From positions 434,001 through 498,000 of the forward strand of contig NC_009718.1 of assembly GCF_000017545.1 (NCBI RefSeq): 64,000 nucleotides of DNA, written 5' to 3'. This document shows, piece after piece, positions 1 through 64,000 of the stretch (the first letter of the stretch is position 1; the number at the start of each line of letters is the position of its first letter). The DNA comes from Fervidobacterium nodosum Rt17-B1. GTDB lineage: Bacteria; Thermotogota; Thermotogae; Thermotogales; Fervidobacteriaceae. Position numbers and translations under genes: made by a program. Under the pieces are notes generated by a model. It saw only the letters and a list, made by a program, of their open reading frames with translations. It did no database searches and was not told the DNA's origin.

Positions 1-215
1 CTTCACTTATAGCATCTTATTCCGGTGGTAAAGTACTCAGCGCTATAAAAGATATCGAATTTGGTTTTCTAACAGGTTACAATATATTGTTTATGATAGC
101 TTTTATTTTAAGAATAATTGCTTTGATATACTTTATTAAACTCAATCTGGGTGAAGATAAAAGAAATCTTAGATTCACACAAATCGCATATATGATAGTG
201 ACAAGAAGATTTTGA
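1..215 (+). CDS. C-terminal end of a membrane transporter (MFS-like), partial
   Basis: The frame is open from the left edge of the window to a TGA at 213-215, about 70 residues. It contains one long hydrophobic stretch (NILFMIAFILRIIALIYFI) followed by a basic tail ending VTRRF. A final membrane helix with a short cytoplasmic tail is typical of major facilitator proteins, but no diagnostic motif lies in the visible part, so the family is a guess. The gene is truncated by the window edge. ribF follows 36 bp downstream on the same strand and may be co-transcribed. Confidence 0.5.
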   Translation, partial: SLIASYSGGKVLSAIKDIEFGFLTGYNILFMIAFILRIIALIYFIKLNLGEDKRNLRFTQIAYMIVTRRF

Positions 216-251
216 AGAATTAATAACTTTAGTTTTCGAGGAGGGAGTTAA

Positions 252-1121
252 TTGTTTATAACAATTGGGGTTTTTGATGGTGTCCATCGAGGTCACGTAA
301 AGATACTATCAAAATTAAAAGAATGTGCAGAAAGAGAAAACAGTGATTCTAAAATATACACCATACTTTACCCAATGGAGTACTATACTGGTAATTTCGA
401 TGGGCTTATCACTTCCGTAGAAGATAGGATCGAATTGCTTTCAATTTACGGTGAACCTGAAATTCTTGAATTACCAAAAATACAGCATTTATCACCTGAA
501 GGATTTTTCGAAAAAATTTCCCAAGGTGTCAAAGGAATTGTGGTTGGTCATGACTTTAAATTTGGTAAAAATGGAAGTGGTGATATAAGACTTTTGGAAA
601 AATTATGTAAAGACAAAGGAATTTGTTTAGAAGTAGTTGAGCCTGTAAAAGTTGATAATATAAGAGTCAGTAGTAGTTATATAAGGGAACTTTTAAAAAA
701 AGGAGATGTATTAAAAGCAAAAGATTTTCTAGGGAGAAACTATTCTATTCATGGGGTAGTGTATAAAGATAAACAAATAGGCAGAAAATTAGGATTCCCA
801 ACCGCAAATGTAAAGCGCTCTGAGCACTTTTTAATTGACCCTCTTGCAGGTGTTTACCTTGTTAAAGTTTACGTTCCTGAACAATTCTACGGATTAATCA
901 ATGTTGGATATAGACCAACTGTTGAAAAAACAAAAAAAATAAAATATGAAGTTTACATTTTAGATTTTTCAGCTGATCTTTATGGTAAAGAAATCCGAGT
1001 AGAATTTTTGGAATTTTTAAGACCAGAATTAAAATTTTCAAATATCAGTGAACTCGTAGCACAGATGCACGAAGATGTAAAAATAGCAAGGAGGATAATC
1101 GAAAGGTATGAAAATAAATAA
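252..1121 (+). CDS. ribF: Bifunctional riboflavin kinase / FAD synthetase
   Basis: RibF phosphorylates riboflavin to FMN and adenylylates FMN to FAD in the cytoplasm. The 289-residue length is close to the usual ~300. The N-terminal nucleotidyltransferase domain has the [10 protein letters not shown] motif near residues 7-16 and [15 protein letters not shown] near residue 97; the C-terminal flavokinase domain has [11 protein letters not shown] near residue 176. The start is a TTG at 252 behind a GAGGAGGGAG ribosome binding site. The 3' end overlaps nth by 14 bp, which suggests translational coupling. No FMN riboswitch precedes it: the upstream gap is 36 bp. Confidence 0.95.
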
Positions 1122-1773
1122 TAAAAACACAAAAAAAATTGATTGTAAAGATATAGACACTCTTGCAAAAATTATTATCGAAAGATTTCCGAGAGATCAT
1201 TGCGAAAAAGATGCTTACAAAGTGCTGATAACAACAATCCTAAGCCAAAGAAGTAGAGACGAAAACACAGAAGTTGCATCAAAACAACTTTTTGAAAAAT
1301 ATCCAAATGTTGAATCAATAGCAAATGCTAAGCCTGAAGAACTATACGAATTGATAAAGCCAGCCGGTTTGTACAGAGAAAAAGCAGAAAGAATTATAAT
1401 TGTTTCAAAAATTCTACTTGAAAAGTACGACGGTGTTGTACCGAATAAACTAGAGGAATTATTAGAATTACCCGGTGTTGGCAGAAAAACTGCGAATATA
1501 GTTTTACACGTAAGTTTTGATCAGGCAGCCTTAGCCGTGGATACACATGTGCATAGAATATCGAACAGACTTGGATGGGTAAAAACAAAAACACCTGAGC
1601 AAACAGAGGAAGAGCTAAAAAAAATAATGTCCCCACAATTGTGGGGACCGATAAATGGTTCCATGGTAGAATTCGGGAAAAACATTTGCAAACCTATATC
1701 ACCAAGATGTGAGCAATGTTTTCTAACTGAGTGTTGTGACTTTTTTAAGAACAAATATAATTCAAAGACCTGA
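1108..1773 (+). CDS. nth: Endonuclease III, iron-sulfur DNA glycosylase/AP lyase
   Basis: Nth removes oxidised pyrimidines and cleaves the abasic site in base excision repair. The 221-residue protein has the helix-hairpin-helix [13 protein letters not shown] near residue 116 with the catalytic lysine, the catalytic aspartate in [15 protein letters not shown] near residue 140, and a C-terminal cluster loop with C-x6-C-x2-C-x5-C spacing that binds [4Fe-4S]. It overlaps ribF by 14 bp. Its stop lies three bases from the convergent fliD stop, leaving no room for a terminator. Confidence 0.95.
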
Positions 1774-1776
1774 AAC

Positions 1777-3561
1777 TTATTTCTTCTGAGCAAATGCTTG
1801 GGCTAAAAAACCTCCTTGAGCTGATAGTTTTGCTAAAGCACTCTCAAGTGAAGAATACTTTGCCCATAGCATTTGTTCTTTCTTTTGCAAATATTCCATC
1901 ATCGTAACCATTCGTTTAGAAAGTATCCTCTTTTCCCTTTCTAACCTTCCCTGGACGCCGGCAACAGTATCTATATCGCCATTGAACTTTGTAAGTTGAT
2001 AAGAGTAATCTTTTATCCTAATTGCTAATCCTTTATCACCGTCAAGCTTACCGAAGAAACTCCAAACAGCATCCGTGCCATTCTTATCAATAAATTCTCT
2101 CAATTTATCTTTATCCAAATTTATTTTACCTTTCATTGTGTTTGTGAAACTTTTTCCTTCATCACCCGATGTGATTCCAAGATCTGCTAAAGTTTTACTA
2201 TCTACACTTTGAGTTAAGAAAGATCTGAATTTATCGAATATCCTCCTTAGAAACGAATCATTTTTAAGTAAGCCTTGTAGTTTTTCGTCTTCGGTCATGT
2301 TGTCTTCACTCTTACCAGTTACTTTGTTTTCAGTAAGTTTTGTATATAAAAAGTCCGTTAATTCATTCCATTTGTCAACGAATTCTTGAACTCGGTCAAC
2401 TATTTTCTCTTTATCTGTAGAAACTGTCACCGTTGTACTACCAGTTGCAGAAAGGTTAAATGTAATACCATTGTATGTTATACTATTATTTTTCGATTCT
2501 ACGGAATTAGTATAACCATTAATTGTTATATCCAACTTAGCAGTCTGGCCAAGGACGAACGTACCTGTCGAAAAACCAAGTGTACTAAGTAAAGATGCAT
2601 CACCTGATACATCTATTAAATTATCCCCTGTTGTTTTGCTTGTTAAAACTATCTTACCGTTTTTATCATCGTAGACAGCGTTTATATCCGATACTGAGTT
2701 GTTTATCTTTTTAATTACATTTGCGATTGTATCTGTTTTTTGTAGTAAAATTGTCTTTCCATTGATAACCAAATTAGTATCTGAAACGATTCCAAGGTTT
2801 TCAAGTGTCTTGTACGAAGAGTAAGCGCCTATGTTTCCAGAACTTTCAAGTACGTAACTACCACTAACTTGTTTTAATGATGCATCGTTCAGCCTGAAAA
2901 GAAAAGTAAAGTTACCACTAACATTTGAAATCTGGAATGCTTTATCAGATTGTATATTCAACTTTCCATTCGAACTATCGAATGTTATTGTTGCAGTTGC
3001 ACCAAGTGATGAAAAAGCTGATTGGAGAGAGTCCACAACATCTTGAATAGTGTTTGTTGTATCTATATTAACAGTTGTCTCATTTGTACCAACTTTTATT
3101 TTCACTGTGGAATTTGATGGTATATACCTTGTGTCTATATCACTCATTAAACTTGTTAAACTATATTGCTTAGCAAAAGATTCACCAGTAAAAGTACTGT
3201 TTGTGGCTAAAGAAAGAACATTAATGCTATAAACACCATCAGAAGCAACTGCGCTTGCTTGAGCGGTGAGAATATTTGAGGCACTTGTGGCAGTCTTTGG
3301 CATCAAATTGGATTGTAGAGAGAAATTTCCGATATAATTGTAAAAACCTCTTATTTTCTCAGAGACCTTCTGATATGCTTTTTGAAGGTTTGTATACTGA
3401 AGATATTTATCATTCAATCTATTCAAAGGTATCGCTTCAACTTCCAGAAGCTTTTCTATAATCGACTGTGTATCAAGTCCACTAACCGCACCGCCTATTT
3501 GCATGCGCGATGAAGATTGATAGCGGTAATTTATGTTATTGGCAATATTTGAAAGGTCCAT
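1777..3561 (-). CDS. fliD: Flagellar filament cap protein FliD (hook-associated protein 2)
   Basis: FliD caps the growing flagellar filament and assists flagellin folding. The 594-residue protein has the conserved N-terminal block QIGGAVSGLDTQSIIEKLL around residues 21-40, a Ser/Thr/Asn-rich middle, and a C-terminal region that is probably coiled coil (RLEREKRILSKRMVTMMEYLQKK, split here only for reading; about residues 537-560). About 19 residues precede the usual start, and the ATG at 3561 is preceded by AAAGGG. It lies 4 bp after flaG, so the two are one transcription unit. No other flagellar genes are in the window. Confidence 0.9.
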   Translation of the reverse strand: MDLSNIANNINYRYQSSSRMQIGGAVSGLDTQSIIEKLLEVEAIPLNRLNDKYLQYTNLQKAYQKVSEKIRGFYNYIGNFSLQSNLMPKTATSASNILTAQASAVASDGVYSINVLSLATNSTFTGESFAKQYSLTSLMSDIDTRYIPSNSTVKIKVGTNETTVNIDTTNTIQDVVDSLQSAFSSLGATATITFDSSNGKLNIQSDKAFQISNVSGNFTFLFRLNDASLKQVSGSYVLESSGNIGAYSSYKTLENLGIVSDTNLVINGKTILLQKTDTIANVIKKINNSVSDINAVYDDKNGKIVLTSKTTGDNLIDVSGDASLLSTLGFSTGTFVLGQTAKLDITINGYTNSVESKNNSITYNGITFNLSATGSTTVTVSTDKEKIVDRVQEFVDKWNELTDFLYTKLTENKVTGKSEDNMTEDEKLQGLLKNDSFLRRIFDKFRSFLTQSVDSKTLADLGITSGDEGKSFTNTMKGKINLDKDKLREFIDKNGTDAVWSFFGKLDGDKGLAIRIKDYSYQLTKFNGDIDTVAGVQGRLEREKRILSKRMVTMMEYLQKKEQMLWAKYSSLESALAKLSAQGGFLAQAFAQKK

Positions 3562-3565
3562 AGCC

Positions 3566-3937
3566 TCACACCCTTTCGTCCATCAAAACCCCCAAAATCT
3601 CTTGAATATTTTTTGCAAGCTTCACAGCAAGCTCAGGAGGTATCTGGCGTATGATTTCTCCTGTATCGGGATCTTTTATCTTGATAACCACCATGTTCGT
3701 GTCTTTGTCGATTTTAAATTCTGCTTCTCCTCTAAATATTTTCTTCAACTTCTCAAAATTTTCCTTGAAGAGATCAATTTCTTCTTGTTTATTAGCAATT
3801 TCTTTTTGAGTTGTTCTTACGTTTATTGGTAAATTTTCAACACTTTCTCGGTTTGTTTTTTCTGCTTCATTTTTTAAAAATGGTATCCCCGTAATATCAT
3901 TTAATATAGCTCCTCCTATGCTTTTTATTTTATCCAT
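3566..3937 (-). CDS. flaG: FlaG family flagellar protein
   Basis: The 123-residue protein carries the C-terminal FlaG domain: KIDKDTNMVVIKIKDPDTG near residue 77, then EIIRQIPPE and a final amphipathic helix. FlaG proteins influence filament length and are usually encoded beside fliD, as here (4 bp gap). The N-terminal half is charged and probably helical (TQKEIANKQEEIDLFKENF). The ATG is preceded by a clear GGAGGG. The exact role in Thermotogota is not known to me. Confidence 0.85.
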   Translation of the reverse strand: MDKIKSIGGAILNDITGIPFLKNEAEKTNRESVENLPINVRTTQKEIANKQEEIDLFKENFEKLKKIFRGEAEFKIDKDTNMVVIKIKDPDTGEIIRQIPPELAVKLAKNIQEILGVLMDERV

Positions 3938-3966
3938 AAAAATCCCTCCATAGAATAGAATATCCC

Positions 3967-4344
3967 TTATTTATTATCGTCTCCTTTTTGGGATTCTTTA
4001 ATTGAGTCTAACAATTGCCCTATTCTAACTGTTGCTTCGATTCCTTTATCTTCCTTGAATCTCAATTCAGGTGCCGTATACATCCTTATATTTTTTGCAA
4101 CATAGGTCCTGAAGTACCCCTTTTTCTGTTCGAAATAGTTAACTACATCTTTTCTTTTCGCTTCATCTCCTAAAACGCTCACATACACATCTGCGTATCT
4201 TTTATCTTTAGACACTTCCACTCTCGAAATGGTTATCAAAGATTTCATCGGATCTATATTTGGATCTTTCATTTCCATTAAGGCTTCCGATAATACTTTT
4301 CTAATCTCAGATTCAAGCATCTTAAGTTTGTACTCCTGTTTCAT
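3967..4344 (-). CDS. rbfA: Ribosome-binding factor A
   Basis: RbfA binds the maturing 30S subunit and helps process the 5' end of 16S rRNA. This protein is about 125 residues with the family blocks DPNIDPMKSLITISRVEVSKD, DVYVSVLGDEAKRKD and MYTAPELRFKEDKG, a KH-type fold. I choose the ATG at 4344, eight bases behind GGAGG, instead of the upstream GTG that lies in the ribosome binding site itself. The first 23 bases overlap the HDOD gene. The tail ends in a lysine/aspartate-rich extension. Confidence 0.92.
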   Translation of the reverse strand: MKQEYKLKMLESEIRKVLSEALMEMKDPNIDPMKSLITISRVEVSKDKRYADVYVSVLGDEAKRKDVVNYFEQKKGYFRTYVAKNIRMYTAPELRFKEDKGIEATVRIGQLLDSIKESQKGDDNK

Positions 4345-5194
4345 CTTCAACACCTCCGAAGATTAAATCTTTAGATTTATTAAATACTATTTCCAACTCA
4401 TGATACATAGTTTCTAATCGAGACGGTTTAATTCCTAAAACTTTGAAAACAACTTGATCTAAATACGGCTTACCATAAGATAAAGAATTTCCTGGCAGAA
4501 ATATATTTGAAAAAACATTGGCAAGGTGTACAATACAAGACATTTCTATGTAAGGTGAGTCAGGATTTAAAGAAGGCTTTTCATGCAAAATGGCTATTGA
4601 TACATATTCTTCCGGAAATTTCCAATGACGTAAAAGTTCTCCACCAATCTCCATATGTGTATCCACACCAATTTCATATTCTATTAAAAACATAGGCTTA
4701 GAAAGGTCCCTACTTACTTTGGAAAGTTCAAAAATATACATTGGAAATAATAAGTCTACAGCAAGTTTTCCAACATCGTGCATTAATCCAGCAAGGAAAA
4801 CTTCTTCACGGTTCATATACCCGATACTTTTAGCGATTTGTTCTGAAAATATAGCGGTTGCCATAAAGTGTGACCAAAGCTTATCATGATCTACAAATGT
4901 GGTTTTCGAATGCAAAGCAGAGTATGTAAAAACGCTTAAAGCAAGATTTCTCACAGTCTTAAAGCCAATTATAACTATTGCCTCACTAAGCTTTGTTATT
5001 TTTCTTGGTAACGCGTAGTATGCTGAATTCACTAATTTAAGTATCTTTGTTGAAAGCCCAACATCCATAGAAATAACTTTTTCAAGTTCTTTTGCGCTTA
5101 CATTTGGATTAGAGGCCGTTGATATTATTTGTTGTACTATTACGTCAGGAGTTGGAATTTCTGTAACAGTAGATATCATTTCTTTTATCATCAT
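4322..5194 (-). CDS. HDOD domain signalling protein
   Basis: The protein consists almost entirely of an HDOD (HD-related output) domain, about 290 residues. IPTPDVIVQQIISTASNP near residue 14 and ISMDVGLSTKILKLVNSAYY near residue 40 are typical, and a complete-looking HD pair (LMHDVGKLAVDLLFP) remains near residue 138, whereas many HDOD proteins have lost it. HDOD proteins act in signalling and motility control in bacteria; the ligand is unknown. The gene sits between a soluble histidine kinase and rbfA, next to flaG/fliD. The start is uncertain: two adjacent ATG codons follow GGGATGG, and a TTG lies 12 bases upstream. Confidence 0.85.
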   Translation of the reverse strand: MMIKEMISTVTEIPTPDVIVQQIISTASNPNVSAKELEKVISMDVGLSTKILKLVNSAYYALPRKITKLSEAIVIIGFKTVRNLALSVFTYSALHSKTTFVDHDKLWSHFMATAIFSEQIAKSIGYMNREEVFLAGLMHDVGKLAVDLLFPMYIFELSKVSRDLSKPMFLIEYEIGVDTHMEIGGELLRHWKFPEEYVSIAILHEKPSLNPDSPYIEMSCIVHLANVFSNIFLPGNSLSYGKPYLDQVVFKVLGIKPSRLETMYHELEIVFNKSKDLIFGGVEDETGVQT

Positions 5195-5215
5195 CAACCA
5201 TCCCAACAGGTTATT

Positions 5216-6616
5216 TTAATTTTTTGGAAGTGTCACGATAAATTTTGTATATTTACCAACTTCAGATTCAACCAATATATTTCCTTCATGAAGTTCGACA
5301 ATTTCTTTAACAATAGCTAAACCAAGACCTGTACCAGGAACTGCGTACGTTAGTTCATTATCAACTCTATAAAACCTTTCAAATATTTTATCAAATGCGC
5401 TTTCCGGAATTCCAATTCCATTATCTTCAACAATAATCTTTACTATTTCTCCTTCATCTAACACGTCTATCCTAACAAACCTTTTTTCTTTTGCTTGATC
5501 AGAAAATTTTATAGCATTGCTTAAAAGATTGACTATTACCTGCTCAATACGCTTTCTATCACATTTAATCTCTAAGTTAGAGCAGTTATACTCGACTGTT
5601 ACATCTTTTTCCTTTGCCATATTTTCTAAAGTTTCTATTGAGTGTTCAATTATTTCACATATATTGACGCTTTCTTTTAAAATTTTCATCGTATGAGATT
5701 CAAGTTGAGAAAAATCAAGTAAGTCACTAAGCAATTCTTCTAAACGGATTGATTGGCTGTAAACCACATCGAGGAATTCATGTATTTCTTCTTGGCTCAT
5801 AGGCATATTCAACATCGTTTCAACATATGCTTTTATTGCTGCAAGCGGGGTTCTCAATTCGTGGGAGATATTGGCAATAAAATTAGTCTTTATTTTGTCT
5901 AATTCTTTTAATTTTTGGACTTCTTTTTCCGAAGTTATGTTTCTTATGTTAACAAGTACCTTTTTTTCTCCAAGAAGATTTACTTGTTTCACAGAAATAC
6001 TGAAAAATGATTTGTGAGTTTCGACTTCGAAAAATTCCTCATTATTTTCTATACGATCAATTATTTCCCGTAAAAGTTCGGTATTATCTTTTAAATTATC
6101 TTTAGCTTTACTATTTGTAAACTCAATCTCTTTAAGTTCATTTAAAACAACAATACCATCGTTTGAAAGGTTAATGATGCTCTCAAAGTACTCCCTTGCC
6201 TTGTCAACGAAATCTATGAGTCTAAGGTTCTCAAGTGTAATTCCTGAAAGGTAAGAAAGAAGTTGAATATAATCAACAACTTCTGCAGTTGGCTCTTCGG
6301 TTGTTTCAATCACTATTGTCGAAAGTAGTTTGTTTGCTTTGAATACAGGAATTAATCCAATGTATCCATTTTCTAATGGTAAAAATGTAGGATAGAGTCT
6401 TTGCTCAATCCATGGCAGATAATCTGAAAAAATTTCTTTTTCAATATGTTGACCTTCTGGTTCTGAAAAAACAAGATTATTTTGATTAAAAACATTGAGA
6501 ACACTAAAACTGACGATTTTTTTTAAGATTTCTGATACTGCAGTATACAACGATTTTTCGTCTCTTACTTTGGATATTTCCAACATATACTTGGAAAGAA
6601 GTTGTTGAATTTCCAT
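5216..6616 (-). CDS. Soluble sensor histidine kinase with PAS-like region
   Basis: The 466-residue protein has no membrane segment. Residues about 1-130 look GAF-like, and a PAS-like stretch (SIINLSNDGIVVLNELKEI) begins near residue 146. The HisKA box IANISHELRTPLAAIKAYV near residue 248 holds the phosphoacceptor histidine. The HATPase domain shows an N box (NLLSNAIKFSD), the G1 box (VEDNGIGIPESAFDKIFERF) and G2 (GTGLGLAIV). A cytoplasmic signal is therefore likely. No response regulator gene lies nearby, so the partner is elsewhere. It is followed by the HDOD gene and may share a pathway with it. The start ATG follows GAGGTGAGG. Confidence 0.9.
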   Translation of the reverse strand: MEIQQLLSKYMLEISKVRDEKSLYTAVSEILKKIVSFSVLNVFNQNNLVFSEPEGQHIEKEIFSDYLPWIEQRLYPTFLPLENGYIGLIPVFKANKLLSTIVIETTEEPTAEVVDYIQLLSYLSGITLENLRLIDFVDKAREYFESIINLSNDGIVVLNELKEIEFTNSKAKDNLKDNTELLREIIDRIENNEEFFEVETHKSFFSISVKQVNLLGEKKVLVNIRNITSEKEVQKLKELDKIKTNFIANISHELRTPLAAIKAYVETMLNMPMSQEEIHEFLDVVYSQSIRLEELLSDLLDFSQLESHTMKILKESVNICEIIEHSIETLENMAKEKDVTVEYNCSNLEIKCDRKRIEQVIVNLLSNAIKFSDQAKEKRFVRIDVLDEGEIVKIIVEDNGIGIPESAFDKIFERFYRVDNELTYAVPGTGLGLAIVKEIVELHEGNILVESEVGKYTKFIVTLPKN

Positions 6617-6649
6617 TTCCTCACCTCTTTTAAACGTACCTAGTAAATT

Positions 6650-8278
6650 TTACATCTTTTCTGGTGTGCTCACTCCGAGTAATCTTAACCCCTCAGAGAG
6701 TATAATCTTAACCGCAAATACCAAATTCAGCCTTGCATTTGTCATTTCGGGATTATCTTGATCTACAATTTTGTATTCTGAATAGTATTTGTGGAACGCT
6801 GAAGCTAAGGTTTCAAGGTAATCTGTCAAATAGTGAGGCGAAAGTTTGTCTCTTACCCTTTCAAGTATATCATCAAAAGATGAAATTAATTTTATAATTC
6901 TCATTTCGCTTTCATTTTCAAGTAATTCTATATTATCAAATAAACTAAATTTTAGGCCTTTAACTGTTGCATTTTCAAACAGACTCGCGATTCTCGCGTG
7001 CGCATACTGAACATAGTAAACTGGATTTTCGTTTGTTTGAGATTTTGCAAGCTCAAGGTCAAAATTCAAATGTGTGTTAACATCTACCATTGCAAAGAAA
7101 TACCTTGTAGCATCTCTACCAACTTCATCGATGAGCTCATCTACAGTCACGAATTCCCCAGCTCTTGTACTCATCTTAACAACTTCATTTCCGCGTTTGA
7201 GTGTCACAAATTGATGCAAAACAAAAACAAGAAAATCATCTGGGATATTCAAAGCCTTCATCGCAGCTTCCATACGTGGAAGATGTCCATGATGGTCACT
7301 CCCAAAAATATCTATCGCTAAGTCGTAACCTCTTTTGAATTTTTTATAGTGGTAAGCTATATCAGTTAAAAAGTAAGTATAACTCCCATCGCTTTTGATG
7401 AGAACTTTATCGTTGTCATTTGCAAAATCTGAAACTCTAAACCAGATAGCCCCTTCATTTTCGTAAATTAAACCCTTACTTTCTAGTATATCTAGTACTT
7501 CTTTTACTGTGCCATCGTCTATGAGACTCTTCTCACTATAAACATTATCGAACTTTGCATTGATTTTCTCAAGGGTTGTTTCAAACATCTTTGTTATATC
7601 TTCCAAAGCATATTTTCTAAATATTTCCTCAACTTCCTCATCCCAAATGCCGTCAAATTTTTCACCATAATCTTTTAAAACTTTTTTGGCAATGTCAATT
7701 ACATAATTGCCTCTGTAACCGTCTTCCGGTATGGGTTCATCTTTACCTAAAAGCTGTTGATATCTTGCCCATACGGACTTTGCAAGTAACTTTATTTGTC
7801 TTCCAGCGTCGTTGAGATACATTTCTTTGGTTACATCATATCCTATATAACTTAAGATATTTCCAAGTACGTCACCGATGACAATCTGTCTTCCATGACC
7901 TACTGTTAAAGGCCCAGTTGGATTTGCGCTACCGTATTCTAAAATAATTTTCCCTTTGTTTTTGAACTTCCATATCTCTCTTGGATTTCTTAAAAAACCA
8001 TCTAAAAAGTCTCTATAAAACGACTTTGAAACTTTAAAATTTATAAAACCGGGACCGGCTATTGTAATTTCATCAAACATAGGATGACCATTTAGTTTTT
8101 CGACAAAATACTTTGCAACGTCTCTGGGAGCTTTTTTGAAATACTTCGCCCCGACGAGAGCTATGTTGGTAGAAAAATCACCAAACTGTTCTTCTGGAAT
8201 TTCAACAACAAAATCGTACTCAAATCCCGTTTCCATTAAAAAACTTTTCAAGATGCTTTCTATTTCTTTTTTTATCAT
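6650..8278 (-). CDS. argS: Arginyl-tRNA synthetase
   Basis: ArgS is a class I synthetase that charges tRNA-Arg. The 542-residue length is normal. The N-terminal Add-1 domain is present; the HIGH-equivalent is NPTGPLTVGHGRQIVIGDVL near residue 117, and the KMSKS-equivalent is VVKMSTRAGEFVT near residue 367. A C-terminal anticodon-binding DALR domain ends in GLRLLGVSTPEKM. The start ATG lies behind GGAGGTTTAG. The 86 bp between engB and argS are AT-rich and carry no feature I can support. Confidence 0.95.
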   Translation of the reverse strand: MIKKEIESILKSFLMETGFEYDFVVEIPEEQFGDFSTNIALVGAKYFKKAPRDVAKYFVEKLNGHPMFDEITIAGPGFINFKVSKSFYRDFLDGFLRNPREIWKFKNKGKIILEYGSANPTGPLTVGHGRQIVIGDVLGNILSYIGYDVTKEMYLNDAGRQIKLLAKSVWARYQQLLGKDEPIPEDGYRGNYVIDIAKKVLKDYGEKFDGIWDEEVEEIFRKYALEDITKMFETTLEKINAKFDNVYSEKSLIDDGTVKEVLDILESKGLIYENEGAIWFRVSDFANDNDKVLIKSDGSYTYFLTDIAYHYKKFKRGYDLAIDIFGSDHHGHLPRMEAAMKALNIPDDFLVFVLHQFVTLKRGNEVVKMSTRAGEFVTVDELIDEVGRDATRYFFAMVDVNTHLNFDLELAKSQTNENPVYYVQYAHARIASLFENATVKGLKFSLFDNIELLENESEMRIIKLISSFDDILERVRDKLSPHYLTDYLETLASAFHKYYSEYKIVDQDNPEMTNARLNLVFAVKIILSEGLRLLGVSTPEKM

Positions 8279-8364
8279 TTGTTCTAAACCTCCAATCTTT
8301 CTTTCAATTATTAGTATTCTTAATCATGTCGATAAATATCATCAGTTTACACATTGAAGTAATT

Positions 8365-8970
8365 TTAATAATTTTGCGTTTCAAATATAACATTCCACAC
8401 TTCATCTAGCCCTTCCTTAGTCAACGAGGAACATGGAATGATTCTCTCTATACCATAACTTTTTAATATATTTTCAAAGTACTTGATTTGTTTTAATCTC
8501 TCAGAACTATTCAATTTATCTATTTTTGTAAGCAAAACAACAGGCTTAACTCCAAGTATCTGAGTCCATTCAAGTAACTGTTCATCTGATTCCATCAGCT
8601 CATGTCGCGAGTCTATAAGCGAAAACATTACTTTCATATTCCAAGAACGTTCGGAAAAATATCTCTCTATAACTTTTCTCCAAAGTTCTCTGTCTTTTTT
8701 CGATGTTTTTGCATAACCGTAGCCAGGTAAATCTACAAAATAAAATCTGTTATCAATCAAAAAGTAATTTATTGTGCTTGTCTTACCCGGATTTTTACTT
8801 ACAAACGCTACTTTTTTACCTACAAGTGCGTTAAGCAAACTCGATTTTCCGACATTTGACCTTCCAACAAAGGCATATTCACCGTTAAGAGGATGAGGAA
8901 ATTTATCATTTAGTGTTGCTATTACCTTTACGAGTTCTACCTTTTCTACTTTCTTTGGAATTATCTTCAT
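8365..8970 (-). CDS. engB: Ribosome biogenesis GTP-binding protein EngB (YsxC/YihA)
   Basis: EngB is a small GTPase needed for 50S subunit assembly. In its 201 residues G1 is GRSNVGKSSLL (~37), G3 is DLPGYGYAK (~75) and G4 is TKID (~152). The start ATG at 8970 is backed by a perfect GGAGGTGG and lies inside the 3' end of lon, a 65-bp overlap in another frame. The lon-engB order is found in many bacteria. Confidence 0.95.
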   Translation of the reverse strand: MKIIPKKVEKVELVKVIATLNDKFPHPLNGEYAFVGRSNVGKSSLLNALVGKKVAFVSKNPGKTSTINYFLIDNRFYFVDLPGYGYAKTSKKDRELWRKVIERYFSERSWNMKVMFSLIDSRHELMESDEQLLEWTQILGVKPVVLLTKIDKLNSSERLKQIKYFENILKSYGIERIIPCSSLTKEGLDEVWNVIFETQNY

Positions 8971-11338
8971 TAAGTGCCACCTCCAATACTTCTTCTATCG
9001 TTTCGACAAATGTAAATTTCATCTTTGTTCTAACCACTTCAGGAACTTTTTCAATATCAACTTCATTTTTCTTTGGGAGTATAACATGGTATATACCTTT
9101 TCTATATGCTGCCATAACTTTTTCTTTTATTCCGCCTACAGGTAGCACTCTTCCCCTAAGTGTTATTTCTCCAGTCATAGCTATATCATTTCTCACAGGT
9201 ATATTTTTAACAACAGATACTAAAGCCGTTGTTATAGTTACACCAGCGCTAGGACCGTCTTTTGGTACAGCTCCTTCAGGTACGTGTACATGGATATCGT
9301 TCTTAGTGAACTTTTCAGCATATTCGTCGCCAACTATTTTGCGTGCAAGACTCAATGCAATACGCACGGATTCTTTCATCACATCGCCAAGTTGACCGGT
9401 TATTATAAGTCCGCCGTTACCGGGTATCAACGTGGATTCTATATAAAGTGTAGTACCTCCATTTGGTGTCCAAGCGAGCCCTGTTGTAACACCAATCATT
9501 GGTTTTTCCAATTTGTCTTCATCTTTAATTTTGCTTGGTCCTAAGTATTCAGTAACTTTTTCTGGGCTAATCACAATTTTTTTACCTGTTTTTATAGCAT
9601 CTAACGTAGCTTTTCTAACAACACTCCTTATCTCCCTTTCGAGTTCTCTCACACCAGGTTCCAAAGTGTACTCGTTTATTATTTTCTTGATAGCTGTATC
9701 TTTAAATGAGAAAATTTCATCGGCTTTTTCAACGAATTCAGATTCAATTTTAGGAATTATGTAATTTTTCGCTATATAGAATTTCTCAACATCTGTATAA
9801 CTCGATATTTCTATAACTTCCATTCTATCGCGCAACGCTGGTGGTATCGTATAGAGTACATTCGCCGTCGTAACGAATAAAACCTCGGAAAGGTCGTAAG
9901 GTAGTTCAATGTAATGGTCAACGAACTCTTTATTTTGTTCTGGATCTAGAACTTCCAAAAGCGCAGATGCCGGATCTCCTTGGAAGCTTATGCCCATCTT
10001 ATCTATCTCGTCTAATAGTATCACTGGATTTTTAACACCGAGTTTTCTTATGAGTTGCATAATTCTACCAGGCATAGCTCCAACATAAGTACGTCTGTGT
10101 CCTCTTATCTCAGCTTCATCTCTCAGTCCGCCCAATGACATTCGGCCAAATTTTCTATTCATTGCTCTAGCAATAGATTTCGCAAGTGATGTTTTACCAA
10201 CACCAGGAGGACCAACAAAACAAATAATTGGAGCTTTGGCTTTTTGAGACACTTTTCTAGTTGCAAGATACTCTAAAATTCTCCTTTTTGGTTCATCTAA
10301 ACCGTAATGGTCTTCGTTTAATACTTTTTCCGCAAAATTTATATCATCGGTATCATCGGTTTTTTCGTGCCAAGGTAAGTTCAATATCCAATCTAAGTAA
10401 GTTCTTACAACAGTCGCTTCTGGCGCGTATGGTGACATTTTTTCAAGCCTGTTAATTTCAGCTCTCGCTTTTTCTTTAACAAATTCAGGATAATTATTAT
10501 TTTCAATCTTCTCCTTTAATTCTTTTATCTCAATATCTTCTTCTCCACCAAGTTCATCTCGGATTACTCTCAACTTTTCTCTAAGATAATATTCACGTTG
10601 TGACTTTTCGATTCTTTCTTTTACTTTTTGATCAAGCTGCTGTTCAATCTCAAGTAATTCAGTTTCTCTTGCAAGTATGTCTAAAATCCTCTCAAGCCTA
10701 TTAGCTGGGTGCACTATCTCAAGTAATTGCTGTTTTTCTTCTATATTTCCAGGGCATAAGGAAGCTGCTATATCAGCGAAGACATCTGGGTTATCAACAT
10801 CTTCAAGTAACATTAGCGTTTCTGGAGGAATCTTTCTTGAATATTGCACGTACTTGTGGAGTTCTTCTTTTACCATTCTCATTAAAGCAATCAGTCTCTT
10901 TGATTTACCATAACGCGTGCGTAGAATCTCTATTTCGAATTTAAAGAATTTTTCTCCAACATTCTTTATCCATTTCGCACGTGCAATACCTTCCACAAGC
11001 ACTTTAAATGTTTCATCTGGTAACTTTCCAACTTGTATTATTCTAACTATTGTACCTACTTTATACAAATCCTTTTCTGTGGGAGTTTCAACGGCAGGAT
11101 CTTTTTGGTTAACGACAAAAACAATTTGATTAGTCTTTTCCATGGCTTCCTCTAAAGCCATTAAGGAAATTTCACGTCCAACGTAAAATGGTACAACTGT
11201 ATTTGGAAAAATAACCATATTACTTCTCATTGCTATTGCTGGCAAAACGTTAGGGATAGAGATTTTTTCTTCCCTTGCTTTTTTTGCTTCTTTTTCAAGC
11301 CTTGAATATTTCCCTTTATTATCATTCTTATTTGGCAA
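8906..11338 (-). CDS. lon: ATP-dependent protease Lon
   Basis: Lon is a cytoplasmic AAA+ serine protease that degrades misfolded and regulatory proteins. In 810 residues it has the N-terminal LON substrate-binding domain, Walker A GPPGVGKTS near residue 370, Walker B VILLDEIDKM, and the protease domain with the catalytic serine in KDGPSAGVTITTAL and the catalytic lysine in GGIKEKVMAAYRKG. Start: TTG at 11338 behind GAGGAGGTG. The last ~20 residues form a charged tail (Lys/Arg/Asn-rich) beyond the usual end; this tail is the part that overlaps engB. Confidence 0.96.
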   Translation of the reverse strand: MPNKNDNKGKYSRLEKEAKKAREEKISIPNVLPAIAMRSNMVIFPNTVVPFYVGREISLMALEEAMEKTNQIVFVVNQKDPAVETPTEKDLYKVGTIVRIIQVGKLPDETFKVLVEGIARAKWIKNVGEKFFKFEIEILRTRYGKSKRLIALMRMVKEELHKYVQYSRKIPPETLMLLEDVDNPDVFADIAASLCPGNIEEKQQLLEIVHPANRLERILDILARETELLEIEQQLDQKVKERIEKSQREYYLREKLRVIRDELGGEEDIEIKELKEKIENNNYPEFVKEKARAEINRLEKMSPYAPEATVVRTYLDWILNLPWHEKTDDTDDINFAEKVLNEDHYGLDEPKRRILEYLATRKVSQKAKAPIICFVGPPGVGKTSLAKSIARAMNRKFGRMSLGGLRDEAEIRGHRRTYVGAMPGRIMQLIRKLGVKNPVILLDEIDKMGISFQGDPASALLEVLDPEQNKEFVDHYIELPYDLSEVLFVTTANVLYTIPPALRDRMEVIEISSYTDVEKFYIAKNYIIPKIESEFVEKADEIFSFKDTAIKKIINEYTLEPGVRELEREIRSVVRKATLDAIKTGKKIVISPEKVTEYLGPSKIKDEDKLEKPMIGVTTGLAWTPNGGTTLYIESTLIPGNGGLIITGQLGDVMKESVRIALSLARKIVGDEYAEKFTKNDIHVHVPEGAVPKDGPSAGVTITTALVSVVKNIPVRNDIAMTGEITLRGRVLPVGGIKEKVMAAYRKGIYHVILPKKNEVDIEKVPEVVRTKMKFTFVETIEEVLEVALNEDNSKESRKGRTRKGNSNTK

Positions 11339-11812
11339 TTATAAACACCTCCTCAATCTTTGCAATATCTCTTGCGAGACACATAAACTAACTTTTCTGT
11401 GATTTTCATCAATATGTTCAAATCTTATATTGATAGTCTCTTCATTAAAGAATTGATTTAATGTCTCGCCCCATTCAATTATAAAAATACCATCATCTTC
11501 TTCAAGTTCAGCCTCTAATATATAAAAAGCTTCATCGATACTATTTAATCTGTATGCATCAATATGATAAACGGTTTTATGACAACTATACACATTCATC
11601 AGAGTAAAAGTTGGACTAGTAACCATTATTGGATTACAGCCCAATCCATGAACAATTCCTCGCACAAAAGTAGTTTTCCCACTTCCGATTTCACCGGAAA
11701 GAATTAATATATCACCATTTTCCAAACAACTTGCAAATCTTTTACCTAAATTTATAAGTTCTTCTTCGTTTAAGATTCCCAGTTCAACGCACGATTTACC
11801 GCTTGTTTCCAC
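11339..11812 (-). CDS. tsaE: tRNA t6A biosynthesis ATPase TsaE
   Basis: TsaE is the ATPase of the TsaBDE complex that makes threonylcarbamoyl-adenosine at tRNA position 37. The ~157 residues contain the P-loop SGEIGSGKTTFVRGI near residue 40, the VTSPTFTLMNVY block and YHIDAYRL, all typical. The assigned start is a GTG at 11812, 43 bp inside glpK with no convincing ribosome binding site; translation could start further in. It is directly followed by lon (no gap). Confidence 0.9.
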   Translation of the reverse strand: METSGKSCVELGILNEEELINLGKRFASCLENGDILILSGEIGSGKTTFVRGIVHGLGCNPIMVTSPTFTLMNVYSCHKTVYHIDAYRLNSIDEAFYILEAELEEDDGIFIIEWGETLNQFFNEETINIRFEHIDENHRKVSLCVSQEILQRLRRCL

Positions 11813-13215
11813 TTATTGAATTCCTCCTCACGATTTTCTTTTGGTGTGAATATTCTGTCTATTTTCCTGATTTCTTTTAATTTATTTTTGTCAACCCAAC
11901 CCATAGCTATCGCTGCAAGTGTTGCTGCACCAAGCGCGGTTGTTTCTCTATTTACAGGTCTTTCAACAACTGTATTAACCGTATTGGACAAAATTTGCAT
12001 TATAAGATTATTCTTAGAAACTCCTCCGTCGACTTTTAAAGTTTTTATGTATATCTCACTTTCTTTTTCCATTAAAGCAACGAGTTGACCTACCGAGAAT
12101 GCAATACCTTCAAATGCGGCGTATATTATATGTCTTTTGTCTGTTCCAGGTGTTAATCCAATAATCAATCCCCTTGCGTAAGGATCCCAATAAGGTGCAC
12201 CCAAACCGGTGAATGCTGGAACAAAATAAATACCACCGTTATTTCCCACTTGGAGTGCAAGTTCCGTTAACTCTGCACTATCTTTGGCAAAACCAAGGTT
12301 CCTAATAAGATAATTTACCAAAGTTCCAGTTATGAAAACACTACCCTCTAATGCATAAACAATTTCATTACCTATTTTCCATCCAACTGTGCTAAGCAAA
12401 TTATGTTGTGAATTTATTATCTGATCTCCAGTATTCATCAAAATGAAACTTCCTGTACCTAAAGTACATTTTACATCACCTTTTTCAAAAGCTGTTTGCC
12501 CAAATAGTGCGGATTGTTGATCTCCAACAAGTGATGAAACTGGTATACCATCTTTTGTATCACCAATGTATTGAGCTGTATCAACTAACTTAGGAAGAAA
12601 CTCCCTTTTAACTCCAAAAAGTTCTAAAAGTTCATTATCCCAATCCAACGTATGTATATTAAAAAGCATTGTTCTCGAAGCATTTGAATAGTCTGTAACA
12701 TGTTGACCAGTAAGTTTCCAAGCTAAATAAGAATCAATTGTACCGAATCTCAGTGTCCCTTTCGTTGCAGCTCTTTTAACCTCTTCAACATTATTCAAAA
12801 GCCATTCAATCTTTGTAGCTGAAAAGTATGGATCAACAACTAAACCTGTTTTATCTTTTATTACTTTCCCAAAATCCTTTCTTAATTCACTTGAACGTTC
12901 AGCTGTTCTTCTACATTGCCAAACAATAGCGTTGTATAAAGTTCTTTTTTCTTCTTCATCCCACGCAACAATTGTTTCCCTTTGATTTGTTATACCTATT
13001 GCTTTTATTTTTTCACCTTTCGATTCGGCAACTCTCTTACATTCTTCAAGAACTTCAACAACCGTTTGCCATATTTCTTCAGGATTATGTTCGACCCAAC
13101 CTTCTTTTGGATAAATTTGTTTAAATTCTCTTCTTGCTTCGTGAAGCATGTTAAAATTTTCGTCAAAAAGAATAGCTCTTGTGCTGGTTGTTCCTTGATC
13201 TAAACCTATGTACAT
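11770..13215 (-). CDS. glpK: Glycerol kinase
   Basis: GlpK phosphorylates glycerol to sn-glycerol 3-phosphate. In 481 residues, slightly shorter than the usual ~495, it shows the FGGY-family phosphate-1 motif LDQGTTSTRAILFD (residue 4), TNQRETIVAWDE (~78), GDQQSALFGQ (~235) and the signature GGIYFVPAFTGLGAPYWDP (~320). ATG start behind GGGGAG. No glpF or glpD lies nearby. It is in line with tsaE, lon and engB, probably in one long transcript starting upstream of holB. Confidence 0.95.
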   Translation of the reverse strand: MYIGLDQGTTSTRAILFDENFNMLHEARREFKQIYPKEGWVEHNPEEIWQTVVEVLEECKRVAESKGEKIKAIGITNQRETIVAWDEEEKRTLYNAIVWQCRRTAERSSELRKDFGKVIKDKTGLVVDPYFSATKIEWLLNNVEEVKRAATKGTLRFGTIDSYLAWKLTGQHVTDYSNASRTMLFNIHTLDWDNELLELFGVKREFLPKLVDTAQYIGDTKDGIPVSSLVGDQQSALFGQTAFEKGDVKCTLGTGSFILMNTGDQIINSQHNLLSTVGWKIGNEIVYALEGSVFITGTLVNYLIRNLGFAKDSAELTELALQVGNNGGIYFVPAFTGLGAPYWDPYARGLIIGLTPGTDKRHIIYAAFEGIAFSVGQLVALMEKESEIYIKTLKVDGGVSKNNLIMQILSNTVNTVVERPVNRETTALGAATLAAIAMGWVDKNKLKEIRKIDRIFTPKENREEEFNKWKQAVNRALNWES

Positions 13216-13265
13216 CGTATCTCCCCCTCTAAATGTTTGGGTAATTAAACAATTAAATATACAAA

Positions 13266-13487
13266 TTATTTGAAAAATCTTCCAATTATATTTATTATGA
13301 CAGTAATTACAATACTCAAAATTATCATAGTTGTTATTGGAAAAATAAAGACAAAATTTTTCTTCTTTATAACTATGTCACCTGGTAACCATTTTATATC
13401 ACTCATCTTCGATATCAGATATATCATCAAGCCCGTTATAATAATCATTACTCCTACCATGATCAATAATTTTCCAATTTCCTGCAT
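13266..13487 (-). CDS. Small DUF2905 membrane protein
   Basis: The 73-residue protein has two hydrophobic helices (KLLIMVGVMIIITGLMIYLI and FPITTMIILSIVITVIINII) flanking WLPGDIVIKKKNFVFIFP, the signature of DUF2905. Function is unknown. The true start is the ATG at 13487 with a perfect AAGGAGGGAG, although the frame stays open to 13571. The first 89 bp therefore lie inside the ricT coding region in another frame. Homologues of ~70 residues support the short form (family knowledge). Confidence 0.85.
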   Translation of the reverse strand: MQEIGKLLIMVGVMIIITGLMIYLISKMSDIKWLPGDIVIKKKNFVFIFPITTMIILSIVITVIINIIGRFFK

Positions 13488-14295
13488 TTTCTCCCTCCTT
13501 AAAGTAAGAAAATGGCAGCGCAACCATTTCACCATCGTCAGTTTGAAGAGTAACCTTTGATAAAAACACATTAACAGTTATAACTTTTGCAATTTTTCCG
13601 TCGTAATATATCGTCGAACCTTCGTCAGGAATATTTTCCAACATCTCTATGTAAAAATCGTGTTCGTACATTAAACAGCACAGAAGTCTTCCACACGGAC
13701 CTGTGATTTTTGACGTATTTATCATCATCTGCTGCCTTTTGGCATGTTTTAAAGTAATACTATCAAATTCTCTGAGAAAATAAGAACAGCAACTTCTAAG
13801 ACCACACAAACCTAAACCCTTGATAAATTTCATTTCGTCCCTAACTCCAACTTGCCTTAGTTCAATACGTGTTTTAAACTCTTTTGCAATATCTTTAACA
13901 AGCTCCCTAAAATCCACGCGTGTTTTAGAACTAAAATATATAACTAGCTTGCTTCTATCGAATATATACTTTGATTGCAGTATTTTCATTGGAAGGTTAT
14001 GCTTTTTCACAAGATCTACAGTTATTTCCCTTGCTTTCTTTGCAATTTCTTCGTTCTCGCGAATTATATCTAAATCTTCGTCTGTAGCTTTTCTGATAAT
14101 CTGTTTTATTTCATAATCAACATCGTCAATACTTATATCTTTTGGTCCGCTGAGTATTTTTCCATAATCCGTTCCAAATTCACTTAAAACTATTGCATAA
14201 TCACCATACTTGAATTCTTCACCATTATCACCGTAATATACTATTTTTCCCATTGGCATTAACTCTACACCGTAAACTGTAGCTTGAAAGCTCAT
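13399..14295 (-). CDS. PSP1-domain protein (RicT/YaaT-like)
   Basis: In Bacillus, RicT/YaaT is part of the iron-sulfur Ric complex that assists RNase Y-mediated RNA maturation. The 298-residue protein has the PSP1 domain (EIAKKAREITVDLVKKHNLP, then YFSSKTRVDFRELVKD) and the characteristic cysteine cluster GLCGLRSCCSYFLREF near residue 162 and CGRLLCCLMYEHDFY near residue 200. It overlaps holB by 4 bp (ATGA), the usual arrangement in Firmicutes and Thermotogota. Whether the rest of the Ric complex exists here cannot be seen. Confidence 0.88.
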   Translation of the reverse strand: MSFQATVYGVELMPMGKIVYYGDNGEEFKYGDYAIVLSEFGTDYGKILSGPKDISIDDVDYEIKQIIRKATDEDLDIIRENEEIAKKAREITVDLVKKHNLPMKILQSKYIFDRSKLVIYFSSKTRVDFRELVKDIAKEFKTRIELRQVGVRDEMKFIKGLGLCGLRSCCSYFLREFDSITLKHAKRQQMMINTSKITGPCGRLLCCLMYEHDFYIEMLENIPDEGSTIYYDGKIAKVITVNVFLSKVTLQTDDGEMVALPFSYFKEGENAGNWKIIDHGRSNDYYNGLDDISDIEDE

Positions 14296-15110
14296 ATCTT
14301 TCCTCCTCCATTATTTTCTTGTGAATCAAAGAGTGCCATAAATAAAACATAATACGTGAGTTGATAGTTGAAATTAGCGATTTTACTACTCTGGATTTCA
14401 TCACATATCTTTATATATTTTAATTTTTCTTCATCACTTAACTTACTTTTAAAAATAAACCAGGAAACGACTTTACTAAAAAGTTTCAAGAAAGTTATAT
14501 TGTTAATCTTCGATATTTTAGCCACAAATTTAACGTACTCATCCAAATTTGCATTTTGATACTTTTCTATGAGAGATTTTAGTGTAAATATCCTATCTAT
14601 ATCACTAACACCTTCATCAAATAAATCTTCTTCATTTACTATAGAATATTTTTTTTCTTTAATTTGCTCAAAAAAATCGTAATTCCAGAAAACTATGTGT
14701 CTTTCAAAATCATCGAGTTCTTGACATTCAGTTGGAAAAGGTATATTTATTCTCTGGACTCTGCTTTTAATAGTCGGCAAAATTGAACTCCATCTTGAAG
14801 TTACAAGAATTATTTTTGCGTATTGTGGAGGTTCTTCGAGCGTTTTTAAGAATGCATTAGCAGCTTCCTGCGTCATTTTATCAGCTTCGTATACAACAAC
14901 GATTTTTGCTTTATCATTCGATCGAAAATCTAAAAAATCTATAACTTGTCTTATTTCATCTATACCTATGTTATTTTCAGGTTTGACAATGAATGTATTA
15001 TCAATTCCACCATCTATACTTTTTTCAATAATTTGCATACCGTAAGAAACATTGTGCACAACTATACAGTAACTTTTCCCTTCTTCTAATAAAGGCAATG
15101 ATGGTAGCAT
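14292..15110 (-). CDS. holB: DNA polymerase III delta-prime-like clamp loader subunit
   Basis: The 272-residue protein resembles the delta-prime clamp loader ATPase fold: VVYEADKMTQEAANAFLKTLEEPPQYA near residues 88-114 (read as two blocks) with TSRWSSILPTIKSRVQRI after it. The Walker A lysine motif is missing, and the N-terminus is short (EEGKSYCIVVHNVSYGMQ), so it probably does not hydrolyse ATP itself. The usual length is 300-330, so this is a compact version. It is the first gene of the holB-ricT-DUF2905 run. ATG start behind GGGGGAAT. Confidence 0.85.
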   Translation of the reverse strand: MLPSLPLLEEGKSYCIVVHNVSYGMQIIEKSIDGGIDNTFIVKPENNIGIDEIRQVIDFLDFRSNDKAKIVVVYEADKMTQEAANAFLKTLEEPPQYAKIILVTSRWSSILPTIKSRVQRINIPFPTECQELDDFERHIVFWNYDFFEQIKEKKYSIVNEEDLFDEGVSDIDRIFTLKSLIEKYQNANLDEYVKFVAKISKINNITFLKLFSKVVSWFIFKSKLSDEEKLKYIKICDEIQSSKIANFNYQLTYYVLFMALFDSQENNGGGKI

Positions 15111-15166
15111 TCTTTTTTATTCCCCCAATTCTTTCAAAAGCCCAGTATTTTCTTCTTTCTTAAAAA

Positions 15167-15197
15167 ATTATATCACAAAAGTACACAAAATCACAGT
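15167..15197 (-). promoter_or_regulatory. Candidate promoter for the holB operon
   Basis: On the minus strand an extended -10 (TGATATAAT, core at 15167-15172) stands about 57 bp upstream of holB. The -35 region is weak (TGTGAT at 17-18 bp). The 158-bp gap between holB and the divergent HAD gene must contain promoters for both sides. I could not pick a convincing one for the plus strand, although TATAAT occurs at 15220-15225. Confidence 0.4.
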
Positions 15198-15268
15198 ATG
15201 CTAAATTTACAAGATAATGTATAATAAAATATGAAAAATATTGAATAAGTAAGAAAGGGTGTGTTAAT

Positions 15269-15940
15269 GTGGAAACTAGGCGCATAAAAAATGTAGTTTT
15301 TGACTTGGGAAGAGTTCTCATCGATTGGCAACCATACGAATATATGATTAAAAAATTTGGCAAAGAGACTGCCGAGTTCTTAGAAAGAGTGATATTTAAC
15401 TCCAAAGAGTGGAACTTAATGGATAAAGGTATAATAAATGAACATGAGTTGTGGAATTTGTTTATATACAAGCACCCAGAATACAAAATACCTATCGAAC
15501 ATCTGAAAGAAAACGTGACTAATTTACTCATAGAAATAAAAGATAACACAAAATTATTAGAACCTTTAAAAGCAATGGGCTACAAACTATACGTACTTTC
15601 TAATTTCAGCGAAATGAACTTTGCTTACGTCTCCAGAAAGTACGATTTCTTCCAAAAGTTCGATGGAATGGTTATATCAAGCCATGTAAAGCAAATAAAA
15701 CCAGATAAAGAAATTTTTGAGATACTTATAGAAAGGTACAACATAATTCCACAAGAATCGTTATTTGTAGACGATAGATTGGAGAATATTCAAACAGCTG
15801 AAATCTTAGGTTTTGAATTTATACATTTGACAGACCACACAAAACTTAGAGAAGAACTCGAAAGAAAATTGAATATCAAATTTGATGAAAACAATTTAAC
15901 AGGAGAACAATATGAGACGACTGCAAAGTGCTCGAAGTAA
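15269..15940 (+). CDS. HAD-superfamily phosphatase (YihX-like)
   Basis: This is a HAD hydrolase of subfamily IA. Motif I is VFDLGRVLIDWQPYEYM near residue 9, with Gly-Arg in place of the usual second aspartate region, as in YihX-like enzymes; motif II is YVLSNFSEMN (~109); the motif III lysine is KQIKPDKEIFEIL (~140); motif IV is FVDDRLENIQTA (~165). A sugar-phosphate phosphatase role is likely, but the substrate is unknown. The start is GTG at 15269: the ATG two bases upstream is out of frame, and an in-frame stop lies at 15242. It overlaps the next gene by 29 bp. Confidence 0.85.
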   Translation: METRRIKNVVFDLGRVLIDWQPYEYMIKKFGKETAEFLERVIFNSKEWNLMDKGIINEHELWNLFIYKHPEYKIPIEHLKENVTNLLIEIKDNTKLLEPLKAMGYKLYVLSNFSEMNFAYVSRKYDFFQKFDGMVISSHVKQIKPDKEIFEILIERYNIIPQESLFVDDRLENIQTAEILGFEFIHLTDHTKLREELERKLNIKFDENNLTGEQYETTAKCSK

Positions 15941-16661
15941 TCAATTTAAGAAAAAAACCGATACAATATATGTAAAAATATCCGATAAAGAAGTTAAATG
16001 TACAATTGTAAGGCATTCGAATAGAAAAAGCATCAAAGTGCTTGTAAATAAAGGCACTGTGAAGATATTTGTTCCCAGCCAAACAAGTGATAAACAGATA
16101 AAGTCTCTCTTAACACAACACGGCGCAAAAATATATGATATATTGGAAAAAGAAGTAAGGCAAAAAGAAGAGCTAATAGAGAAAATATCCTTAGGAGAGT
16201 ATTATATTGCCTATTTAGGCAAGAAAATTCCAGTTACATCCACTGAGTCTCTTGAAGTACCAATTCGATTTGAGGAACACGAAATAAAGATTAACAAAAG
16301 ATACATCGACTATGCCGATGTGCTTTTGAATAGATTACTGAGAAAAAAAGCAGAAGAATATATCCCTGAAAGAACGAAATACATTGCGTATAAAAATGGT
16401 TTTAAATTTGCTAGAGTTAAGATAAAAGACACAAAAACAAGATGGGGAAGTTGCTCTTCAAAAGGTACGATATCTCTAAATTGGCGCCTCATAATGGCAC
16501 CAGTTGAAGTTATAGATTATGTTATAATCCATGAATTAGCACACACTGTAGAGATGAACCATAGTAAAAAATTTTGGGAAGTTGTCGGAAGACACTTCCC
16601 AAATTGGAAATTATGCAGAGATTGGCTAAGAAAAAACGGACATAACTTGAGCATCCCATAA
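15912..16661 (+). CDS. YgjP-type zinc metallopeptidase (M48/DUF45 family)
   Basis: The 249-residue protein belongs to the YgjP/DUF45 family. The KTRWGSCSSKGTISLNWRLI block near residue 175 is followed by the zinc motif VIIHELAHTVEMNHSKKFWE (HExxH with a third histidine) near residue 208. It lacks a signal peptide and membrane helices, so it is cytoplasmic. Physiological substrates are not established. ATG behind AGGAGA inside the end of the HAD gene. Its stop lies 14 bp from the convergent aldolase gene. Confidence 0.88.
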   Translation: MRRLQSARSNQFKKKTDTIYVKISDKEVKCTIVRHSNRKSIKVLVNKGTVKIFVPSQTSDKQIKSLLTQHGAKIYDILEKEVRQKEELIEKISLGEYYIAYLGKKIPVTSTESLEVPIRFEEHEIKINKRYIDYADVLLNRLLRKKAEEYIPERTKYIAYKNGFKFARVKIKDTKTRWGSCSSKGTISLNWRLIMAPVEVIDYVIIHELAHTVEMNHSKKFWEVVGRHFPNWKLCRDWLRKNGHNLSIP

Positions 16662-16675
16662 TTCCATCATGTTAT

Positions 16676-17320
16676 TTACTTTTGCTTATAGGAAGTTAAA
16701 TATTTCTCCCTCAAAACTTTTGCGTGCTCTTGAGGTATTTCAATCACTTTTCCTATTTTTAATGCTTCAATGTAAATCTGGGCAGTTTTTTCTGCAACTT
16801 GCGTTGCAATAAATGCTTCATGTAAGTTTTCACCTACACATACCAATCCGTGGTTTCTCAAAAAGACACAATTATTTTGCCCAAGGGCGATGAAAGCATT
16901 TTTTGCCAACTCCCAACTTCCGGGTAAAGCGTACTCGGATACTCTTAACCTTTCCCCAAGAATCATAACTGCGTCTTCAACAATAGGTGGAATTTCACTA
17001 ACTGTTAGTGAAATAACTGTGGAATACACTGGATGAGTGTGGATTATAGCGTTTATATCTTTCCTATTATTGTATATTTCAATGTGAAGTGGCAACTCAG
17101 AAGATGGTTTCAAACTTCCGTAAAGCTTATTTCCTTGCTTATCGACAACAATTATATCTTCTGGTTTGAGCAAATCATAAGGATAGCCAGATGGAGTTAT
17201 GTATATAAAATCACCCAAGTAAACACTAATATTTCCCCAAGTCCCTTTAGTAAATCCAGCTTCGCTAACTATTCTCGCGTATTTTACTACTTCAGTTGCG
17301 ACATCTGTATTAAACACCAT
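16676..17320 (-). CDS. Class II aldolase/adducin family protein (FucA-like)
   Basis: In 214 residues, zinc ligands of the class II aldolase fold appear as AIIHTHPVYS near residue 90 (HxH) and FLRNHGLVCVG near residue 155, with GTWGNISVYL and PSSELPLHIEIY earlier. L-fuculose-1-phosphate aldolase and L-ribulose-5-phosphate 4-epimerase share this fold, and sequence alone does not separate them. It is the last gene of the galactose operon (43 bp after galK), which points to processing of another sugar from the same oligosaccharides. ATG behind GGAGGTG. Confidence 0.82.
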   Translation of the reverse strand: MVFNTDVATEVVKYARIVSEAGFTKGTWGNISVYLGDFIYITPSGYPYDLLKPEDIIVVDKQGNKLYGSLKPSSELPLHIEIYNNRKDINAIIHTHPVYSTVISLTVSEIPPIVEDAVMILGERLRVSEYALPGSWELAKNAFIALGQNNCVFLRNHGLVCVGENLHEAFIATQVAEKTAQIYIEALKIGKVIEIPQEHAKVLREKYLTSYKQK

Positions 17321-17363
17321 TTGAGCCTAAACACCTCCAAAATTTATTGAAATTTATTAAAAC

Positions 17364-18431
17364 TTACTCTAATCTGAAAACTCCATCGCTCGTCTCAACA
17401 GTCAAAAGCTTTGGAATAATTCCAAACTTAGTTGTGTATTTCTGCGACACTTTCTCGAATATTCTCTCAAAATTTTCATTTGCAAGAACAATGACACTTC
17501 CACCAAATCCCGCTCCAACAATTCGTGCACCGTAAATATCTGCGTACTCTTCAAATTGTTCAATCATAAAGTCTATCTCTTCACAAGATACTTCATAATT
17601 ATCTTTCAAACTGTAGTGTGATTCATAAAGGTAGCGACCAACAAGTTGTAAATTCTCCGTTTCGAGAGCTGAAAGTGTTTTAAGTACTCTCTCATTCTCT
17701 GTTATGACATGCAAAGCGCGTTTTTTAAGTACAGGTTCGATTAATCTTTCCACATCTTCCATTGTTACCTCTCTGAAACTCTTTTTTCCCATCGCTTCAA
17801 GCGCAAGCTCGCATTGCTTTCTTCGTTTGTTGTACTCTGAAGAACCTAACTCGTGTTTTATACCTGAATCTACAAGGTAAATCCTAGCACTGTCAAGATG
17901 GAACGGTATGTATTTGTATTCCCTCGTCATAGTGTCTATAAACAACGCGTGATTTTCTTTAGACAACGCTACAGCGTATTGATCCATAATCCCACATCTA
18001 ACGCCAACGAACTCAACTTCGCATTCATGCGCAATTTTTGCAAGTTCTTCTCTATTTATATCGTAATTCATCATCGATAAAATCGCGTAACCGACCCCAA
18101 CTTCAAGTGCAGCCGAACTTGAAAGCCCCGCTCCCATCGGCAAGTCCGAATCAATCTTCATATTAAAAAGCTTCACATCGTAACCATGTTCCTTAAGTTT
18201 AACAATCATACCTATAACATAGTCTGCCCAAGAATTCGTTTTTTCTAATGTATTAAATTCTATTCCTTTTTTTATTTGTTCGGAAAACACTCTGAATTTT
18301 TTTGATGGCTCAATCTCTATTTTCACATATCGTTTGATAGCAAACGGTAGTATAAAACCATCATTGTAATCTGTATGTTCCCCAATTAAATTTGCTCTCC
18401 CAGGTGAATAGACAACTATCTTCCCATTCAT
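17364..18431 (-). CDS. galK: Galactokinase
   Basis: GalK phosphorylates alpha-D-galactose to galactose 1-phosphate, the entry to the Leloir pathway. The 355-residue GHMP kinase has the galactokinase signature GRANLIGEHTDYNDGFILP near residue 12, the ATP loop MGAGLSSSAALEV near residue 96 and the C-terminal motif IVGAGFGGSVIVL near residue 308. It overlaps galT by 4 bp. No galE or galM is in the window. Confidence 0.96.
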   Translation of the reverse strand: MNGKIVVYSPGRANLIGEHTDYNDGFILPFAIKRYVKIEIEPSKKFRVFSEQIKKGIEFNTLEKTNSWADYVIGMIVKLKEHGYDVKLFNMKIDSDLPMGAGLSSSAALEVGVGYAILSMMNYDINREELAKIAHECEVEFVGVRCGIMDQYAVALSKENHALFIDTMTREYKYIPFHLDSARIYLVDSGIKHELGSSEYNKRRKQCELALEAMGKKSFREVTMEDVERLIEPVLKKRALHVITENERVLKTLSALETENLQLVGRYLYESHYSLKDNYEVSCEEIDFMIEQFEEYADIYGARIVGAGFGGSVIVLANENFERIFEKVSQKYTTKFGIIPKLLTVETSDGVFRLE

Positions 18432-19384
18432 ACTTCAACCTCCACATTCTTTAATTCTCTTGCCGCTTCTTCAGGCAATTTTGGATTTATAAACGCCCAC
18501 GTTCCTGTTTCAACACTTGCCATCCACTTTATTTTGTCTTTATCTCTCTTTACTGGATTGAATTCTATATGGAAATGAAACGCATGATCGTATCTTATAT
18601 CGTTAACAGGAGCTTGGAAAAGCATCATCATATACGGAAAAGCCTGTTGGAACAACAAATCATATTTCATTGTAACAACTTTTAAGGTTTTTGCCAAGAG
18701 GTATCTTTCAAAATTTGTTAACTGTACAATTGAGCTAACGTGCCTTTTTGGATACACATGAACTTCGTAAGGCCAACGAGCATAGAAAGGAACAAACGCA
18801 ATAAATGCATCATTTTCATATATTATCCTCTCTTTCAATTTTAACTCTTCCTCAATCACATCACAAACACCACATCTACCATGTTCATCGTAATATTCAG
18901 AAAGTGCGTTCAATTTTGTTTCTATTCTCTTTGGAATAAATGGGAAAGCGTACAATTGACCGTGAGGATGTGGGAGTGTCGCTCCAACTTCTCTTCCCCT
19001 GTTTTCGAAGATATATACATACTTAATGGACGGATGTTGAGCCAAATCTAAATACCTATCAACCCACATTCCAACAAGCTTCTCTATCTGGTGGACTGGC
19101 ATAAGACTCATCGAACTTTCATGTTCGATAGTATAAACAACGACCTCACATTGACCATTAGATTTTTCTTTTCTGAAAAGCTCACTCAAGGAGTTTACTT
19201 CTGGAGCATTCAATTTCATCGATGGAAATCTATTGTCAAAGGAAGCTAAGTCGTACGGTTCAGAAAATTCGTCCCCTCCTGGGCATAATGGACAGAAATT
19301 TACCGGATTAGTTGGCCTTTGTTGTGTAAACGCAGAAACCATTACCCACTCCCCTGTAAGTACATTCCAACGTCTTTCCATCAT
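18428..19384 (-). CDS. galT: Galactose-1-phosphate uridylyltransferase
   Basis: GalT exchanges UMP between UDP-glucose and galactose 1-phosphate. The 318-residue protein has the active-site HxHxQ (LPHPHGQLYAFPF near residue 135). A zinc-site cysteine pair is present in CPLCPGGDEF near residue 32, and a second pair, CGVCDVIEEEL, near residue 171. It sits between alpha-galactosidase and galK with 4-bp overlaps on both sides, so the three are translationally coupled. Confidence 0.95.
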   Translation of the reverse strand: MMERRWNVLTGEWVMVSAFTQQRPTNPVNFCPLCPGGDEFSEPYDLASFDNRFPSMKLNAPEVNSLSELFRKEKSNGQCEVVVYTIEHESSMSLMPVHQIEKLVGMWVDRYLDLAQHPSIKYVYIFENRGREVGATLPHPHGQLYAFPFIPKRIETKLNALSEYYDEHGRCGVCDVIEEELKLKERIIYENDAFIAFVPFYARWPYEVHVYPKRHVSSIVQLTNFERYLLAKTLKVVTMKYDLLFQQAFPYMMMLFQAPVNDIRYDHAFHFHIEFNPVKRDKDKIKWMASVETGTWAFINPKLPEEAARELKNVEVEV

Positions 19385-21069
19385 TTTACATCACCCTTTG
19401 CTTTACCAGTATTATCTTCCGTATAGTAATTAAACGTCCTTCCATCTTCTCTCTTCTCAACACTTTTAAATAACTTAACTCTTGGGATATCGAATTCTAT
19501 TTTGTACTTAGCATTTCCAAGATCTTCTATTGTAAGCTTATCACAACCATTCAAACCACAGCTAGTGATTTTGTATACACCTTCCATTAAACCCTCGACC
19601 CTGTACTTCCTTCTACCATATTTTTTGTACTCTAAAATAACATTCCAAAGCTCTTTGTCTATATTAAGTGAGAGATTATCACTTTGAATAATCATATTAT
19701 CAAGTAAAAGAGAAACGTACGTATAAAGTTGTCTGTGATTATCCGAAAGCTGTGTTTCTTCCTTTCTAAGCATCAAACAGTCTGGATCGTTCCACCACCA
19801 AACGTTGTTCATAAAGGATCTTGTAATGACATTTCTAAGCGCGAAATAAGCATTTGGGTAACCAATATCAGGTCCGTTTAAATCCCAGTAAGGTGCTGTA
19901 TCCGCACTTATCCTCATACCATCAACATATCCAATGCTTGGTAATAAAGGTGCACCACAACCAAGGACAAAAGAATCGCCTGTAGCTTTTCTTATCGTTT
20001 CCATACCAATCCTGTAAGCTTCCACTGGAGTGACATTCAAGTAACGTTTGCCTTGTATAGCTCCAGCAAAGAGAAAATCGATTTTAAAATAATCAAACCC
20101 TTTACTTTTCAAATCGATAAAAAGATTCAAAAGCCACTTTTGCGCTTCTGGATGAGTTGTGTCCAGAGCGTAAATTTTTTTATTCCAATTTTCATAGGCG
20201 ACTATCGGATTTCCATTGTTATCTTTAACAATCCATTCAGGATGGTTTTTAAATAAATCCGAAGTCTCGGCTACACTAAAAGGTGCCAACCATACTCCAG
20301 GAGTATAACCGTACTCTTTAATCTTACTTGCAACTTCTTCGAGTGAAGGAAATCTTTCATTTACTTCCCAATCACCTATATCTCTTTCCCACGCATCATC
20401 TATTTGAAAGACTTCGTAACCGTACCCATATGATTTCTCAAGATCTGAAATCATCTTATTGTAGTCAAAATCCAAGAAATATTGGTACCAGCTTGACCAT
20501 CCTATTGGATTATATCTTTTGTAATTAGCGTTGTTTTCTTTTGCCACCAAATCCGCATAGTAAGGTAATGCGATATCTGGATTTTCGTACAACACTACAA
20601 ACGATTCAACCTTTGTCCAACCGTCAAAACTTTTACCGAAGAACCTTAACTTAACACTTATACTATCTTTTGCCAATTCAAAGAATGGATGCCCCACCTT
20701 AGATTGAAGTGCACCTATCACAAAATTGTCAGAAGCTATAAAATAATCACTTACAAGTGAATTAAAGTATTTCTCTGGCATAATGGAAGCACTGAACCCA
20801 AATTTTTGAATTAGTTCTTTTGGAAAGTCAATTGAGAAATCTTCGCTTACAACTCTTGCCGGTCCCCAAGATTGCCAATTGTTTAAAAAGATTCTTTCAG
20901 GTTTTGGAAAAGTAAAAATTTCTACTTCATCTACAATCCCATTAACTTCCACATTTACTTTGTAACCAAGATGAATTTTTTCAAGTTCAACAATACATTC
21001 AAAGTTTTCATATTTTCTGTAACCAGTTACCTTGCGCAAATCTTTGAGAGATGAAATATAAATATTCAT
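19381..21069 (-). CDS. Alpha-galactosidase, glycoside hydrolase family 36
   Basis: This enzyme hydrolyses terminal alpha-1,6-galactose from melibiose, raffinose and galactomannan oligosaccharides. At 562 residues it is close to the compact Thermotoga enzyme. The nucleophile aspartate is in FDYFKIDFLFAGAI near residue 325, the acid/base aspartate in GMRISADTAPYWDL near residue 386, and the substrate-pocket tryptophans in GWSSWYQYFLDFDYNKM near residue 190. No signal peptide, so oligosaccharides are imported first. It ends 4 bp into galT. Confidence 0.93.
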   Translation of the reverse strand: MNIYISSLKDLRKVTGYRKYENFECIVELEKIHLGYKVNVEVNGIVDEVEIFTFPKPERIFLNNWQSWGPARVVSEDFSIDFPKELIQKFGFSASIMPEKYFNSLVSDYFIASDNFVIGALQSKVGHPFFELAKDSISVKLRFFGKSFDGWTKVESFVVLYENPDIALPYYADLVAKENNANYKRYNPIGWSSWYQYFLDFDYNKMISDLEKSYGYGYEVFQIDDAWERDIGDWEVNERFPSLEEVASKIKEYGYTPGVWLAPFSVAETSDLFKNHPEWIVKDNNGNPIVAYENWNKKIYALDTTHPEAQKWLLNLFIDLKSKGFDYFKIDFLFAGAIQGKRYLNVTPVEAYRIGMETIRKATGDSFVLGCGAPLLPSIGYVDGMRISADTAPYWDLNGPDIGYPNAYFALRNVITRSFMNNVWWWNDPDCLMLRKEETQLSDNHRQLYTYVSLLLDNMIIQSDNLSLNIDKELWNVILEYKKYGRRKYRVEGLMEGVYKITSCGLNGCDKLTIEDLGNAKYKIEFDIPRVKLFKSVEKREDGRTFNYYTEDNTGKAKGDVK

Positions 21070-21076
21070 TGTTTTA

Positions 21077-22093
21077 TCACTCCCCTATTTTATCAATTGT
21101 TGATTCCCTAACAATCAATTCCACATCTAATACATTTTTAACATTTTTTCCTGTCTTCTTAGTAAGTATCCCGTGTAGCATTTCAAATGCTAATTTGCCT
21201 TCCAAAATTTTGTCTATTTTAACTGTTGTAAGTGAGGGGGAGATAAACTTAGAAAAATATATGTCATCGTACCCAACAACAGCAATATCTTGTGGAACCT
21301 TTATCCCTTCCTCCTTCAGAGCACCAATTGCACCTATCGCAAAGACATCATTAAAACAGAAAATACTGTCAAATTTTATACCTTTTTTCAATAGTTCTTT
21401 TACCTTGTTGTATGCATTCTCATATCCTTCTTCAATCTCATGGACAAGAGATTTATCATATTCCAATCCAAATTCTTTAAGTGCCTTTCTATAACCATTT
21501 AACCTCATTTTTGCGACAGATTTATAAGTAAACCCATTCAAAAACAATATTCTCCTTCTTCCAATTTCAATAAGATGCTTAGTTGCGAGATAACCACCTT
21601 TTTCATCGTCTGTGTATATTTCCGGGACGTTTAGCTCATCGAAGTGAACACCAAGCACGACAAAAGGTATCCCTTTTTCTGATAGAAGCTTTATATCGTC
21701 GCACTTTTCTTGTGTAGGCGAAATTATCATCCCATCTACTCTCCTGCCAATCATAGTTTTTATAGCTTCGTTTTCTAATTCATAACTTCTTTCTGTGTTC
21801 ATGAAAATCACGTTAAATTTTTTCTTCTTGGCGGCCATTTCTATACCTTTTAAGACTTCGGAATAAAATGGATTTGAGCTATCTTCTAATATAACGCCGA
21901 TAACGCGTGTCAAACCGTAACGCAGCGAAACGGCGGTTGCGTCCCTTATATAACCTAAACGATCCGCAACTTCCAGTACCTTCTTTTTAGTTTCAACATT
22001 TATATCTGGCTTATCATTTAAAGCTCGTGAAACTGTATTTATTGACACCCCGGCTTCACGTGCTATATCACGAATAGTTACAAATTTTTTCAA
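21077..22093 (-). CDS. LacI/GalR family transcriptional regulator
   Basis: The N-terminal helix-turn-helix is typical (TIRDIAREAGVSINTVSRAL near residue 7), with the hinge helix region AVSLRYGLTRVIGVI and a periplasmic-binding-protein-like sensor domain of ~270 residues. It is encoded between the beta- and alpha-galactosidase genes, so an inducer from galactoside metabolism is likely. The candidate operator is the palindrome at 23987-23998. I choose TTG at 22093, six bases after GAGGTG; the GTG three codons upstream is part of that ribosome binding site. Confidence 0.93.
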   Translation of the reverse strand: MKKFVTIRDIAREAGVSINTVSRALNDKPDINVETKKKVLEVADRLGYIRDATAVSLRYGLTRVIGVILEDSSNPFYSEVLKGIEMAAKKKKFNVIFMNTERSYELENEAIKTMIGRRVDGMIISPTQEKCDDIKLLSEKGIPFVVLGVHFDELNVPEIYTDDEKGGYLATKHLIEIGRRRILFLNGFTYKSVAKMRLNGYRKALKEFGLEYDKSLVHEIEEGYENAYNKVKELLKKGIKFDSIFCFNDVFAIGAIGALKEEGIKVPQDIAVVGYDDIYFSKFISPSLTTVKIDKILEGKLAFEMLHGILTKKTGKNVKNVLDVELIVRESTIDKIGE

Positions 22094-22127
22094 TTTTTTC
22101 ACCTCGTTCTTCCGTATTTTTTCGCTT

Positions 22128-23957
22128 TTATTTTATTACTTTCAGTTCAAAGGCATTTAACTCGATAATTTGACTTCCTATAAATATATTATTTCTCTCA
22201 TTTTTAAGATTTAATATGTATATTCCATCCTTTGCTTCGGAATATTCCACATCGCTACCTATGAACTTTGGCTCAAGAGTTCTTGAAAGTATATTCAACC
22301 ATCCAGCTTCATTTAACACGCTCGCCAAATAGTACCTATTTGACTTTTTAACAAACAGCGGCATTCCATTGTCAAAAGTCCCCAAAATCTTTCCATCGTA
22401 AACTCTCAACTCATCCATCCAATAATCTACTTCAAAATCCGCATTCAAAATATTTGCTTTAGACTTATCAATAGCACCGAAATCCATTACTTCAACGCCA
22501 AACTCATCAATTAACATGTGTGGAGCTCTTTCGACTATCCAATTATTCTCATCTTTCAATCCCGACATACAAGTCATATAGACATTTCCTTTGAACAACT
22601 TTATTTTTTCAACAAACTCATTACCGATTTTGAAAGCATAAGGAACAATGAGAGTATGGTATTCCGACAGATCATCATCTGCAAAAACGAAATCAACGTT
22701 ATATCCCAGCTTTCTTACCGCTTTGAAAATTTCAATTATATTATCCCAATATCTGAACTTTCTGTTTACATGATTTATTCTGTGAATCCATTCATTTTCG
22801 TAATCAAAGTATATTGCCACCTCTTTTTTTGACTCAACAACATTTGGTGTCTCACTCTTTACTTTACTGTACATTTCCAATCTCTTTGTAGGTCTTCCAG
22901 CATAGTCTAACAATCCACCGTGATACTGTTCTGCTGCAAATCTAATTTGATCGAATCTAAAGGGCATAACTCCAAGTGCTCCGTTTATATATCCCTGCTT
23001 TGTCCACATATTGAGGTACTCACCTGGGTAATTTTCATTCACATCACGCCAATTAACTCTTCCGGGTTGTTGTTCGATAACAAGAAATGGTGATTTCTTC
23101 AACGAGCGCATCAAAACATGATTTGCAGATTGCCTTAAAGGGTCGTATTCTTTTGTTGCAATGTAATTATCCCAAGAAACAAAATCAAGGTATTTAGCCA
23201 TTTTCCTGTAATCGATGTCCATAAAATCAACCATAAAATTATGTGTAATTGGTTTATCTGAGTATCTTCGAATAATTTCAATTTGCATATTCATGTAATC
23301 TATGGAACTATCAGACATAAACCTGTAAATATCAAGCATCTGATGAGGATTCTCGAAAGTTGGAGTATTAATTGGAAATCCTATCTCATTCCAATCACTG
23401 TAAGTTTGACTCCAAAACACCGTACCCCATGCTTTATTCAAATTATCCAGTGTACCGTATTTTTCCTTAAGCCATTCAATAAACATCTTTCTATCATCTT
23501 CTGTAAAGGAATAAGTAGTACCGTGACAACCGAATTCATTATCAATTTGCCAAGCATCTACTATCGAACCATATCTTTTTGCATACTCTTCTACGATGCG
23601 TGCAGAGTATTCTCTGTAAACTTTCGAATTCGTCGAATAGTGCCTTCTACTTCCGAATTCTCTAACTTTTCCATTATAATCCTTTGGGAGAATCTCAGGA
23701 AATTTTCTGATAAGCCAAGCTGGTGGTGTTGCTGTTGGAGTCCCTAAAATAATATTTATTCCATTATCTTTGAGAAGCTTTATTATCTTATCAAAAAGTT
23801 CAAAATGAAATTCTCCTTCTTTCAGTTCAAAAACAGCCCAGGCAAATTCACCTATTCTTACCCAATCAATACCATATTCTTTCATTATCTCTATATGCCT
23901 ATTCCAAAAACTCTCATCCCAATGCTCTGGATAATAATCAGCTCCGTAAATTTGCAT
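22128..23957 (-). CDS. Beta-galactosidase, glycoside hydrolase family 42
   Basis: This is a GH42 enzyme of 609 residues, slightly shorter than the usual 650-690. The acid/base glutamate is in DAWQIDNEFGCHGTTYSF near residue 141, the nucleophile glutamate in PFLVIEQQPGRVNW near residue 297, and the N-terminal YGADYYPEHWDES is characteristic. A central trimerisation-like domain and a short C-terminal domain follow. It is intracellular (no signal peptide). It is the first gene of the galactoside operon, with ATG behind AGGGAGGAG. The candidate LacI operator lies 30 bp upstream. Confidence 0.94.
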   Translation of the reverse strand: MQIYGADYYPEHWDESFWNRHIEIMKEYGIDWVRIGEFAWAVFELKEGEFHFELFDKIIKLLKDNGINIILGTPTATPPAWLIRKFPEILPKDYNGKVREFGSRRHYSTNSKVYREYSARIVEEYAKRYGSIVDAWQIDNEFGCHGTTYSFTEDDRKMFIEWLKEKYGTLDNLNKAWGTVFWSQTYSDWNEIGFPINTPTFENPHQMLDIYRFMSDSSIDYMNMQIEIIRRYSDKPITHNFMVDFMDIDYRKMAKYLDFVSWDNYIATKEYDPLRQSANHVLMRSLKKSPFLVIEQQPGRVNWRDVNENYPGEYLNMWTKQGYINGALGVMPFRFDQIRFAAEQYHGGLLDYAGRPTKRLEMYSKVKSETPNVVESKKEVAIYFDYENEWIHRINHVNRKFRYWDNIIEIFKAVRKLGYNVDFVFADDDLSEYHTLIVPYAFKIGNEFVEKIKLFKGNVYMTCMSGLKDENNWIVERAPHMLIDEFGVEVMDFGAIDKSKANILNADFEVDYWMDELRVYDGKILGTFDNGMPLFVKKSNRYYLASVLNEAGWLNILSRTLEPKFIGSDVEYSEAKDGIYILNLKNERNNIFIGSQIIELNAFELKVIK

Positions 23958-23986
23958 AAAATACTCCTCCCTAAAAGTCTTTTTTT

Positions 23987-23998
23987 GGTAACGTTACC
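23987..23998. promoter_or_regulatory. Candidate LacI-family operator upstream of the GH42 gene
   Basis: GGTAACGTTACC is a perfect 12-bp palindrome with a central CG, the shape of LacI/GalR-family operators. It lies 30 bp upstream of the beta-galactosidase start, in the 206-bp intergenic region shared with the divergent MFS gene, and the regulator gene is third-party adjacent in the operon. Assignment to this regulator is inference. The rest of the gap is AT-rich and holds the MFS promoter and a small palindrome ATTCATGAAT (24072-24081). Confidence 0.6.
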
Positions 23999-24128
23999 GG
24001 TACAATTCACATCAATTAAAACAAAATATCCATACATTTCAAAATCTGATATGGTATAAATAAAAGCTTAAATTCATGAATAAATGCAGAATTTTTATTT
24101 AATCTCTTTAAATCTTTTTATTTTACTA

Positions 24129-24156
24129 TTGCATAAATTCATAATAGTGTTAAAAT
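24129..24156 (+). promoter_or_regulatory. Promoter of the MFS gene, probably giving a leaderless mRNA
   Basis: TTGCAT at 24129-24134, a 16-bp spacer and TAAAAT at 24151-24156 with an extended TGT just before it form a good sigma-A-type promoter. Only seven bases separate the -10 from the ATG at 24164, so transcription should begin at or within a base or two of the start codon. Confidence 0.6.
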
Positions 24157-24163
24157 AGTTCGT

Positions 24164-25408
24164 ATGGCGAAGTATATGAATCCGTATAGGTCTCTCAAGA
24201 ACAAAAACTATAGAAAGTTCTGGATAGCTCAGAGTATATCATTAATAGGTTCTTGGATTGATACCACTTTAAGAGGGTGGGTAGCTGTTAGTTTGTTTTC
24301 AGAAGACAAAGCAGCTGGCTTTATAGGACTTATTGCTTTTCTTAAAGGTTTCCCCTCTATTTTCTTCTCCCCTATTGCTGGTGTGCTTATAGATTGGTTT
24401 GGTGCAAAAAGCATATTGTTCTATACACAACTTTTAGATGCGGTAAATGCTTTTATTATGGCTTATCTTGTTTGGAAAGGTTTACTAAGTCCTGTGTTTT
24501 TGCTTGTTTTAAGTTTCGCTATGGGTGTTACAAGTGGTTTTTACCTTCCTTCGCGCAATACATTTATTTCTTCTATAGTAGATAGATCATTACTTCCAAA
24601 TGCATTGGCACTACACTCAATGATATTTAACGTTGCGAGGATGGTTGGGCCAACTATAGCTGGTTTCATTGTGAAATATTATGGACTACAATTGGGATTT
24701 GTTATAAATGCCATATCATTTGTTCCACTTCTCGTTGTACTGTTGATAATTCCTGAAGAAAAAATTGGTTATTCCAAAAACAATTCTTTTGGCAAATTCT
24801 TCAAAGATCTTTTCGAGGGTGTGAAATACCTTGTAAAAGATCGCACGCTTAGTTTAACGTTAACAGGATTAAGTGTTTACTCTTTATTTGGTATGCCTTT
24901 TGGTATGCTTATGCAAGCTTTTGTAAAAAGTGTTGTTAAGTCTGACATTGTTGGCTACGGGTTGATAATGGGCTTTATGGGACTCGGTGCTTTTATTGGA
25001 GCTAACATCGTAGGCGCTGTACCACCGGAAAGATTAATAAAGCTTCGAGAAGAACTTCTGCTGTTGATTATAGGAGTAAACATATTAATAGCGTCTTTTT
25101 ATCCTACTTTTACACCTTATGCAGCATTAATAATTGGCGCGTGCCAATCTTCGTTTTTCAACATCACAAACAGCAGGACACAACTTTTATCACCAAATCA
25201 CATGAAAGGCAGAGTTATGTCTTTGTATTCATTTATAAATACAGGTGGTTCCCCAACAGGTACATTTCTTCTTGGGCTTATAGGTAATAAAATTGGTGTA
25301 AGAAATTCATACGTTTTTTCCGGTATAATAGTTACAATTTATGCGATAAGTAGGATAACTTTCCTAGTCAACCACCCAAAAACTGTAAACACTCCTACTG
25401 AGAAGTAA
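24164..25408 (+). CDS. Major facilitator superfamily transporter (MFS_3/EntS-like)
   Basis: The 414-residue protein has about 12 hydrophobic segments. It begins YRSLKNKNYRKFWIAQSISL, and has GSWIDTTLRGWVAV, PIAGVLIDWFGAK (the loop 2-3 motif) and FYLPSRNTFISSIVD, which match the enterobactin-exporter-like MFS_3 group. Such proteins are usually exporters; the substrate is unknown. It is divergent from the galactoside operon, but there is no direct evidence that it carries galactosides. There is no ribosome binding site before the ATG, consistent with a leaderless message. Confidence 0.85.
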   Translation: MAKYMNPYRSLKNKNYRKFWIAQSISLIGSWIDTTLRGWVAVSLFSEDKAAGFIGLIAFLKGFPSIFFSPIAGVLIDWFGAKSILFYTQLLDAVNAFIMAYLVWKGLLSPVFLLVLSFAMGVTSGFYLPSRNTFISSIVDRSLLPNALALHSMIFNVARMVGPTIAGFIVKYYGLQLGFVINAISFVPLLVVLLIIPEEKIGYSKNNSFGKFFKDLFEGVKYLVKDRTLSLTLTGLSVYSLFGMPFGMLMQAFVKSVVKSDIVGYGLIMGFMGLGAFIGANIVGAVPPERLIKLREELLLLIIGVNILIASFYPTFTPYAALIIGACQSSFFNITNSRTQLLSPNHMKGRVMSLYSFINTGGSPTGTFLLGLIGNKIGVRNSYVFSGIIVTIYAISRITFLVNHPKTVNTPTEK

Positions 25409-25448
25409 TTGATACCAATTATTTGTACCTTCCTCTTTCTATCTCACT

Positions 25449-25497
25449 TAACTATAAGTTGTGTTATTTTTGTTTTTTATACTATATATGGTATAAT
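25449..25497 (+). promoter_or_regulatory. nrdJ promoter with two NrdR-like boxes
   Basis: TATAAT at 25492-25497 with an extended TGG and a TTGTTT at 25470-25475 (16 bp spacer) form the promoter. Two 16-bp sites resemble the NrdR box ACACTATATATTGTGT: ATACTATATATGGTAT at 25479-25494 (13/16) and TAACTATAAGTTGTGT at 25449-25464 (12/16). They start 30 bp apart, about three helical turns, and the downstream one covers the spacer and -10. NrdR represses ribonucleotide reductase genes through such paired boxes. Confidence 0.6.
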
Positions 25498-25576
25498 CTC
25501 AGAACGGAAATTCCTGAGAAATGCCTGAGAAACCTAATGCATAATATTTCAATAATTTTTTTGGGGAGGTTATATT

Positions 25577-28102
25577 ATGTATTCCACATTAACCAGCGTT
25601 ATTGAGCATTGGAAGGATGTTGAACTTTCAAAGAACGCTTACAAAATTTTGTCGGAAAGATACTTTTTAAAAACTCCGAGTGGTGAATTTTTAGAAAAGA
25701 GCTGGGATGATATTTGCAGACGTGTTGCGAGAGTTATCGCAACCGCAGAACTTGTTAATAATCCAGAATTGAAGGAAAAATCGCCTTTTGAACAACTTGA
25801 CGAAGTAAAATTTTGGGAATCTACATTCTTTGACTTCTTAAAATCAAGGATATTCATTCCAAATAGCCCTACACTTTTTAATGCGGGAATGGGAGTTAGA
25901 CACGAATTGCTTTGGAAATCCATTGATGATATGACATTGGAAGATTACTGGGAAATATACAATTCCAGGAATCATTTACACATGCTTTCAGCTTGTTTTG
26001 TTGTTCCTGTAGAAGACAGTATAGAAGGTATATTCGAAGCAGTCAAAGAATACGCATTAATTACAAAAGCAGGCGGAGGAATTGGTAGTAACTTTTCAAG
26101 ACTTAGACCCAAAGGGAGCTTTGTGGCTGGAACTCATGGCCAAGCGAGTGGTCCAGTATCTTTCATGCATGTTTTCAATTCTGCTGTTGGAGTTGTAGAA
26201 CAGGGATACAGACGCAGAGGGGCCTTGATGGGGATACTTAACATAGACCATCCCGATATAGAAGAATTCATAACTGCTAAAGAAGGAAACGACGGAGAAA
26301 AGGTTCTTAAATTCTTCAATATATCTGTTGGAATAACTATGGATAGGCAAGAATTGCTTAAATTATACATGGAAGATGGTGAAATTGAACTTAAACATCC
26401 TAAATGCAATGGTTCAAAGAGAGTTAAAGTTAGAGAATTGATAAATAAAATAGCAAAGAATGCTTGGAAAACAGGAGATCCAGGACTTGCTTTCTTAAGC
26501 GAAATGAATAAATACTACGCAATGTACCCAGAGATGACAATTGAAAGCACAAATCCATGCGGTGAAATTGGTCTTGCACCTTACGAAGCTTGCAATCTCG
26601 GTTCAATTGATGTAGCTAAGTTCTATATGAATGGCGAATTCTATTGGGAAGCTTTCGCACAAGCAACAAGACTTGCTGTAAGATTCCTTGATGACGTTAT
26701 AGATGTTAATGTATTCCCACTTGAGAAAATAAGAAAAGCCGTCACAGACAGTAGAAGAATTGGGCTTGGCATAATGGGGTTTGCAGATCTTCTTTACATG
26801 ATGGATATTCCATACAACAGCCACGAAGGTAGACAATTTGCTGCTGATATGACAGCTTACATGGCAATACATGGTCACGATGAATCAAATAAACTAGCTC
26901 AGTTAAAAGGTAGTTTCCCACTTTTTGAAAAAAGCAGATATTACAGAGAAGATGAATTTGCCCCATTTGCTATGGGAATGAGTAAATACGATAATGAATT
27001 AAAAGAAGTGTTTAAAGAATCTAAGAAAGGGAAGAGGAATGTTGCAGTATTGACTATTGCCCCAACCGGCTCAATTTCAAATATAGCTGATACAAGCAGC
27101 GGACTAGAACCCAATTTCTTGCTTGCTTATGTGAGGTATATGAACAAACATGATGGTACAAAAGAAGCATTGTTCTATGTGAATAAAGTCTTGGAATCTA
27201 AACTTAATAAAGAAATTCTTGAGAGAGTAAAAGATAAATTAGTTGAAAGAGGCTCATTGCAAGATATTCCAGAAATTCCAGAAGAGATAAAGAGAGTATT
27301 TGTAACTGCAATGGATATTTCGCCAATGGATCATTTACTTATGCAAGATGCATTCCAAAGATATGTTGACAACAACATTTCAAAAACTATAAACATGCCT
27401 AATAGTGCAACAGAAGAAGATGTACTGAACATATACCTCGAAGCAATGAAGCTAAATATCCGTGGATTAACGATATACAGGGATGGATCACTGCAAACTC
27501 AAGTACTCACTTCTGCCAAAAACCTTAAAACAAAAGATGCTTCAAAAGTACAGTTCTTCGTATTGGATGAGAAACATAAACTTAGACCAAAGCCGAGAAA
27601 AGAAACGCTCAGAAGCGTCACAAGGAAATTTAAAGCAGAAAGTGGCACAACTTATATAACCGTTAGCTTCGACGACAACGGTGAAGCAGTTGAAATATTC
27701 CTCTCGAATGGTACAGAACTTGCCGAGGCGATAGGAAGACTTAGCTCTATTGCGCTAAGAGCAGGTGTTTCAGCTGAAGAAATTCTAGAACAACTTAAAA
27801 AAGTTAAAGGCACATATACACCCGCGCTTGCAAAGGAAATTAAACTTGCTGTTGACGATTTCGTGGAACTTTGGGGAGAAAAACCAGCTGAAGAAATTGA
27901 TACATTTGTCATCGACGGAACTATTAAAACAGCTGAAGAAATAGAAAAATTCGTTACTGCAAATGGTTTGCAATGGAGCGAAGGATATTACATAGATGCA
28001 GATGGTAACACTTATTGCCCATCATGTTTATCGAAAAATAGTATTATAAAACAAGAAGGATGTACAAGCTGTAGAAAATGTGGATGGAGCAAATGTAGTT
28101 AA
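25577..28102 (+). CDS. nrdJ: Adenosylcobalamin-dependent (class II) ribonucleoside-diphosphate reductase
   Basis: NrdJ reduces ribonucleotides to deoxyribonucleotides with a B12-derived radical, independent of oxygen. The 841-residue protein has the N-terminal active-site cysteine in LSACFVVPVEDS near residue 140, the catalytic N-C-E set in STNPCGEIGLAPYEACNLGS near residue 318 and APTGSISNIADTSSGLEPNF near residue 495. The C-terminus carries a CPSC...C-x2-C-x2-C zinc-ribbon-like cluster ending CGWSKCS, used for re-reduction or metal binding. ATG behind GGGGAGGT. The leader is about 70 nt, too short for a cobalamin riboswitch. Confidence 0.95.
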   Translation: MYSTLTSVIEHWKDVELSKNAYKILSERYFLKTPSGEFLEKSWDDICRRVARVIATAELVNNPELKEKSPFEQLDEVKFWESTFFDFLKSRIFIPNSPTLFNAGMGVRHELLWKSIDDMTLEDYWEIYNSRNHLHMLSACFVVPVEDSIEGIFEAVKEYALITKAGGGIGSNFSRLRPKGSFVAGTHGQASGPVSFMHVFNSAVGVVEQGYRRRGALMGILNIDHPDIEEFITAKEGNDGEKVLKFFNISVGITMDRQELLKLYMEDGEIELKHPKCNGSKRVKVRELINKIAKNAWKTGDPGLAFLSEMNKYYAMYPEMTIESTNPCGEIGLAPYEACNLGSIDVAKFYMNGEFYWEAFAQATRLAVRFLDDVIDVNVFPLEKIRKAVTDSRRIGLGIMGFADLLYMMDIPYNSHEGRQFAADMTAYMAIHGHDESNKLAQLKGSFPLFEKSRYYREDEFAPFAMGMSKYDNELKEVFKESKKGKRNVAVLTIAPTGSISNIADTSSGLEPNFLLAYVRYMNKHDGTKEALFYVNKVLESKLNKEILERVKDKLVERGSLQDIPEIPEEIKRVFVTAMDISPMDHLLMQDAFQRYVDNNISKTINMPNSATEEDVLNIYLEAMKLNIRGLTIYRDGSLQTQVLTSAKNLKTKDASKVQFFVLDEKHKLRPKPRKETLRSVTRKFKAESGTTYITVSFDDNGEAVEIFLSNGTELAEAIGRLSSIALRAGVSAEEILEQLKKVKGTYTPALAKEIKLAVDDFVELWGEKPAEEIDTFVIDGTIKTAEEIEKFVTANGLQWSEGYYIDADGNTYCPSCLSKNSIIKQEGCTSCRKCGWSKCS

Positions 28103-28134
28103 TAATTAATTGATGCTATTTATTATTCAAAGAA

Positions 28135-29232
28135 AAACACCCCCGTGGTAATTTTGGATTTTGTTAACCAAAGGTATTGATAAATTTCAAAAACCATATT
28201 ATCTTCTTAAATAGGGGACACCCCCCAATATACTCTCAATAAGGAGGTATCCCGATATGGCTAATGTCCAACTCAAATGCCCTCATTGTGGCTCTTCTAA
28301 CTTCATCAAAAACGGTCATGATAAGTTCAAAAACCAAATCTTCTTTTGCAAAGACTGCAAGCGTTACTTTAAACTTTCTTTCACCAAAAAACACAAACTT
28401 TTCTCTTTCCCTTACCCTCGTTGTGTTCATTGTAACCATGTCATGGAAATTTACAAAATCCGCCGTTATTTCGTTCGTTTCAGATGCAGAAAGTGCAACT
28501 TCAAAACTTCTGTTCCACTTTCTCTTCCTCAGCCTGTGCCTTTCAACTTTCATCCTTTCAAATTCTTCCGTTTCCCTATCTATATCATTCTCAAAGCTTT
28601 CATCTTGTACTTCAAATACAACCTTTCTCTTCGTGCTATTAAAGCTTGCTTGAATATCAATGTCTCTCATGTTGCTATTTACAAATGGATTATCAAGTTA
28701 TCTTCTGTTATTTCGCTTTTTGAGTTTGAGAATGTATTTAAAGTTCACGGTGATGAAACAGTTATTGTATTTCGAGACAAAAAGTACTATGTGTGGCTAT
28801 TAGTTGAGCATGGTACGAATTTAATAGTAGCTTGGCATGTATCAAGATATCGTGATATGTCACAAGTTAAGATATTGTTAGATAAATACTTTAGTCAAAG
28901 AAAACAAAACACACAAATAGAGTTAATAACCGATGGACTAAAAGCGTACGAGATAGCAGTGAAACTAAATTTTGATAATGTTGAGCACAGAGAAGTAAGA
29001 CTAGGTAAAAACAACGAATGTGAATCGAAATTTTCGTTATTTAAGATGTTTGTTAGAGCAAAAAGGAGCTTCAAGAAATTTAGCAACATACGGTACTATG
29101 TAAATGGTTTTTGTGTAGTAAGGAACCTATGCAAGTTATATGAGAACGAAAATGAGATGATTACAGCTTTAGCTTCCATCATCACTACTAGTTAACAGCA
29201 TCTAATTTTGATATACCATCTCGGGGGTGTTT
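28135..29232 (+). mobile_element. Insertion sequence with one transposase gene
   Basis: The transposase gene is bounded by inverted ends: AAACACCCCCG at 28135-28145 and its complement at 29222-29232. With two mismatches the match extends outward to about 17 bp (28129 and 29238). Further in, both ends share TGGTA and TGTTAAC at non-identical spacing. I see no clear target duplication outside the ends (TTATTATTC left, ATTTTAGTTG right), so the copy may be old or the ends slightly misplaced. It separates nrdJ from rex and disrupts no recognisable gene. Confidence 0.72.
28257..29195 (+). CDS. DDE transposase with N-terminal zinc ribbons (IS6/IS240-like)
   Basis: In 312 residues two cysteine pairs form an N-terminal zinc-binding region (CPHCGSSNFIKNGH...CKDC and CVHC...CRKC, residues ~9-82). 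A helical segment with a helix-turn-helix-like stretch follows (LSLRAIKACLNINVSHVAIY). The catalytic domain shows the DDE triad: HGDETVIVFRDKKYYVWLLV (~163), ITDGLKAYEIA (~223) and NNECESKFSLFKMF (~251). The layout suggests the IS6/IS240 group, but the family call is tentative. ATG behind AAGGAGGT. The gene appears intact. The first ~430 bp are strongly C-rich and the rest G-rich on the coding strand. Confidence 0.82.
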   Translation: MANVQLKCPHCGSSNFIKNGHDKFKNQIFFCKDCKRYFKLSFTKKHKLFSFPYPRCVHCNHVMEIYKIRRYFVRFRCRKCNFKTSVPLSLPQPVPFNFHPFKFFRFPIYIILKAFILYFKYNLSLRAIKACLNINVSHVAIYKWIIKLSSVISLFEFENVFKVHGDETVIVFRDKKYYVWLLVEHGTNLIVAWHVSRYRDMSQVKILLDKYFSQRKQNTQIELITDGLKAYEIAVKLNFDNVEHREVRLGKNNECESKFSLFKMFVRAKRSFKKFSNIRYYVNGFCVVRNLCKLYENENEMITALASIITTS

Positions 29233-29256
29233 GTTTTTATTTTAGTTGTATGTTAT

Positions 29257-29892
29257 TTACTCATTTATTTCATTTCCAAGCATTCTGTTGATTATCATAT
29301 ACGACAAAGTTTCAAATGAAAGAGTTATATCAACATCTTCAACAGGTAAAGATGTTCTCAATTTTACAGGTGAGAAGTTAACTATTCCTTTTATACTGGT
29401 TTCTTCGATTTGCTCCACAACTAATTGAGCGGCACTTTCTGGAACTGCGATAACTGCCATTTCAATGTTCATTTTTTCGACTAATTCTTTCAAATCACTC
29501 ATATGATATACGGTAATTCCCGCGATTTTCTTACCGACTTTTTCTCTATCGTTGTCAAATATAGCTACGACTTTGAATTTGTGCTTTGGCAAACCAGGGT
29601 AATTTGCCAATGCGGTCCCGAGATTACCAGCACCTATAATAGCTACATTCCATTCTTTATTTATACCAATGATATCAGCTATCTCTCCAAGAAGCTTTTT
29701 GACGTTGTATCCCAATCCTCTTTTGCCAAACTCCCCAAAGTAAGATAAATCTTTTCTAACTTGGCTAGGTTTAATATTCAATCTTTCAGCAATATCTTGC
29801 GAAGACACAAAGTTAACACCATCATCTTTAAATCTGTTAAGGCACCTATAGTAAAGCCCTAATCTTTTTATAGTTGGTTTTGGTATTTTCAT
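29257..29892 (-). CDS. rex: Redox-sensing transcriptional repressor Rex
   Basis: Rex senses the NADH/NAD+ ratio and represses fermentation and respiratory genes. The 211-residue protein has the winged-helix domain (KPTIKRLGLYYRCLNRF; VSSQDIAERLNIKPSQVRKD), the linker SYFGEFGKRGLGYNV, and a Rossmann fold with the NAD loop AIIGAGNLGTALANYPGL near residue 84. The C-terminal swapped helix is present (TLSFETLSYMII). A Rex-like operator sits on its own promoter, so autoregulation is likely. It follows the insertion sequence, whose right end is about 25 bp past its stop. Confidence 0.96.
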   Translation of the reverse strand: MKIPKPTIKRLGLYYRCLNRFKDDGVNFVSSQDIAERLNIKPSQVRKDLSYFGEFGKRGLGYNVKKLLGEIADIIGINKEWNVAIIGAGNLGTALANYPGLPKHKFKVVAIFDNDREKVGKKIAGITVYHMSDLKELVEKMNIEMAVIAVPESAAQLVVEQIEETSIKGIVNFSPVKLRTSLPVEDVDITLSFETLSYMIINRMLGNEINE

Positions 29893-29913
29893 CCAATATT
29901 CCCCCTGTTTTGT

Positions 29914-29959
29914 TTGTTATCTAATTCACAATTTTACCATAACATGATTTTTAAATCAA
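29914..29959 (-). promoter_or_regulatory. rex promoter with overlapping Rex-like operator
   Basis: On the minus strand TTGATT (29954-29959), a 17-bp spacer and an extended TGG-TAAAAT -10 (29931-29936) form a strong promoter. Immediately after it, TTGTGAATTAGATAACAA (29914-29931) matches the Rex consensus TTGTGA-N6-TCACAA except for one base, and shares the last base of the -10. Binding there would block initiation. Confidence 0.72.
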
Positions 29960-29978
29960 CTATAATAAAAATAAGTTG

Positions 29979-30620
29979 TTACAAACCTAGTTCAAAGGTT
30001 GTCAATATAATCTTTATTCTTTTTGGTTGCCTCAAGGATGATTCCACAACAACAAAATAATTACAAATTCTGTTGCTTGACAAACAATCTTGACAAAGGC
30101 CGTTGATGGTACAGGGGGTTTTTAAATTTAATCTTTTCGAATTCATAGGAGAGATATACCTTAATCTTTCACGTGCTTCTTCAATATCTTTTACAACTTT
30201 GTTTAAACTGGAAATCAATAAAACATTTTTGGGACCATAAATGACTGCTGCTACACGATTACCGTTACCATCAAGAAATATTAGCTTCCCATCCTCAGTT
30301 ATAGCGTTTGTACTGCAAACGTAATAATCTGAACGAAAAGCTGCTAATTCTATTTCTCTTTTTTCTTCAGGTGTTTTTGCGCTTGTCCTATCTAAAAAGT
30401 TATATTTTCCACTTTTGAGTAGTTCTAAAACACTGCTTTCACTAACGCTCAATGAACCACCACTTGTAACCATAGACTTTTCTGGTATGATTGAGCTCAC
30501 AGTTGATAAAAGCTCGTCTGTGGAATTTACCACATATACTTCAAAGCCTTTTCTTTCAAGAACAGGTTTGATTTTTTGAGCAAGTGAGTTATATTTCCAA
30601 TTGTAAAGTTCACTTCTCAT
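29979..30620 (-). CDS. LUD-domain protein (lactate-utilisation LutC/YkgG-like)
   Basis: In 213 residues the LUD domain spans nearly the whole protein: SLAQKIKPVLERKGFEVYVV (start), SMVTSGGSLSVSES near residue 68, REIELAAFRSDYYVCSTNAI near residue 106, AVIYGPKNVLLISSLNKVV near residue 145. LUD proteins act with the LutA/LutB iron-sulfur proteins in lactate oxidation, but neither partner is nearby. Four cysteines cluster at the C-terminus (PCTINGLCQDCLSSNRIC), which could bind a metal. ATG behind AGGAGGGAAG. It lies upstream of rex on the same strand, separated by the rex promoter. Confidence 0.85.
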   Translation of the reverse strand: MRSELYNWKYNSLAQKIKPVLERKGFEVYVVNSTDELLSTVSSIIPEKSMVTSGGSLSVSESSVLELLKSGKYNFLDRTSAKTPEEKREIELAAFRSDYYVCSTNAITEDGKLIFLDGNGNRVAAVIYGPKNVLLISSLNKVVKDIEEARERLRYISPMNSKRLNLKTPCTINGLCQDCLSSNRICNYFVVVESSLRQPKRIKIILTTFELGL

Positions 30621-30662
30621 GCCCTTCCCTCCTGATTTTTCATATATTTGTAAGATAAATAC

Positions 30663-30695
30663 AAAAACAGGCGAGACATCATGTCTCGCCTGTTT
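30663..30695 (-). terminator. Rho-independent terminator of tRNA-Asp
   Basis: A perfect 15-bp inverted repeat (AAACAGGCGAGACAT and complement, 30665-30679 and 30681-30695) with a single central base is followed on the minus strand by TTTTTG. It lies 10 bp past the tRNA 3' end and before the LUD gene, so it ends the tRNA transcript. The plus-strand side has no U-tract. Confidence 0.88.
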
Positions 30696-30705
30696 ACCAT
30701 TTATT

Positions 30706-30783
30706 TGGCGGGGACGACGAGATTTGAACTCGCGGCCACCGGTGTGACAGACCGGCGTGCTAACCAGGCTGCACCACGTCCCC
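30706..30783 (-). tRNA. tRNA-Asp (anticodon GTC)
   Basis: The minus strand folds into a full cloverleaf of 78 nt including an encoded CCA: acceptor GGGGACG/CGTCCCC, D stem GTGC/GCAC, anticodon stem CCGGT/ACCGG with loop CTGTCAC, T stem GCGAG/CTCGT with TTCAAAT loop. Position 34-36 is GTC, and the discriminator base is G, as expected for aspartate. Confidence 0.96.
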
Positions 30784-30822
30784 GTCTTTCTTAATTCGTC
30801 AACTCATCGCTGACCGTGATAT

Positions 30823-30851
30823 ATTTTGCCATAAGGTCATTGGTTTGTCAA
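30823..30851 (-). promoter_or_regulatory. Promoter of tRNA-Asp
   Basis: On the minus strand a consensus TTGACA (30846-30851) is followed by a 17-bp spacer and an extended TGG-CAAAAT -10 (30823-30828), placing transcription start about 33 bp before the tRNA. It lies just beyond the lysA stop, so the tRNA has its own promoter. Confidence 0.72.
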
Positions 30852-30904
30852 TGGGTATTTTTCAATTTTCACATAAATTTTCTTTAAATTTTTTCCAACA
30901 ATTT

Positions 30905-32086
30905 TCAAACTATTGTTTTAAACATTTCTTCAATTTCTTCTCTTCTTCTTATTAATCTGAAGTCGTATTTTCCGTTTTCCTCGTACACAATCACTTCTGC
31001 AGGTCTTGGCATAGAGTTGTAATTGTTTGACATGGAATAACCATAAGCACCTACGTCTCGAACAATTACGTAACTTCCAACTTTCGGTATTTCCAAATTC
31101 CTTTCGAAAGCGATAATATCTCCTGATTCACAAAGTGGACCGACTACATCAATGATATATTTTTCACTGCTTTCTGGATCTAATACATTTACTTCATGAT
31201 AAGCATTGTACATTGCAGGTCTCATAAGTACATTCATTCCTCCGTCTAAAACTACAAAGGTTTTGTGCCGAGTTTTTTTCACATATTCCACTTTTAAAAC
31301 AAGTAACCCGGCTGGAGCAATCATATATCTCCCAAGCTCGAGAATCACCATTTTGAAATCTTTTAAATAAGGCACAATTCTCTCTTTATACTCTAAAATG
31401 TCCAATTCCTTATCTTTGTATTTTATTCCCCAACCACCACCTATGTTAATTTTTGAAAATCCGTATTTTTTAGACAAATCAACAACTTTGGAAATAGCTT
31501 CTTCAAAAGGTTCAACATCAGTTATCTGAGAACCTATATGAACATGGAATCCAGAAATGTTCAGTCTCTTCTTTGATAGTATTCTATCAATTTCATCAGT
31601 TTGTATACCAAATTTGCTTTTTTTCAAACCTGTCGATATATGCGGATGTGTCTTTGCATCGACGTCAGGATTTACACGCAGAAAAAACTCCGCACTGCTA
31701 TCTATTTCTGACCAAATTTCGTATTCTTCTTCAGAATCTATATTTACATACCCTACTTTTTTTGAAAGTATTTCTATTTCTTTTCTAGTTTTACCATTTC
31801 CATTCCAAACAATTTTTTTGTCATCTACATCTGCTAACTTACAAGCATGATACTCACCGATGGATACTATATCTGCACCAAAACCATTGTCTTTAAACAT
31901 TTCTATAATCCTTGGATTATTATTTGCTTTGCATGCAAATGTTGGGAAAAGATTTACGCTGCTGAAAACATCCTTAACGGTACTTATTCTTTTCAAAATC
32001 TCTTCACGTGAATAAACATAAACTGGTGTACCATAAGTTTTTGCTATAGCCTCAATTAATTCTTTTTCCAATAAAGTACTTGGCAC
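30905..32086 (-). CDS. lysA: Diaminopimelate decarboxylase
   Basis: LysA converts meso-diaminopimelate to L-lysine, using PLP. The 393-residue protein has the PLP lysine in FPTFACKANNNPRIIEMF near residue 48, the glycine loop FSKINIGGGWGIKYK near residue 215 and the C-terminal catalytic block VVGPLCESGDIIAFER near residue 314. The start is GTG at 32086 behind AAAGGAG; an ATG two bases upstream is out of frame. The lysine product may feed both protein and, in Thermotoga relatives, peptidoglycan. No lysine riboswitch fits in the 29-bp gap upstream. Confidence 0.96.
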   Translation of the reverse strand: MPSTLLEKELIEAIAKTYGTPVYVYSREEILKRISTVKDVFSSVNLFPTFACKANNNPRIIEMFKDNGFGADIVSIGEYHACKLADVDDKKIVWNGNGKTRKEIEILSKKVGYVNIDSEEEYEIWSEIDSSAEFFLRVNPDVDAKTHPHISTGLKKSKFGIQTDEIDRILSKKRLNISGFHVHIGSQITDVEPFEEAISKVVDLSKKYGFSKINIGGGWGIKYKDKELDILEYKERIVPYLKDFKMVILELGRYMIAPAGLLVLKVEYVKKTRHKTFVVLDGGMNVLMRPAMYNAYHEVNVLDPESSEKYIIDVVGPLCESGDIIAFERNLEIPKVGSYVIVRDVGAYGYSMSNNYNSMPRPAEVIVYEENGKYDFRLIRRREEIEEMFKTIV

Positions 32087-32115
32087 ATTCAGTCACTCCT
32101 TTAATTATTTACTAA

Positions 32116-32442
32116 TTATTCGGATAACTTTCTCAATTTTACCGCCGTCCCGTATGCAAGAATCTCTGCAGCACTTTGCATTACAGACGATGAACCAAAC
32201 CTTAGGCCGATAACTGCATCAGCGCCGAGTTTTTCAGCTTCATCTATCATGCGTTTCAATGCGATGTTTCTACTCTCAACTAACAATTCCGTATAACTTT
32301 TTATCTCACCACCTGCCAAAGTCTTAAATGCAGCTGCTATATCTTTACCCAGGTGCTTTGAATTAACTATACTACCTGTAACAATTCCTAACGTTTCAAC
32401 GATTTCATATCCTGGAACAAAATCAGTCGTTACAACTATCAT
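32116..32442 (-). CDS. YbjQ/UPF0145 family protein
   Basis: The 108-residue YbjQ-like protein has the blocks ETLGIVTGSIVNSKHLGKD, ALKRMIDEAEKLGADAVIGL and VMQSAAEILAYGTAVKL. The fold forms oligomeric rings and was once described as heavy-metal binding; the function is unknown. I choose the ATG at 32442, eight bases after AAGGAGG, over the GTG that overlaps the ribosome binding site. It lies between lysA (29 bp) and the ABC exporter genes (21 bp), probably co-transcribed. Confidence 0.85.
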   Translation of the reverse strand: MIVVTTDFVPGYEIVETLGIVTGSIVNSKHLGKDIAAAFKTLAGGEIKSYTELLVESRNIALKRMIDEAEKLGADAVIGLRFGSSSVMQSAAEILAYGTAVKLRKLSE

Positions 32443-32463
32443 ACATGGCACCTCCTTTGTGAA

Positions 32464-33213
32464 TTATGCCTCTTTTTTATTGAAAATAATATAGGCAAAG
32501 ATGAAAGATACTATTGTGAATATTATAGCACCAATTGTGTATTTAAAATCTATGAAATTTTTTTGGAAAATGTTTGTACCAAGTGCATATGAAAATGTAT
32601 TTAAAAACTTCAATGGTTTCAGTAGACCTGCCACAGTAGTGATGGCAAGTGTCCCCAAACCCGCAAGGAGTGGTTTTACTTGATCATTGAATAGAACTGA
32701 GAAAAATATACCGATGCCATACCAAAGCAAACCCGCAAAATATGATTGAAATGCAAATTTTAACCCTGTTTCGTAAATATAATCCTTTCTAAGCAAAAAT
32801 GAATAAACCAATGGCAGTAGGCCAGCGATTATTAAGATAACACTCAGCGCAATAAAACCAGTAAGCACTTTATTCAAAAAGATTTCTTTTCTCGATTTTC
32901 TAACAAGTAAAAATTCTATTGTTCTATTTTCAAATTCCCTTGCAAAGAGTGGGAATGCCATGATAATACCAATTATTGGAATCATTTGACCAAAATTTTT
33001 ACCATACCATTGTGAATTAACGTAAAAATTCCATTCTTTAAGTTTATTTAACATACTACCAGGAAGAAACTTTTCTAGTTGAGGATTTCCTGTGTAACCT
33101 TCCAACATTGAGAGTGTGAATTTTTGTAAAGGAGCAACTAAAAAGAAGAGTATGAACACAACAACTAAAACTCCAAAAAAACGGACTCTCAAATCGTTAA
33201 ATTCCTTTCTCAT
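32464..33213 (-). CDS. ABC-2 type transporter permease
   Basis: The 249-residue protein has about six hydrophobic segments (VLVVVFILFFLVAPL near residue 15, IIPIIGIIMAFPLFA near residue 80, GAIIFTIVSFIFAYIIF at the end). The block REFENRTIEFLLVRKSRKEIF is typical of ABC-2 permeases. It overlaps its ATPase gene by 4 bp. With the GntR/YtrA regulator the trio resembles Ytr-type exporters, often linked to cell-envelope stress; the substrate is unknown. Confidence 0.85.
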   Translation of the reverse strand: MRKEFNDLRVRFFGVLVVVFILFFLVAPLQKFTLSMLEGYTGNPQLEKFLPGSMLNKLKEWNFYVNSQWYGKNFGQMIPIIGIIMAFPLFAREFENRTIEFLLVRKSRKEIFLNKVLTGFIALSVILIIAGLLPLVYSFLLRKDYIYETGLKFAFQSYFAGLLWYGIGIFFSVLFNDQVKPLLAGLGTLAITTVAGLLKPLKFLNTFSYALGTNIFQKNFIDFKYTIGAIIFTIVSFIFAYIIFNKKEA

Positions 33214-34031
33214 CTTATATCACCTCTGTTATTACCATTAGTATTGCTTCCAACTATAAAAGCTTCAAATAAGACATCGAAGGTCACAAGTTCATATTCA
33301 AATTTATTTTCCTTAGCATAATCTTTTGTGACTATGTATATATCTTCCGATTTAGTAGACTTATATTTATAACCTTCCACTTTCTTTCCCTTTTCAACCT
33401 TTATTGCGCAGTATTTTTCTTTAATATCATCGAGATATCCGATCTCGATAATCTTTCCTTTATTCATTATGGCAACTTTATCTGCAACTTTTTCAACTTC
33501 GCTGAGTATATGACTTGTGTAAAGTACAGACCCACCATCCATCGGAATGTTTCTTATAGCATCAAGTATTTGATTTCTCACGATGGGATCTAATCCCCAA
33601 GTTGGTTCGTCTAATATATATAAATCTGCCTTCTGTGATAACACTAAAGCAAGATATAGCTGAGTAGTCTGACCGTTAGATAATTCTGACACCTTTTCTG
33701 AAAGTGGCAAATCAAATTTTTCTATTAAACCATAACACTTACTTTTATCAAAATCCTCTGTTAAATCTGCGGTAAATTCCACCATTTTCTTCACAGTATA
33801 GCTTTGATAAAGTTCTTTTCCTTCTGGCAGATAAGCTATTTTACCATTTTTGATTATCTCACCTGAATCTTTAAACCTAAGTCCTAATATACATTTAATA
33901 GTTGTTGTCTTACCTGCGCCATTCGGACCAAGTAAAGCAAAAATCTCGCTTTTTTCGATACTAAAAGATATGCTATCAACGGCTCTAATCTCTTTGTAGT
34001 ACTTTTTCAAACCTCTAACTTCTAAAACCAA
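33210..34031 (-). CDS. ABC transporter ATP-binding protein
   Basis: The nucleotide-binding subunit shows Walker A LLGPNGAGKTTTIKCILGL (~30), the ABC signature as SELSNGQTTQLYLALVL with SNGQT in place of SGGQ, Walker B LYILDEPTWGLDP, and the H-loop SHILSEVEKVADKVAI. I choose TTG at 34031, which follows GGAGGTGAGGATT, rather than the ATG at 34055 that lacks a ribosome binding site. A ~60-residue C-terminal extension follows. It pairs with the permease downstream and is controlled by the upstream GntR gene. Confidence 0.9.
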   Translation of the reverse strand: MVLEVRGLKKYYKEIRAVDSISFSIEKSEIFALLGPNGAGKTTTIKCILGLRFKDSGEIIKNGKIAYLPEGKELYQSYTVKKMVEFTADLTEDFDKSKCYGLIEKFDLPLSEKVSELSNGQTTQLYLALVLSQKADLYILDEPTWGLDPIVRNQILDAIRNIPMDGGSVLYTSHILSEVEKVADKVAIMNKGKIIEIGYLDDIKEKYCAIKVEKGKKVEGYKYKSTKSEDIYIVTKDYAKENKFEYELVTFDVLFEAFIVGSNTNGNNRGDIR

Positions 34032-34063
34032 AATCCTCACCTCCAAGATAAACATTATTTAAT

Positions 34064-34432
34064 TTAATTACTTCCATTTGAAAATTCATTGTCTAGTATT
34101 GATTGAATATGTTCTTTTTGGATACCCATTGACTTTAATTTTTTTACTATCCTTCTGAGTTCTTCTAAAGTTTCTATCTTTATTTCATCTTCAACTGATT
34201 TTTTTACCACATACCCTTCTCCACGTTCTGCATGAATTATCCCTTCCTGCTCAAGTTCCCTGTAAGCTCTTGCGACTGTATTTACGTTCACACCCAAATC
34301 TTTTGCTAAAGCTCTTATCGATGGTATATAATCACCTACTTTTAATTTACCTTTTAAAATCATGCCTTTTATATTTTCTTTTATCTGTATGTACACCGGC
34401 ACATGTGAATGAAAATCTACACTAAACCACAT
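34064..34432 (-). CDS. GntR-family regulator, YtrA subfamily
   Basis: The 122-residue length is typical of YtrA regulators: a winged helix-turn-helix (PVYIQIKENIKGMILKGKLK, PSIRALAKDLGVNVNTVARAY, GIIHAERGEGYVVKK) and only a short C-terminal dimerisation helix, with no effector domain. It is the first gene of an operon with an ABC exporter. A perfect 9-bp inverted repeat covers its promoter, so autorepression is likely. The inducing signal is unknown. Confidence 0.92.
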   Translation of the reverse strand: MWFSVDFHSHVPVYIQIKENIKGMILKGKLKVGDYIPSIRALAKDLGVNVNTVARAYRELEQEGIIHAERGEGYVVKKSVEDEIKIETLEELRRIVKKLKSMGIQKEHIQSILDNEFSNGSN

Positions 34433-34477
34433 TCCATTTCCTCCTCAGAGTTCTCATAATATTTTTTAATTCTTTTC

Positions 34478-34514
34478 ACTGTAATATTGTACTATTACAG
34501 TAATTAAAAGTCAA
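34478..34514 (-). promoter_or_regulatory. Promoter and operator of the GntR-ABC operon
   Basis: On the minus strand TTGACT (34509-34514), a 17-bp spacer and TACAAT (34486-34491) form the promoter. A perfect inverted repeat, ACTGTAATA and TATTACAGT with six bases between (34478-34501), covers the -10 and the adjacent spacer. The form matches YtrA/GntR operators with two half-sites, and the regulator gene is the first one transcribed. Confidence 0.75.
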
Positions 34515-34533
34515 TAGTTAAAAACAAAAAAAT

Positions 34534-34562
34534 AAAACCTTCGGCTTAAAGCCGAAGGTTTT
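34534..34562 (-). terminator. Terminator after the FtsX-like permease gene
   Basis: A 14-bp stem (AAAACCTTCGGCTT and its complement, one central base) is followed on the minus strand by TTTTATTTTTTTG. It lies 24 bp past the end of the large permease gene and before the GntR promoter, and insulates the two units. Confidence 0.85.
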
Positions 34563-34585
34563 GAAAAATATTATGAGAGCTAATA

Positions 34586-37240
34586 TCAATCAAAAACTCT
34601 TATTGCTTCTGAAGGTGGTATTTTCCTTGATAAATCTGCTGGTATAGAAACAAATACAGTCGTTAGCCCAAACACACTTAAAAGTGTAAGAAGTACCTTA
34701 CCGTAAGGAATTACAATTTTGAAAGATGGTAATAAAGGACTTACAAACTTAATAAGGTCGTTTATTACAAAGATGCTTGAAATCACAGCAACTATAGTGG
34801 CTACAAAAACAACGATTAATCCTTCAAAAATGAACATTTTGAATATTGTATTTCCATCTGTTCCAATGGCTCTGAGCATTCCTATGTCTTTCTTTCTTGC
34901 GTAAACATTTCTGAAAGTTATTATCGCAAGGCCTGCAAAGCCCGCGAAAAATCCAAGGTAAAAAAGCTGAAGTGACAATGTTACGAGATTATCTATAGCT
35001 GTATACATCTTTTCTATCTCTGCAGTTAAATAAACTGCTGCATCAAATTTTCTTGTTACAAATTCCTGAGCTTCCAAAGCCTTATTTTTGTCTTTAATAA
35101 CTCCAACATAACCGCTAATCGATCCAAATATTTTTTTGTCCTTCCAGATTATAATACCATCCATTGGTAACAACGCTTCGGTTGGATCGTAAACTCCTTG
35201 AACAACGAAACTTTCAGTTAATTTTCGAGAAATTCCGGGAAGAATACCTTTAATTGTGAGTGTTAAAGATGTACCTTTATCAACATCAGCGAAATTTTTA
35301 GATATATATATAGACTTATCTGGAATTTCTTTTGGATTGATTTTAGACAAATCTTTCATTAGTTTTTCAGAAGGTAAGACGAGTTTTTCAAATATTTCTT
35401 GACTTGATATTATGAAAGAATATTTTCTTTTTTCTCCTAACTTGCTTACTTCAACAAGTTGAATGGGTACTAGTTTCTCAAACTTCTTTTTAAATTCTTC
35501 ATCGTTTAGATATTTATAAGACCCAAAGAAACTTTTAATAGGATTTTCGATTATTATAAAGTTGTAACCAAATGCCCCTTCTTCTTTTTTTGATTCTATA
35601 TACTTTGAAATGCTTGTTGGTACAATCGCACTCACTAATATTAAAATAAGCGTTATTGAGTAAACAACAAAGATTATAAAATTTCTCTTTTTGTATTTTT
35701 CAATATAAGATATAGCAAGTACAATGTGGATACTCTTAAATTTCTCAAATAGGAGTTTAAGGTAAGGTAGTAATCCAAATATTGAGTAGATGCTACCAAT
35801 AAGAACAAAACCCGAACGAATCAAAAAATCTTTGGCTGTACCAGATGAAAGGAGTGGAACTATAGAAATCAATATAGCTAATCCATAAACAAATGTTACT
35901 ATATTTTTTCTGTTGATCTCACCAATAAAGTTAATGATAATTGGTATCAACGAAAGTATTCCTAACAAAAAGTAATTCAGAGAAGTTCTGTATAGTACAA
36001 ACAAAAATAGGATTACAACCAATATAGCTAAAGCATTGAAAGCTTTGCTTCTCTTTTTCCCTTCAATGTTTCTACCACCGTAGAGGATAGAAGGAGATAT
36101 ATTAGAGAATTCTATGCTTTTGCATGTGAGTATTATCATAGGTACAATTGCAGCTATAAAAATACCAAATATTACACTTAAGAACTTAATATTGAATGGT
36201 ATTTTATCCTGAACAAATGCAAAGAGTTCATCCGTTCTTTGGAAGGAATTTACTTTGTAAAGAAGATATCTACCAAATCCAACACCAGCAATTGCACCAA
36301 CTATTTCTGATAAAATCAAATATGCAAGCCCCTCAAGGAACAATATCCAAAACATCTGAGCTCTTGAGTACCCAATTGCCCTTAATACTCCAAGCGATAT
36401 TTTACGTTCTTCGGCGAGAATTCCAAAAAAGGAAGCTATAAACAAAAAGCTCGATAGAATAGAAAAACCGGAAAATCCTATGAATAAATATCCTATTATC
36501 TTATTCAACGGTGATGTCGCTAGTCTGTACTTTACAGCATTTGTTCTAATTGACCCCTCTACTTCTTTCAACTTTTCAGCAAACTTTTCGTGCTCCTCAA
36601 CAGGTAGGTCGAGAGTAACAAAGTATGCATTTGGTTCTTTTAAAGGATATATACCGTATTCTTCAAAGAGTGATTCAGGCAAGAATATAGTTCCGTTTGA
36701 CGAACCGGTTTCCCCTCGGAAGTTCAGTTCATCTTTTCCAAATGCCTCTATTCTAACTTTGTAAGTTCCTTTTGAGGATATTATTTCTATTTCATCACCT
36801 ATTTTCAAGTTAAATGCTTGAGCGGTATCTGAACTTATTGTAATTTTCTCCACGCTTTTCTCAATGTACTTTTGGAATTTTTCAGATACAGCTATAGCGT
36901 ACATATCAACGTACTTCGAACCAATTTTCGCTGTAATTTGAGCTAATTTCACAGGCACAAAATCTGTGACTTCACCAAATTGTTTTAACGCTATTTCAAC
37001 TTTATCAGAGTTTATAGCTTTTGGAAGAAATATAGTATCAGATTTATCTTTAATGACTAAATCTATCTTCCCAAAGTTTTTTGTAATTTTTTGTTTTAAA
37101 TAAATATTAACTGAATCATTTAAAGAAAGGCCACCAATGAGGAGCATGGTGGCCACAAACGTTCCTAATATCGCAAGTAGTCCTATTTTCCAATGTTTTG
37201 CGAAATTTCTAAAAGCTATTTTTAGTATCATACTTATCAT
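34586..37240 (-). CDS. Large FtsX/MacB-type permease (two FtsX domains)
   Basis: The 884-residue protein begins with a membrane anchor (WKIGLLAILGTFVATMLLIG) and a MacB-like extracytoplasmic domain. FtsX block one is at ~250-390 (SFFGILAEERKISLGVLRAIG), followed by a second set of hydrophobic segments, a second extracytoplasmic domain, and FtsX block two at the C-terminus (VYARKKDIGMLRAIGTDGNT). Such proteins export lipoproteins or peptides, or transmit force to cell-wall hydrolases. An ATPase partner is normally adjacent but is absent here. The start may be the ATG at 37231, which is better placed behind GAGATG. It follows rpoD by 34 bp. Confidence 0.83.
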   Translation of the reverse strand: MISMILKIAFRNFAKHWKIGLLAILGTFVATMLLIGGLSLNDSVNIYLKQKITKNFGKIDLVIKDKSDTIFLPKAINSDKVEIALKQFGEVTDFVPVKLAQITAKIGSKYVDMYAIAVSEKFQKYIEKSVEKITISSDTAQAFNLKIGDEIEIISSKGTYKVRIEAFGKDELNFRGETGSSNGTIFLPESLFEEYGIYPLKEPNAYFVTLDLPVEEHEKFAEKLKEVEGSIRTNAVKYRLATSPLNKIIGYLFIGFSGFSILSSFLFIASFFGILAEERKISLGVLRAIGYSRAQMFWILFLEGLAYLILSEIVGAIAGVGFGRYLLYKVNSFQRTDELFAFVQDKIPFNIKFLSVIFGIFIAAIVPMIILTCKSIEFSNISPSILYGGRNIEGKKRSKAFNALAILVVILFLFVLYRTSLNYFLLGILSLIPIIINFIGEINRKNIVTFVYGLAILISIVPLLSSGTAKDFLIRSGFVLIGSIYSIFGLLPYLKLLFEKFKSIHIVLAISYIEKYKKRNFIIFVVYSITLILILVSAIVPTSISKYIESKKEEGAFGYNFIIIENPIKSFFGSYKYLNDEEFKKKFEKLVPIQLVEVSKLGEKRKYSFIISSQEIFEKLVLPSEKLMKDLSKINPKEIPDKSIYISKNFADVDKGTSLTLTIKGILPGISRKLTESFVVQGVYDPTEALLPMDGIIIWKDKKIFGSISGYVGVIKDKNKALEAQEFVTRKFDAAVYLTAEIEKMYTAIDNLVTLSLQLFYLGFFAGFAGLAIITFRNVYARKKDIGMLRAIGTDGNTIFKMFIFEGLIVVFVATIVAVISSIFVINDLIKFVSPLLPSFKIVIPYGKVLLTLLSVFGLTTVFVSIPADLSRKIPPSEAIRVFD

Positions 37241-37274
37241 CTCTTTTCTAGTTCAAAACTCTATCGTGATTTTA

Positions 37275-38393
37275 TCAATCTTCCTCTGTTAATTTTTGCA
37301 GCAATCTTAAATATCTGCTTCTTGATGGATGTCTCAATTTTCTGAGTGCTTTGACTTCTATTTGTCTGATTCTTTCCCTTGTAACACCAAAAAATTGACC
37401 AACTTCTTCCAGGGTCATAGGCTTACCATTGTATAGCCCGTATCTCATTTTTAATACTTTTTTCTCACGATCATTAAGAGTTTCAAGTAATTTATCTATT
37501 TCTTCTCTCATAAGTGTTCTAATTGCTTCTTTTTTGGGTGAACCTATGCTTTCGTCCGCAATGAAATCTCCCATTGAAGAGTCATCTTCTTCATTAACAG
37601 GTGTTTCTAAGGAGAGTGTCTCGGGAGCTGCTTGCAATATTTCCTCGATTTTGTCTACGGGCTTTCCAACTTGTTCGGCGATATATTCAATCGATGGTTC
37701 CTCACCATGTTCTTGAACATATTCGCGCTTTATTTTCTGTATCTTGTTTATGGTTTCAACCATATGTACAGGTACCCTTATCGTTCTTGCCTGGTCTGCT
37801 ATAGCCCTAGTAATAGCTTGCCTTATCCACCATGTTGCATAAGTTGAAAACTTGTACCCTTTGGACCAATCGAATTTTTCAACCGCTTTTATCAGCCCAA
37901 GGCTACCTTCTTGGATAAGGTCCAAGAAAGACAAACCCTTTCCAAGATATCTTTTCGCCATGCTTACAACAAGTCTAAGGTTTGATATTATTAGTTCTTC
38001 TTTGGCTCTTTGATCTCCCATCTGTGCACGTTGAGCAAGCCTTTTTTCTTCAGATGGTGTTAAAAGCCTTATTTTACCTATATCCCTGAGATACATTTTT
38101 ATTAAATCTTTTGGTTCTGTGCTGTTGAATATTTCTGGGCTTTCTGAAAGATAAGCTTTAACTTCTTCCTCTATGTTCATAAGATCCGTTGTATCTCTAA
38201 TTTCTATTTTGTTCTTTTCGAGGGTCTCGTATACCATATCCAAAAAGTTGCTATCAAGTGAGTCAGCATCACCTGGTGGAAATGTCCTATCGATATCATC
38301 GTATGTAATATACCCCTTCCTTTTGCCAAGTTCTACTAATTTTTCAAGTTTCTTTTGTAACTCTTCGTTCTCCTTAATAACAGTTTTAGACAC
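37275..38393 (-). CDS. rpoD: RNA polymerase primary sigma factor
   Basis: The primary sigma factor recognises the TTGACA/TATAAT promoters seen in this window. The 372-residue protein has a short region 1.1-like N-terminus ([13 protein letters not shown]), region 1.2 ([18 protein letters not shown]), region 2 ([20 protein letters not shown] near residue 182), region 3 ([14 protein letters not shown]) and region 4 with the -35-binding helix ([20 protein letters not shown] near residue 328). GTG start behind GAGGAGG. It is in an operon with dnaG, 15 bp upstream. Confidence 0.96.
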
Positions 38394-38408
38394 AAAAACA
38401 CCTCCTCT

Positions 38409-40091
38409 TTATTTTGAGGACTTATTAATCATGTTTTTTTGTTTTACTAATTCCATCCGAGCATTTAGTAGTATATTTCTTTCGTCGGTGCTTACCGATT
38501 TTTTTATTAGCTCATCTATTTCTGCAATTCTTTTTTCAATCTTTCTAATTTGAAGGTCTTTCTTTATATTTTCAAGAACTTTTTCATCCACCTCGATATC
38601 TATCTTCTCTAAGCATTCTTTAACAAAACTTCCCATATCTTTAGACAACTGTTCAAGAGAAACGTTCAAATCTTTTGCAATTAAGAAAAATTCTCTGGCT
38701 TTTCCTTCAAGAATATCTGGTGAAAAATCCAATGTTTTAAACAAATCAGGATAGTTGAAATAAATATATACAAGGTAATCTTCAGTCTTTGGAATTTTTA
38801 CTTTTCTTTCCTCTATTTGTGCATTATAGATTGTACTTTTGCCACTATCAGCTGTTATAGTTGAAAATCTTGATTTAATAACTTCTTTTTCAGAGTTAAG
38901 CAAAGAGGCTATCCGTTTGTAAAAGTTATCAAGTGCCGTTGGATTGAATTCAAAAACATTTTTCCATTTTGCAAGGTTCCTTAAAAATGTGTTGACACCA
39001 TTTGGATTTGATAAATCGTATTCACGTGATAACACGTTAACAACAAAAATTTCAGAGCTTTCAGAGTTATCTAACGCTTCAAGTAATCCATTGCTGCCGA
39101 ATTTAAAATATACCTCATCTGCATCTTTTCCTTTTGAAAAATTGGCAACAACAACATTGAACTTTTCTGAAAGCAAAGTTTCTATGTTCCTCAGCGTCGC
39201 TTTTATACCAGCGCTGTCACTATCGAATGCAAGAATAACGTTATTTGTGTATTTCTTCAATTTGTAAATATGTGACTTCGTAAGCGCAGTTCCAAGTGTA
39301 GCGACTGCGTTTTTAATTCCAGCCCTATGAAATGCAAGGACATCGAAGTAACCTTCGCAAATTATAACGTAATCTATTTCTTTTATGTATTCTTTTGCAC
39401 TATCAAGCATAAATAAAGTTGATGTTTTCTTAAACATCAAAGTATCCTGCGAATTTAAGTATTTAGGCACTCCATCGCCAACTACTCTTCCACCAAAAGC
39501 TATAACTCTTCCATAATCATCTTTTATAGGTATAATCACACGACCTGAGAAAGGATCGCTATGTCCGAAACCAAACTTTTCAAGCATTTCCTTTGAAATT
39601 TGCAATCTTTGGGCAACTTTCTGTGGTAGCTGCGAGTTTGAAGGTGAAAAACCAAATTCGTAAAGTGAAATTTCCCTCTCGTTAAATCCCCTTTTTTTTA
39701 GATAATCAACGATATTTGGCGACTTTCCAAGTACGGCAATATATTCTTGATGTAATTGTTTATAAAAAGAGTAGTAAAGACTCCTTGTCTCATCTTCTTC
39801 TGTGAAGTTTACTGTAATTCCAACACGTTCTCCTAGTTTCTTAATTGCTTCAGTATAAGATATATTTTCAATTTGCTGAACAAACTTTATAACATCTCCA
39901 GAAGCACCACAACCAAAGCAATGATATATATTTTTGGTGGGACTTACGTAAAAAGATGGAGAAGTTTCCAAATGAAAAGGACATAGGCCTCTGTAGTTAG
40001 AGCCTACTTTTTGAAGATTTACGTATTCAGATATGACTTCCACAATATCATTCTTCTCTTTAATTTTCTCAATAATGTCCTTTGGAATCAT
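38409..40091 (-). CDS. dnaG: DNA primase
   Basis: DnaG makes RNA primers at the replication fork. In about 560 residues the CHC2 zinc ribbon (CPFHLETSPSFYVSPTKN then YHCFGCGASGD) is near residue 37, and the TOPRIM core (VIICEGYFDVLAFHRAGIKN) near residue 245. A C-terminal helical helicase-binding region has long charged helices. I use the ATG at 40091 because homologues begin at IPKDIIEKI; TTG codons at 40097 and 40106 are alternatives, the former nine bases after AAGG. It is followed closely by rpoD, a conserved pairing. Confidence 0.93.
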   Translation of the reverse strand: MIPKDIIEKIKEKNDIVEVISEYVNLQKVGSNYRGLCPFHLETSPSFYVSPTKNIYHCFGCGASGDVIKFVQQIENISYTEAIKKLGERVGITVNFTEEDETRSLYYSFYKQLHQEYIAVLGKSPNIVDYLKKRGFNEREISLYEFGFSPSNSQLPQKVAQRLQISKEMLEKFGFGHSDPFSGRVIIPIKDDYGRVIAFGGRVVGDGVPKYLNSQDTLMFKKTSTLFMLDSAKEYIKEIDYVIICEGYFDVLAFHRAGIKNAVATLGTALTKSHIYKLKKYTNNVILAFDSDSAGIKATLRNIETLLSEKFNVVVANFSKGKDADEVYFKFGSNGLLEALDNSESSEIFVVNVLSREYDLSNPNGVNTFLRNLAKWKNVFEFNPTALDNFYKRIASLLNSEKEVIKSRFSTITADSGKSTIYNAQIEERKVKIPKTEDYLVYIYFNYPDLFKTLDFSPDILEGKAREFFLIAKDLNVSLEQLSKDMGSFVKECLEKIDIEVDEKVLENIKKDLQIRKIEKRIAEIDELIKKSVSTDERNILLNARMELVKQKNMINKSSK

Positions 40092-40241
40092 AATCAAATA
40101 AGCCAACCTTATTATGAAAAATCATGAGATTTATAGTTTTTACTTTGAAAGGATCCTTAAGCTGAACATATCAAGGAGTGTTTCAGAGACAGAAACTTAC
40201 CATGTAGATTCAATTATATTTAATCATATAAGATTAAATAA

Positions 40242-40277
40242 GGGTAGCAGAGGAGAACTCTTTTCCATCTGCCACCC
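40242..40277 (-). terminator. Candidate terminator hairpin after rpsI
   Basis: On the minus strand GGGTGGCAGA pairs with TCTGCTACCC (ten pairs including one G-U) around a 16-nt loop, followed by TTATTTAATCTT. It lies 47 bp past rpsI and most likely ends the ribosomal protein operon. The U-tract is imperfect. The 232-bp gap also holds an 8-bp AT stem (ATTTAATC/GATTAAAT, 40217-40238) and GTTTC/GAAAC arms near 40180; dnaG must be transcribed from within it, but no clear promoter stands out. Confidence 0.55.
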
Positions 40278-40323
40278 AGATTGGTTTTGAGAGCACAAAT
40301 GAGGAATTGAAGTAGGAAAAATA

Positions 40324-40722
40324 TTAACGTTTGGAGAATTGTGGAGCTCTTCTTGCTTTCTTAAGACCGTATTTTTTCCTTTCGACCATTCTTGGATCTC
40401 TTGTAAGGAAACCTTTATCTCTAAATGTTTTTCTAAGATCCGAGTTGTAACTTACAAGAGCCCTTGCAAGACCAAGCCTAACTGCTCCGGCTTGACCATT
40501 CTTTCCTCCACCCTGAACTCTAATCATTACATCAAGTGTACCTTCAAGTCCAGCAATTTTAAGTGGTTCAATAGCGTGCATTGTCCAAACTTTATTCTCA
40601 AAGTACTCATTGAAATCGTTGTATTCTCTATCGTTAATTACTATTTTTCCAGAACCTGGCTTGAGATAAACTCTTGCAGTTGAAGTCTTCCTTCTTCCTG
40701 TTCCCATGTAAATTTCTGCCAT
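40324..40722 (-). CDS. rpsI: 30S ribosomal protein S9
   Basis: The 132-residue protein has the full S9 pattern: [19 protein letters not shown] at the start, [21 protein letters not shown] near residue 69 and the basic C-terminal tail ending RAPQFSKR that reaches the ribosomal P site. It is the last gene of the rplU-prp-rpmA-ribU-rplM-rpsI operon, 20 bp after rplM. Confidence 0.97.
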
Positions 40723-40742
40723 TTATTTCCCTCCCCTCACAA

Positions 40743-41186
40743 TTAGAGAAGCTCAACTTTTTCTGGCTTTTGAGCAGCATGTGGATGATTTTCGCCAGCG
40801 TAAACTTTAAGTCTCTTAAATTGGTGTTTCCCAAGTACCGTTTTTGGAAGCATCCTCTTAACTGCAAGTTCGATAATTCTTTCTGGATATTTTTCCATTA
40901 TTTGTCTTGCAGTTTGTGATTTTAATCCACCAGGATAACCTGAGTGGTGATAGTAAACTTTTTGATTAAGTTTTTTACCTGTGAGTAATACCTTTTCAGC
41001 GTTTATAACAACGACAAAATTACCGTTATCAACATGTGGTGCCCATGTTGGTTCATTTTTTCCTTGTAAAAGTAATGCTATTCTTGTAGCTAAACGTCCA
41101 AGTGGCTTGCCAGCTGCGTCCACAAGGTACCATTTTCTTTCTACTTTTGGAAACGAAGTCTTTTGTACAGGAAATGGCCTTGCCAT
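40743..41186 (-). CDS. rplM: 50S ribosomal protein L13
   Basis: The 147-residue L13 shows the conserved [19 protein letters not shown] near residue 18, GDNGNF-like [20 protein letters not shown] near residue 52 and the signature [20 protein letters not shown] near residue 111. It forms the usual pair with rpsI. Confidence 0.97.
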
Positions 41187-41232
41187 TTTTATTTCCTCCC
41201 TTCACTTACTCACATTTTATTTTCTTAGGTTT

Positions 41233-41757
41233 TTAACTTTCAAATATCTTTTCAATGCGTTTCCTTATAAGTCCATTAATTAACGAGTCTATCGAAAATT
41301 TTATTGCATTAAATCCTGCTATCCATGGTAAAAATTTCAATGTTTCTTCAAATGATATTTTCCAATATTTCGGTACTACTATCATGTTCAAAAGAACCAT
41401 CACACCACTAACAACTATAACACCAACTATATAGCCTATTATTTCAACAACTCTATTTTTACGCCATCTGTAAATTAAAACCGTTGGCAACAAATATGAA
41501 ACCCCTGCTGCAAAGTTCATGGCTATACCAACTATATCTCCAGATTTCAATAAATAAAAGAGCAAGTTTTTGATTAAGAGAATTATTACTCCATCAACTG
41601 GACCAAAGATGAAACCTGCTAAAATCGCCAAAACATCACTCGGATCGTACTTTAGGAATCCAACTGCTGGAAATATTGGAAATTCCAAAAACATTAATCC
41701 TGTTGCGAGTGCCGACATTATTCCAATTGTAGCTATTTTGGTTGTTGTTTTTTTCAT
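41233..41757 (-). CDS. ribU: ECF transporter substrate-binding subunit, riboflavin type
   Basis: The ~174-residue membrane protein has six predicted helices and the RibU-like block FPAVGFLKYDPSDVLAILAG near residue 34, followed by FGPVDGVIILLIKNLLFYLL. RibU imports riboflavin with the shared EcfA/EcfT module, which is not in the window. I choose the ATG at 41757 behind AGGGG. The gene sits inside the ribosomal protein operon between rpmA and rplM; the same position is known in Thermotoga maritima. No FMN riboswitch precedes it (45-bp gap). Flavin made from its substrate would be handled by ribF at the left of the window. Confidence 0.85.
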   Translation of the reverse strand: MKKTTTKIATIGIMSALATGLMFLEFPIFPAVGFLKYDPSDVLAILAGFIFGPVDGVIILLIKNLLFYLLKSGDIVGIAMNFAAGVSYLLPTVLIYRWRKNRVVEIIGYIVGVIVVSGVMVLLNMIVVPKYWKISFEETLKFLPWIAGFNAIKFSIDSLINGLIRKRIEKIFES

Positions 41758-41802
41758 AACATTATCGCCCCTGATGTAAGGCAAAAATTAGTTTAAAATA
41801 TT

Positions 41803-42072
41803 TTAATCTTCAACAACTGTAACATATTTTCTGTTGTTTTTTGTAACAAATTTTACTGTTCCATCTTTTAGTGCGAATAATGTGTAATCCCTACCCATTC
41901 CAACATTTTGACCTGGCCAGAATTTTGTTCCCCTTTGTCTTACAATTATGTTTCCTGCTATAACTTTCTGACCATCGAATTTTTTTACTCCCAAGTATTT
42001 TGGATTGCTATCTCTTCCGTTTCTTCCAGCACCACTTGCTTTCGCGAAAAGTTGTATGTTAATGCGCATCAT
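41803..42072 (-). CDS. rpmA: 50S ribosomal protein L27 with N-terminal extension
   Basis: The 89-residue L27 shows [19 protein letters not shown] and [20 protein letters not shown]. It carries a short N-terminal extension ([16 protein letters not shown]) that matches the Firmicutes-type leader removed by Prp, with cleavage expected after the Leu-Phe. The mature N-terminus would reach the peptidyl transferase centre, so cleavage should be essential. It overlaps prp by 14 bp. ATG behind GGAGGTG. Confidence 0.96.
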
Positions 42073-42370
42073 CGTTCACCTCCAACTTAATATACTTTGG
42101 ATACTGTTGTGATAAATCATCTAACGTTTCCCATAGTTCATTTATAAACCTCTGCGATAAGTAATCTTCTGAAATATTCAAAACTTTAAGATAGCCGTCT
42201 TCGACAATTACTTTTGCTCCTTCTTTTTCTAAAACCCTTGCAGTATGCTGCGCTATGGTACTTACAGCTGCACAAACAATATCTTTACCCTTCTTACTGT
42301 ATTCTGCGTGACCACTTATTTCAAATGATAGAAACTTACCATTTTCTATAAAAAACTTACACTTTATCAT
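42059..42370 (-). CDS. prp: Ribosomal-processing cysteine protease Prp (YsxB family)
   Basis: Prp removes the N-terminal extension of L27. The 103-residue protein has the family signature with both catalytic residues: the histidine in [13 protein letters not shown] near residue 21 and the cysteine in [17 protein letters not shown] near residue 34. It lies between rplU (23 bp) and rpmA (14-bp overlap), the standard position. No clear ribosome binding site precedes its ATG, so translation may be coupled to rplU or kept low. Confidence 0.93.
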
Positions 42371-42393
42371 ACGAGTTATATAACACGCGTGAA

Positions 42394-42714
42394 TTACTTA
42401 ATTTCAATGTTCTCAATCTTTATAGTTGTGTACCACTGCCTATGTCCTTTTATAGTCTTGTGTCCTTTTCTTGGGATGAACTGACCAACGAGGATTTTTC
42501 TGGCTCTTGCGTGCTCAACAACAATTCCAGTGATAGTTACGTTCGTCAAGTATGGTTTACCAACAAGAACCTTACCGTCATCTGTCTTCACAAGAACCAC
42601 CTTGTCAAGAACAACTTTGTCACCCTGCGCAACACCGTTCATCTTCTCCGTGTGTAGTAAATGTCCAACTTCCACCTTGTACTGTTTTCCACCGTTTTCT
42701 ACGATAGCGTACAC
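42394..42714 (-). CDS. rplU: 50S ribosomal protein L21
   Basis: The 106-residue L21 shows the start [19 protein letters not shown], the middle [20 protein letters not shown] and the signature [20 protein letters not shown]. It is the first gene of the operon, preceded by a structured leader (42741-42811) that may mediate autoregulation. Confidence 0.97.
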
Positions 42715-42740
42715 AAACCTTCACCTCCTGCGATTTTTAC

Positions 42741-42811
42741 AGGTACTAAAACACGTAGGTTTAGAGACGTGCGGGTATCCCTAAACCGTTTCAAACGCGT
42801 TTTATGTACCT
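42741..42811 (-). ncRNA. Structured 5' leader of the rplU operon (L21-leader-like)
   Basis: On the minus strand an outer stem of about 16 pairs forms between 42795-42811 and 42741-42756 (AGGTACATAAAACGCG against CGTGTTTTAGTACCT, with one wobble and one bulge). Inside it a second stem of ten pairs joins GGTTTAGGGA (42778-42787) and TCTCTAAACC (42758-42767) with one G-U pair and a ten-base loop. It ends ~15 nt before the L21 ribosome binding site. L21 leaders are known as autoregulatory RNA motifs; whether this one matches the known consensus is untested. Confidence 0.65.
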
Positions 42812-42837
42812 TTTTTTCTTAAAATAAACCAATGTTT

Positions 42838-42865
42838 ATTTTACCACTGAAGTTTCGAAAGTAAA
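42838..42865 (-). promoter_or_regulatory. Promoter of the rplU operon
   Basis: On the minus strand an extended -10 TGG-TAAAAT (core 42838-42843) with a partial -35 TTTACT (42860-42865) at 16 bp lies about 27 bp before the start of the L21 leader structure, so the leader would be fully included in the transcript. Confidence 0.55.
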
Positions 42866-42943
42866 ATAATTTTTTGTTACTCTTGTTTAACTTTTTGTTA
42901 CTAAAAACAATTGGCAAGATTTTGGAAATTTTTTAGTTAAGAT

Positions 42944-42972
42944 TTGATTTTTATAAAAATATGTGTTAAAAT
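42944..42972 (+). promoter_or_regulatory. Promoter of spoVS
   Basis: TTGATT (42944-42949), a 17-bp spacer and an extended TGT-TAAAAT (42967-42972) form a strong promoter, giving a leader of about 50 nt before the ATG at 43028. It is divergent from the rplU promoter in the same 313-bp gap; the rest of that gap is AT-rich without other visible features. Confidence 0.7.
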
Positions 42973-43027
42973 ATATTCAAAGCTTATAAAAATATCACAC
43001 TACAGAATTACAAGGAGGACAGGTACT

Positions 43028-43288
43028 ATGGAAATATTAAAAGTCAGTTCAAAGTCAAATCCAAACAAAGTTGCGGGGGCTATCGTTGGTTCTCTCAAAA
43101 AGAACGGTAAAGTTGAAATTCAAGCTATCGGTGCAGGAGCAGTTAACCAAGCATCAAAAGCACTTGCCATCGCTAGAAGGTTCTTAGAACAAGAAAAACT
43201 TGATTTATACGCTGTTCCAGCATTCATTGAAATACAAATCGGTAATGAGACAAGAACTGGTATATCATTCAAAGTTTATATGAAATAA
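43028..43288 (+). CDS. spoVS: SpoVS-family (Alba-like) protein
   Basis: The 86-residue protein is a clear SpoVS: EILKVSSKSNPNKVAGAIVG, VEIQAIGAGAVNQASKALAI, then FIEIQIGNETRTGISFKVYM. The fold is Alba-like and may bind nucleic acid. In Bacillus it affects sporulation, but homologues are common in non-sporulating Thermotogota and Deinococcota, so a different, probably regulatory, role is expected here. The ATG at 43028 follows AAGGAGG; the open frame upstream to 42944 is the promoter region and is not coding. Confidence 0.94.
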   Translation: MEILKVSSKSNPNKVAGAIVGSLKKNGKVEIQAIGAGAVNQASKALAIARRFLEQEKLDLYAVPAFIEIQIGNETRTGISFKVYMK

Positions 43289-43323
43289 TTATAACATTAA
43301 AATGGTAGGTTTTTAGTTGAGCA

Positions 43324-43593
43324 ATGGAGGAAATTTCCGAAGTATTAAGTGAAGAATTAAAAATTATCGCAGAAGCTTGCATAAATGACGATAGAATCTT
43401 AGAAATTGTCACGTCAATTTCAAAGATGTCTGAAACAGAAAGAGATAATTTTAAAAGCAAAATAACAAGCTATTTTATGAAAAAAAACTCCAAAGAAGAT
43501 ATGGAAGCATACAAGTTTTACAAATTAATCCTTGAAAATTCAAATGCTCATAAGGTTATTGAATTGTACACTAAAATTGTTAGCTCAAAATGA
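43324..43593 (+). CDS. Small hypothetical protein, acidic and helical
   Basis: I do not recognise a family. The 89-residue product is charged and predicted helical throughout (EEISEVLSEELKIIAEACIN; KKNSKEDMEAYKFYKLILEN), with no membrane segment, signal peptide or cysteine pair. It lies 35 bp after spoVS and before a strong terminator, so the two genes form one unit. The ribosome binding site is weak (TAGG). The gene is plausible from position and codon use, but the product is unknown. Confidence 0.65.
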   Translation: MEEISEVLSEELKIIAEACINDDRILEIVTSISKMSETERDNFKSKITSYFMKKNSKEDMEAYKFYKLILENSNAHKVIELYTKIVSSK

Positions 43594-43606
43594 TTCAAAT
43601 AATCAT

Positions 43607-43628
43607 ACCGGTGCCAAGAGGCACCGGT
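43607..43628 (+). terminator. Terminator of the spoVS unit
   Basis: ACCGGTGCC and GGCACCGGT form a perfect 9-bp stem with the tetraloop AAGA, followed by TTAATTTTG. It lies 14 bp after the small hypothetical gene and before the YqhQ gene. Confidence 0.8.
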
Positions 43629-43705
43629 TAATTTTGAAAAATTTTTACATTCTTTTTATCTTTAACAAATATGTTCAAAAAATGTGAAAAAGTGAGGTGA
43701 ATTAA

Positions 43706-44620
43706 TTGAAAGTTGGAGGTCAAGCAGTAATAGACGGTGTTTTAATGATGGGAAAAAAAGTTGTCGTCGCAGTAAGAAAGAAAAACGGAAATATAGAAGT
43801 GCAAGAATTAGGAAGTGTAAGTCGAAGTTCTAAATGGTCAAAAATTCCGTTTGTTAGAGGTTTTTTTAGTTTGTTTTATTCTTTGTACTTTGGGATAAAA
43901 GCTATAAATTTAAGTGCAGAACTGTCTTCAGATGAAAAGATGAAAAAAAGTGAATCGTTTTTCTCGATACTTTTTTCAATAGTTTTAGCAATAGGTTTGT
44001 TCATAGTACTTCCAGCGTATTTAACAAAATGGTTAGGTTTTAAAAACAACGAATTCATTTTTTCTCTTGTTGATGGCTTCATACGTTTAGGAGTGTTTTT
44101 ACTTTACGTTTACATCATTTCTTTATTCAAAGACGTGAAAGACGTGTTTAGATATCATGGAGCTGAACATAAAGCTGTTCATACATACGAAAATGGTGAA
44201 GAATTGACAGTGGAAAACGCGAGAAAATACTCAACTATACATCCAAGATGTGGAACAAATTTTGTGATGATATTTTTAATTATAGCTATTTTAGTACATA
44301 GCGTTTTCGGCATATTCGGTCCCCTCAACATGTTGAACAGGATATTACTAAGAATTTTAGTACTTCCAGTTGTTGCAGGGATTGCTTACGAATTATTACG
44401 CTTGTTTGACAAGTACCCATCATTAAGAATTTTAGCTGCTCCTGGTTTGCTTCTTCAAAGACTTACAACAGCCCAACCAGATGATTCACAATTAGAAGTC
44501 GCTATCGTTTCCCTCAGACACGCCCTTGGAATGTTCGAAATGCTTGATAGTGTTAATTTGGAAAACGAAAATAATAGCAGAAACGATAAAGTAGATGATC
44601 AACCCGAATTTCTTGGTTGA
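43706..44620 (+). CDS. YqhQ/DUF1385 family membrane protein
   Basis: The 304-residue protein has the family start VGGQAVIDGVLMMGKK, three or four hydrophobic helices, the conserved metal-site-like block FRYHGAEHKAVHTYENGE near residue 150 and HPRCGTNFVMIFLI near residue 177. It ends with LEVAIVSLRHALGMFEM. The function is unknown; in other bacteria it is often near prfA or rpmE. TTG start at 43706 behind GTGAGGTGA. Its last 129 bp overlap the convergent WecA-like gene. Confidence 0.88.
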   Translation: MKVGGQAVIDGVLMMGKKVVVAVRKKNGNIEVQELGSVSRSSKWSKIPFVRGFFSLFYSLYFGIKAINLSAELSSDEKMKKSESFFSILFSIVLAIGLFIVLPAYLTKWLGFKNNEFIFSLVDGFIRLGVFLLYVYIISLFKDVKDVFRYHGAEHKAVHTYENGEELTVENARKYSTIHPRCGTNFVMIFLIIAILVHSVFGIFGPLNMLNRILLRILVLPVVAGIAYELLRLFDKYPSLRILAAPGLLLQRLTTAQPDDSQLEVAIVSLRHALGMFEMLDSVNLENENNSRNDKVDDQPEFLG

Positions 44621-45421
44621 TAGTATCGCAAACCCCAAGGAGAGAAGATAAGCATTAATTAGGAAAAAAACGTGTCCGAATTTTTTCACACCAATATGAT
44701 GAAGGTGATAAGTATCAGGTTTAAAAGGATTCCTTCCCAAAAGTATCCTCCTCAAAAATGAGGAGGATATTTCATAAATAGGATATCCAAAAAACACTAC
44801 CAATTTCAATATATCAACTGAGATTTTTCCAGCTGAATTCAAAAGAATATATGCAACTAAAAAAGCTCCTGAATCTCCCATAAATAAAGACTCTTGAAAG
44901 TTAAAAAATAAAAGTATTAGAAGTAATAATGCAATCTCAAAATTAAGTGTCATAAGTGAGTATATAATTGCAATTCCAATTAAAAGTCCGTTCACACCAT
45001 CTATTAAATTAAACGCATTAACGATTACTATAAAAAATAGAAATGTGACTATTTTTGTAGTTAGATTATCAAATCCTAGAAAATATAAATGATGAGAATT
45101 TATGTAAAAAATTCCAGCAATAAATTGGAGCAATAACTTAAGATAATATGGTATCTCAAGTAAATCATCTATGATGCCTATAGCAAATACGATATAAAAT
45201 ACTACATCACTAATTATGTTATTTTCATAAATTCCTAATTTTGAGAGGAATAAAACCATTAAAAATAAAATTACGCCACCTATTAGTGGCACGGGTTTAT
45301 TATGTTTTTTCCTTTCTGAAGGATATTCAAGCAGTAAACTAGTTTTATTAGAAAAAAAACTGAAAATATATACCAAGATTACTTCGAAAAGTATTATTAG
45401 CAAGAAACCGGTCATTACCAT
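44492..45421 (-). CDS. WecA/TagO-like polyprenyl-phosphate sugar-1-phosphate transferase
   Basis: This multi-pass membrane enzyme of the MraY/WecA superfamily has about 309 residues. The magnesium/substrate loops are visible: IGIIDDLLEIPYYLKLLLQF, IVNAFNLIDGVNGLLIGIA, FMGDSGAFLVAYILL and DTYHLHHIGVKKFG. It would transfer a sugar phosphate (GlcNAc-1-P type) to undecaprenyl phosphate and start synthesis of an envelope polymer. I choose the ATG at 45421 behind GGAGATG, 35 bp after mraY. The last helix is encoded in the overlap with the YqhQ gene. Confidence 0.85.
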   Translation of the reverse strand: MVMTGFLLIILFEVILVYIFSFFSNKTSLLLEYPSERKKHNKPVPLIGGVILFLMVLFLSKLGIYENNIISDVVFYIVFAIGIIDDLLEIPYYLKLLLQFIAGIFYINSHHLYFLGFDNLTTKIVTFLFFIVIVNAFNLIDGVNGLLIGIAIIYSLMTLNFEIALLLLILLFFNFQESLFMGDSGAFLVAYILLNSAGKISVDILKLVVFFGYPIYEISSSFLRRILLGRNPFKPDTYHLHHIGVKKFGHVFFLINAYLLSLGFAILSTKKFGLIIYFIVSAIIFVFQINTIKHFEHSKGVSEGNDSDF

Positions 45422-45455
45422 AGCAACATCTCCAAACGCTATCGCTGAGTTCAAA

Positions 45456-46376
45456 TTATCGATTCAAGAAAAAAGCTATGTAAAAAATCGCTATCGCTAA
45501 ATTCCACGCCGAGAAAACTCCGACAATTTTTTCTTCTTTCCAGCCAAGAAGTTCAAAGTGATGGTGAATCGGCGCCATCTTGAATAATCTTTTCCCTCTA
45601 AGCTTATAAGAACTAACCTGTAAAATAACACTTATTGTTTCAAGTAAGAAAATTGGTGTAAAGAATAATAAAGAAAGTTCATTGTTAGTCATGAGAGCAT
45701 AAGTCGAAATGTAAGCTCCTAGTGCCAAAGAACCTGTATCACCCATGAAAACTTTCGCTGGTCTTGTGTTATAAACCAAGAAAGAAAGTAAAGGCATTAT
45801 TATAACGAAAATCGCTTTATATTCCATAGAACTCTTTGAAAAAAACATGAAGGGAATCATACTTGTTACAAAAACCCATCCAGCGAGCCCGTCAATTCCA
45901 TCGGTAAGATTTGTAGCGTTCGAGTATCCCGAAACTAATAACATTGTAAACAAATAGAATAACCAACTTGGCACCGTTATGCCAAATATACTACTCGTCC
46001 TGTATTGAAGAATTGTATAGGCAATCCATATAGAAAATAAGAATTGAAGAGCCAACTTTTGCCAAGCTCTCAAACCAAGTGAACGCTTCTTTACGATGCT
46101 CACAAAATCATCTAAAAAACCTATAAAGCCATAGAAAAGCAACGTAAAAATAAGCTCTTTGGGAAGTTTTAAAATTAAACCCGCAATTACTGTTAAAGAT
46201 ATAAAAACTATTCCTCCAGCGGTCGGTGTACCTTCTTTATAATTATGCAAATCTGGGCCCTCCTGGCGGATATACTGCCCAAGTTTGAGTTTTTTCATGT
46301 AATCTATGAACTTCGGGAATATGATTATCCCTAGTACAAACTCAGCTAACAAAGTTGCTGCACTGTATATATCCAT
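45456..46376 (-). CDS. mraY: Phospho-N-acetylmuramoyl-pentapeptide transferase
   Basis: MraY makes lipid I on the inner face of the membrane. The 306-residue protein has ten predicted helices and the signatures GTPTAGGIVFISLTVI near residue 47, GFLDDFVSIVKKRSLGLRAW near residue 85, TNLTDGIDGLAGWV near residue 154, FMGDTGSLALGAYI and the MAPIHHHFELLGWKE block near residue 275. It follows murF in a murE-murF-mraY-wecA order. Confidence 0.96.
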   Translation of the reverse strand: MDIYSAATLLAEFVLGIIIFPKFIDYMKKLKLGQYIRQEGPDLHNYKEGTPTAGGIVFISLTVIAGLILKLPKELIFTLLFYGFIGFLDDFVSIVKKRSLGLRAWQKLALQFLFSIWIAYTILQYRTSSIFGITVPSWLFYLFTMLLVSGYSNATNLTDGIDGLAGWVFVTSMIPFMFFSKSSMEYKAIFVIIMPLLSFLVYNTRPAKVFMGDTGSLALGAYISTYALMTNNELSLLFFTPIFLLETISVILQVSSYKLRGKRLFKMAPIHHHFELLGWKEEKIVGVFSAWNLAIAIFYIAFFLNR

Positions 46377-46431
46377 TTCGCTAAACTATCCTCCTTTAAA
46401 ATACTAAGAATCGTTAAAAATACCTAAATAT

Positions 46432-47703
46432 CTAAAATTTTCGATTTAACACTTCTTCGACTATTTTATCAAGTTCAACAGCACGTGATGCTTTGAAATA
46501 AAGTACACCATCGAAACTATCGTTGATTAACCTATTGTTTAAAAAGCTTATAATTTCTTTATCATCTGCGCTTCTGAATATTATATTCGAACAGCTTATG
46601 TCCTTTGATTCTTCCTCTTTATCATAAACAACAACACCATCAAGTTGTTCTAAAAGTTCAGAAAGCTTTTTATGATAATAAGTTGAATATTCGCCTAATT
46701 CTTTCATAGCACCAACTATCGCATAACGCGGTTTAGGAAAATTTTCTAAAATTTCTTCTATGCCCGCTTTAAACGACTCATAGCTCGCGTTATAAGTATC
46801 ATCAATTAAATATCCTTTGCTAAATCTGTGAACATTAAATCTCCCTTTTAAAGGTTTGTAATTCGCCAGGTTGAGCGGATTAAATAATACATCAATCATA
46901 TCCGCAATACCAAAGGCTACTAAAGCAGATAAGGCCATCGGCTTTGTCCAATATCCAGGAAGCTGGTAATAAAATTCTTCGCCTTCATATTCAAAGGTAA
47001 GAATAGTTGATGAACCGTTGTATTCTCTTTTAGAAAGTATATAATCTCCGCCGGTAGTGCCGAAATACCTACATTTTGTACATCTCATTCTTTCATCGTC
47101 AAAATTTACCAATGCTTCTTTTGAATTTTCCACAATTTGCCACTTACCCTTGAAAATGTTTTCAACACTTCCTGCAACTCCAACATGAGCACTCCCCACA
47201 TTAAGCAAGACCCCAATATCTGGCGGAAAAATTTTGCACAAGTATTCAATATCTCCAACTACCCTTTGAGCCATTTCGAGAATTAAAACAGATTCACCCC
47301 TATAAGAATTTATAATAGACAGTGGGAGACCTATTTCAGAATTTAAATTTCCTTCATTTTTGAAAGCAGATATTTCAGAACTTAAGACCGACCATACAAT
47401 CTCTTTCGTGGAAGTTTTGCCATTTGAGCCTGTAATTCCTATAATCTTAGGCTTGAACTTTTCAACGATAGTCTTAGCTAATTGACCAAGAAATTCAACG
47501 GTGTTAGGAACGATTATTTGATTTTCAAATCCCGTATCTTTCTCAACAATAGCTGCATATGCACCGTTTTCAAAAGCGTGTTTTACAAAGTCGTGCCCAT
47601 CAACATTGTTTCCTTTAATAGCAACAAATACATCACCTGGTTGGACTTTTCGTGAATCTATAACAAATTTATGACCAAATAAATCTGATAACTTCACAGG
47701 CAC
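46432..47703 (-). CDS. murF: UDP-MurNAc-tripeptide:D-Ala-D-Ala ligase
   Basis: MurF adds D-Ala-D-Ala to the peptidoglycan precursor. In 423 residues the N-terminal domain begins FVIDSRKVQPGDVFVAIKG, the ATP loop is GITGSNGKTSTKEIVWSVL near residue 88, NEGNLNSEIGLPLS is near residue 116, and the C-terminal domain has DDTYNASYESFKAGIEEIL near residue 288. GTG start behind GGAGTGA. A four-cysteine-poor insertion with a CTKC motif near residue 200 is unusual but small. Confidence 0.95.
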   Translation of the reverse strand: MPVKLSDLFGHKFVIDSRKVQPGDVFVAIKGNNVDGHDFVKHAFENGAYAAIVEKDTGFENQIIVPNTVEFLGQLAKTIVEKFKPKIIGITGSNGKTSTKEIVWSVLSSEISAFKNEGNLNSEIGLPLSIINSYRGESVLILEMAQRVVGDIEYLCKIFPPDIGVLLNVGSAHVGVAGSVENIFKGKWQIVENSKEALVNFDDERMRCTKCRYFGTTGGDYILSKREYNGSSTILTFEYEGEEFYYQLPGYWTKPMALSALVAFGIADMIDVLFNPLNLANYKPLKGRFNVHRFSKGYLIDDTYNASYESFKAGIEEILENFPKPRYAIVGAMKELGEYSTYYHKKLSELLEQLDGVVVYDKEEESKDISCSNIIFRSADDKEIISFLNNRLINDSFDGVLYFKASRAVELDKIVEEVLNRKF

Positions 47704-47750
47704 AAAATATCACTCCAGATTTTTATTCAATCTTCCAACATTTTATTTTT

Positions 47751-49244
47751 TCAATCTCTTGAATAATGGTTTTTGTTTATTTTCGATAGTATTATATCTA
47801 GCGCAACATCTCTATCTTTAAATGGAATTTTAAGAGTATCGCTGAAAATTTGATAAGGCTCATGTCCTCTACCAGTAATTAACACAACATCTCCACGGTT
47901 AGCTAAGGTAATTGCAGTGTCGATAGCTTCTTTTCTATCCAAAACAGTCAATGATAAAGAGTTTGGTCTAACACCTTTTTCAACCTCATTTATTATTTCT
48001 TCGGGATTTTCTCCTCTTGGATCATCTGTTGTGAGTATGGCGATATCTGCAAGTCTCGTAACTACCTCAGCCATCATTGGTCTTTTACCTTTATCAGCTT
48101 GCCCGCCGGCACCGTAAACAACAATCACTCTACCTTTGGCCAATTTTCTGGCACTACTGATAACTTTTTCAAGTGCATCCGGTGAGTGCGCAAAGTCTAT
48201 TACAACTTCTATTCCCAAACGTCTTGCCTCAGGAATTGGTTCAAATCTACCATCTACACCTCTAAAAGAAGAAATATAACTTATTACTTCATCAATTTCA
48301 TAACCTATTTCAACCAGACCAGCAAGTACTAGTGTAACGTTAAAAGCGTTATACTCACCTATCATCTGTGTGTAAACTTTTTTAGTACCATAAGGTGTTC
48401 TTAAAATAAAATTCGTACCATTCCATCCAGTTGTTATATCCGATATCTTGTATTGTGCGTTCTCATTAACTCCAAAAGTTACAAGATTTGGTACTTTTTT
48501 CCCGTTTAACAATTGTACATATTCTTCGTTGATAACAGCTATACCATCTTTCTTTAGTAAATCAAAAAGATGAAGCTTTGAGTTAACATAATGCTCAAAT
48601 GTCGGATGGTAATCGAGGTGATCTCTTGTAATATTTGTTAAACCGGCAATATCAAATCTTATAGTCTCAACACGTCCTTGATCTAAAGAGTGTGAAGAGA
48701 CTTCCATAGAATAATAGCTTCCACCGTTTTTGTGTGTTTTCGACATATTATCCATTATAGTTATTGCATCTGGTGTAGTGTTATGGACATAAAACTTATC
48801 ACCTAGAATATCATTAAGAACCGTTCCAGAAAGGCTTCCATTCAATCCAAATTGTTGCATTATATGATGAAATAGGTGAGCACACGTTGTTTTTCCATTC
48901 GTTCCAGTAACACCAAATGTGATTAAATGCTGATAAGGATGCGAATAAAATTCTGCCGCTAAGTAAGCTTCAGCTAGTCTGCTATCGTAAACTTGAACGT
49001 GTGGGAGTTTCGTATTTATTTCCTCTTCGGTTACAAGAGCAATTACCATTCCTTCATTATAAAGTCTTTCAGCAATAGTATGTGAATCAAATTTTGAACC
49101 TTTTCTACAAATAAATAGTGTGTTTTCTTTTAGATTGTTTGAATTGTTCGAAATATGTTCAATGTCTTTATCGATTAATTCAGGCGGAATGTTTGATTTT
49201 ACAACAAATTTTTCAATAGTTTCGATCAACTTACCTAATTTCAA
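47751..49244 (-). CDS. murE: UDP-MurNAc-dipeptide:amino acid ligase MurE
   Basis: MurE adds the third amino acid to UDP-MurNAc-Ala-Glu. In ~497 residues the ATP loop is FGVTGTNGKTTCAHLFHHIM near residue 112, NTTPDAITIMDNM is near residue 155, and the specificity motif DDPRGENPEEII is near residue 405. Meso-DAP enzymes typically have DNPR; Thermotoga MurE with DDPRG accepts D- and L-lysine, so lysine may be used here too. TTG at 49244 is six bases after GAGGTG; the GTG upstream is part of the ribosome binding site. Confidence 0.94.
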   Translation of the reverse strand: MKLGKLIETIEKFVVKSNIPPELIDKDIEHISNNSNNLKENTLFICRKGSKFDSHTIAERLYNEGMVIALVTEEEINTKLPHVQVYDSRLAEAYLAAEFYSHPYQHLITFGVTGTNGKTTCAHLFHHIMQQFGLNGSLSGTVLNDILGDKFYVHNTTPDAITIMDNMSKTHKNGGSYYSMEVSSHSLDQGRVETIRFDIAGLTNITRDHLDYHPTFEHYVNSKLHLFDLLKKDGIAVINEEYVQLLNGKKVPNLVTFGVNENAQYKISDITTGWNGTNFILRTPYGTKKVYTQMIGEYNAFNVTLVLAGLVEIGYEIDEVISYISSFRGVDGRFEPIPEARRLGIEVVIDFAHSPDALEKVISSARKLAKGRVIVVYGAGGQADKGKRPMMAEVVTRLADIAILTTDDPRGENPEEIINEVEKGVRPNSLSLTVLDRKEAIDTAITLANRGDVVLITGRGHEPYQIFSDTLKIPFKDRDVALDIILSKINKNHYSRD

Positions 49245-49370
49245 GTTAATCACCTCTTCAAGAATAGTCTCAAACTGATCTTAGAAAAGCGAAATATCAA
49301 AAAAACACTATAAAAATTATAACACTCAACGAAAATTATTCAACTGACAGAAATATATTTTAAATTATAA

Positions 49371-49400
49371 AAACAGTATCCCCATCAAGGGATACTGTTT
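49371..49400 (-). terminator. Terminator of the sugar importer operon
   Basis: AAACAGTATCCC and GGGATACTGTTT form a perfect 12-bp stem with a six-base loop, followed on the minus strand by TTTTTATAATTT. It lies about 54 bp past the glycosyltransferase gene and before murE. The remaining ~200-bp gap is AT-rich and should contain the murE promoter, which I could not fix. Confidence 0.85.
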
Positions 49401-49453
49401 GATGAATTTTGGTTTTTTGTTATATTTACTATTTTTTGTATATCGATTGTCCA

Positions 49454-50893
49454 TCAAATATTTTTTATCTTCTCTATAAAATTTTTGACATCATTTTTGA
49501 TATATTCAACGTTAACATTAATATCTTTTAGGTCTTTTGAATTATTTATTGAATTTAAAATATTTTCAAGATATTTCTCAGCTGTGTTTTCCCAAGTATA
49601 TCTTTTCGCTAATTCTATGGACTTAGAGTTATCAAATTGTGTTAATCCAATATATAATTTATGCGATATATCTTCAATATCTTCTGGGTCTATCAAAAGT
49701 CCCTCGTTGTTAGATAAAATTTCTAACGGTCCTCCATTCTTTGTCGCTACAACAACTAATCCACAAGCAGCTGCTTCAACTATGGCTAAGCCAAAAGGTT
49801 CGTATAAAGCTGGTAATACAAAAACTGAATGACGTTTTGCACCTATTCTGTAAAGTGCTGCTAAGCTCTGTTGATCCGCAATATTCAAGAAAAATATGCT
49901 TTTACCAATTTCACCTTTACTTTCATTAACTATCTCACGTAAAATTTCGGCTTCTTCATTATTATTTTCATCTATAAATTTCAGTACATCATCTATCCCA
50001 CGAACTACAATAATAAGGTTCGCAGATTTTTTAAGTTTTTCGTTATTTAGAAATGCCCTTACAACGGCTATATGATTTTTTTTCCTATCAATACGACTTG
50101 ACATAATTATAAAAGGTAATTTCTGTCTTCCAACCGATGTTTTTGATAGAACGTTTGTTACATATTTCTCTATTATCCCATCTTGGCTTTGTACTTCCGT
50201 ATTGAAAATCTTGTGATTAATTCCTGGAGGAATAACTTTGAATTTATCACTGTAAGGATCTGCTGTGTATAATTTGTGTGAGTATTGTTCGTACCTTTCT
50301 TGAGATGTACTGCAAACGATGAATGAAGAGTATTTTATCGACAAATTCTCAGCTAATATCCGCACAGAAAATCTATATTTTTTCTCAAGTTCATTTTGGT
50401 CAAATCCGTTTTTCAGCATTTTTTCAAGTTTCCATGCACCCAAAGAATGCCCGGTAAAAGAAAATGGGATACCTGTTTTTTCAAAAAACAAAACACCGCT
50501 TATTCCACCATCTGCGTAATGTGTTGTAACAAAATCAGGGAACTCACCTTCTTTTTCGTATAATTCGTAGATTCTATCAACATACTCAGGAAGATACTTC
50601 CAAAGGTCTTCTTTCCTTAAAAACTTTTCGCCACCGAATGGAATTCTAACAATCCTTACGTTAGGCGAATCAGGGTAATAATCAAATGGCTCAGAAAATT
50701 CTGGCCAGTCTTTATCAATTATCTGTCTGGTGATGATGTCGACTTGTATACCTTTCGAAGTTATAGCCTTTGCAAGTTCTTTAACATAAACAAGTTGTCC
50801 ACCAAAATCTGGATGCTCAGTTAAATGACTGTCATTCTTGTCAAAATTTCCTTGAGGGTTAAAAAAAGCTATTCTTTTCACTATATTCTTCAT
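49454..50893 (-). CDS. Sucrose-phosphate-synthase-like GT4 glycosyltransferase
   Basis: In 479 residues the N-terminal domain begins FFNPQGNFDKNDSHL and has the donor/acceptor motif HPDFGGQLVYVKELAKAI near residue 28. FSFTGHSLGAWKLEKML near residue 145, KVIPPGIN near residue 218, SSRIDRKKNHIAVVRAF near residue 265 and LPALYEPFGLAIVEAAACGL near residue 358 all match sucrose-phosphate synthase and related enzymes. It lacks the C-terminal phosphatase domain. Likely reactions are NDP-glucose plus fructose 6-phosphate or fructose; direction and acceptor are unknown. It is the last gene of an importer operon, directly after a fructokinase-like gene (6 bp). Confidence 0.82.
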   Translation of the reverse strand: MKNIVKRIAFFNPQGNFDKNDSHLTEHPDFGGQLVYVKELAKAITSKGIQVDIITRQIIDKDWPEFSEPFDYYPDSPNVRIVRIPFGGEKFLRKEDLWKYLPEYVDRIYELYEKEGEFPDFVTTHYADGGISGVLFFEKTGIPFSFTGHSLGAWKLEKMLKNGFDQNELEKKYRFSVRILAENLSIKYSSFIVCSTSQERYEQYSHKLYTADPYSDKFKVIPPGINHKIFNTEVQSQDGIIEKYVTNVLSKTSVGRQKLPFIIMSSRIDRKKNHIAVVRAFLNNEKLKKSANLIIVVRGIDDVLKFIDENNNEEAEILREIVNESKGEIGKSIFFLNIADQQSLAALYRIGAKRHSVFVLPALYEPFGLAIVEAAACGLVVVATKNGGPLEILSNNEGLLIDPEDIEDISHKLYIGLTQFDNSKSIELAKRYTWENTAEKYLENILNSINNSKDLKDINVNVEYIKNDVKNFIEKIKNI

Positions 50894-50899
50894 AATCTA

Positions 50900-51805
50900 T
50901 CAGTCCTCCAAAATATCTCTGTTCAATTCAACATCAGCTCCAACAAAACCAAGTATGTAAGACGCAACTTTACTCCCTATTATACAAGATTGAACAAAAT
51001 CTTTTCCATTTAATATTCCATAATACATTCCAGCCCAAAAGCCATCACCAGCACCCGTTGCGTCAACAACAATTTTTGCATAACTTGGAATATGGACTAT
51101 TTCAGCTCCATCTGAAACATATGCACCATACTTACCAGCAGTTAAAACAACATTTTTAACTCCAGCTTTATGAAATTCACCTATGTAGTAACGCACGGCA
51201 TCTTCTAATGGATAATCAACATCGCCAAACATAGCTATCGCATCGTCTAAAGAAGGTTTAGAATATGTAGTGTGTTTCAATATATAATTTATCCTATCTT
51301 TTGTTATTTTGCCACACTCGAATATTTTGTCTCTACAGTTTGGGTCAAAGCTTATTGAAATACCACTATTAATTGCCTTTTCCACAATCGAAATCGTTTT
51401 TTCAAAAGTCTCACTGAAAGAGATAGGCCAGCAACTCAAATGTAAAATTTTTATACCTTGAAAAATATCCTCACTTGGCAATTCTAAAAATCTATCTGCT
51501 CCTCTTAAAACAAAAAAATCAGGGCTTCCAGGAGTTTTTTGGACAAAGACAAGTGTGGTTCCAAAGAAATTATCTATTTGGATATATTTCGTATCCACAC
51601 CATTTTGACTTAGTTTATCTATAATTCGTTCACCAATAATGTCATTCCCAACTTTGGAAAGAATCCGTGTAGGAATACCCAACTGAGCAAGGTACCGTGC
51701 TATATTACCGGGTGAACCGCCTATTTTCAGCTCAAAATGCTCGGCAGCATCAAAAATTTCTTCTGTAATCATATCGGCAAGTAATTCACCTACAAAAAGT
51801 ACCAT
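50900..51805 (-). CDS. PfkB-family sugar kinase, probably fructokinase
   Basis: The 301-residue ribokinase-family protein has GGSPGNIARYLAQLGIPTRI near residue 30, NDIIGERIIDKLSQNGVD near residue 57 and the C-terminal ATP/anion-hole signature VVDATGAGDGFWAGMYYG near residue 247 with the catalytic aspartate. The first Gly motif and overall length fit fructokinases. Its place between an ABC sugar importer and an SPS-like transferase supports fructose as substrate (inference). ATG behind AGGAGGA. Confidence 0.85.
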   Translation of the reverse strand: MVLFVGELLADMITEEIFDAAEHFELKIGGSPGNIARYLAQLGIPTRILSKVGNDIIGERIIDKLSQNGVDTKYIQIDNFFGTTLVFVQKTPGSPDFFVLRGADRFLELPSEDIFQGIKILHLSCWPISFSETFEKTISIVEKAINSGISISFDPNCRDKIFECGKITKDRINYILKHTTYSKPSLDDAIAMFGDVDYPLEDAVRYYIGEFHKAGVKNVVLTAGKYGAYVSDGAEIVHIPSYAKIVVDATGAGDGFWAGMYYGILNGKDFVQSCIIGSKVASYILGFVGADVELNRDILED

Positions 51806-51841
51806 CAGACAGTCCTCCTGATAACATACATTTTTAATCTC

Positions 51842-52687
51842 TTAACCTTTCACTGCACCTGAACTCAAACCTGCGATTATTCTATTTTGGAATATTAACA
51901 CAAGTACCACCAAAGGTACGGTAACAATTACCGCAGCCGCCATTAATTGTCCCCAAGGTTGTTCGTATTGACTTCTACCAGCAAACATAGCTATTGCAAC
52001 TGGAACTGTGTAAAAATCTGGTTTTTGCATGAATGTAAATGCAAACAAAAATTCATTCCATGCACTGATAAATGTCAGCAATCCTGTAGCGACAAGTCCT
52101 GGTGCTGACATTGGAAATACAATTTGAAATAGGGTTCTGAGCCTTGAGCAACCATCTATTGCCGCAGCTTCCTCTATCTCTTTTGGTAAATCTCTAAAGA
52201 AATTCTGTAATATCCAAGTTGTTAAAGGAAGTGTGATAGCAACATACGGAATTATAAGTCCCTGATAAGTGTTTATAAATCCCAGTTTTCTAAGTATAAC
52301 AAACAACGAACCTAATATCGATATCTGAGGGAACATACTAACTGAAAGAATCAAAGCCATTACTATCGCTTTTCCTTTCATCCTAAGCCTTGCTATTGCA
52401 TACCCTGCAAATGAACCAAAAATAAGAGTTGTTATAGTTGTTATACCGGAAACTATTATACTATTTATTATATTAACGTGGAATGGTCTTTCTTGGAATA
52501 CTTTCACATAATTTGAGAACGTTGGAGACTTTGGCCAAAGTGTTGGATTGGACTCAAACAATTCGATATTGGGCTTAAGCGAGGATATAACTGCCCAGTA
52601 AAATGGAAAAATACACCAAACCAACACAAAAATAACAGCTATGGAAAGAACAATTTTGTATATTATTTTCTTAGTTTTAGTCGACAT
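51842..52687 (-). CDS. ABC sugar transporter permease (MalG-like)
   Basis: This permease has six hydrophobic segments and the EAA loop PKEIEEAAAIDGCSRLRTLF near residue 183 that docks with the ATPase. The end NRIIAGLSSGAVKG is typical of MalG-type subunits. I choose the ATG at 52687 seven bases after GAGGTGA. It partners with the upstream MalF-like gene. No ATPase gene is in the operon, so a shared MsmK-like ATPase encoded elsewhere is probably used. Confidence 0.9.
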   Translation of the reverse strand: MSTKTKKIIYKIVLSIAVIFVLVWCIFPFYWAVISSLKPNIELFESNPTLWPKSPTFSNYVKVFQERPFHVNIINSIIVSGITTITTLIFGSFAGYAIARLRMKGKAIVMALILSVSMFPQISILGSLFVILRKLGFINTYQGLIIPYVAITLPLTTWILQNFFRDLPKEIEEAAAIDGCSRLRTLFQIVFPMSAPGLVATGLLTFISAWNEFLFAFTFMQKPDFYTVPVAIAMFAGRSQYEQPWGQLMAAAVIVTVPLVVLVLIFQNRIIAGLSSGAVKG

Positions 52688-52714
52688 TTTCTTCACCTCG
52701 CTAACCAAACAAAA

Positions 52715-53602
52715 TCAATCAAGTTGCAGTTTTAGTGATTTTATATAAATAATTGCAAATATCGATATAAGCAAGAAAATAACAACCGAAAGTGCAGATC
52801 CGTAACCAAACCATGCGCCTGTAAATGCTCTATCCATAAGCAATACCCTATTGTAAACAGCAAGAGTTTCAGTATTAACACTTCCACGGGTCATTATAAA
52901 CACTACGTCAAACACTCTCAACGCATCCAAAGTTCTGAAAATAAGTGCAACTGCTATAGTAGGCCTCAACATCGGGAGAGTTATACTTGTAAATCTTTTC
53001 CATAAGTTTGCTCCATCTATTCTTGCTGCTTCGTAAAGCTCTTCAGGAATTAGTTGAAGACCCGCTAAAATTAAAAGAGCCATAAACGGTGTTGTTTTCC
53101 AAACGTCAACGGCTATAATTGCCCACATAGCTGTTTTTGGCATTCCAAGAATAGGAACCCCTTGTTCTATAATTCCCAAATTCTCAAGCCATTTTGATAT
53201 TATTCCACCTTGATCGTTGAACATCCATTTCCACATCTGAGAAGAAATCGCTGTTGGAATAGCCCATGGGATAAGCATCGCAGCCCTTACCATACCTCTA
53301 AGTTTAAACGGCTGATTGACTATTAGCGCAATCAACAAACCAAAAGCGGTTTCTAACGCCACAGAAACAACAGTAAAGAATATAGTATTTTTTAGCGCGA
53401 ATACAAACCTTTCGTCTTTAAATAGTTCAACATAATTTTGAAAACCAACAAACTTTCTTTCTATATCAGGCCTAAGTCCAAATTCATAAAAGCTGTCATA
53501 AAAAGTCTTAAAGAGTGGGAAAAACGCTATGATAGAAATAACTAATATAGCAGGGAAAACCATCCACCACGCAATTACCGTCTCTTTTGTTTTGGCTTTC
53601 AA
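52715..53602 (-). CDS. ABC sugar transporter permease (MalF-like)
   Basis: In about 295 residues it has six hydrophobic segments, the family block ERKFVGFQNYVELFKDERFV near residue 46 and the EAA loop PEELYEAARIDGANLWKRF near residue 192. TTG at 53602 follows GGAGGTGAAATCC; the GTG three codons earlier is inside the ribosome binding site. A terminator-like hairpin separates it from the binding-protein gene. Confidence 0.9.
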   Translation of the reverse strand: MKAKTKETVIAWWMVFPAILVISIIAFFPLFKTFYDSFYEFGLRPDIERKFVGFQNYVELFKDERFVFALKNTIFFTVVSVALETAFGLLIALIVNQPFKLRGMVRAAMLIPWAIPTAISSQMWKWMFNDQGGIISKWLENLGIIEQGVPILGMPKTAMWAIIAVDVWKTTPFMALLILAGLQLIPEELYEAARIDGANLWKRFTSITLPMLRPTIAVALIFRTLDALRVFDVVFIMTRGSVNTETLAVYNRVLLMDRAFTGAWFGYGSALSVVIFLLISIFAIIYIKSLKLQLD

Positions 53603-53628
53603 GGATTTCACCTCCTGAATATATTTAC

Positions 53629-53653
53629 AAAAACCGGGGACTTTCGCCCCCGG
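53629..53653 (-). terminator. Intra-operon terminator/attenuator after the binding-protein gene
   Basis: On the minus strand CCGGGG, an eight-base loop and CCCCGG are followed by TTTTTG. It lies 58 bp past the binding-protein gene and 27 bp before the first permease start. Partial termination here would give more binding protein than permease, a common design in ABC importers. Confidence 0.8.
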
Positions 53654-53710
53654 CGGGAATATAAAGGTAGTGGGAGCTAAAAATTGTTGCCTAAATATTA
53701 AAGTACTAAA

Positions 53711-54955
53711 TTATTTACCGAGGACTTTGTTAAGTTCTTTGGCCATGTCTTCTATCGCTTTTTGTGCCGTTGTTTGTTGTGTCAAAGCTGCGTGGACATA
53801 CTTTTGAATTACATCAGAAATTTCGCTGTATTTCGCTGTCCTTGGTCTTGGAACTGCGTTAATAAACATTCCATAAAGTTCAACCATAAATGGTGCAGCT
53901 TTCTTAAGTTCTGGGTTTTTATAAACATCCATCATTGTTGGATTTTGTCCTGCATTGATTGCTTTGTAAAGCTGCTCATCATAGCTTGTAAGGAATTTTA
54001 CGAGTTTCTTCGCAGCTGCTTTTTCTTCAGGTGTTGCATTTTTATTTATACCAAGCATCCAACCGCCAAGTGTTGCCGCAGACTTTCCAGATGGACCTGC
54101 TGGAAGTGGTGCAACTCCAACTTTACCAGCGACCTTTGATTCTTTTGGATCATTCAAAAGTGCCCAAGCGTATGGCCAGTTTCTCATAAATACCGCTTCA
54201 CCATTTTGGAATTTTCTTCTTGCTTCTTCTTCCATATACGTTGTAACTGCTTGTGGTGATACCTTTTCTTTGTAAATCAAATCAACCATGAACTGCAAAG
54301 CTTTAACAGCCGCTGGACTGTTAACAACAACGTTTCCCGCGTCATCAAGCACATCTCCGCCGAATGATACAAGGTATTCCATGAAATCACAAACAAGTCC
54401 CTCATACCTTGCGCCTTGCCATACAAACCCGACCATATTCTTTTCTTTTGCTGTGATTGTCTTTGCCATCTTTACAAGTTCATCCCATGTCTTTGGAGCT
54501 TCTTTAAAACCGTATTTTTGGAGAAGGTCTTTACGATAGTACAAAAGCCCAGCATCTGTAAACCATGGCACTGCAACAGTCTTTCCACCAACTGTTGCTG
54601 CCTTGACTGTACCAGGTAAAAACTTACTGAGTTCAAAATAGTCTTTATCAGCTGTTAAATCTTCAAGATATGGAGCAAATTCTGCTGGCCAGATAACGTC
54701 AAGCATGAGTACTGTTGGTTCTTTTTCCCCCGATGCCAAATATGTGACATACAAATCATGTCTTTCTGTAGAAGAATTTGGCATTGGCATAACGGAAACT
54801 TTGATATCAGGGTTTGCTTTCATAAACCTGTCAAGTTGCGCATAAAGAACCTCAAGTTCCTTTCCTACCGCTCCCGCTGTCATTGTGATGGTAACCCTGG
54901 AAAACGTTACCACTGATAAAACTAACAATAAAGCCACAAATACAAACTTCTTCAT
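53711..54955 (-). CDS. ABC sugar transporter substrate-binding protein
   Basis: The 414-residue protein has a cleavable-looking signal peptide (KKFVFVALLLVLSVVTFS) without a lipobox cysteine. The mature protein has the cluster 1 solute-binding fold: FMKANPDIKVSVMPMPNSS near residue 43, EPTVLMLDVIWPAEFAPYL near residue 78, VPWFTDAGLLYYRKDLLQKY near residue 123 and FMRNWPYAWALLNDP near residue 256. Aromatic residues fit oligosaccharide binding; trehalose, sucrose or maltose are candidates. It is the first gene of the importer operon, ATG behind GGGAGGTG. Confidence 0.92.
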   Translation of the reverse strand: MKKFVFVALLLVLSVVTFSRVTITMTAGAVGKELEVLYAQLDRFMKANPDIKVSVMPMPNSSTERHDLYVTYLASGEKEPTVLMLDVIWPAEFAPYLEDLTADKDYFELSKFLPGTVKAATVGGKTVAVPWFTDAGLLYYRKDLLQKYGFKEAPKTWDELVKMAKTITAKEKNMVGFVWQGARYEGLVCDFMEYLVSFGGDVLDDAGNVVVNSPAAVKALQFMVDLIYKEKVSPQAVTTYMEEEARRKFQNGEAVFMRNWPYAWALLNDPKESKVAGKVGVAPLPAGPSGKSAATLGGWMLGINKNATPEEKAAAKKLVKFLTSYDEQLYKAINAGQNPTMMDVYKNPELKKAAPFMVELYGMFINAVPRPRTAKYSEISDVIQKYVHAALTQQTTAQKAIEDMAKELNKVLGK

Positions 54956-54983
54956 ACAAACACCTCCCAGTTTTAAGTGTAGG

Positions 54984-55032
54984 TATGTTCGAATTTCAAA
55001 ATGAATATACCATATAATCTTTCAAACCACAA
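54984..55032 (-). promoter_or_regulatory. Importer operon promoter with a degenerate ROK-type site
   Basis: On the minus strand TTGTGG (55027-55032), a 17-bp spacer and an extended TGG-TATATT (55004-55009) form a promoter. Directly downstream, ATGTTCGAATTTCAAAATG (54984-55002, plus strand) matches 13 of 19 positions of the perfect palindrome at 55181-55203. Binding near the start point would block transcription. Confidence 0.55.
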
Positions 55033-55180
55033 AATATTGTTTTTTCAAAATAATCAAAGGACAAAAGTGAAAAAATTAATATTACGCTTATAAACGTTTT
55101 TTATATAGTTTTTTAATCAAAAAAAATGGATTTTTGGTATGATGAAATATGCATAATATGTTGTAAAATAAATTCCGATA

Positions 55181-55203
55181 ATATATTCGAAATTCGAATA
55201 TAT
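55181..55203. promoter_or_regulatory. Perfect inverted repeat, candidate operator of the ROK regulator
   Basis: ATATATTCGAA and its complement TTCGAATATAT flank a single A, a perfect 11-bp inverted repeat in the 352-bp gap between the importer operon and treT. It lies 105 bp before the treT ATG. The ROK regulator gene is directly downstream of treT. Assignment to that regulator is inference. The remainder of the gap is AT-rich; I could not fix the treT promoter with confidence. Confidence 0.65.
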
Positions 55204-55307
55204 GTGTGGAAATATTGTTTCATTTTCCACAGTTCAGTTGAAAAATTAGGTCTTCATTCAAATACTTTAATTTTTTAATTCTAAAAACCAAGAAGGAGGT
55301 TATTAAG

Positions 55308-56528
55308 ATGACGGTTGAACTTCCAGTGAAGAAACTTAGCGATTACAGTGTCTTTGCCAAAGATGATGTAGAGAAGATATTCGAAATTGGAAAAAAGATG
55401 AAAGGACTTAAAGTTGTTCACGTAAATGCAACAGCGTACGGTGGCGGAGTTGCGGAACTTCTGATGACAATCGTTCCACTAATGCGTGATGCTGGAGTTG
55501 ATGCGAGTTGGGAAGTACTTGAAGCTCCTATGGAATTTTTCAATGTTACAAAAAAACTACATAACACACTCCAAGGTGCAGATATTGAAATTACTGATGA
55601 AGAATGGGCCCTTTATGAAAAAGTTAATGAAGAAAACGCGAAAAAACTAAATTTAGATGCAGATGTTATTATCATTCACGATCCACAACCTGCTTATATA
55701 CCGCTTTACAAGAGCGGAAATGCACATTACATCTGGAGATGTCATATAGACACAAGCACACCAAATTTGAAAGTGTGGAACAGACTTACATCCAAGATGA
55801 ATATGTACAAAAAAGCCCTTTTCCACATAATGGATTACGTTAGAGAACCATTTGATAAAATAGCTGTTGAATTTCCACCTAGCATCGATCCACTAAGCCC
55901 CAAGAATAGAGAAATGTCAAAAGAAGAACTTGAAAAAATAGCGAAAACGTATAATATAGACATGACAAAGCCATTAATAACCGTAGTTGCAAGGTTTGAT
56001 CCGTGGAAAGATTTATTCTCATCTATAGATGTATATAGAAAAGTTAAAGAGAAATTTGACGTACAACTCGCAATTGTTTCCGCAATGGCAAAAGATGATC
56101 CGGAAGGCTGGATTTTCTTTGAAGATGTGCTTAGATACGCAGGTACCGATAAAGATATTCTTTTCTTAACGGACCTCAAAGGAGTAGGGCACTTGGAAGT
56201 TAATGGAATTCAAAGATTATCCACAATAGGTTTACACACAGCTACGAGAGAAGGGTTTGGACTTGTTATAAGTGAAATGATGTGGAAACAACATCCAGTT
56301 GTCGCAAGACCTGTTGGTGGTGTTAAAATACAAATAGACGATGGTATAAACGGATACCTCAGAAACGATGTAAATGAACTTTCTGAAGCTATTGTGGACC
56401 TGCTTAGTAATAAACAAATTCTCGAGAAAATGGGAAAGAATGCAAAAGAAAAAGTAAGATCGACTTACTTATCAACTGCTCATGTTAAGAGATATTTTGA
56501 AGTTATAGAAAGTGTGATTAATGGTTGA
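55308..56528 (+). CDS. treT: Trehalose glycosyltransferring synthase TreT
   Basis: TreT makes trehalose from NDP-glucose and glucose, reversibly. The 406-residue GT4 protein has VHVNATAYGGGVAELLMTIV near residue 37, ADVIIIHDPQPAYIPLYKSG near residue 118, YIWRCHIDTSTPN near residue 139, VVARFDPWKDLFSSIDVY near residue 225 and the donor-site GFGLVISEMMWKQHPVVARP near residue 316, all typical of TreT. ATG behind AAGGAGG. It is divergent from the sugar importer and followed by a ROK regulator. Confidence 0.9.
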   Translation: MTVELPVKKLSDYSVFAKDDVEKIFEIGKKMKGLKVVHVNATAYGGGVAELLMTIVPLMRDAGVDASWEVLEAPMEFFNVTKKLHNTLQGADIEITDEEWALYEKVNEENAKKLNLDADVIIIHDPQPAYIPLYKSGNAHYIWRCHIDTSTPNLKVWNRLTSKMNMYKKALFHIMDYVREPFDKIAVEFPPSIDPLSPKNREMSKEELEKIAKTYNIDMTKPLITVVARFDPWKDLFSSIDVYRKVKEKFDVQLAIVSAMAKDDPEGWIFFEDVLRYAGTDKDILFLTDLKGVGHLEVNGIQRLSTIGLHTATREGFGLVISEMMWKQHPVVARPVGGVKIQIDDGINGYLRNDVNELSEAIVDLLSNKQILEKMGKNAKEKVRSTYLSTAHVKRYFEVIESVING

Positions 56529-56576
56529 TAAAATAATTATCAAAATAATTATTTAGTTACAAACGCTGGGGGAATT

Positions 56577-57683
56577 TTGTTGAAAAATGAAGCAAAGATA
56601 CTTCTCCAAATCTTGCGAAATAAAACAATTCGTAGGAAAGAACTCGAAGAAATTATCGATGTTACCCCTTCAACTATGACTTATTTACTTGATAAGCTAA
56701 AAGGTTATATAGAAATTGAAGAGGGGGATACCAACCTTGGTAAACCCCCTCAATTCATTTCGCTTTCAAAAGACGCCTGGAAAGTTTTGTCTATAAGTGT
56801 TGGGCGTGAAAAAATTCGTGCCATACTTTACAATGCCAAAGGCGAAGAGCTTGAAAGGTCAGAATATCGTGTTAAACACGAAAATCTCTCGAACGATGGT
56901 ATAACAAGTTTAGTCAAAAACATAATTGACAAATTTTATGATTATGATAGTATCGGTATAGCTTTTTCTGGTAATGTCGTAGAGGATAAGGTCTACTCTA
57001 CTATACTAAAACTTGATAAGTACGATCCTGTAAAGTCTCTAAAATTAAAAAACCTTGGAATTCCTTATGTTATCATATCTGACGTGGAAGCAATAGCCGC
57101 ATACGAATCAAAAACAACTGGTAATGATAAAGTTTTCGTACTGAATTACGGAACAGGTATAGGTGCATGTTACTATGAATATCATGCACTTTTTACTCGT
57201 GATGAATTCAAAGTTATACCCCTTGGTCATATTTATCTAAATGGTGAAGAAAAATGTTACTGCGGAGCTAAAGGATGTCTTGAAACTGTTGCGTCAGATT
57301 ACGTTGCGGTGAAAAATTACTTAGGTCAAAATATTGATTTCGTTCATTTTATAGAAAACGAAGAGACTTTCTGGGAAGAATTGAAAGATGTAAGAAACCT
57401 TTATAAACAGAATGAGGAAGTCGCTGAACGTGTCTATTCTCAAATTATTGACAATCTTGCGTTTGTTGTTGGGAACATAAGTATGATACTTGGACTTGAT
57501 GAGATAACTTTGTACGGTGAAGGAACTTCAACTTGGTTTGCAAACAAGCTTGAAAAAAGAATAAATGAATTATCGAAAAATTTCAACGTTAGAGTACGAC
57601 ATGGTAAAGTTATGGATGTTGTTGAGAGAGGAACTTCCTTGGAAGCTGCCGTTGCTTTTGTAAGAAAAAAATTTTCAAAATAA
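56577..57683 (+). CDS. ROK-family transcriptional regulator
   Basis: In 368 residues an N-terminal winged helix (RRKELEEIIDVTPSTMTYLL) precedes a ROK sugar-kinase-like domain with the phosphate loop VLNYGTGIGACYYEY near residue 196 and the zinc motif EEKCYCGAKGCLETVAS near residue 222. The ATP motif is degenerate, as expected for a repressor such as XylR/NagC. It probably binds glucose or a disaccharide-derived ligand and controls treT and the importer through the palindromes in the shared gap. The start is one of two consecutive TTG codons behind GGGGGA. Confidence 0.9.
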   Translation: MLKNEAKILLQILRNKTIRRKELEEIIDVTPSTMTYLLDKLKGYIEIEEGDTNLGKPPQFISLSKDAWKVLSISVGREKIRAILYNAKGEELERSEYRVKHENLSNDGITSLVKNIIDKFYDYDSIGIAFSGNVVEDKVYSTILKLDKYDPVKSLKLKNLGIPYVIISDVEAIAAYESKTTGNDKVFVLNYGTGIGACYYEYHALFTRDEFKVIPLGHIYLNGEEKCYCGAKGCLETVASDYVAVKNYLGQNIDFVHFIENEETFWEELKDVRNLYKQNEEVAERVYSQIIDNLAFVVGNISMILGLDEITLYGEGTSTWFANKLEKRINELSKNFNVRVRHGKVMDVVERGTSLEAAVAFVRKKFSK

Positions 57684-57695
57684 GGGGTGAGCTGT

Positions 57696-58301
57696 GTGTA
57701 CATAATATTAATTGGTGGAGGTACAGGTTCCGGAAAAACAACGGTTACGAGAAAAATAATGGAAAGGATAGGTAACGAAAAATGCGTTATGTTACCTATG
57801 GATAATTATTATAGAGATATGTCACATATACCATTAGAAGAAAGAAAAAAGTATAATTACGACCATCCCGATATGATTGAACACACACTTATAGTTAGAC
57901 ACGTGAAAGAGTTACTATCTGGGAAATCCATTAATTTACCAGATTATGACTTTGCACAGTACACAAGGACACAAAATTTCACAATAATTGAACCAAAGCC
58001 AATATTGCTTATAGAAGGTATATTCGCGCTTTACTACGAAGAACTTCGAGCACTCGCAGATTTGAAAATCTTTGTTGACACCGAAGGGGATGAACGTTTT
58101 ATCAGAAGACTTCAAAGGGATATTTTTGAAAGAGGAAGAACAATAGAATCAGTTATACAACAATACCTTAGCACTGTTAAACCAATGCATGATGCTTACG
58201 TTGAACCCACAAAAAAACATGCCGATATAATAATTCCGAAAGGTGGATATAACGAAAAAGCAATAGATGTAGTTGTTGAATTTGTACAAAATTTAGTGTA
58301 A
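57696..58301 (+). CDS. udk: Uridine kinase
   Basis: Udk phosphorylates uridine and cytidine in the pyrimidine salvage pathway. In ~201 residues the P-loop is LIGGGTGSGKTTVTRKIM at the start. MDNYYRDMSHIPLEERKKYN and the DHPDMIEHTLIVRHVKELL block follow near residue 35, then LLIEGIFALYYEELRALADL and the lid RLQRDIFERGRTIESVIQQY. I choose GTG at 57696, six bases after AGGGGTGA, over the GTG inside the ribosome binding site. It follows the ROK gene directly, so a link to nucleotide-sugar supply is possible. Confidence 0.93.
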   Translation: MYIILIGGGTGSGKTTVTRKIMERIGNEKCVMLPMDNYYRDMSHIPLEERKKYNYDHPDMIEHTLIVRHVKELLSGKSINLPDYDFAQYTRTQNFTIIEPKPILLIEGIFALYYEELRALADLKIFVDTEGDERFIRRLQRDIFERGRTIESVIQQYLSTVKPMHDAYVEPTKKHADIIIPKGGYNEKAIDVVVEFVQNLV

Positions 58302-58375
58302 AATTAAATAAAGAGTTAGGCATAGCAAAGAAAATATAAAAAGATTAATTAGAATAAAAGATATGGAGGTATAGA

Positions 58376-59668
58376 ATGAAGGTTCATATTTTTACTTATG
58401 GTTGCCAGATGAATGAAAATGATTCGGAAATCGTTAAACAACTTTTGAAGGATGAAGGTATTGAACTAACCGATGACGAAAATGATGCTGATGTTGTGAT
58501 TTTAAATACGTGCGCCGTTAGAAAGAAATCAGAAGAAAAGGTTTACAGTCATATAGGCAAATTAAGAAAAAAAGGTAAAAAAATTGGAATAATGGGTTGC
58601 GTTGCTGAAAAAGAAAAAGAAAACCTCTTTAAAAGAGGTGTTTCTTTTGTTATAGGTACGCGTGCTCTTACAAAAGTTCCTGATGCAGTTTTGAATGCTA
58701 AAAATGGAAACAAACAAATTTATCTTGAAGATACGTTGGATGAAATCGAGTATCATAAAGTCGAAACACGTTCATCAAACCACCATGCTTGGGTAACAAT
58801 TATACACGGTTGTGATAGATTCTGTACATATTGTATAGTTCCATACACACGTGGAAGAGAAAAATCTAGACCAATCGACGAGGTACTTAAAGAGGTAGAA
58901 TCTCTTTCACAAAGAGGATACAAAGAGTTCACGTTCCTTGGTCAAAACGTAGATGCTTACGGAAAAGATTTAAGAGATGGCACATCTCTCGCAAAACTGC
59001 TTAAATTAGCCTCACAAATTGATAACGTCAAAAGACTTTGGTTTTTGACATCTTATCCAACGGACTTTTCACTTGAAATTCCAAAGGTGATGCTCGAAAG
59101 CGAAAAAGTCGCGCGTTCAATTCACCTTCCGGTACAACACGGAAGTGATAAAATTTTGAAAGCTATGAACAGAAGATACACACGGCAAGAATACATTGAT
59201 TTGATTAACGAAATTCGAAAGATAGTACCAGATGCATCGATATCAAGCGATATAATTGTTGGTTTTCCTGGTGAAAATGATGAAGATTTTGAAGCTACTG
59301 TCGAACTTGTTAAGTTATTGAAATTTGAAAGATTAAATTTAGCAGTCTATTCTCCACGTGAAGGTACTGTCGCGTGGAAATATTTAAAAGATGATGTGCC
59401 TTATCAGGTTAAAGTCAGAAGGATGTCGTATCTTCTAAACCTTCAGAAAACTATAAATAAGGAACTAAATAAAAGCTACCTTGGGAAAGAAGTTGAAGTT
59501 ATCGTGGAAGCACAAGCAAAAAATGGCTTGTTCTATGGAAGAGATATCAGAAATAAAATAATTTCGTTTGAAGCTAACCCGGAATCGATTGGTAAAAATG
59601 TGATTGTAAAAGTGAATAAAATATCCGCAGGGCCTTTGTACGGTGAAATTAAAAAAATCTTAGACTAA
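58376..59668 (+). CDS. miaB: tRNA-2-methylthio-N6-isopentenyladenosine synthase
   Basis: MiaB is a radical-SAM methylthiotransferase acting on tRNA A37. The 430-residue protein has the N-terminal UPF0004 domain with three cluster cysteines ([32 protein letters not shown]), the radical SAM motif [20 protein letters not shown] near residue 143 and a C-terminal TRAM domain ([20 protein letters not shown]). ATG behind TGGAGGT. Confidence 0.96.
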
Positions 59669-59732
59669 TTTTGGAAATTCTAATGAAATTTTAAGGTTTG
59701 TGTGTTATGCTTTTTAACGGAGGTGATAATTC

Positions 59733-60383
59733 ATGAATATTACAAAAAAGCTCATACTCAATATTACTATTTTCATGGTTCTTTTAGCTCTTTTATCAAA
59801 TCACGCAATGGCTGCTGAGTATGTTGTAAAAGTAGACAACATGCAATTAGGTACTGTGAAAGTACAGGAGACAAAAAATGGCTGGATAAGTGTCAGTGAA
59901 ATAGAGTATGGTGAAAAGTATGTTGTTGAGGCAAGAACATTGTATGGTAAAAATGGAATGTTCCAAATATACGAAGCAACTTTCAAGACAAACAACGAAG
60001 TTGTCGCAAAAATACTTGGTACAAACAAAAACGGAAGAGTAGGTATAACACTTTATATGTATTATAATCCAAAGTCACCATCTGTTAAAACATTCAATTT
60101 TGATTCACCAAACTTTGTAATTTTAGACAATAACTTTATAATCCCTCATTTTGAGATGATGTTAAGAATGCCTCAACCGACAATGAATATTATCATTCCA
60201 CAATCGTTGTTTGACCCATCAAAAACGGAAAAGGCAACAGGTATTGCTCAACTTAAGAGAATTTCGAAAGATAAATACAGCTTTTCATACGAAGGAACGG
60301 AAATAACTATAACGACAGACAACTTTGGAATTGTGAAAATGGAATACTCAAATGGAATAACAGTTGAAAGGGTGAAGAAATAA
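59733..60383 (+). CDS. Secreted hypothetical protein
   Basis: I do not recognise a family. The 216-residue product starts with a signal peptide (KKLILNITIFMVLLALLSNH then AMA-AEY, cleavage expected near residue 27). The rest looks beta-rich and hydrophilic: VEARTLYGKNGMFQIYEATF, VGITLYMYYNPKSPSVKTF, ISKDKYSFSYEGTEITITT. It resembles envelope proteins that bind lipid or polymer in general shape only. It lies between miaB (64 bp) and ksgA (stop codon adjacent). ATG behind GGAGGTG. Confidence 0.8.
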   Translation: MNITKKLILNITIFMVLLALLSNHAMAAEYVVKVDNMQLGTVKVQETKNGWISVSEIEYGEKYVVEARTLYGKNGMFQIYEATFKTNNEVVAKILGTNKNGRVGITLYMYYNPKSPSVKTFNFDSPNFVILDNNFIIPHFEMMLRMPQPTMNIIIPQSLFDPSKTEKATGIAQLKRISKDKYSFSYEGTEITITTDNFGIVKMEYSNGITVERVKK

Positions 60384-61202
60384 CTGAAGACATCAGATTT
60401 CTTAAAAAAATATGGTGTGACACTAAAAAAATCACTTGGGCAAAATTTTCTTTCAAGCGAAATTTATGCAGAGAAGATAGTAGGACTTTCTAACGTAGAA
60501 AAAAACGATACGATACTTGAAATAGGTGCTGGAGCAGGAACTCTAACAGTTGCACTGGCTAAAACCGGTGCAACTGTTTTTGCTATTGAAATAGATAATC
60601 GAATGGAACCGATACTGAAAGAAAGACTTGAAAAATACGATAACGTAAAAATAATATTTGAAGACTTCTTAGAAATGGATATATCCTTTCTTCCAAATGG
60701 ATATAAATGTATTTCGAATATTCCATATTATATAACGGCTCCTATATTAAAAAAGCTTTTATTTACAAATTTCAGTATGCTAACTATAATGATGCAAAAA
60801 GAAGTCGGTGAAAGACTACTTGAAAAGCCTGGTAGTTCTAACAGAGGTTTCTTAACAGTTGTACTACAAACTGTTGCCGATGTTGAGAAGTTATTGTTGG
60901 TTCCAAAAAGCGCATTCGTACCAAATCCCGATGTCGATAGCATTGTGCTGAAAATCACAAAGAAAAAAGAATTCCCATTTTCTAATTTATCTGAATTCGA
61001 AAGTTATTGGACCTTCGTTTCAAATTCGTTTTCACAGAAAAGAAAGACAATTTCAAATAACTTAAAATCTATGGGAATGGCAAAGGAAGAAATTGAGAAC
61101 TTACTTAAAAACTTAAACATTAAAACAAATGCACGACCTGAAGAATTATCTACTGAAGAATTCTTAAGCTTATGGAGGATGGTTTATGGTAAGGAAAACT
61201 AA
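60384..61202 (+). CDS. rsmA: 16S rRNA dimethyladenosine transferase
   Basis: RsmA/KsgA dimethylates A1518/A1519 of 16S rRNA. The SAM loop ILEIGAGAGTLTVALA is near residue 42, CISNIPYYITAPILKKL near residue 108, and GFLTVVLQTVADVEKLL near residue 144. The best start is a CTG at 60384, directly after the previous stop codon and nine bases after GAAAGGGTG; it gives the N-terminus KTSDFLKKYGVTLKKSLGQ seen in the family. The GTG at 60417 is the alternative, but it has no ribosome binding site. It overlaps the next gene by 17 bp. Confidence 0.92.
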   Translation: MKTSDFLKKYGVTLKKSLGQNFLSSEIYAEKIVGLSNVEKNDTILEIGAGAGTLTVALAKTGATVFAIEIDNRMEPILKERLEKYDNVKIIFEDFLEMDISFLPNGYKCISNIPYYITAPILKKLLFTNFSMLTIMMQKEVGERLLEKPGSSNRGFLTVVLQTVADVEKLLLVPKSAFVPNPDVDSIVLKITKKKEFPFSNLSEFESYWTFVSNSFSQKRKTISNNLKSMGMAKEEIENLLKNLNIKTNARPEELSTEEFLSLWRMVYGKEN

Positions 61203-61998
61203 AACTTTTGTTTTTGACCTTGATGGTACGGTACTAACTCCAAAAAACGAATTTCCATTAGAAACAAAAGAACTGATAATGAATATTCTAAAAAAAGGCG
61301 ACAATGTCGTTTTCGCAACTGGCAGAATGCACATTTCAGCCAAAAAATTACTTGATAGAGTTTTCGGAGAAGATGTTTTTCCAATAATATCCTACAACGG
61401 GGCCGTTGTTTATGTACCAGATAAAGGCTTCATATTTGAAAAAACTCTTGAATTATCAACTGCTCATAAGGTAATTGATTTCTTTAGAAGGAACAATATC
61501 CATGTCCAAACTTATGTAGAAGATATTCTTTATACGGAAAAAGATAACGAAGAAATAAAGTTATATTCTAAGCATGCTGAGGTACCATACACTGTTGTTG
61601 ATGATTTAAAAGCAATTCATCAACCCCCAATAAAAATCCTTGGAATTGGCGATCAAGAACTTCTTGACCGTTTAATTCCAGACTTGAAAAACGTTGTTGG
61701 AAATTCCGCGACAGTTTTCAAAAGTTTTTCTATATTCCTTGATGTAGTTCCCGCTGATGCAAATAAAGGTATCGCTCTTCGTTTTCTTGCCGATTATCTT
61801 AAATTCGATTTAAGTGAGACTATAGTTTTCGGAGATAACGAAAATGATATCTTCATGTTTGAAGTTGCAGGGCGAAAAATTGCAGTATCAAACGCTGTGG
61901 AAAAACTGAAAGAGGTGGCTGATTTTGTCAGTAAATCCAATGAAGAAAACGGTGTGTACTTTGCTTTTACTCAGCTTTTTCCTGAGTACATCGTTTAG
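61186..61998 (+). CDS. Cof-type HAD phosphatase
   Basis: The 270-residue HAD hydrolase of the Cof (type IIB) group has motif I FVFDLDGTVLTPKNEF at the start, motif II VVFATGRMHISAKKLL near residue 42, the cap domain at ~85-180 and the C-terminal ETIVFGDNENDIFMFEVAG near residue 207. Substrates are probably sugar phosphates or FMN-type phosphates; not determined. ATG behind GGAGG inside the end of rsmA. Its last 74 bp overlap the next gene. Confidence 0.9.
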   Translation: MVRKTKTFVFDLDGTVLTPKNEFPLETKELIMNILKKGDNVVFATGRMHISAKKLLDRVFGEDVFPIISYNGAVVYVPDKGFIFEKTLELSTAHKVIDFFRRNNIHVQTYVEDILYTEKDNEEIKLYSKHAEVPYTVVDDLKAIHQPPIKILGIGDQELLDRLIPDLKNVVGNSATVFKSFSIFLDVVPADANKGIALRFLADYLKFDLSETIVFGDNENDIFMFEVAGRKIAVSNAVEKLKEVADFVSKSNEENGVYFAFTQLFPEYIV

Positions 61999-62698
61999 CG
62001 CAAATTTCTATAATTTTTATAGTAAAAAATTCATCTCAGACGAAAGATTAGAATATATACTAAAAGATGTAAGTTTACTTACATTAGGAAGTCTCGGTAA
62101 TCTATCGTTGATAATCGACGTTGGAAAGTACGTAGGAGCTCATGTTAAAAACCAAGGATACGCATATTATATTATGGGTCCTATCGATTCACTCAGTATA
62201 GACGATGAAGATTACTTTTACCGTGTAAACAAATCTCCGTTTATAACAGCTGATGTTTATGAAAAATTCGCAACAGGTTTATCTATCGCAGGTGTAATAC
62301 CTGTTTTCGACGGTAGAGGTAAGATAGATACGAATCTCGTCTCATCGCTGATAACTCGAAAGCTTACATACCCTGTAATTGTAGAAAGTTCTGGTAAAGC
62401 AAATTTACTAAGAAATTTAGGTTATACCGGGGTTTTTATATTAGAAACAAGTGATGGTTACGAATTTTTGAACGGAAGATACACACCGCTTTATTGGAGT
62501 ATAAGTTTACCGAATGGTGAATCTATCAGAAGAAATGTACTTCTAAATTCCATAATATACATCAGTCAAGGAGATATTAAAATTAAAAAGCCGTTTTCAA
62601 ATAATGGAATTGTTGTATTTTCAGATGAAGAGTTTGTAATTGAAGAAGCTAAAAAAATTTTGGGAAAAAAAGCGGGACCCGGTAGGATCCCGTGGTAA
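61925..62698 (+). CDS. Secreted protein resembling a degenerate GH3 domain
   Basis: The 257-residue product has a signal peptide (KKTVCTLLLLSFFLSTSFS). The middle resembles the N-terminal barrel of family 3 glycosidases: YAYYIMGPIDSLSIDDEDYF, SPFITADVYEKFATGLSIAG, VIPVFDGRG. The usual catalytic aspartate block (KHFPGHG then D) is not recognisable, so it may be inactive or misassigned. TTG at 61925 stands six bases behind GAGGTGG; the later ATG at 61940 is too far from it. It overlaps the Cof-type phosphatase gene by 74 bp. Confidence 0.72.
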   Translation: MSVNPMKKTVCTLLLLSFFLSTSFSANFYNFYSKKFISDERLEYILKDVSLLTLGSLGNLSLIIDVGKYVGAHVKNQGYAYYIMGPIDSLSIDDEDYFYRVNKSPFITADVYEKFATGLSIAGVIPVFDGRGKIDTNLVSSLITRKLTYPVIVESSGKANLLRNLGYTGVFILETSDGYEFLNGRYTPLYWSISLPNGESIRRNVLLNSIIYISQGDIKIKKPFSNNGIVVFSDEEFVIEEAKKILGKKAGPGRIPW

Positions 62699-62699
62699 A

Positions 62700-62718
62700 A
62701 TTGAAAGCATTTTTCAAT
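62700..62718. terminator. Weak convergent terminator between the GH3-like gene and pyrE
   Basis: ATTGAAA and TTTCAAT form a 7-bp stem with a five-base loop, read as terminator with TTTTA on the minus strand after pyrE. A second, G+C-rich arm pair (CGGGACC and GGATCCCG) lies just left, within the last codons of the secreted protein gene. Either could end one of the convergent transcripts; neither has a strong U-tract. Confidence 0.4.
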
Positions 62719-62737
62719 CCAGTTATTGATTTAAAAA

Positions 62738-63325
62738 TTATTTTTTTATATTTCTGCTCCCAGGCTTTACAGCTGGAATATTCACTTTGCAAAGTGGGCA
62801 TTCTTCTGGTTTATAAGTTGGGAAGTCAAATTTTACAAGATACGTGTATTTTTTACCACTATCTTCGAATGGATTTTCCTTCCCCGATCTGTTTATTATA
62901 CTTGCAAAGCCAACGACTTCTGCACTGTATTGATTAACAACTTCAACAACCTCAAATGTAGATTTTCCAGTTGTGACAACATCTTCGACAATCAAAACTT
63001 TGTCATCTGTTGTTAAATCAAATCCTCTTCTTAATTTCATTACTCCATCTTCACGCTCAGTAAACATAGACCTTACTCCAAGGAACTTTGCGACTTCGTA
63101 TGCAACTATGACACCACCAAGAGCCGGACCAATTACAACTGTACACTCTATACCTTGCTCTTTTACTTTCTCAGCTATCAATCTCCCAATTTCTTGACCA
63201 TATTCCGGATATTCAAACACCTTTGCACATTGTACATAATTCGTTGAGTGAAGTCCCGAAGAAAGTATAAAATGTCCTTCCAAAAGTGCTTGTGTTTTCT
63301 TTAAAATTTCGATTACTCTTTCCAT
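62738..63325 (-). CDS. pyrE: Orotate phosphoribosyltransferase
   Basis: PyrE converts orotate and PRPP to OMP. The 195-residue protein has GHFILSSGLHSTNYVQCAKV near residue 17, GPALGGVIVAYEVAKFLGV near residue 63 and the PRPP motif KVLIVEDVVTTGKSTFEVVE near residue 108. The C-terminal ~30 residues add a CPLC...KPGS zinc-like tail (two cysteines only). ATG behind GAGAAGGTG. It overlaps pyrF by 13 bp. Confidence 0.95.
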   Translation of the reverse strand: MERVIEILKKTQALLEGHFILSSGLHSTNYVQCAKVFEYPEYGQEIGRLIAEKVKEQGIECTVVIGPALGGVIVAYEVAKFLGVRSMFTEREDGVMKLRRGFDLTTDDKVLIVEDVVTTGKSTFEVVEVVNQYSAEVVGFASIINRSGKENPFEDSGKKYTYLVKFDFPTYKPEECPLCKVNIPAVKPGSRNIKK

Positions 63326-63975
63326 ATTTTCACCTTCTCTTTAATCTCCCTAATTTTTCCTTCAGGGTCATTCGACTTATAGACTTCCCTACCTATGACT
63401 GCAAAATCAGCTATACCAAGTATATCCCACAAACTCACAACATCTTTTTGATCATCTTTCCCCTGCTGCATCCTTATACCAGGTACAAGAATCTTTCCAC
63501 CTATGAATTTTCTCATAACAACAGCCCAAGTACCAGGTAAGACAAATGATGAACCTAATCTCGAAAGTCCGATGATAATCAGTTTAAAATCTTCTAATTT
63601 TCCGGGCAGTGACGTAAGTTTAATAACCGAAAAGATATGTTTATCAGTTGATTCAAGCGCTGCGCGGACAGCCTCTATTCCGGCATTCGCATGTACGGTA
63701 AAGCCAACTATTCCAGGATGGTCCCAAGATTTTATCGATCTAGCGACAGTCGAGGGAATATCTGAAAATTTCAAATCTAATATAACCTTATAACCCATTT
63801 CGTACAATGTATCGATAACTTTTTTACCGTTCACTGCAAGGTTATGTCCAACTTTTACGTAATCAAAACTTCCATATTTTTTTATAAACTCAATAGGTTC
63901 TTCCATATCCAAACTTAGCACAGGTTCGGTCTTAACGTACAGCTTCGTCTCAAAATTTTCAAGCTTTTCCCCCAT
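63313..63975 (-). CDS. pyrF: Orotidine 5'-phosphate decarboxylase
   Basis: PyrF decarboxylates OMP to UMP. The 220-residue barrel has the catalytic DxKxxD as VILDLKFSDIPSTVARSIKS near residue 66, GFTVHANAGIEAVRAAL near residue 90, the phosphate loop ILVPGIRMQQGKDDQKDV near residue 156, and AVIGREVYKSNDPEGKI. The N-terminus is uncertain: the ATG at 63975 has no ribosome binding site and gives ~18 residues before the conserved VLSLDMEEPIEFI. The upstream gene is outside the window. Confidence 0.92.
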   Translation of the reverse strand: MGEKLENFETKLYVKTEPVLSLDMEEPIEFIKKYGSFDYVKVGHNLAVNGKKVIDTLYEMGYKVILDLKFSDIPSTVARSIKSWDHPGIVGFTVHANAGIEAVRAALESTDKHIFSVIKLTSLPGKLEDFKLIIIGLSRLGSSFVLPGTWAVVMRKFIGGKILVPGIRMQQGKDDQKDVVSLWDILGIADFAVIGREVYKSNDPEGKIREIKEKVKIWKE

Positions 63976-64000
63976 GGTGCCAGTATCATTTAAAATACTA

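Follow-up and report, generated by a model that had tools for sequence, protein, structure and literature searches.

One of the questions raised by this locus of Fervidobacterium nodosum Rt17-B1 is why an operon for a trehalose-type importer should also carry genes for a sugar kinase of the PfkB family and for a GT4 transferase resembling SPS. Do these parts form one module, and on what sugar, and in which direction, would the added pair work? The locus lies in the window that was analysed, a stretch of 64,000 nucleotides (contig NC_009718.1, positions 434,001 to 498,000), and its genes, whose families were assigned by Pfam and NCBIfam profile searches, run treE-treF-treG-PfkB-SPS-like on the minus strand and, divergently, treT-treR(ROK)-udk on the plus strand (Table 1). 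An earlier note on this DNA had given the genes with coordinates that prove exact and families that the profile searches confirm, and its picture of one ROK control region serving an importer, a fructokinase-like kinase and a pair of GT4 enzymes for disaccharides stands, as does its remark that the importer lacks an ATPase of its own, no ATPase gene being present in the cluster. The intergenic gaps are short (6 bp for PfkB/SPS, 36 bp for treG/PfkB and 3 bp for treR/udk); udk is probably co-transcribed with treR and has a putative role in the module. From its stem and tail, the hairpin 3' of the SPS-like gene is likely, if only weakly so, to end the treEFG-PfkB-SPS transcript; terminator-like hits across the region are no commoner than in shuffles. 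The hairpin behind the SBP gene may be a partial terminator or an mRNA-stabilising element.

Table 1. Features of the tre and PfkB-SPS locus (positions within the window).
Feature	Position	Strand	Basis
Terminator-like hairpin 3' of SPS-like gene	49371..49400	-	13-bp stem, then T-rich tail
SPS-type GT4 glucosyltransferase, 479 aa	49454..50893	-	TIGR02472, identity to 2r60
PfkB sugar kinase, fructokinase-like, 301 aa	50900..51805	-	PfkB 151.7 bits, GAGD motif
treG, ABC sugar permease	51842..52708	-	Pfam/NCBIfam
treF, ABC sugar permease	52715..53611	-	Pfam/NCBIfam
GC-rich hairpin between treE and treF	53633..53654	-	9-bp stem, 7 GC pairs
treE, solute-binding protein (SBP)	53711..54955	-	74% identity to T. 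maritima MalE3 (PDB 6dtq)
Operator-like site, treE side, TTCGAA-T-TTCAAA	54983..55005		Footprinted in relatives' treE-treT intergenic regions
Operator-like perfect 23-bp palindrome, treT side, ATATATTCGAA-A-TTCGAATATAT	55181..55203		Footprinted
treT, GT4 trehalose glycosyltransferring synthase	55308..56528	+	TreT_GT1 domain PF21269, 180.7 bits
treR, ROK-family regulator	56577..57683	+	Pfam/NCBIfam; gene order as in published Thermotogales TreR regulon
udk, uridine kinase	57687..58301	+	TIGR00235 258 bits, above cut-off

The tre part of the cluster is already known and is not new. In Rodionov et al. 2013 (PMC3750489), which includes F. nodosum among the species introduced, treEFG, treT and a trehalose-responsive ROK regulator, TreR, constitute a Thermotogales regulon, whose T. 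maritima orthologues are induced by trehalose, the effector, and assigned to trehalose utilisation. The F. nodosum cluster has in common with this regulon the SBP and permease orthologues, treT and the ROK regulator, with treEFG divergent from treT-treR and palindromic operators between; compared with the regulon as described in the text of that paper, the treEFG operon of Fervidobacterium also contains PfkB and the SPS-like gene, and treR is followed by udk. The sharing of operators by the two divergent arms, claimed earlier, is upheld by two palindromes, one perfect and one weaker, that are both footprinted across aligned relatives, and the perfect core occurs only once in the genome. These two operators, together with the tight spacing, argue for co-transcription of the pair with treEFG. 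The SBP aligns over 393 residues with MalE3 of T. maritima, which we take to be TreE. The treT product has the N-terminal domain PF21269 and the GT-B C-terminal domain of TreT (EC 2.4.1.245), its best solved relatives are P. horikoshii TreT 2x6q and 6zj4, and it does not pass the Thermococcales-specific model NF041139 (441 of 775 bits).

The interesting part of the cluster is the PfkB/SPS-like pair. Both nearest solved relatives belong to H. orenii, namely its SPS (PDB 2r60/2r66/2r68) at 48% identity and its fructokinase (3hj6) at 36%. Judged from the identity to 2r60, the fold of the transferase can be regarded as settled; identity to sucrose synthases is 28-29%, and the curated SPS model TIGR02472 is not passed (311 bits, under a cut-off of 576). 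The kinase combines the PfkB fold with the GAGD catalytic motif and is the only fructokinase-like member of the four PfkB proteins in the genome, yet it scores 102 of 450 bits against the curated fructokinase model NF006957 and stays below all curated kinase cut-offs. Position 178 of the transferase is Arg in all the SPS-like proteins and in both SPS references but Gln in both sucrose synthases, and K94/K155 are conserved along with R178. This residue matches the Arg that binds the F6P/S6P phosphate in SPS (EC 2.4.1.14; TeSPS R178, HoSPS R180); the TeSPS Arg contacts the phosphate of S6P (PMC7264703), and the H. orenii enzyme, the closest solved relative, was crystallised with F6P and sucrose-6-phosphate (PMC11046441). 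The protein starts at the GT domain, lacking the N-terminal region of sucrose synthase (EC 2.4.1.13), and has neither an SPP domain nor a linked SPP gene. Unidomain SPS enzymes exist too.

How far does the pair belong with the tre genes? Across the Fervidobacteriaceae, treT is present in 20/20 genomes and PfkB adjoins the SPS-like gene in 20/20, but the pair lies beside treEFG/tre genes in only 11 of the 20. In Thermosipho-type genomes it stands alone among housekeeping genes, far from any transporter or sugar regulator and with no good operator site upstream; the gene of about 460 aa behind treG in most of these genomes encodes an amidase, and so not a sugar enzyme. The PfkB and SPS-like trees mirror each other (r=0.91, 33 pairs, 0/2000 permutations), the correlation within the family being 0.95, versus 0.63-0.68 to treT, and the pair was transferred jointly between F. 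nodosum-type and two Thermosipho-type genomes in a move that treT did not share. On this phylogenetic evidence the pair is evidently mobile and independent of the tre genes. The single module of the earlier note is only partly borne out: the tre cluster and the PfkB-SPS pair are each conserved in their own right, and they come together in Fervidobacterium and a single sister genus. At 31 other loci PfkB adjoins the SPS-like gene in 16, is fused to it in two more (Chloroflexi and Elusimicrobia MAGs) and is replaced by an adjacent PRK-type kinase in a further six, this unrelated kinase often being the neighbour where PfkB is missing. At some loci outside the family, too, the pair has a treEFG-type importer as neighbour: L076 and L081 include GH65 and an ATPase as well, L089 includes a GalT homologue, and in L086 the pair is divergent from treEFG. 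Importer enrichment near PfkB-linked pairs is not significant (5/16 vs 1/13, p=0.18), and Halanaerobiaceae relatives of H. orenii have the adjacent pair with no tre importer at those loci.

F. nodosum is listed as sucrose-growing (PMC7795431). GH32 is absent from all 20 Fervidobacteriaceae genomes; elsewhere in the order, T. maritima and one further genus have it. The F. nodosum genome contains no invertase and no GH65. It does encode an AglA-type GH4 alpha-glucosidase, which might offer an alternative sucrose route; its GH13 proteins are of glucanotransferase-like, amylase-like and cyclomaltodextrinase types and match no sucrose-specific model. The neighbourhood of the pair yielded no dedicated sucrose-phosphatase, and at all loci the only HAD phosphatase candidate within 8 genes is a Cof-type gene seven genes off in two of them, which fails the curated SPP models. 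A search of the F. nodosum genome for a dedicated SPP gave Cof-type HAD matches only, from a model that also matches in T. maritima. An SPP may still be encoded further from the pair, or a Cof-type phosphatase of broad specificity may take its place.

Our preferred reading, held tentatively and at somewhat less than even confidence, is of two joined units, the second being a kinase-coupled SPS-type module for the use of imported sucrose. In the first unit, the TreR regulon, TreEFG would import trehalose and perhaps sucrose too, TreT would convert trehalose and NDP to NDP-glucose and glucose, and TreR would repress until trehalose is present. Catabolic use, one of the two readings offered earlier, is plausible here, and the T. 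maritima orthologues are trehalose-induced (PMC3750489), though the direction is deduced. The second unit, which comes last in the treEFG operon of Fervidobacterium and its sister genus, would have the kinase provide the phosphate and the transferase act on the phosphorylated form (F6P/sucrose-6F-phosphate), with the net reaction sucrose + ATP + NDP -> NDP-glucose + fructose-6-phosphate + ADP. Adjacency and fusion, mirrored trees, Arg178, the shared operators, sucrose growth without GH32 or GH65, importer neighbours elsewhere and the lack of a nearby phosphatase all point this way. Against it count the stand-alone pair of Thermosipho-type genomes, the non-significant importer test, the GH4 enzyme, a possible SPP elsewhere, the SPS equilibrium, which favours synthesis, and the PfkB family itself, in which we know of no sucrose 6F-kinase. 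A parallel is found in R. gnavus (PMC6521584), where a cytoplasmic sucrose kinase (AgaSK) acts on sucrose taken up by an ABC importer and a separate enzyme, sucrose 6F-phosphate phosphorylase, yields activated glucose and F6P; that system uses another kinase, whose product (S6P) the paper distinguishes from S6FP, and GH13_18 phosphorolysis, whereas cleavage by NDP and a GT4 enzyme is proposed here. A literature search that covered reverse SPS as well as sucrose synthase of Thermosipho-type bacteria returned nothing relevant.

Could the transferase instead split free sucrose with NDP to NDP-glucose and fructose, as a sucrose synthase running in reverse, with PfkB trapping the fructose as F6P? 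This proposal of the earlier note draws on gene evidence identical to that for the SPS-type sucrose-use module, and suits both the fructokinase kinship of the kinase and the missing invertase. The retained phosphate-binding Arg, present in every relative examined in place of Gln, means that such cleavage is not favoured by the sequence, and with the absent N-terminal region and the far higher identity to H. orenii SPS it leaves this reading unlikely. Biosynthesis of sucrose as a compatible solute, from F6P and NDP-glucose via sucrose-6-phosphate, with an unlinked phosphatase and the kinase recycling fructose, strikes us as an improbable alternative as well. The spsA-sppA-frkA-amsA operon of Synechococcus PCC 7002 (PMC11046441) likewise unites SPS and fructokinase, but includes SPP and amylosucrase, neither of which was found in F. 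nodosum, and lacks the importer and ROK regulator; sucrose is also suggested as an osmolyte in the H. orenii genome paper (PMC2626281), and the stand-alone pairs fit such a role. Biosynthesis is opposed by the near-total lack of SPP candidates around the pair, by the failure of the nearby Cof-type HAD on curated models, and by the position of the Fervidobacterium pair behind an importer in a regulon that external sugar induces in T. maritima.

More doubtful still is that the pair acts on another disaccharide or acceptor, for instance to a mannosyl-fructose-type or other F6P-derived product, its place behind treG being incidental. The sub-threshold curated scores of both proteins and the mobility of the pair would allow this; the close relationship to H. 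orenii SPS and the argument for co-transcription with treEFG go against it.

If the pair does split imported sucrose, as we prefer to think, the whole family would have a sucrose route without invertase, and SPS-type enzymes would be seen working catabolically and conserving energy. The most general form of this idea is speculative and itself rather unlikely: a widespread route in which a kinase (PfkB or PRK-type, sometimes fused) is obligatorily coupled to a reverse SPS-type GT4, with phosphorylation of sucrose at C6 of its fructosyl part and NDP-dependent cleavage to NDP-glucose and F6P, no phosphatase being involved. Were the pair biosynthetic, sucrose accumulation would be predicted in heterotrophic thermophiles. 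That kinase and SPS are paired in several phyla, that the kinase is of either of two unrelated types, and that there are two fusions but no linked phosphatase, provides a testable prediction for the many genomes in which such genes are annotated as 'sucrose synthesis'.

The tre half of the cluster is a member of a known system, since the TreR regulon has been published, TreT has been characterised and the window TreE is 74% identical to T. maritima MalE3 (PDB 6dtq). According to Rodionov et al. (2013; PMC3750489), TreR of T. maritima is a ROK regulator that responds to trehalose and controls treEFG and treTR, of which treTR is strongly induced by trehalose. TreT has been characterised in the same organism (PMC4490520); the title of the paper cited for it mentions making NDP-glucoses, which is the reaction in reverse. 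The variant part is the addition of a PfkB sugar kinase and a sucrose phosphate synthase (SPS)-like transferase. These two genes form a genuine unit, mobile and widely distributed, that has been recruited into the tre regulon.

All the genes that the earlier note had assigned to a candidate disaccharide module were recovered at the same coordinates, and profile matches confirmed their families. On the minus strand the genes lie close together, with gaps of 99 bp (treE/treF), 6 bp (treF/treG), 36 bp (treG/PfkB) and 6 bp (PfkB/SPS-like), and on the plus strand 48 bp (treT/treR) and 3 bp (treR/udk). Two hairpins are suggestive signs of transcript structure and only that, because overall matches in the regional scan equal the shuffle background. 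Alignment of the treE-treT intergenic region from ten genomes, in one of which the treE-side site falls outside the stretch cut out, reveals two conserved TTCGAA-N-TTCGAA-type sites, one at each divergent promoter. In the F. nodosum genome (a single contig of 1,948,941 bp) the perfect palindrome core occurs once and, when up to 3 mismatches are allowed, the motif shows no excess over its control, so that the regulon looks local. A transposase-like ORF separates treE from treT in one Fervidobacterium genome (G015). In the two genera where the cluster is joined, udk is kept behind treR in 11/11 genomes; it was not seen adjoining treR in Thermosipho-type genomes.

Features of the cluster and of related loci (window positions, or locus:positions)
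Feature	Position	Strand	Context or basis
Terminator-like hairpin	49400-49371	-	3' of SPS-like gene; hairpin scan
GC-rich hairpin			between treE and treF; hairpin scan
Operator-like site	54983-55005		treE side; intergenic alignment
Operator-like site	55181-55203		perfect 23-bp palindrome; intergenic alignment
udk	57687-58301		
Transposase-like ORF	L038:3967-4998		G015
GH4	L144:628-2046		G000:C1:1456243
SPS-PfkB fusion	L073:7980-10514		Chloroflexi MAG, 844 aa
SPS-PfkB fusion	L078:766-3222		Elusimicrobia MAG, 818 aa
PRK-type kinase	L065:7275-7949		SPS-adjacent
PRK-type kinase	L067:7139-7951		SPS-adjacent
PRK-type kinase	L069:7271-7966		SPS-adjacent
PRK-type kinase	L080:9262-10224		SPS-adjacent
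PRK-type kinase	L082:7354-8001		SPS-adjacent
PRK-type kinase	L084:6673-7350		SPS-adjacent
GH65	L076:13167-15524		
Nucleoside-diphosphate kinase	L064:9590-10018		Halanaerobiaceae
Nucleoside-diphosphate kinase	L071:9525-9944		Halanaerobiaceae
Split PfkB and SPS	L087:6306-9200		Marinitoga lauensis

The SPS-like gene is found in 20/20 Fervidobacteriaceae genomes versus 0/25 others of the order, and synteny upheld the proposed module only in part: PfkB adjoins the gene in all 20, but the pair lies behind treEFG in just 11, from two genera. The remaining nine have treEFG/treTR intact at another place and a free-standing pair, next to dnaN/folE2 (seven genomes) or rpoBC and an amidohydrolase (two), as named by eye from translations of representative loci. 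The PfkB and SPS-like trees mirror each other (r=0.91, 33 pairs), with a within-family correlation of 0.95 as against 0.63-0.68 with treT. The pair has been exchanged as a unit, leaving the tre genes behind, since in two Thermosipho-type genomes (G023, G024) both proteins cluster with F. nodosum and treT does not; at these loci (L035, L034) an F. nodosum-type pair has displaced the native one.

When 84,980 species genomes were scanned, within the reach of the two peptide patterns used, 31 further SPS-like loci emerged outside the family. Sixteen are PfkB-adjacent (Thermotogota, Halanaerobiaceae, Clostridia, Atribacteria, Chloroflexi, Limnochordia), two encode fusions with a C-terminal PfkB domain (both domains by Pfam), six adjoin members of a distinct family of PRK/uridine-kinase-type P-loop kinases with 41-62% mutual identity (Proteobacteria and Calditrichota, some also with an adjoining glgC-like gene), and seven have neither. 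Neighbourhoods vary: LacI-PfkB-SPS-treFGE-GH65-ATPase in two Clostridiaceae MAGs (L076, L081), where GH65 comes closest to phosphorylases of kojibiose and maltose; ABC-PfkB-SPS-GalT homologue (L089); PfkB-SPS divergent from treEFG (L086); ABC/GH1/SPS/PfkB/TreS, with GH1 called from translation (L066); AgaR/DeoR-type regulators (L060, L063); and, 3' of SPS, glycogen phosphorylase (L062) or, directly, nucleoside-diphosphate kinase. Importers are not significantly enriched at PfkB-linked over PfkB-less SPS loci (5/16 versus 1/13, p=0.18). In Marinitoga lauensis PfkB and SPS are each split into two frames, representing pseudogenes or long-read errors.

TeSPS binds the phosphate group of sucrose-6-phosphate (S6P) through Arg105 and Arg178 (PMC7264703), whose counterparts in the window protein, mapped by hand on a printed alignment, are K94 and R178. 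Position 94 is non-discriminating, being Lys or Arg in SPS-like proteins and sucrose synthases alike, whereas R178 is invariant across the SPS-like proteins of the set, be they linked to PfkB or to a PRK-type kinase, fused or unlinked, is shared by H. orenii SPS, and is replaced by Gln in both sucrose synthases. H. orenii SPS, for which complexes with fructose-6-phosphate (F6P) and S6P are known (PMC11046441), is placed by the tree among PfkB-linked sequences. By sequence the window transferase is thus SPS-type, despite scoring 311 of the 576 bits of the curated cut-off, and its handling of F6P/S6P is moderately supported. Of the four PfkB proteins that the genome encodes, the neighbouring kinase alone is fructokinase-like. 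That transferase and kinase are functionally coupled has good support from their adjacency, from their co-inheritance and co-transfer, and from the fusions.

The direction of the pathway could be biosynthetic, as argued chiefly by the free-standing pair of Thermosipho-type genomes and by the known sucrose-synthesis operon spsA-sppA-frkA-amsA. Catabolic use on sucrose is what the evidence points to, given the lack of a linked phosphatase, the place within a sugar-induced importer regulon and a sucrose-using family without invertase. A motif scan, which can miss genes, found no HAD-type phosphatase candidates near the pair save a Cof-type gene seven genes off in two loci. Growth on sucrose is recorded for F. 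nodosum, as well as for several species of Fervidobacterium and Thermosipho (PMC7795431), and GH32 is absent from 20/20 family genomes and present throughout one other genus of the order. The F. nodosum genome has no GH65 and no GH13 with a sucrose-specific match; its single GH4 closely resembles AglA of T. maritima and is a possible sucrose hydrolase. The gene for this AglA-type alpha-glucosidase lies at another place in the genome, beside a 1-phosphofructokinase-like gene. Working catabolically, the pair would carry out the net reaction sucrose + ATP + NDP -> NDP-glucose + F6P + ADP and, if the NDP-glucose were recovered by a pyrophosphorylase, one ATP equivalent would, by our reasoning, be saved relative to invertase and two kinases.
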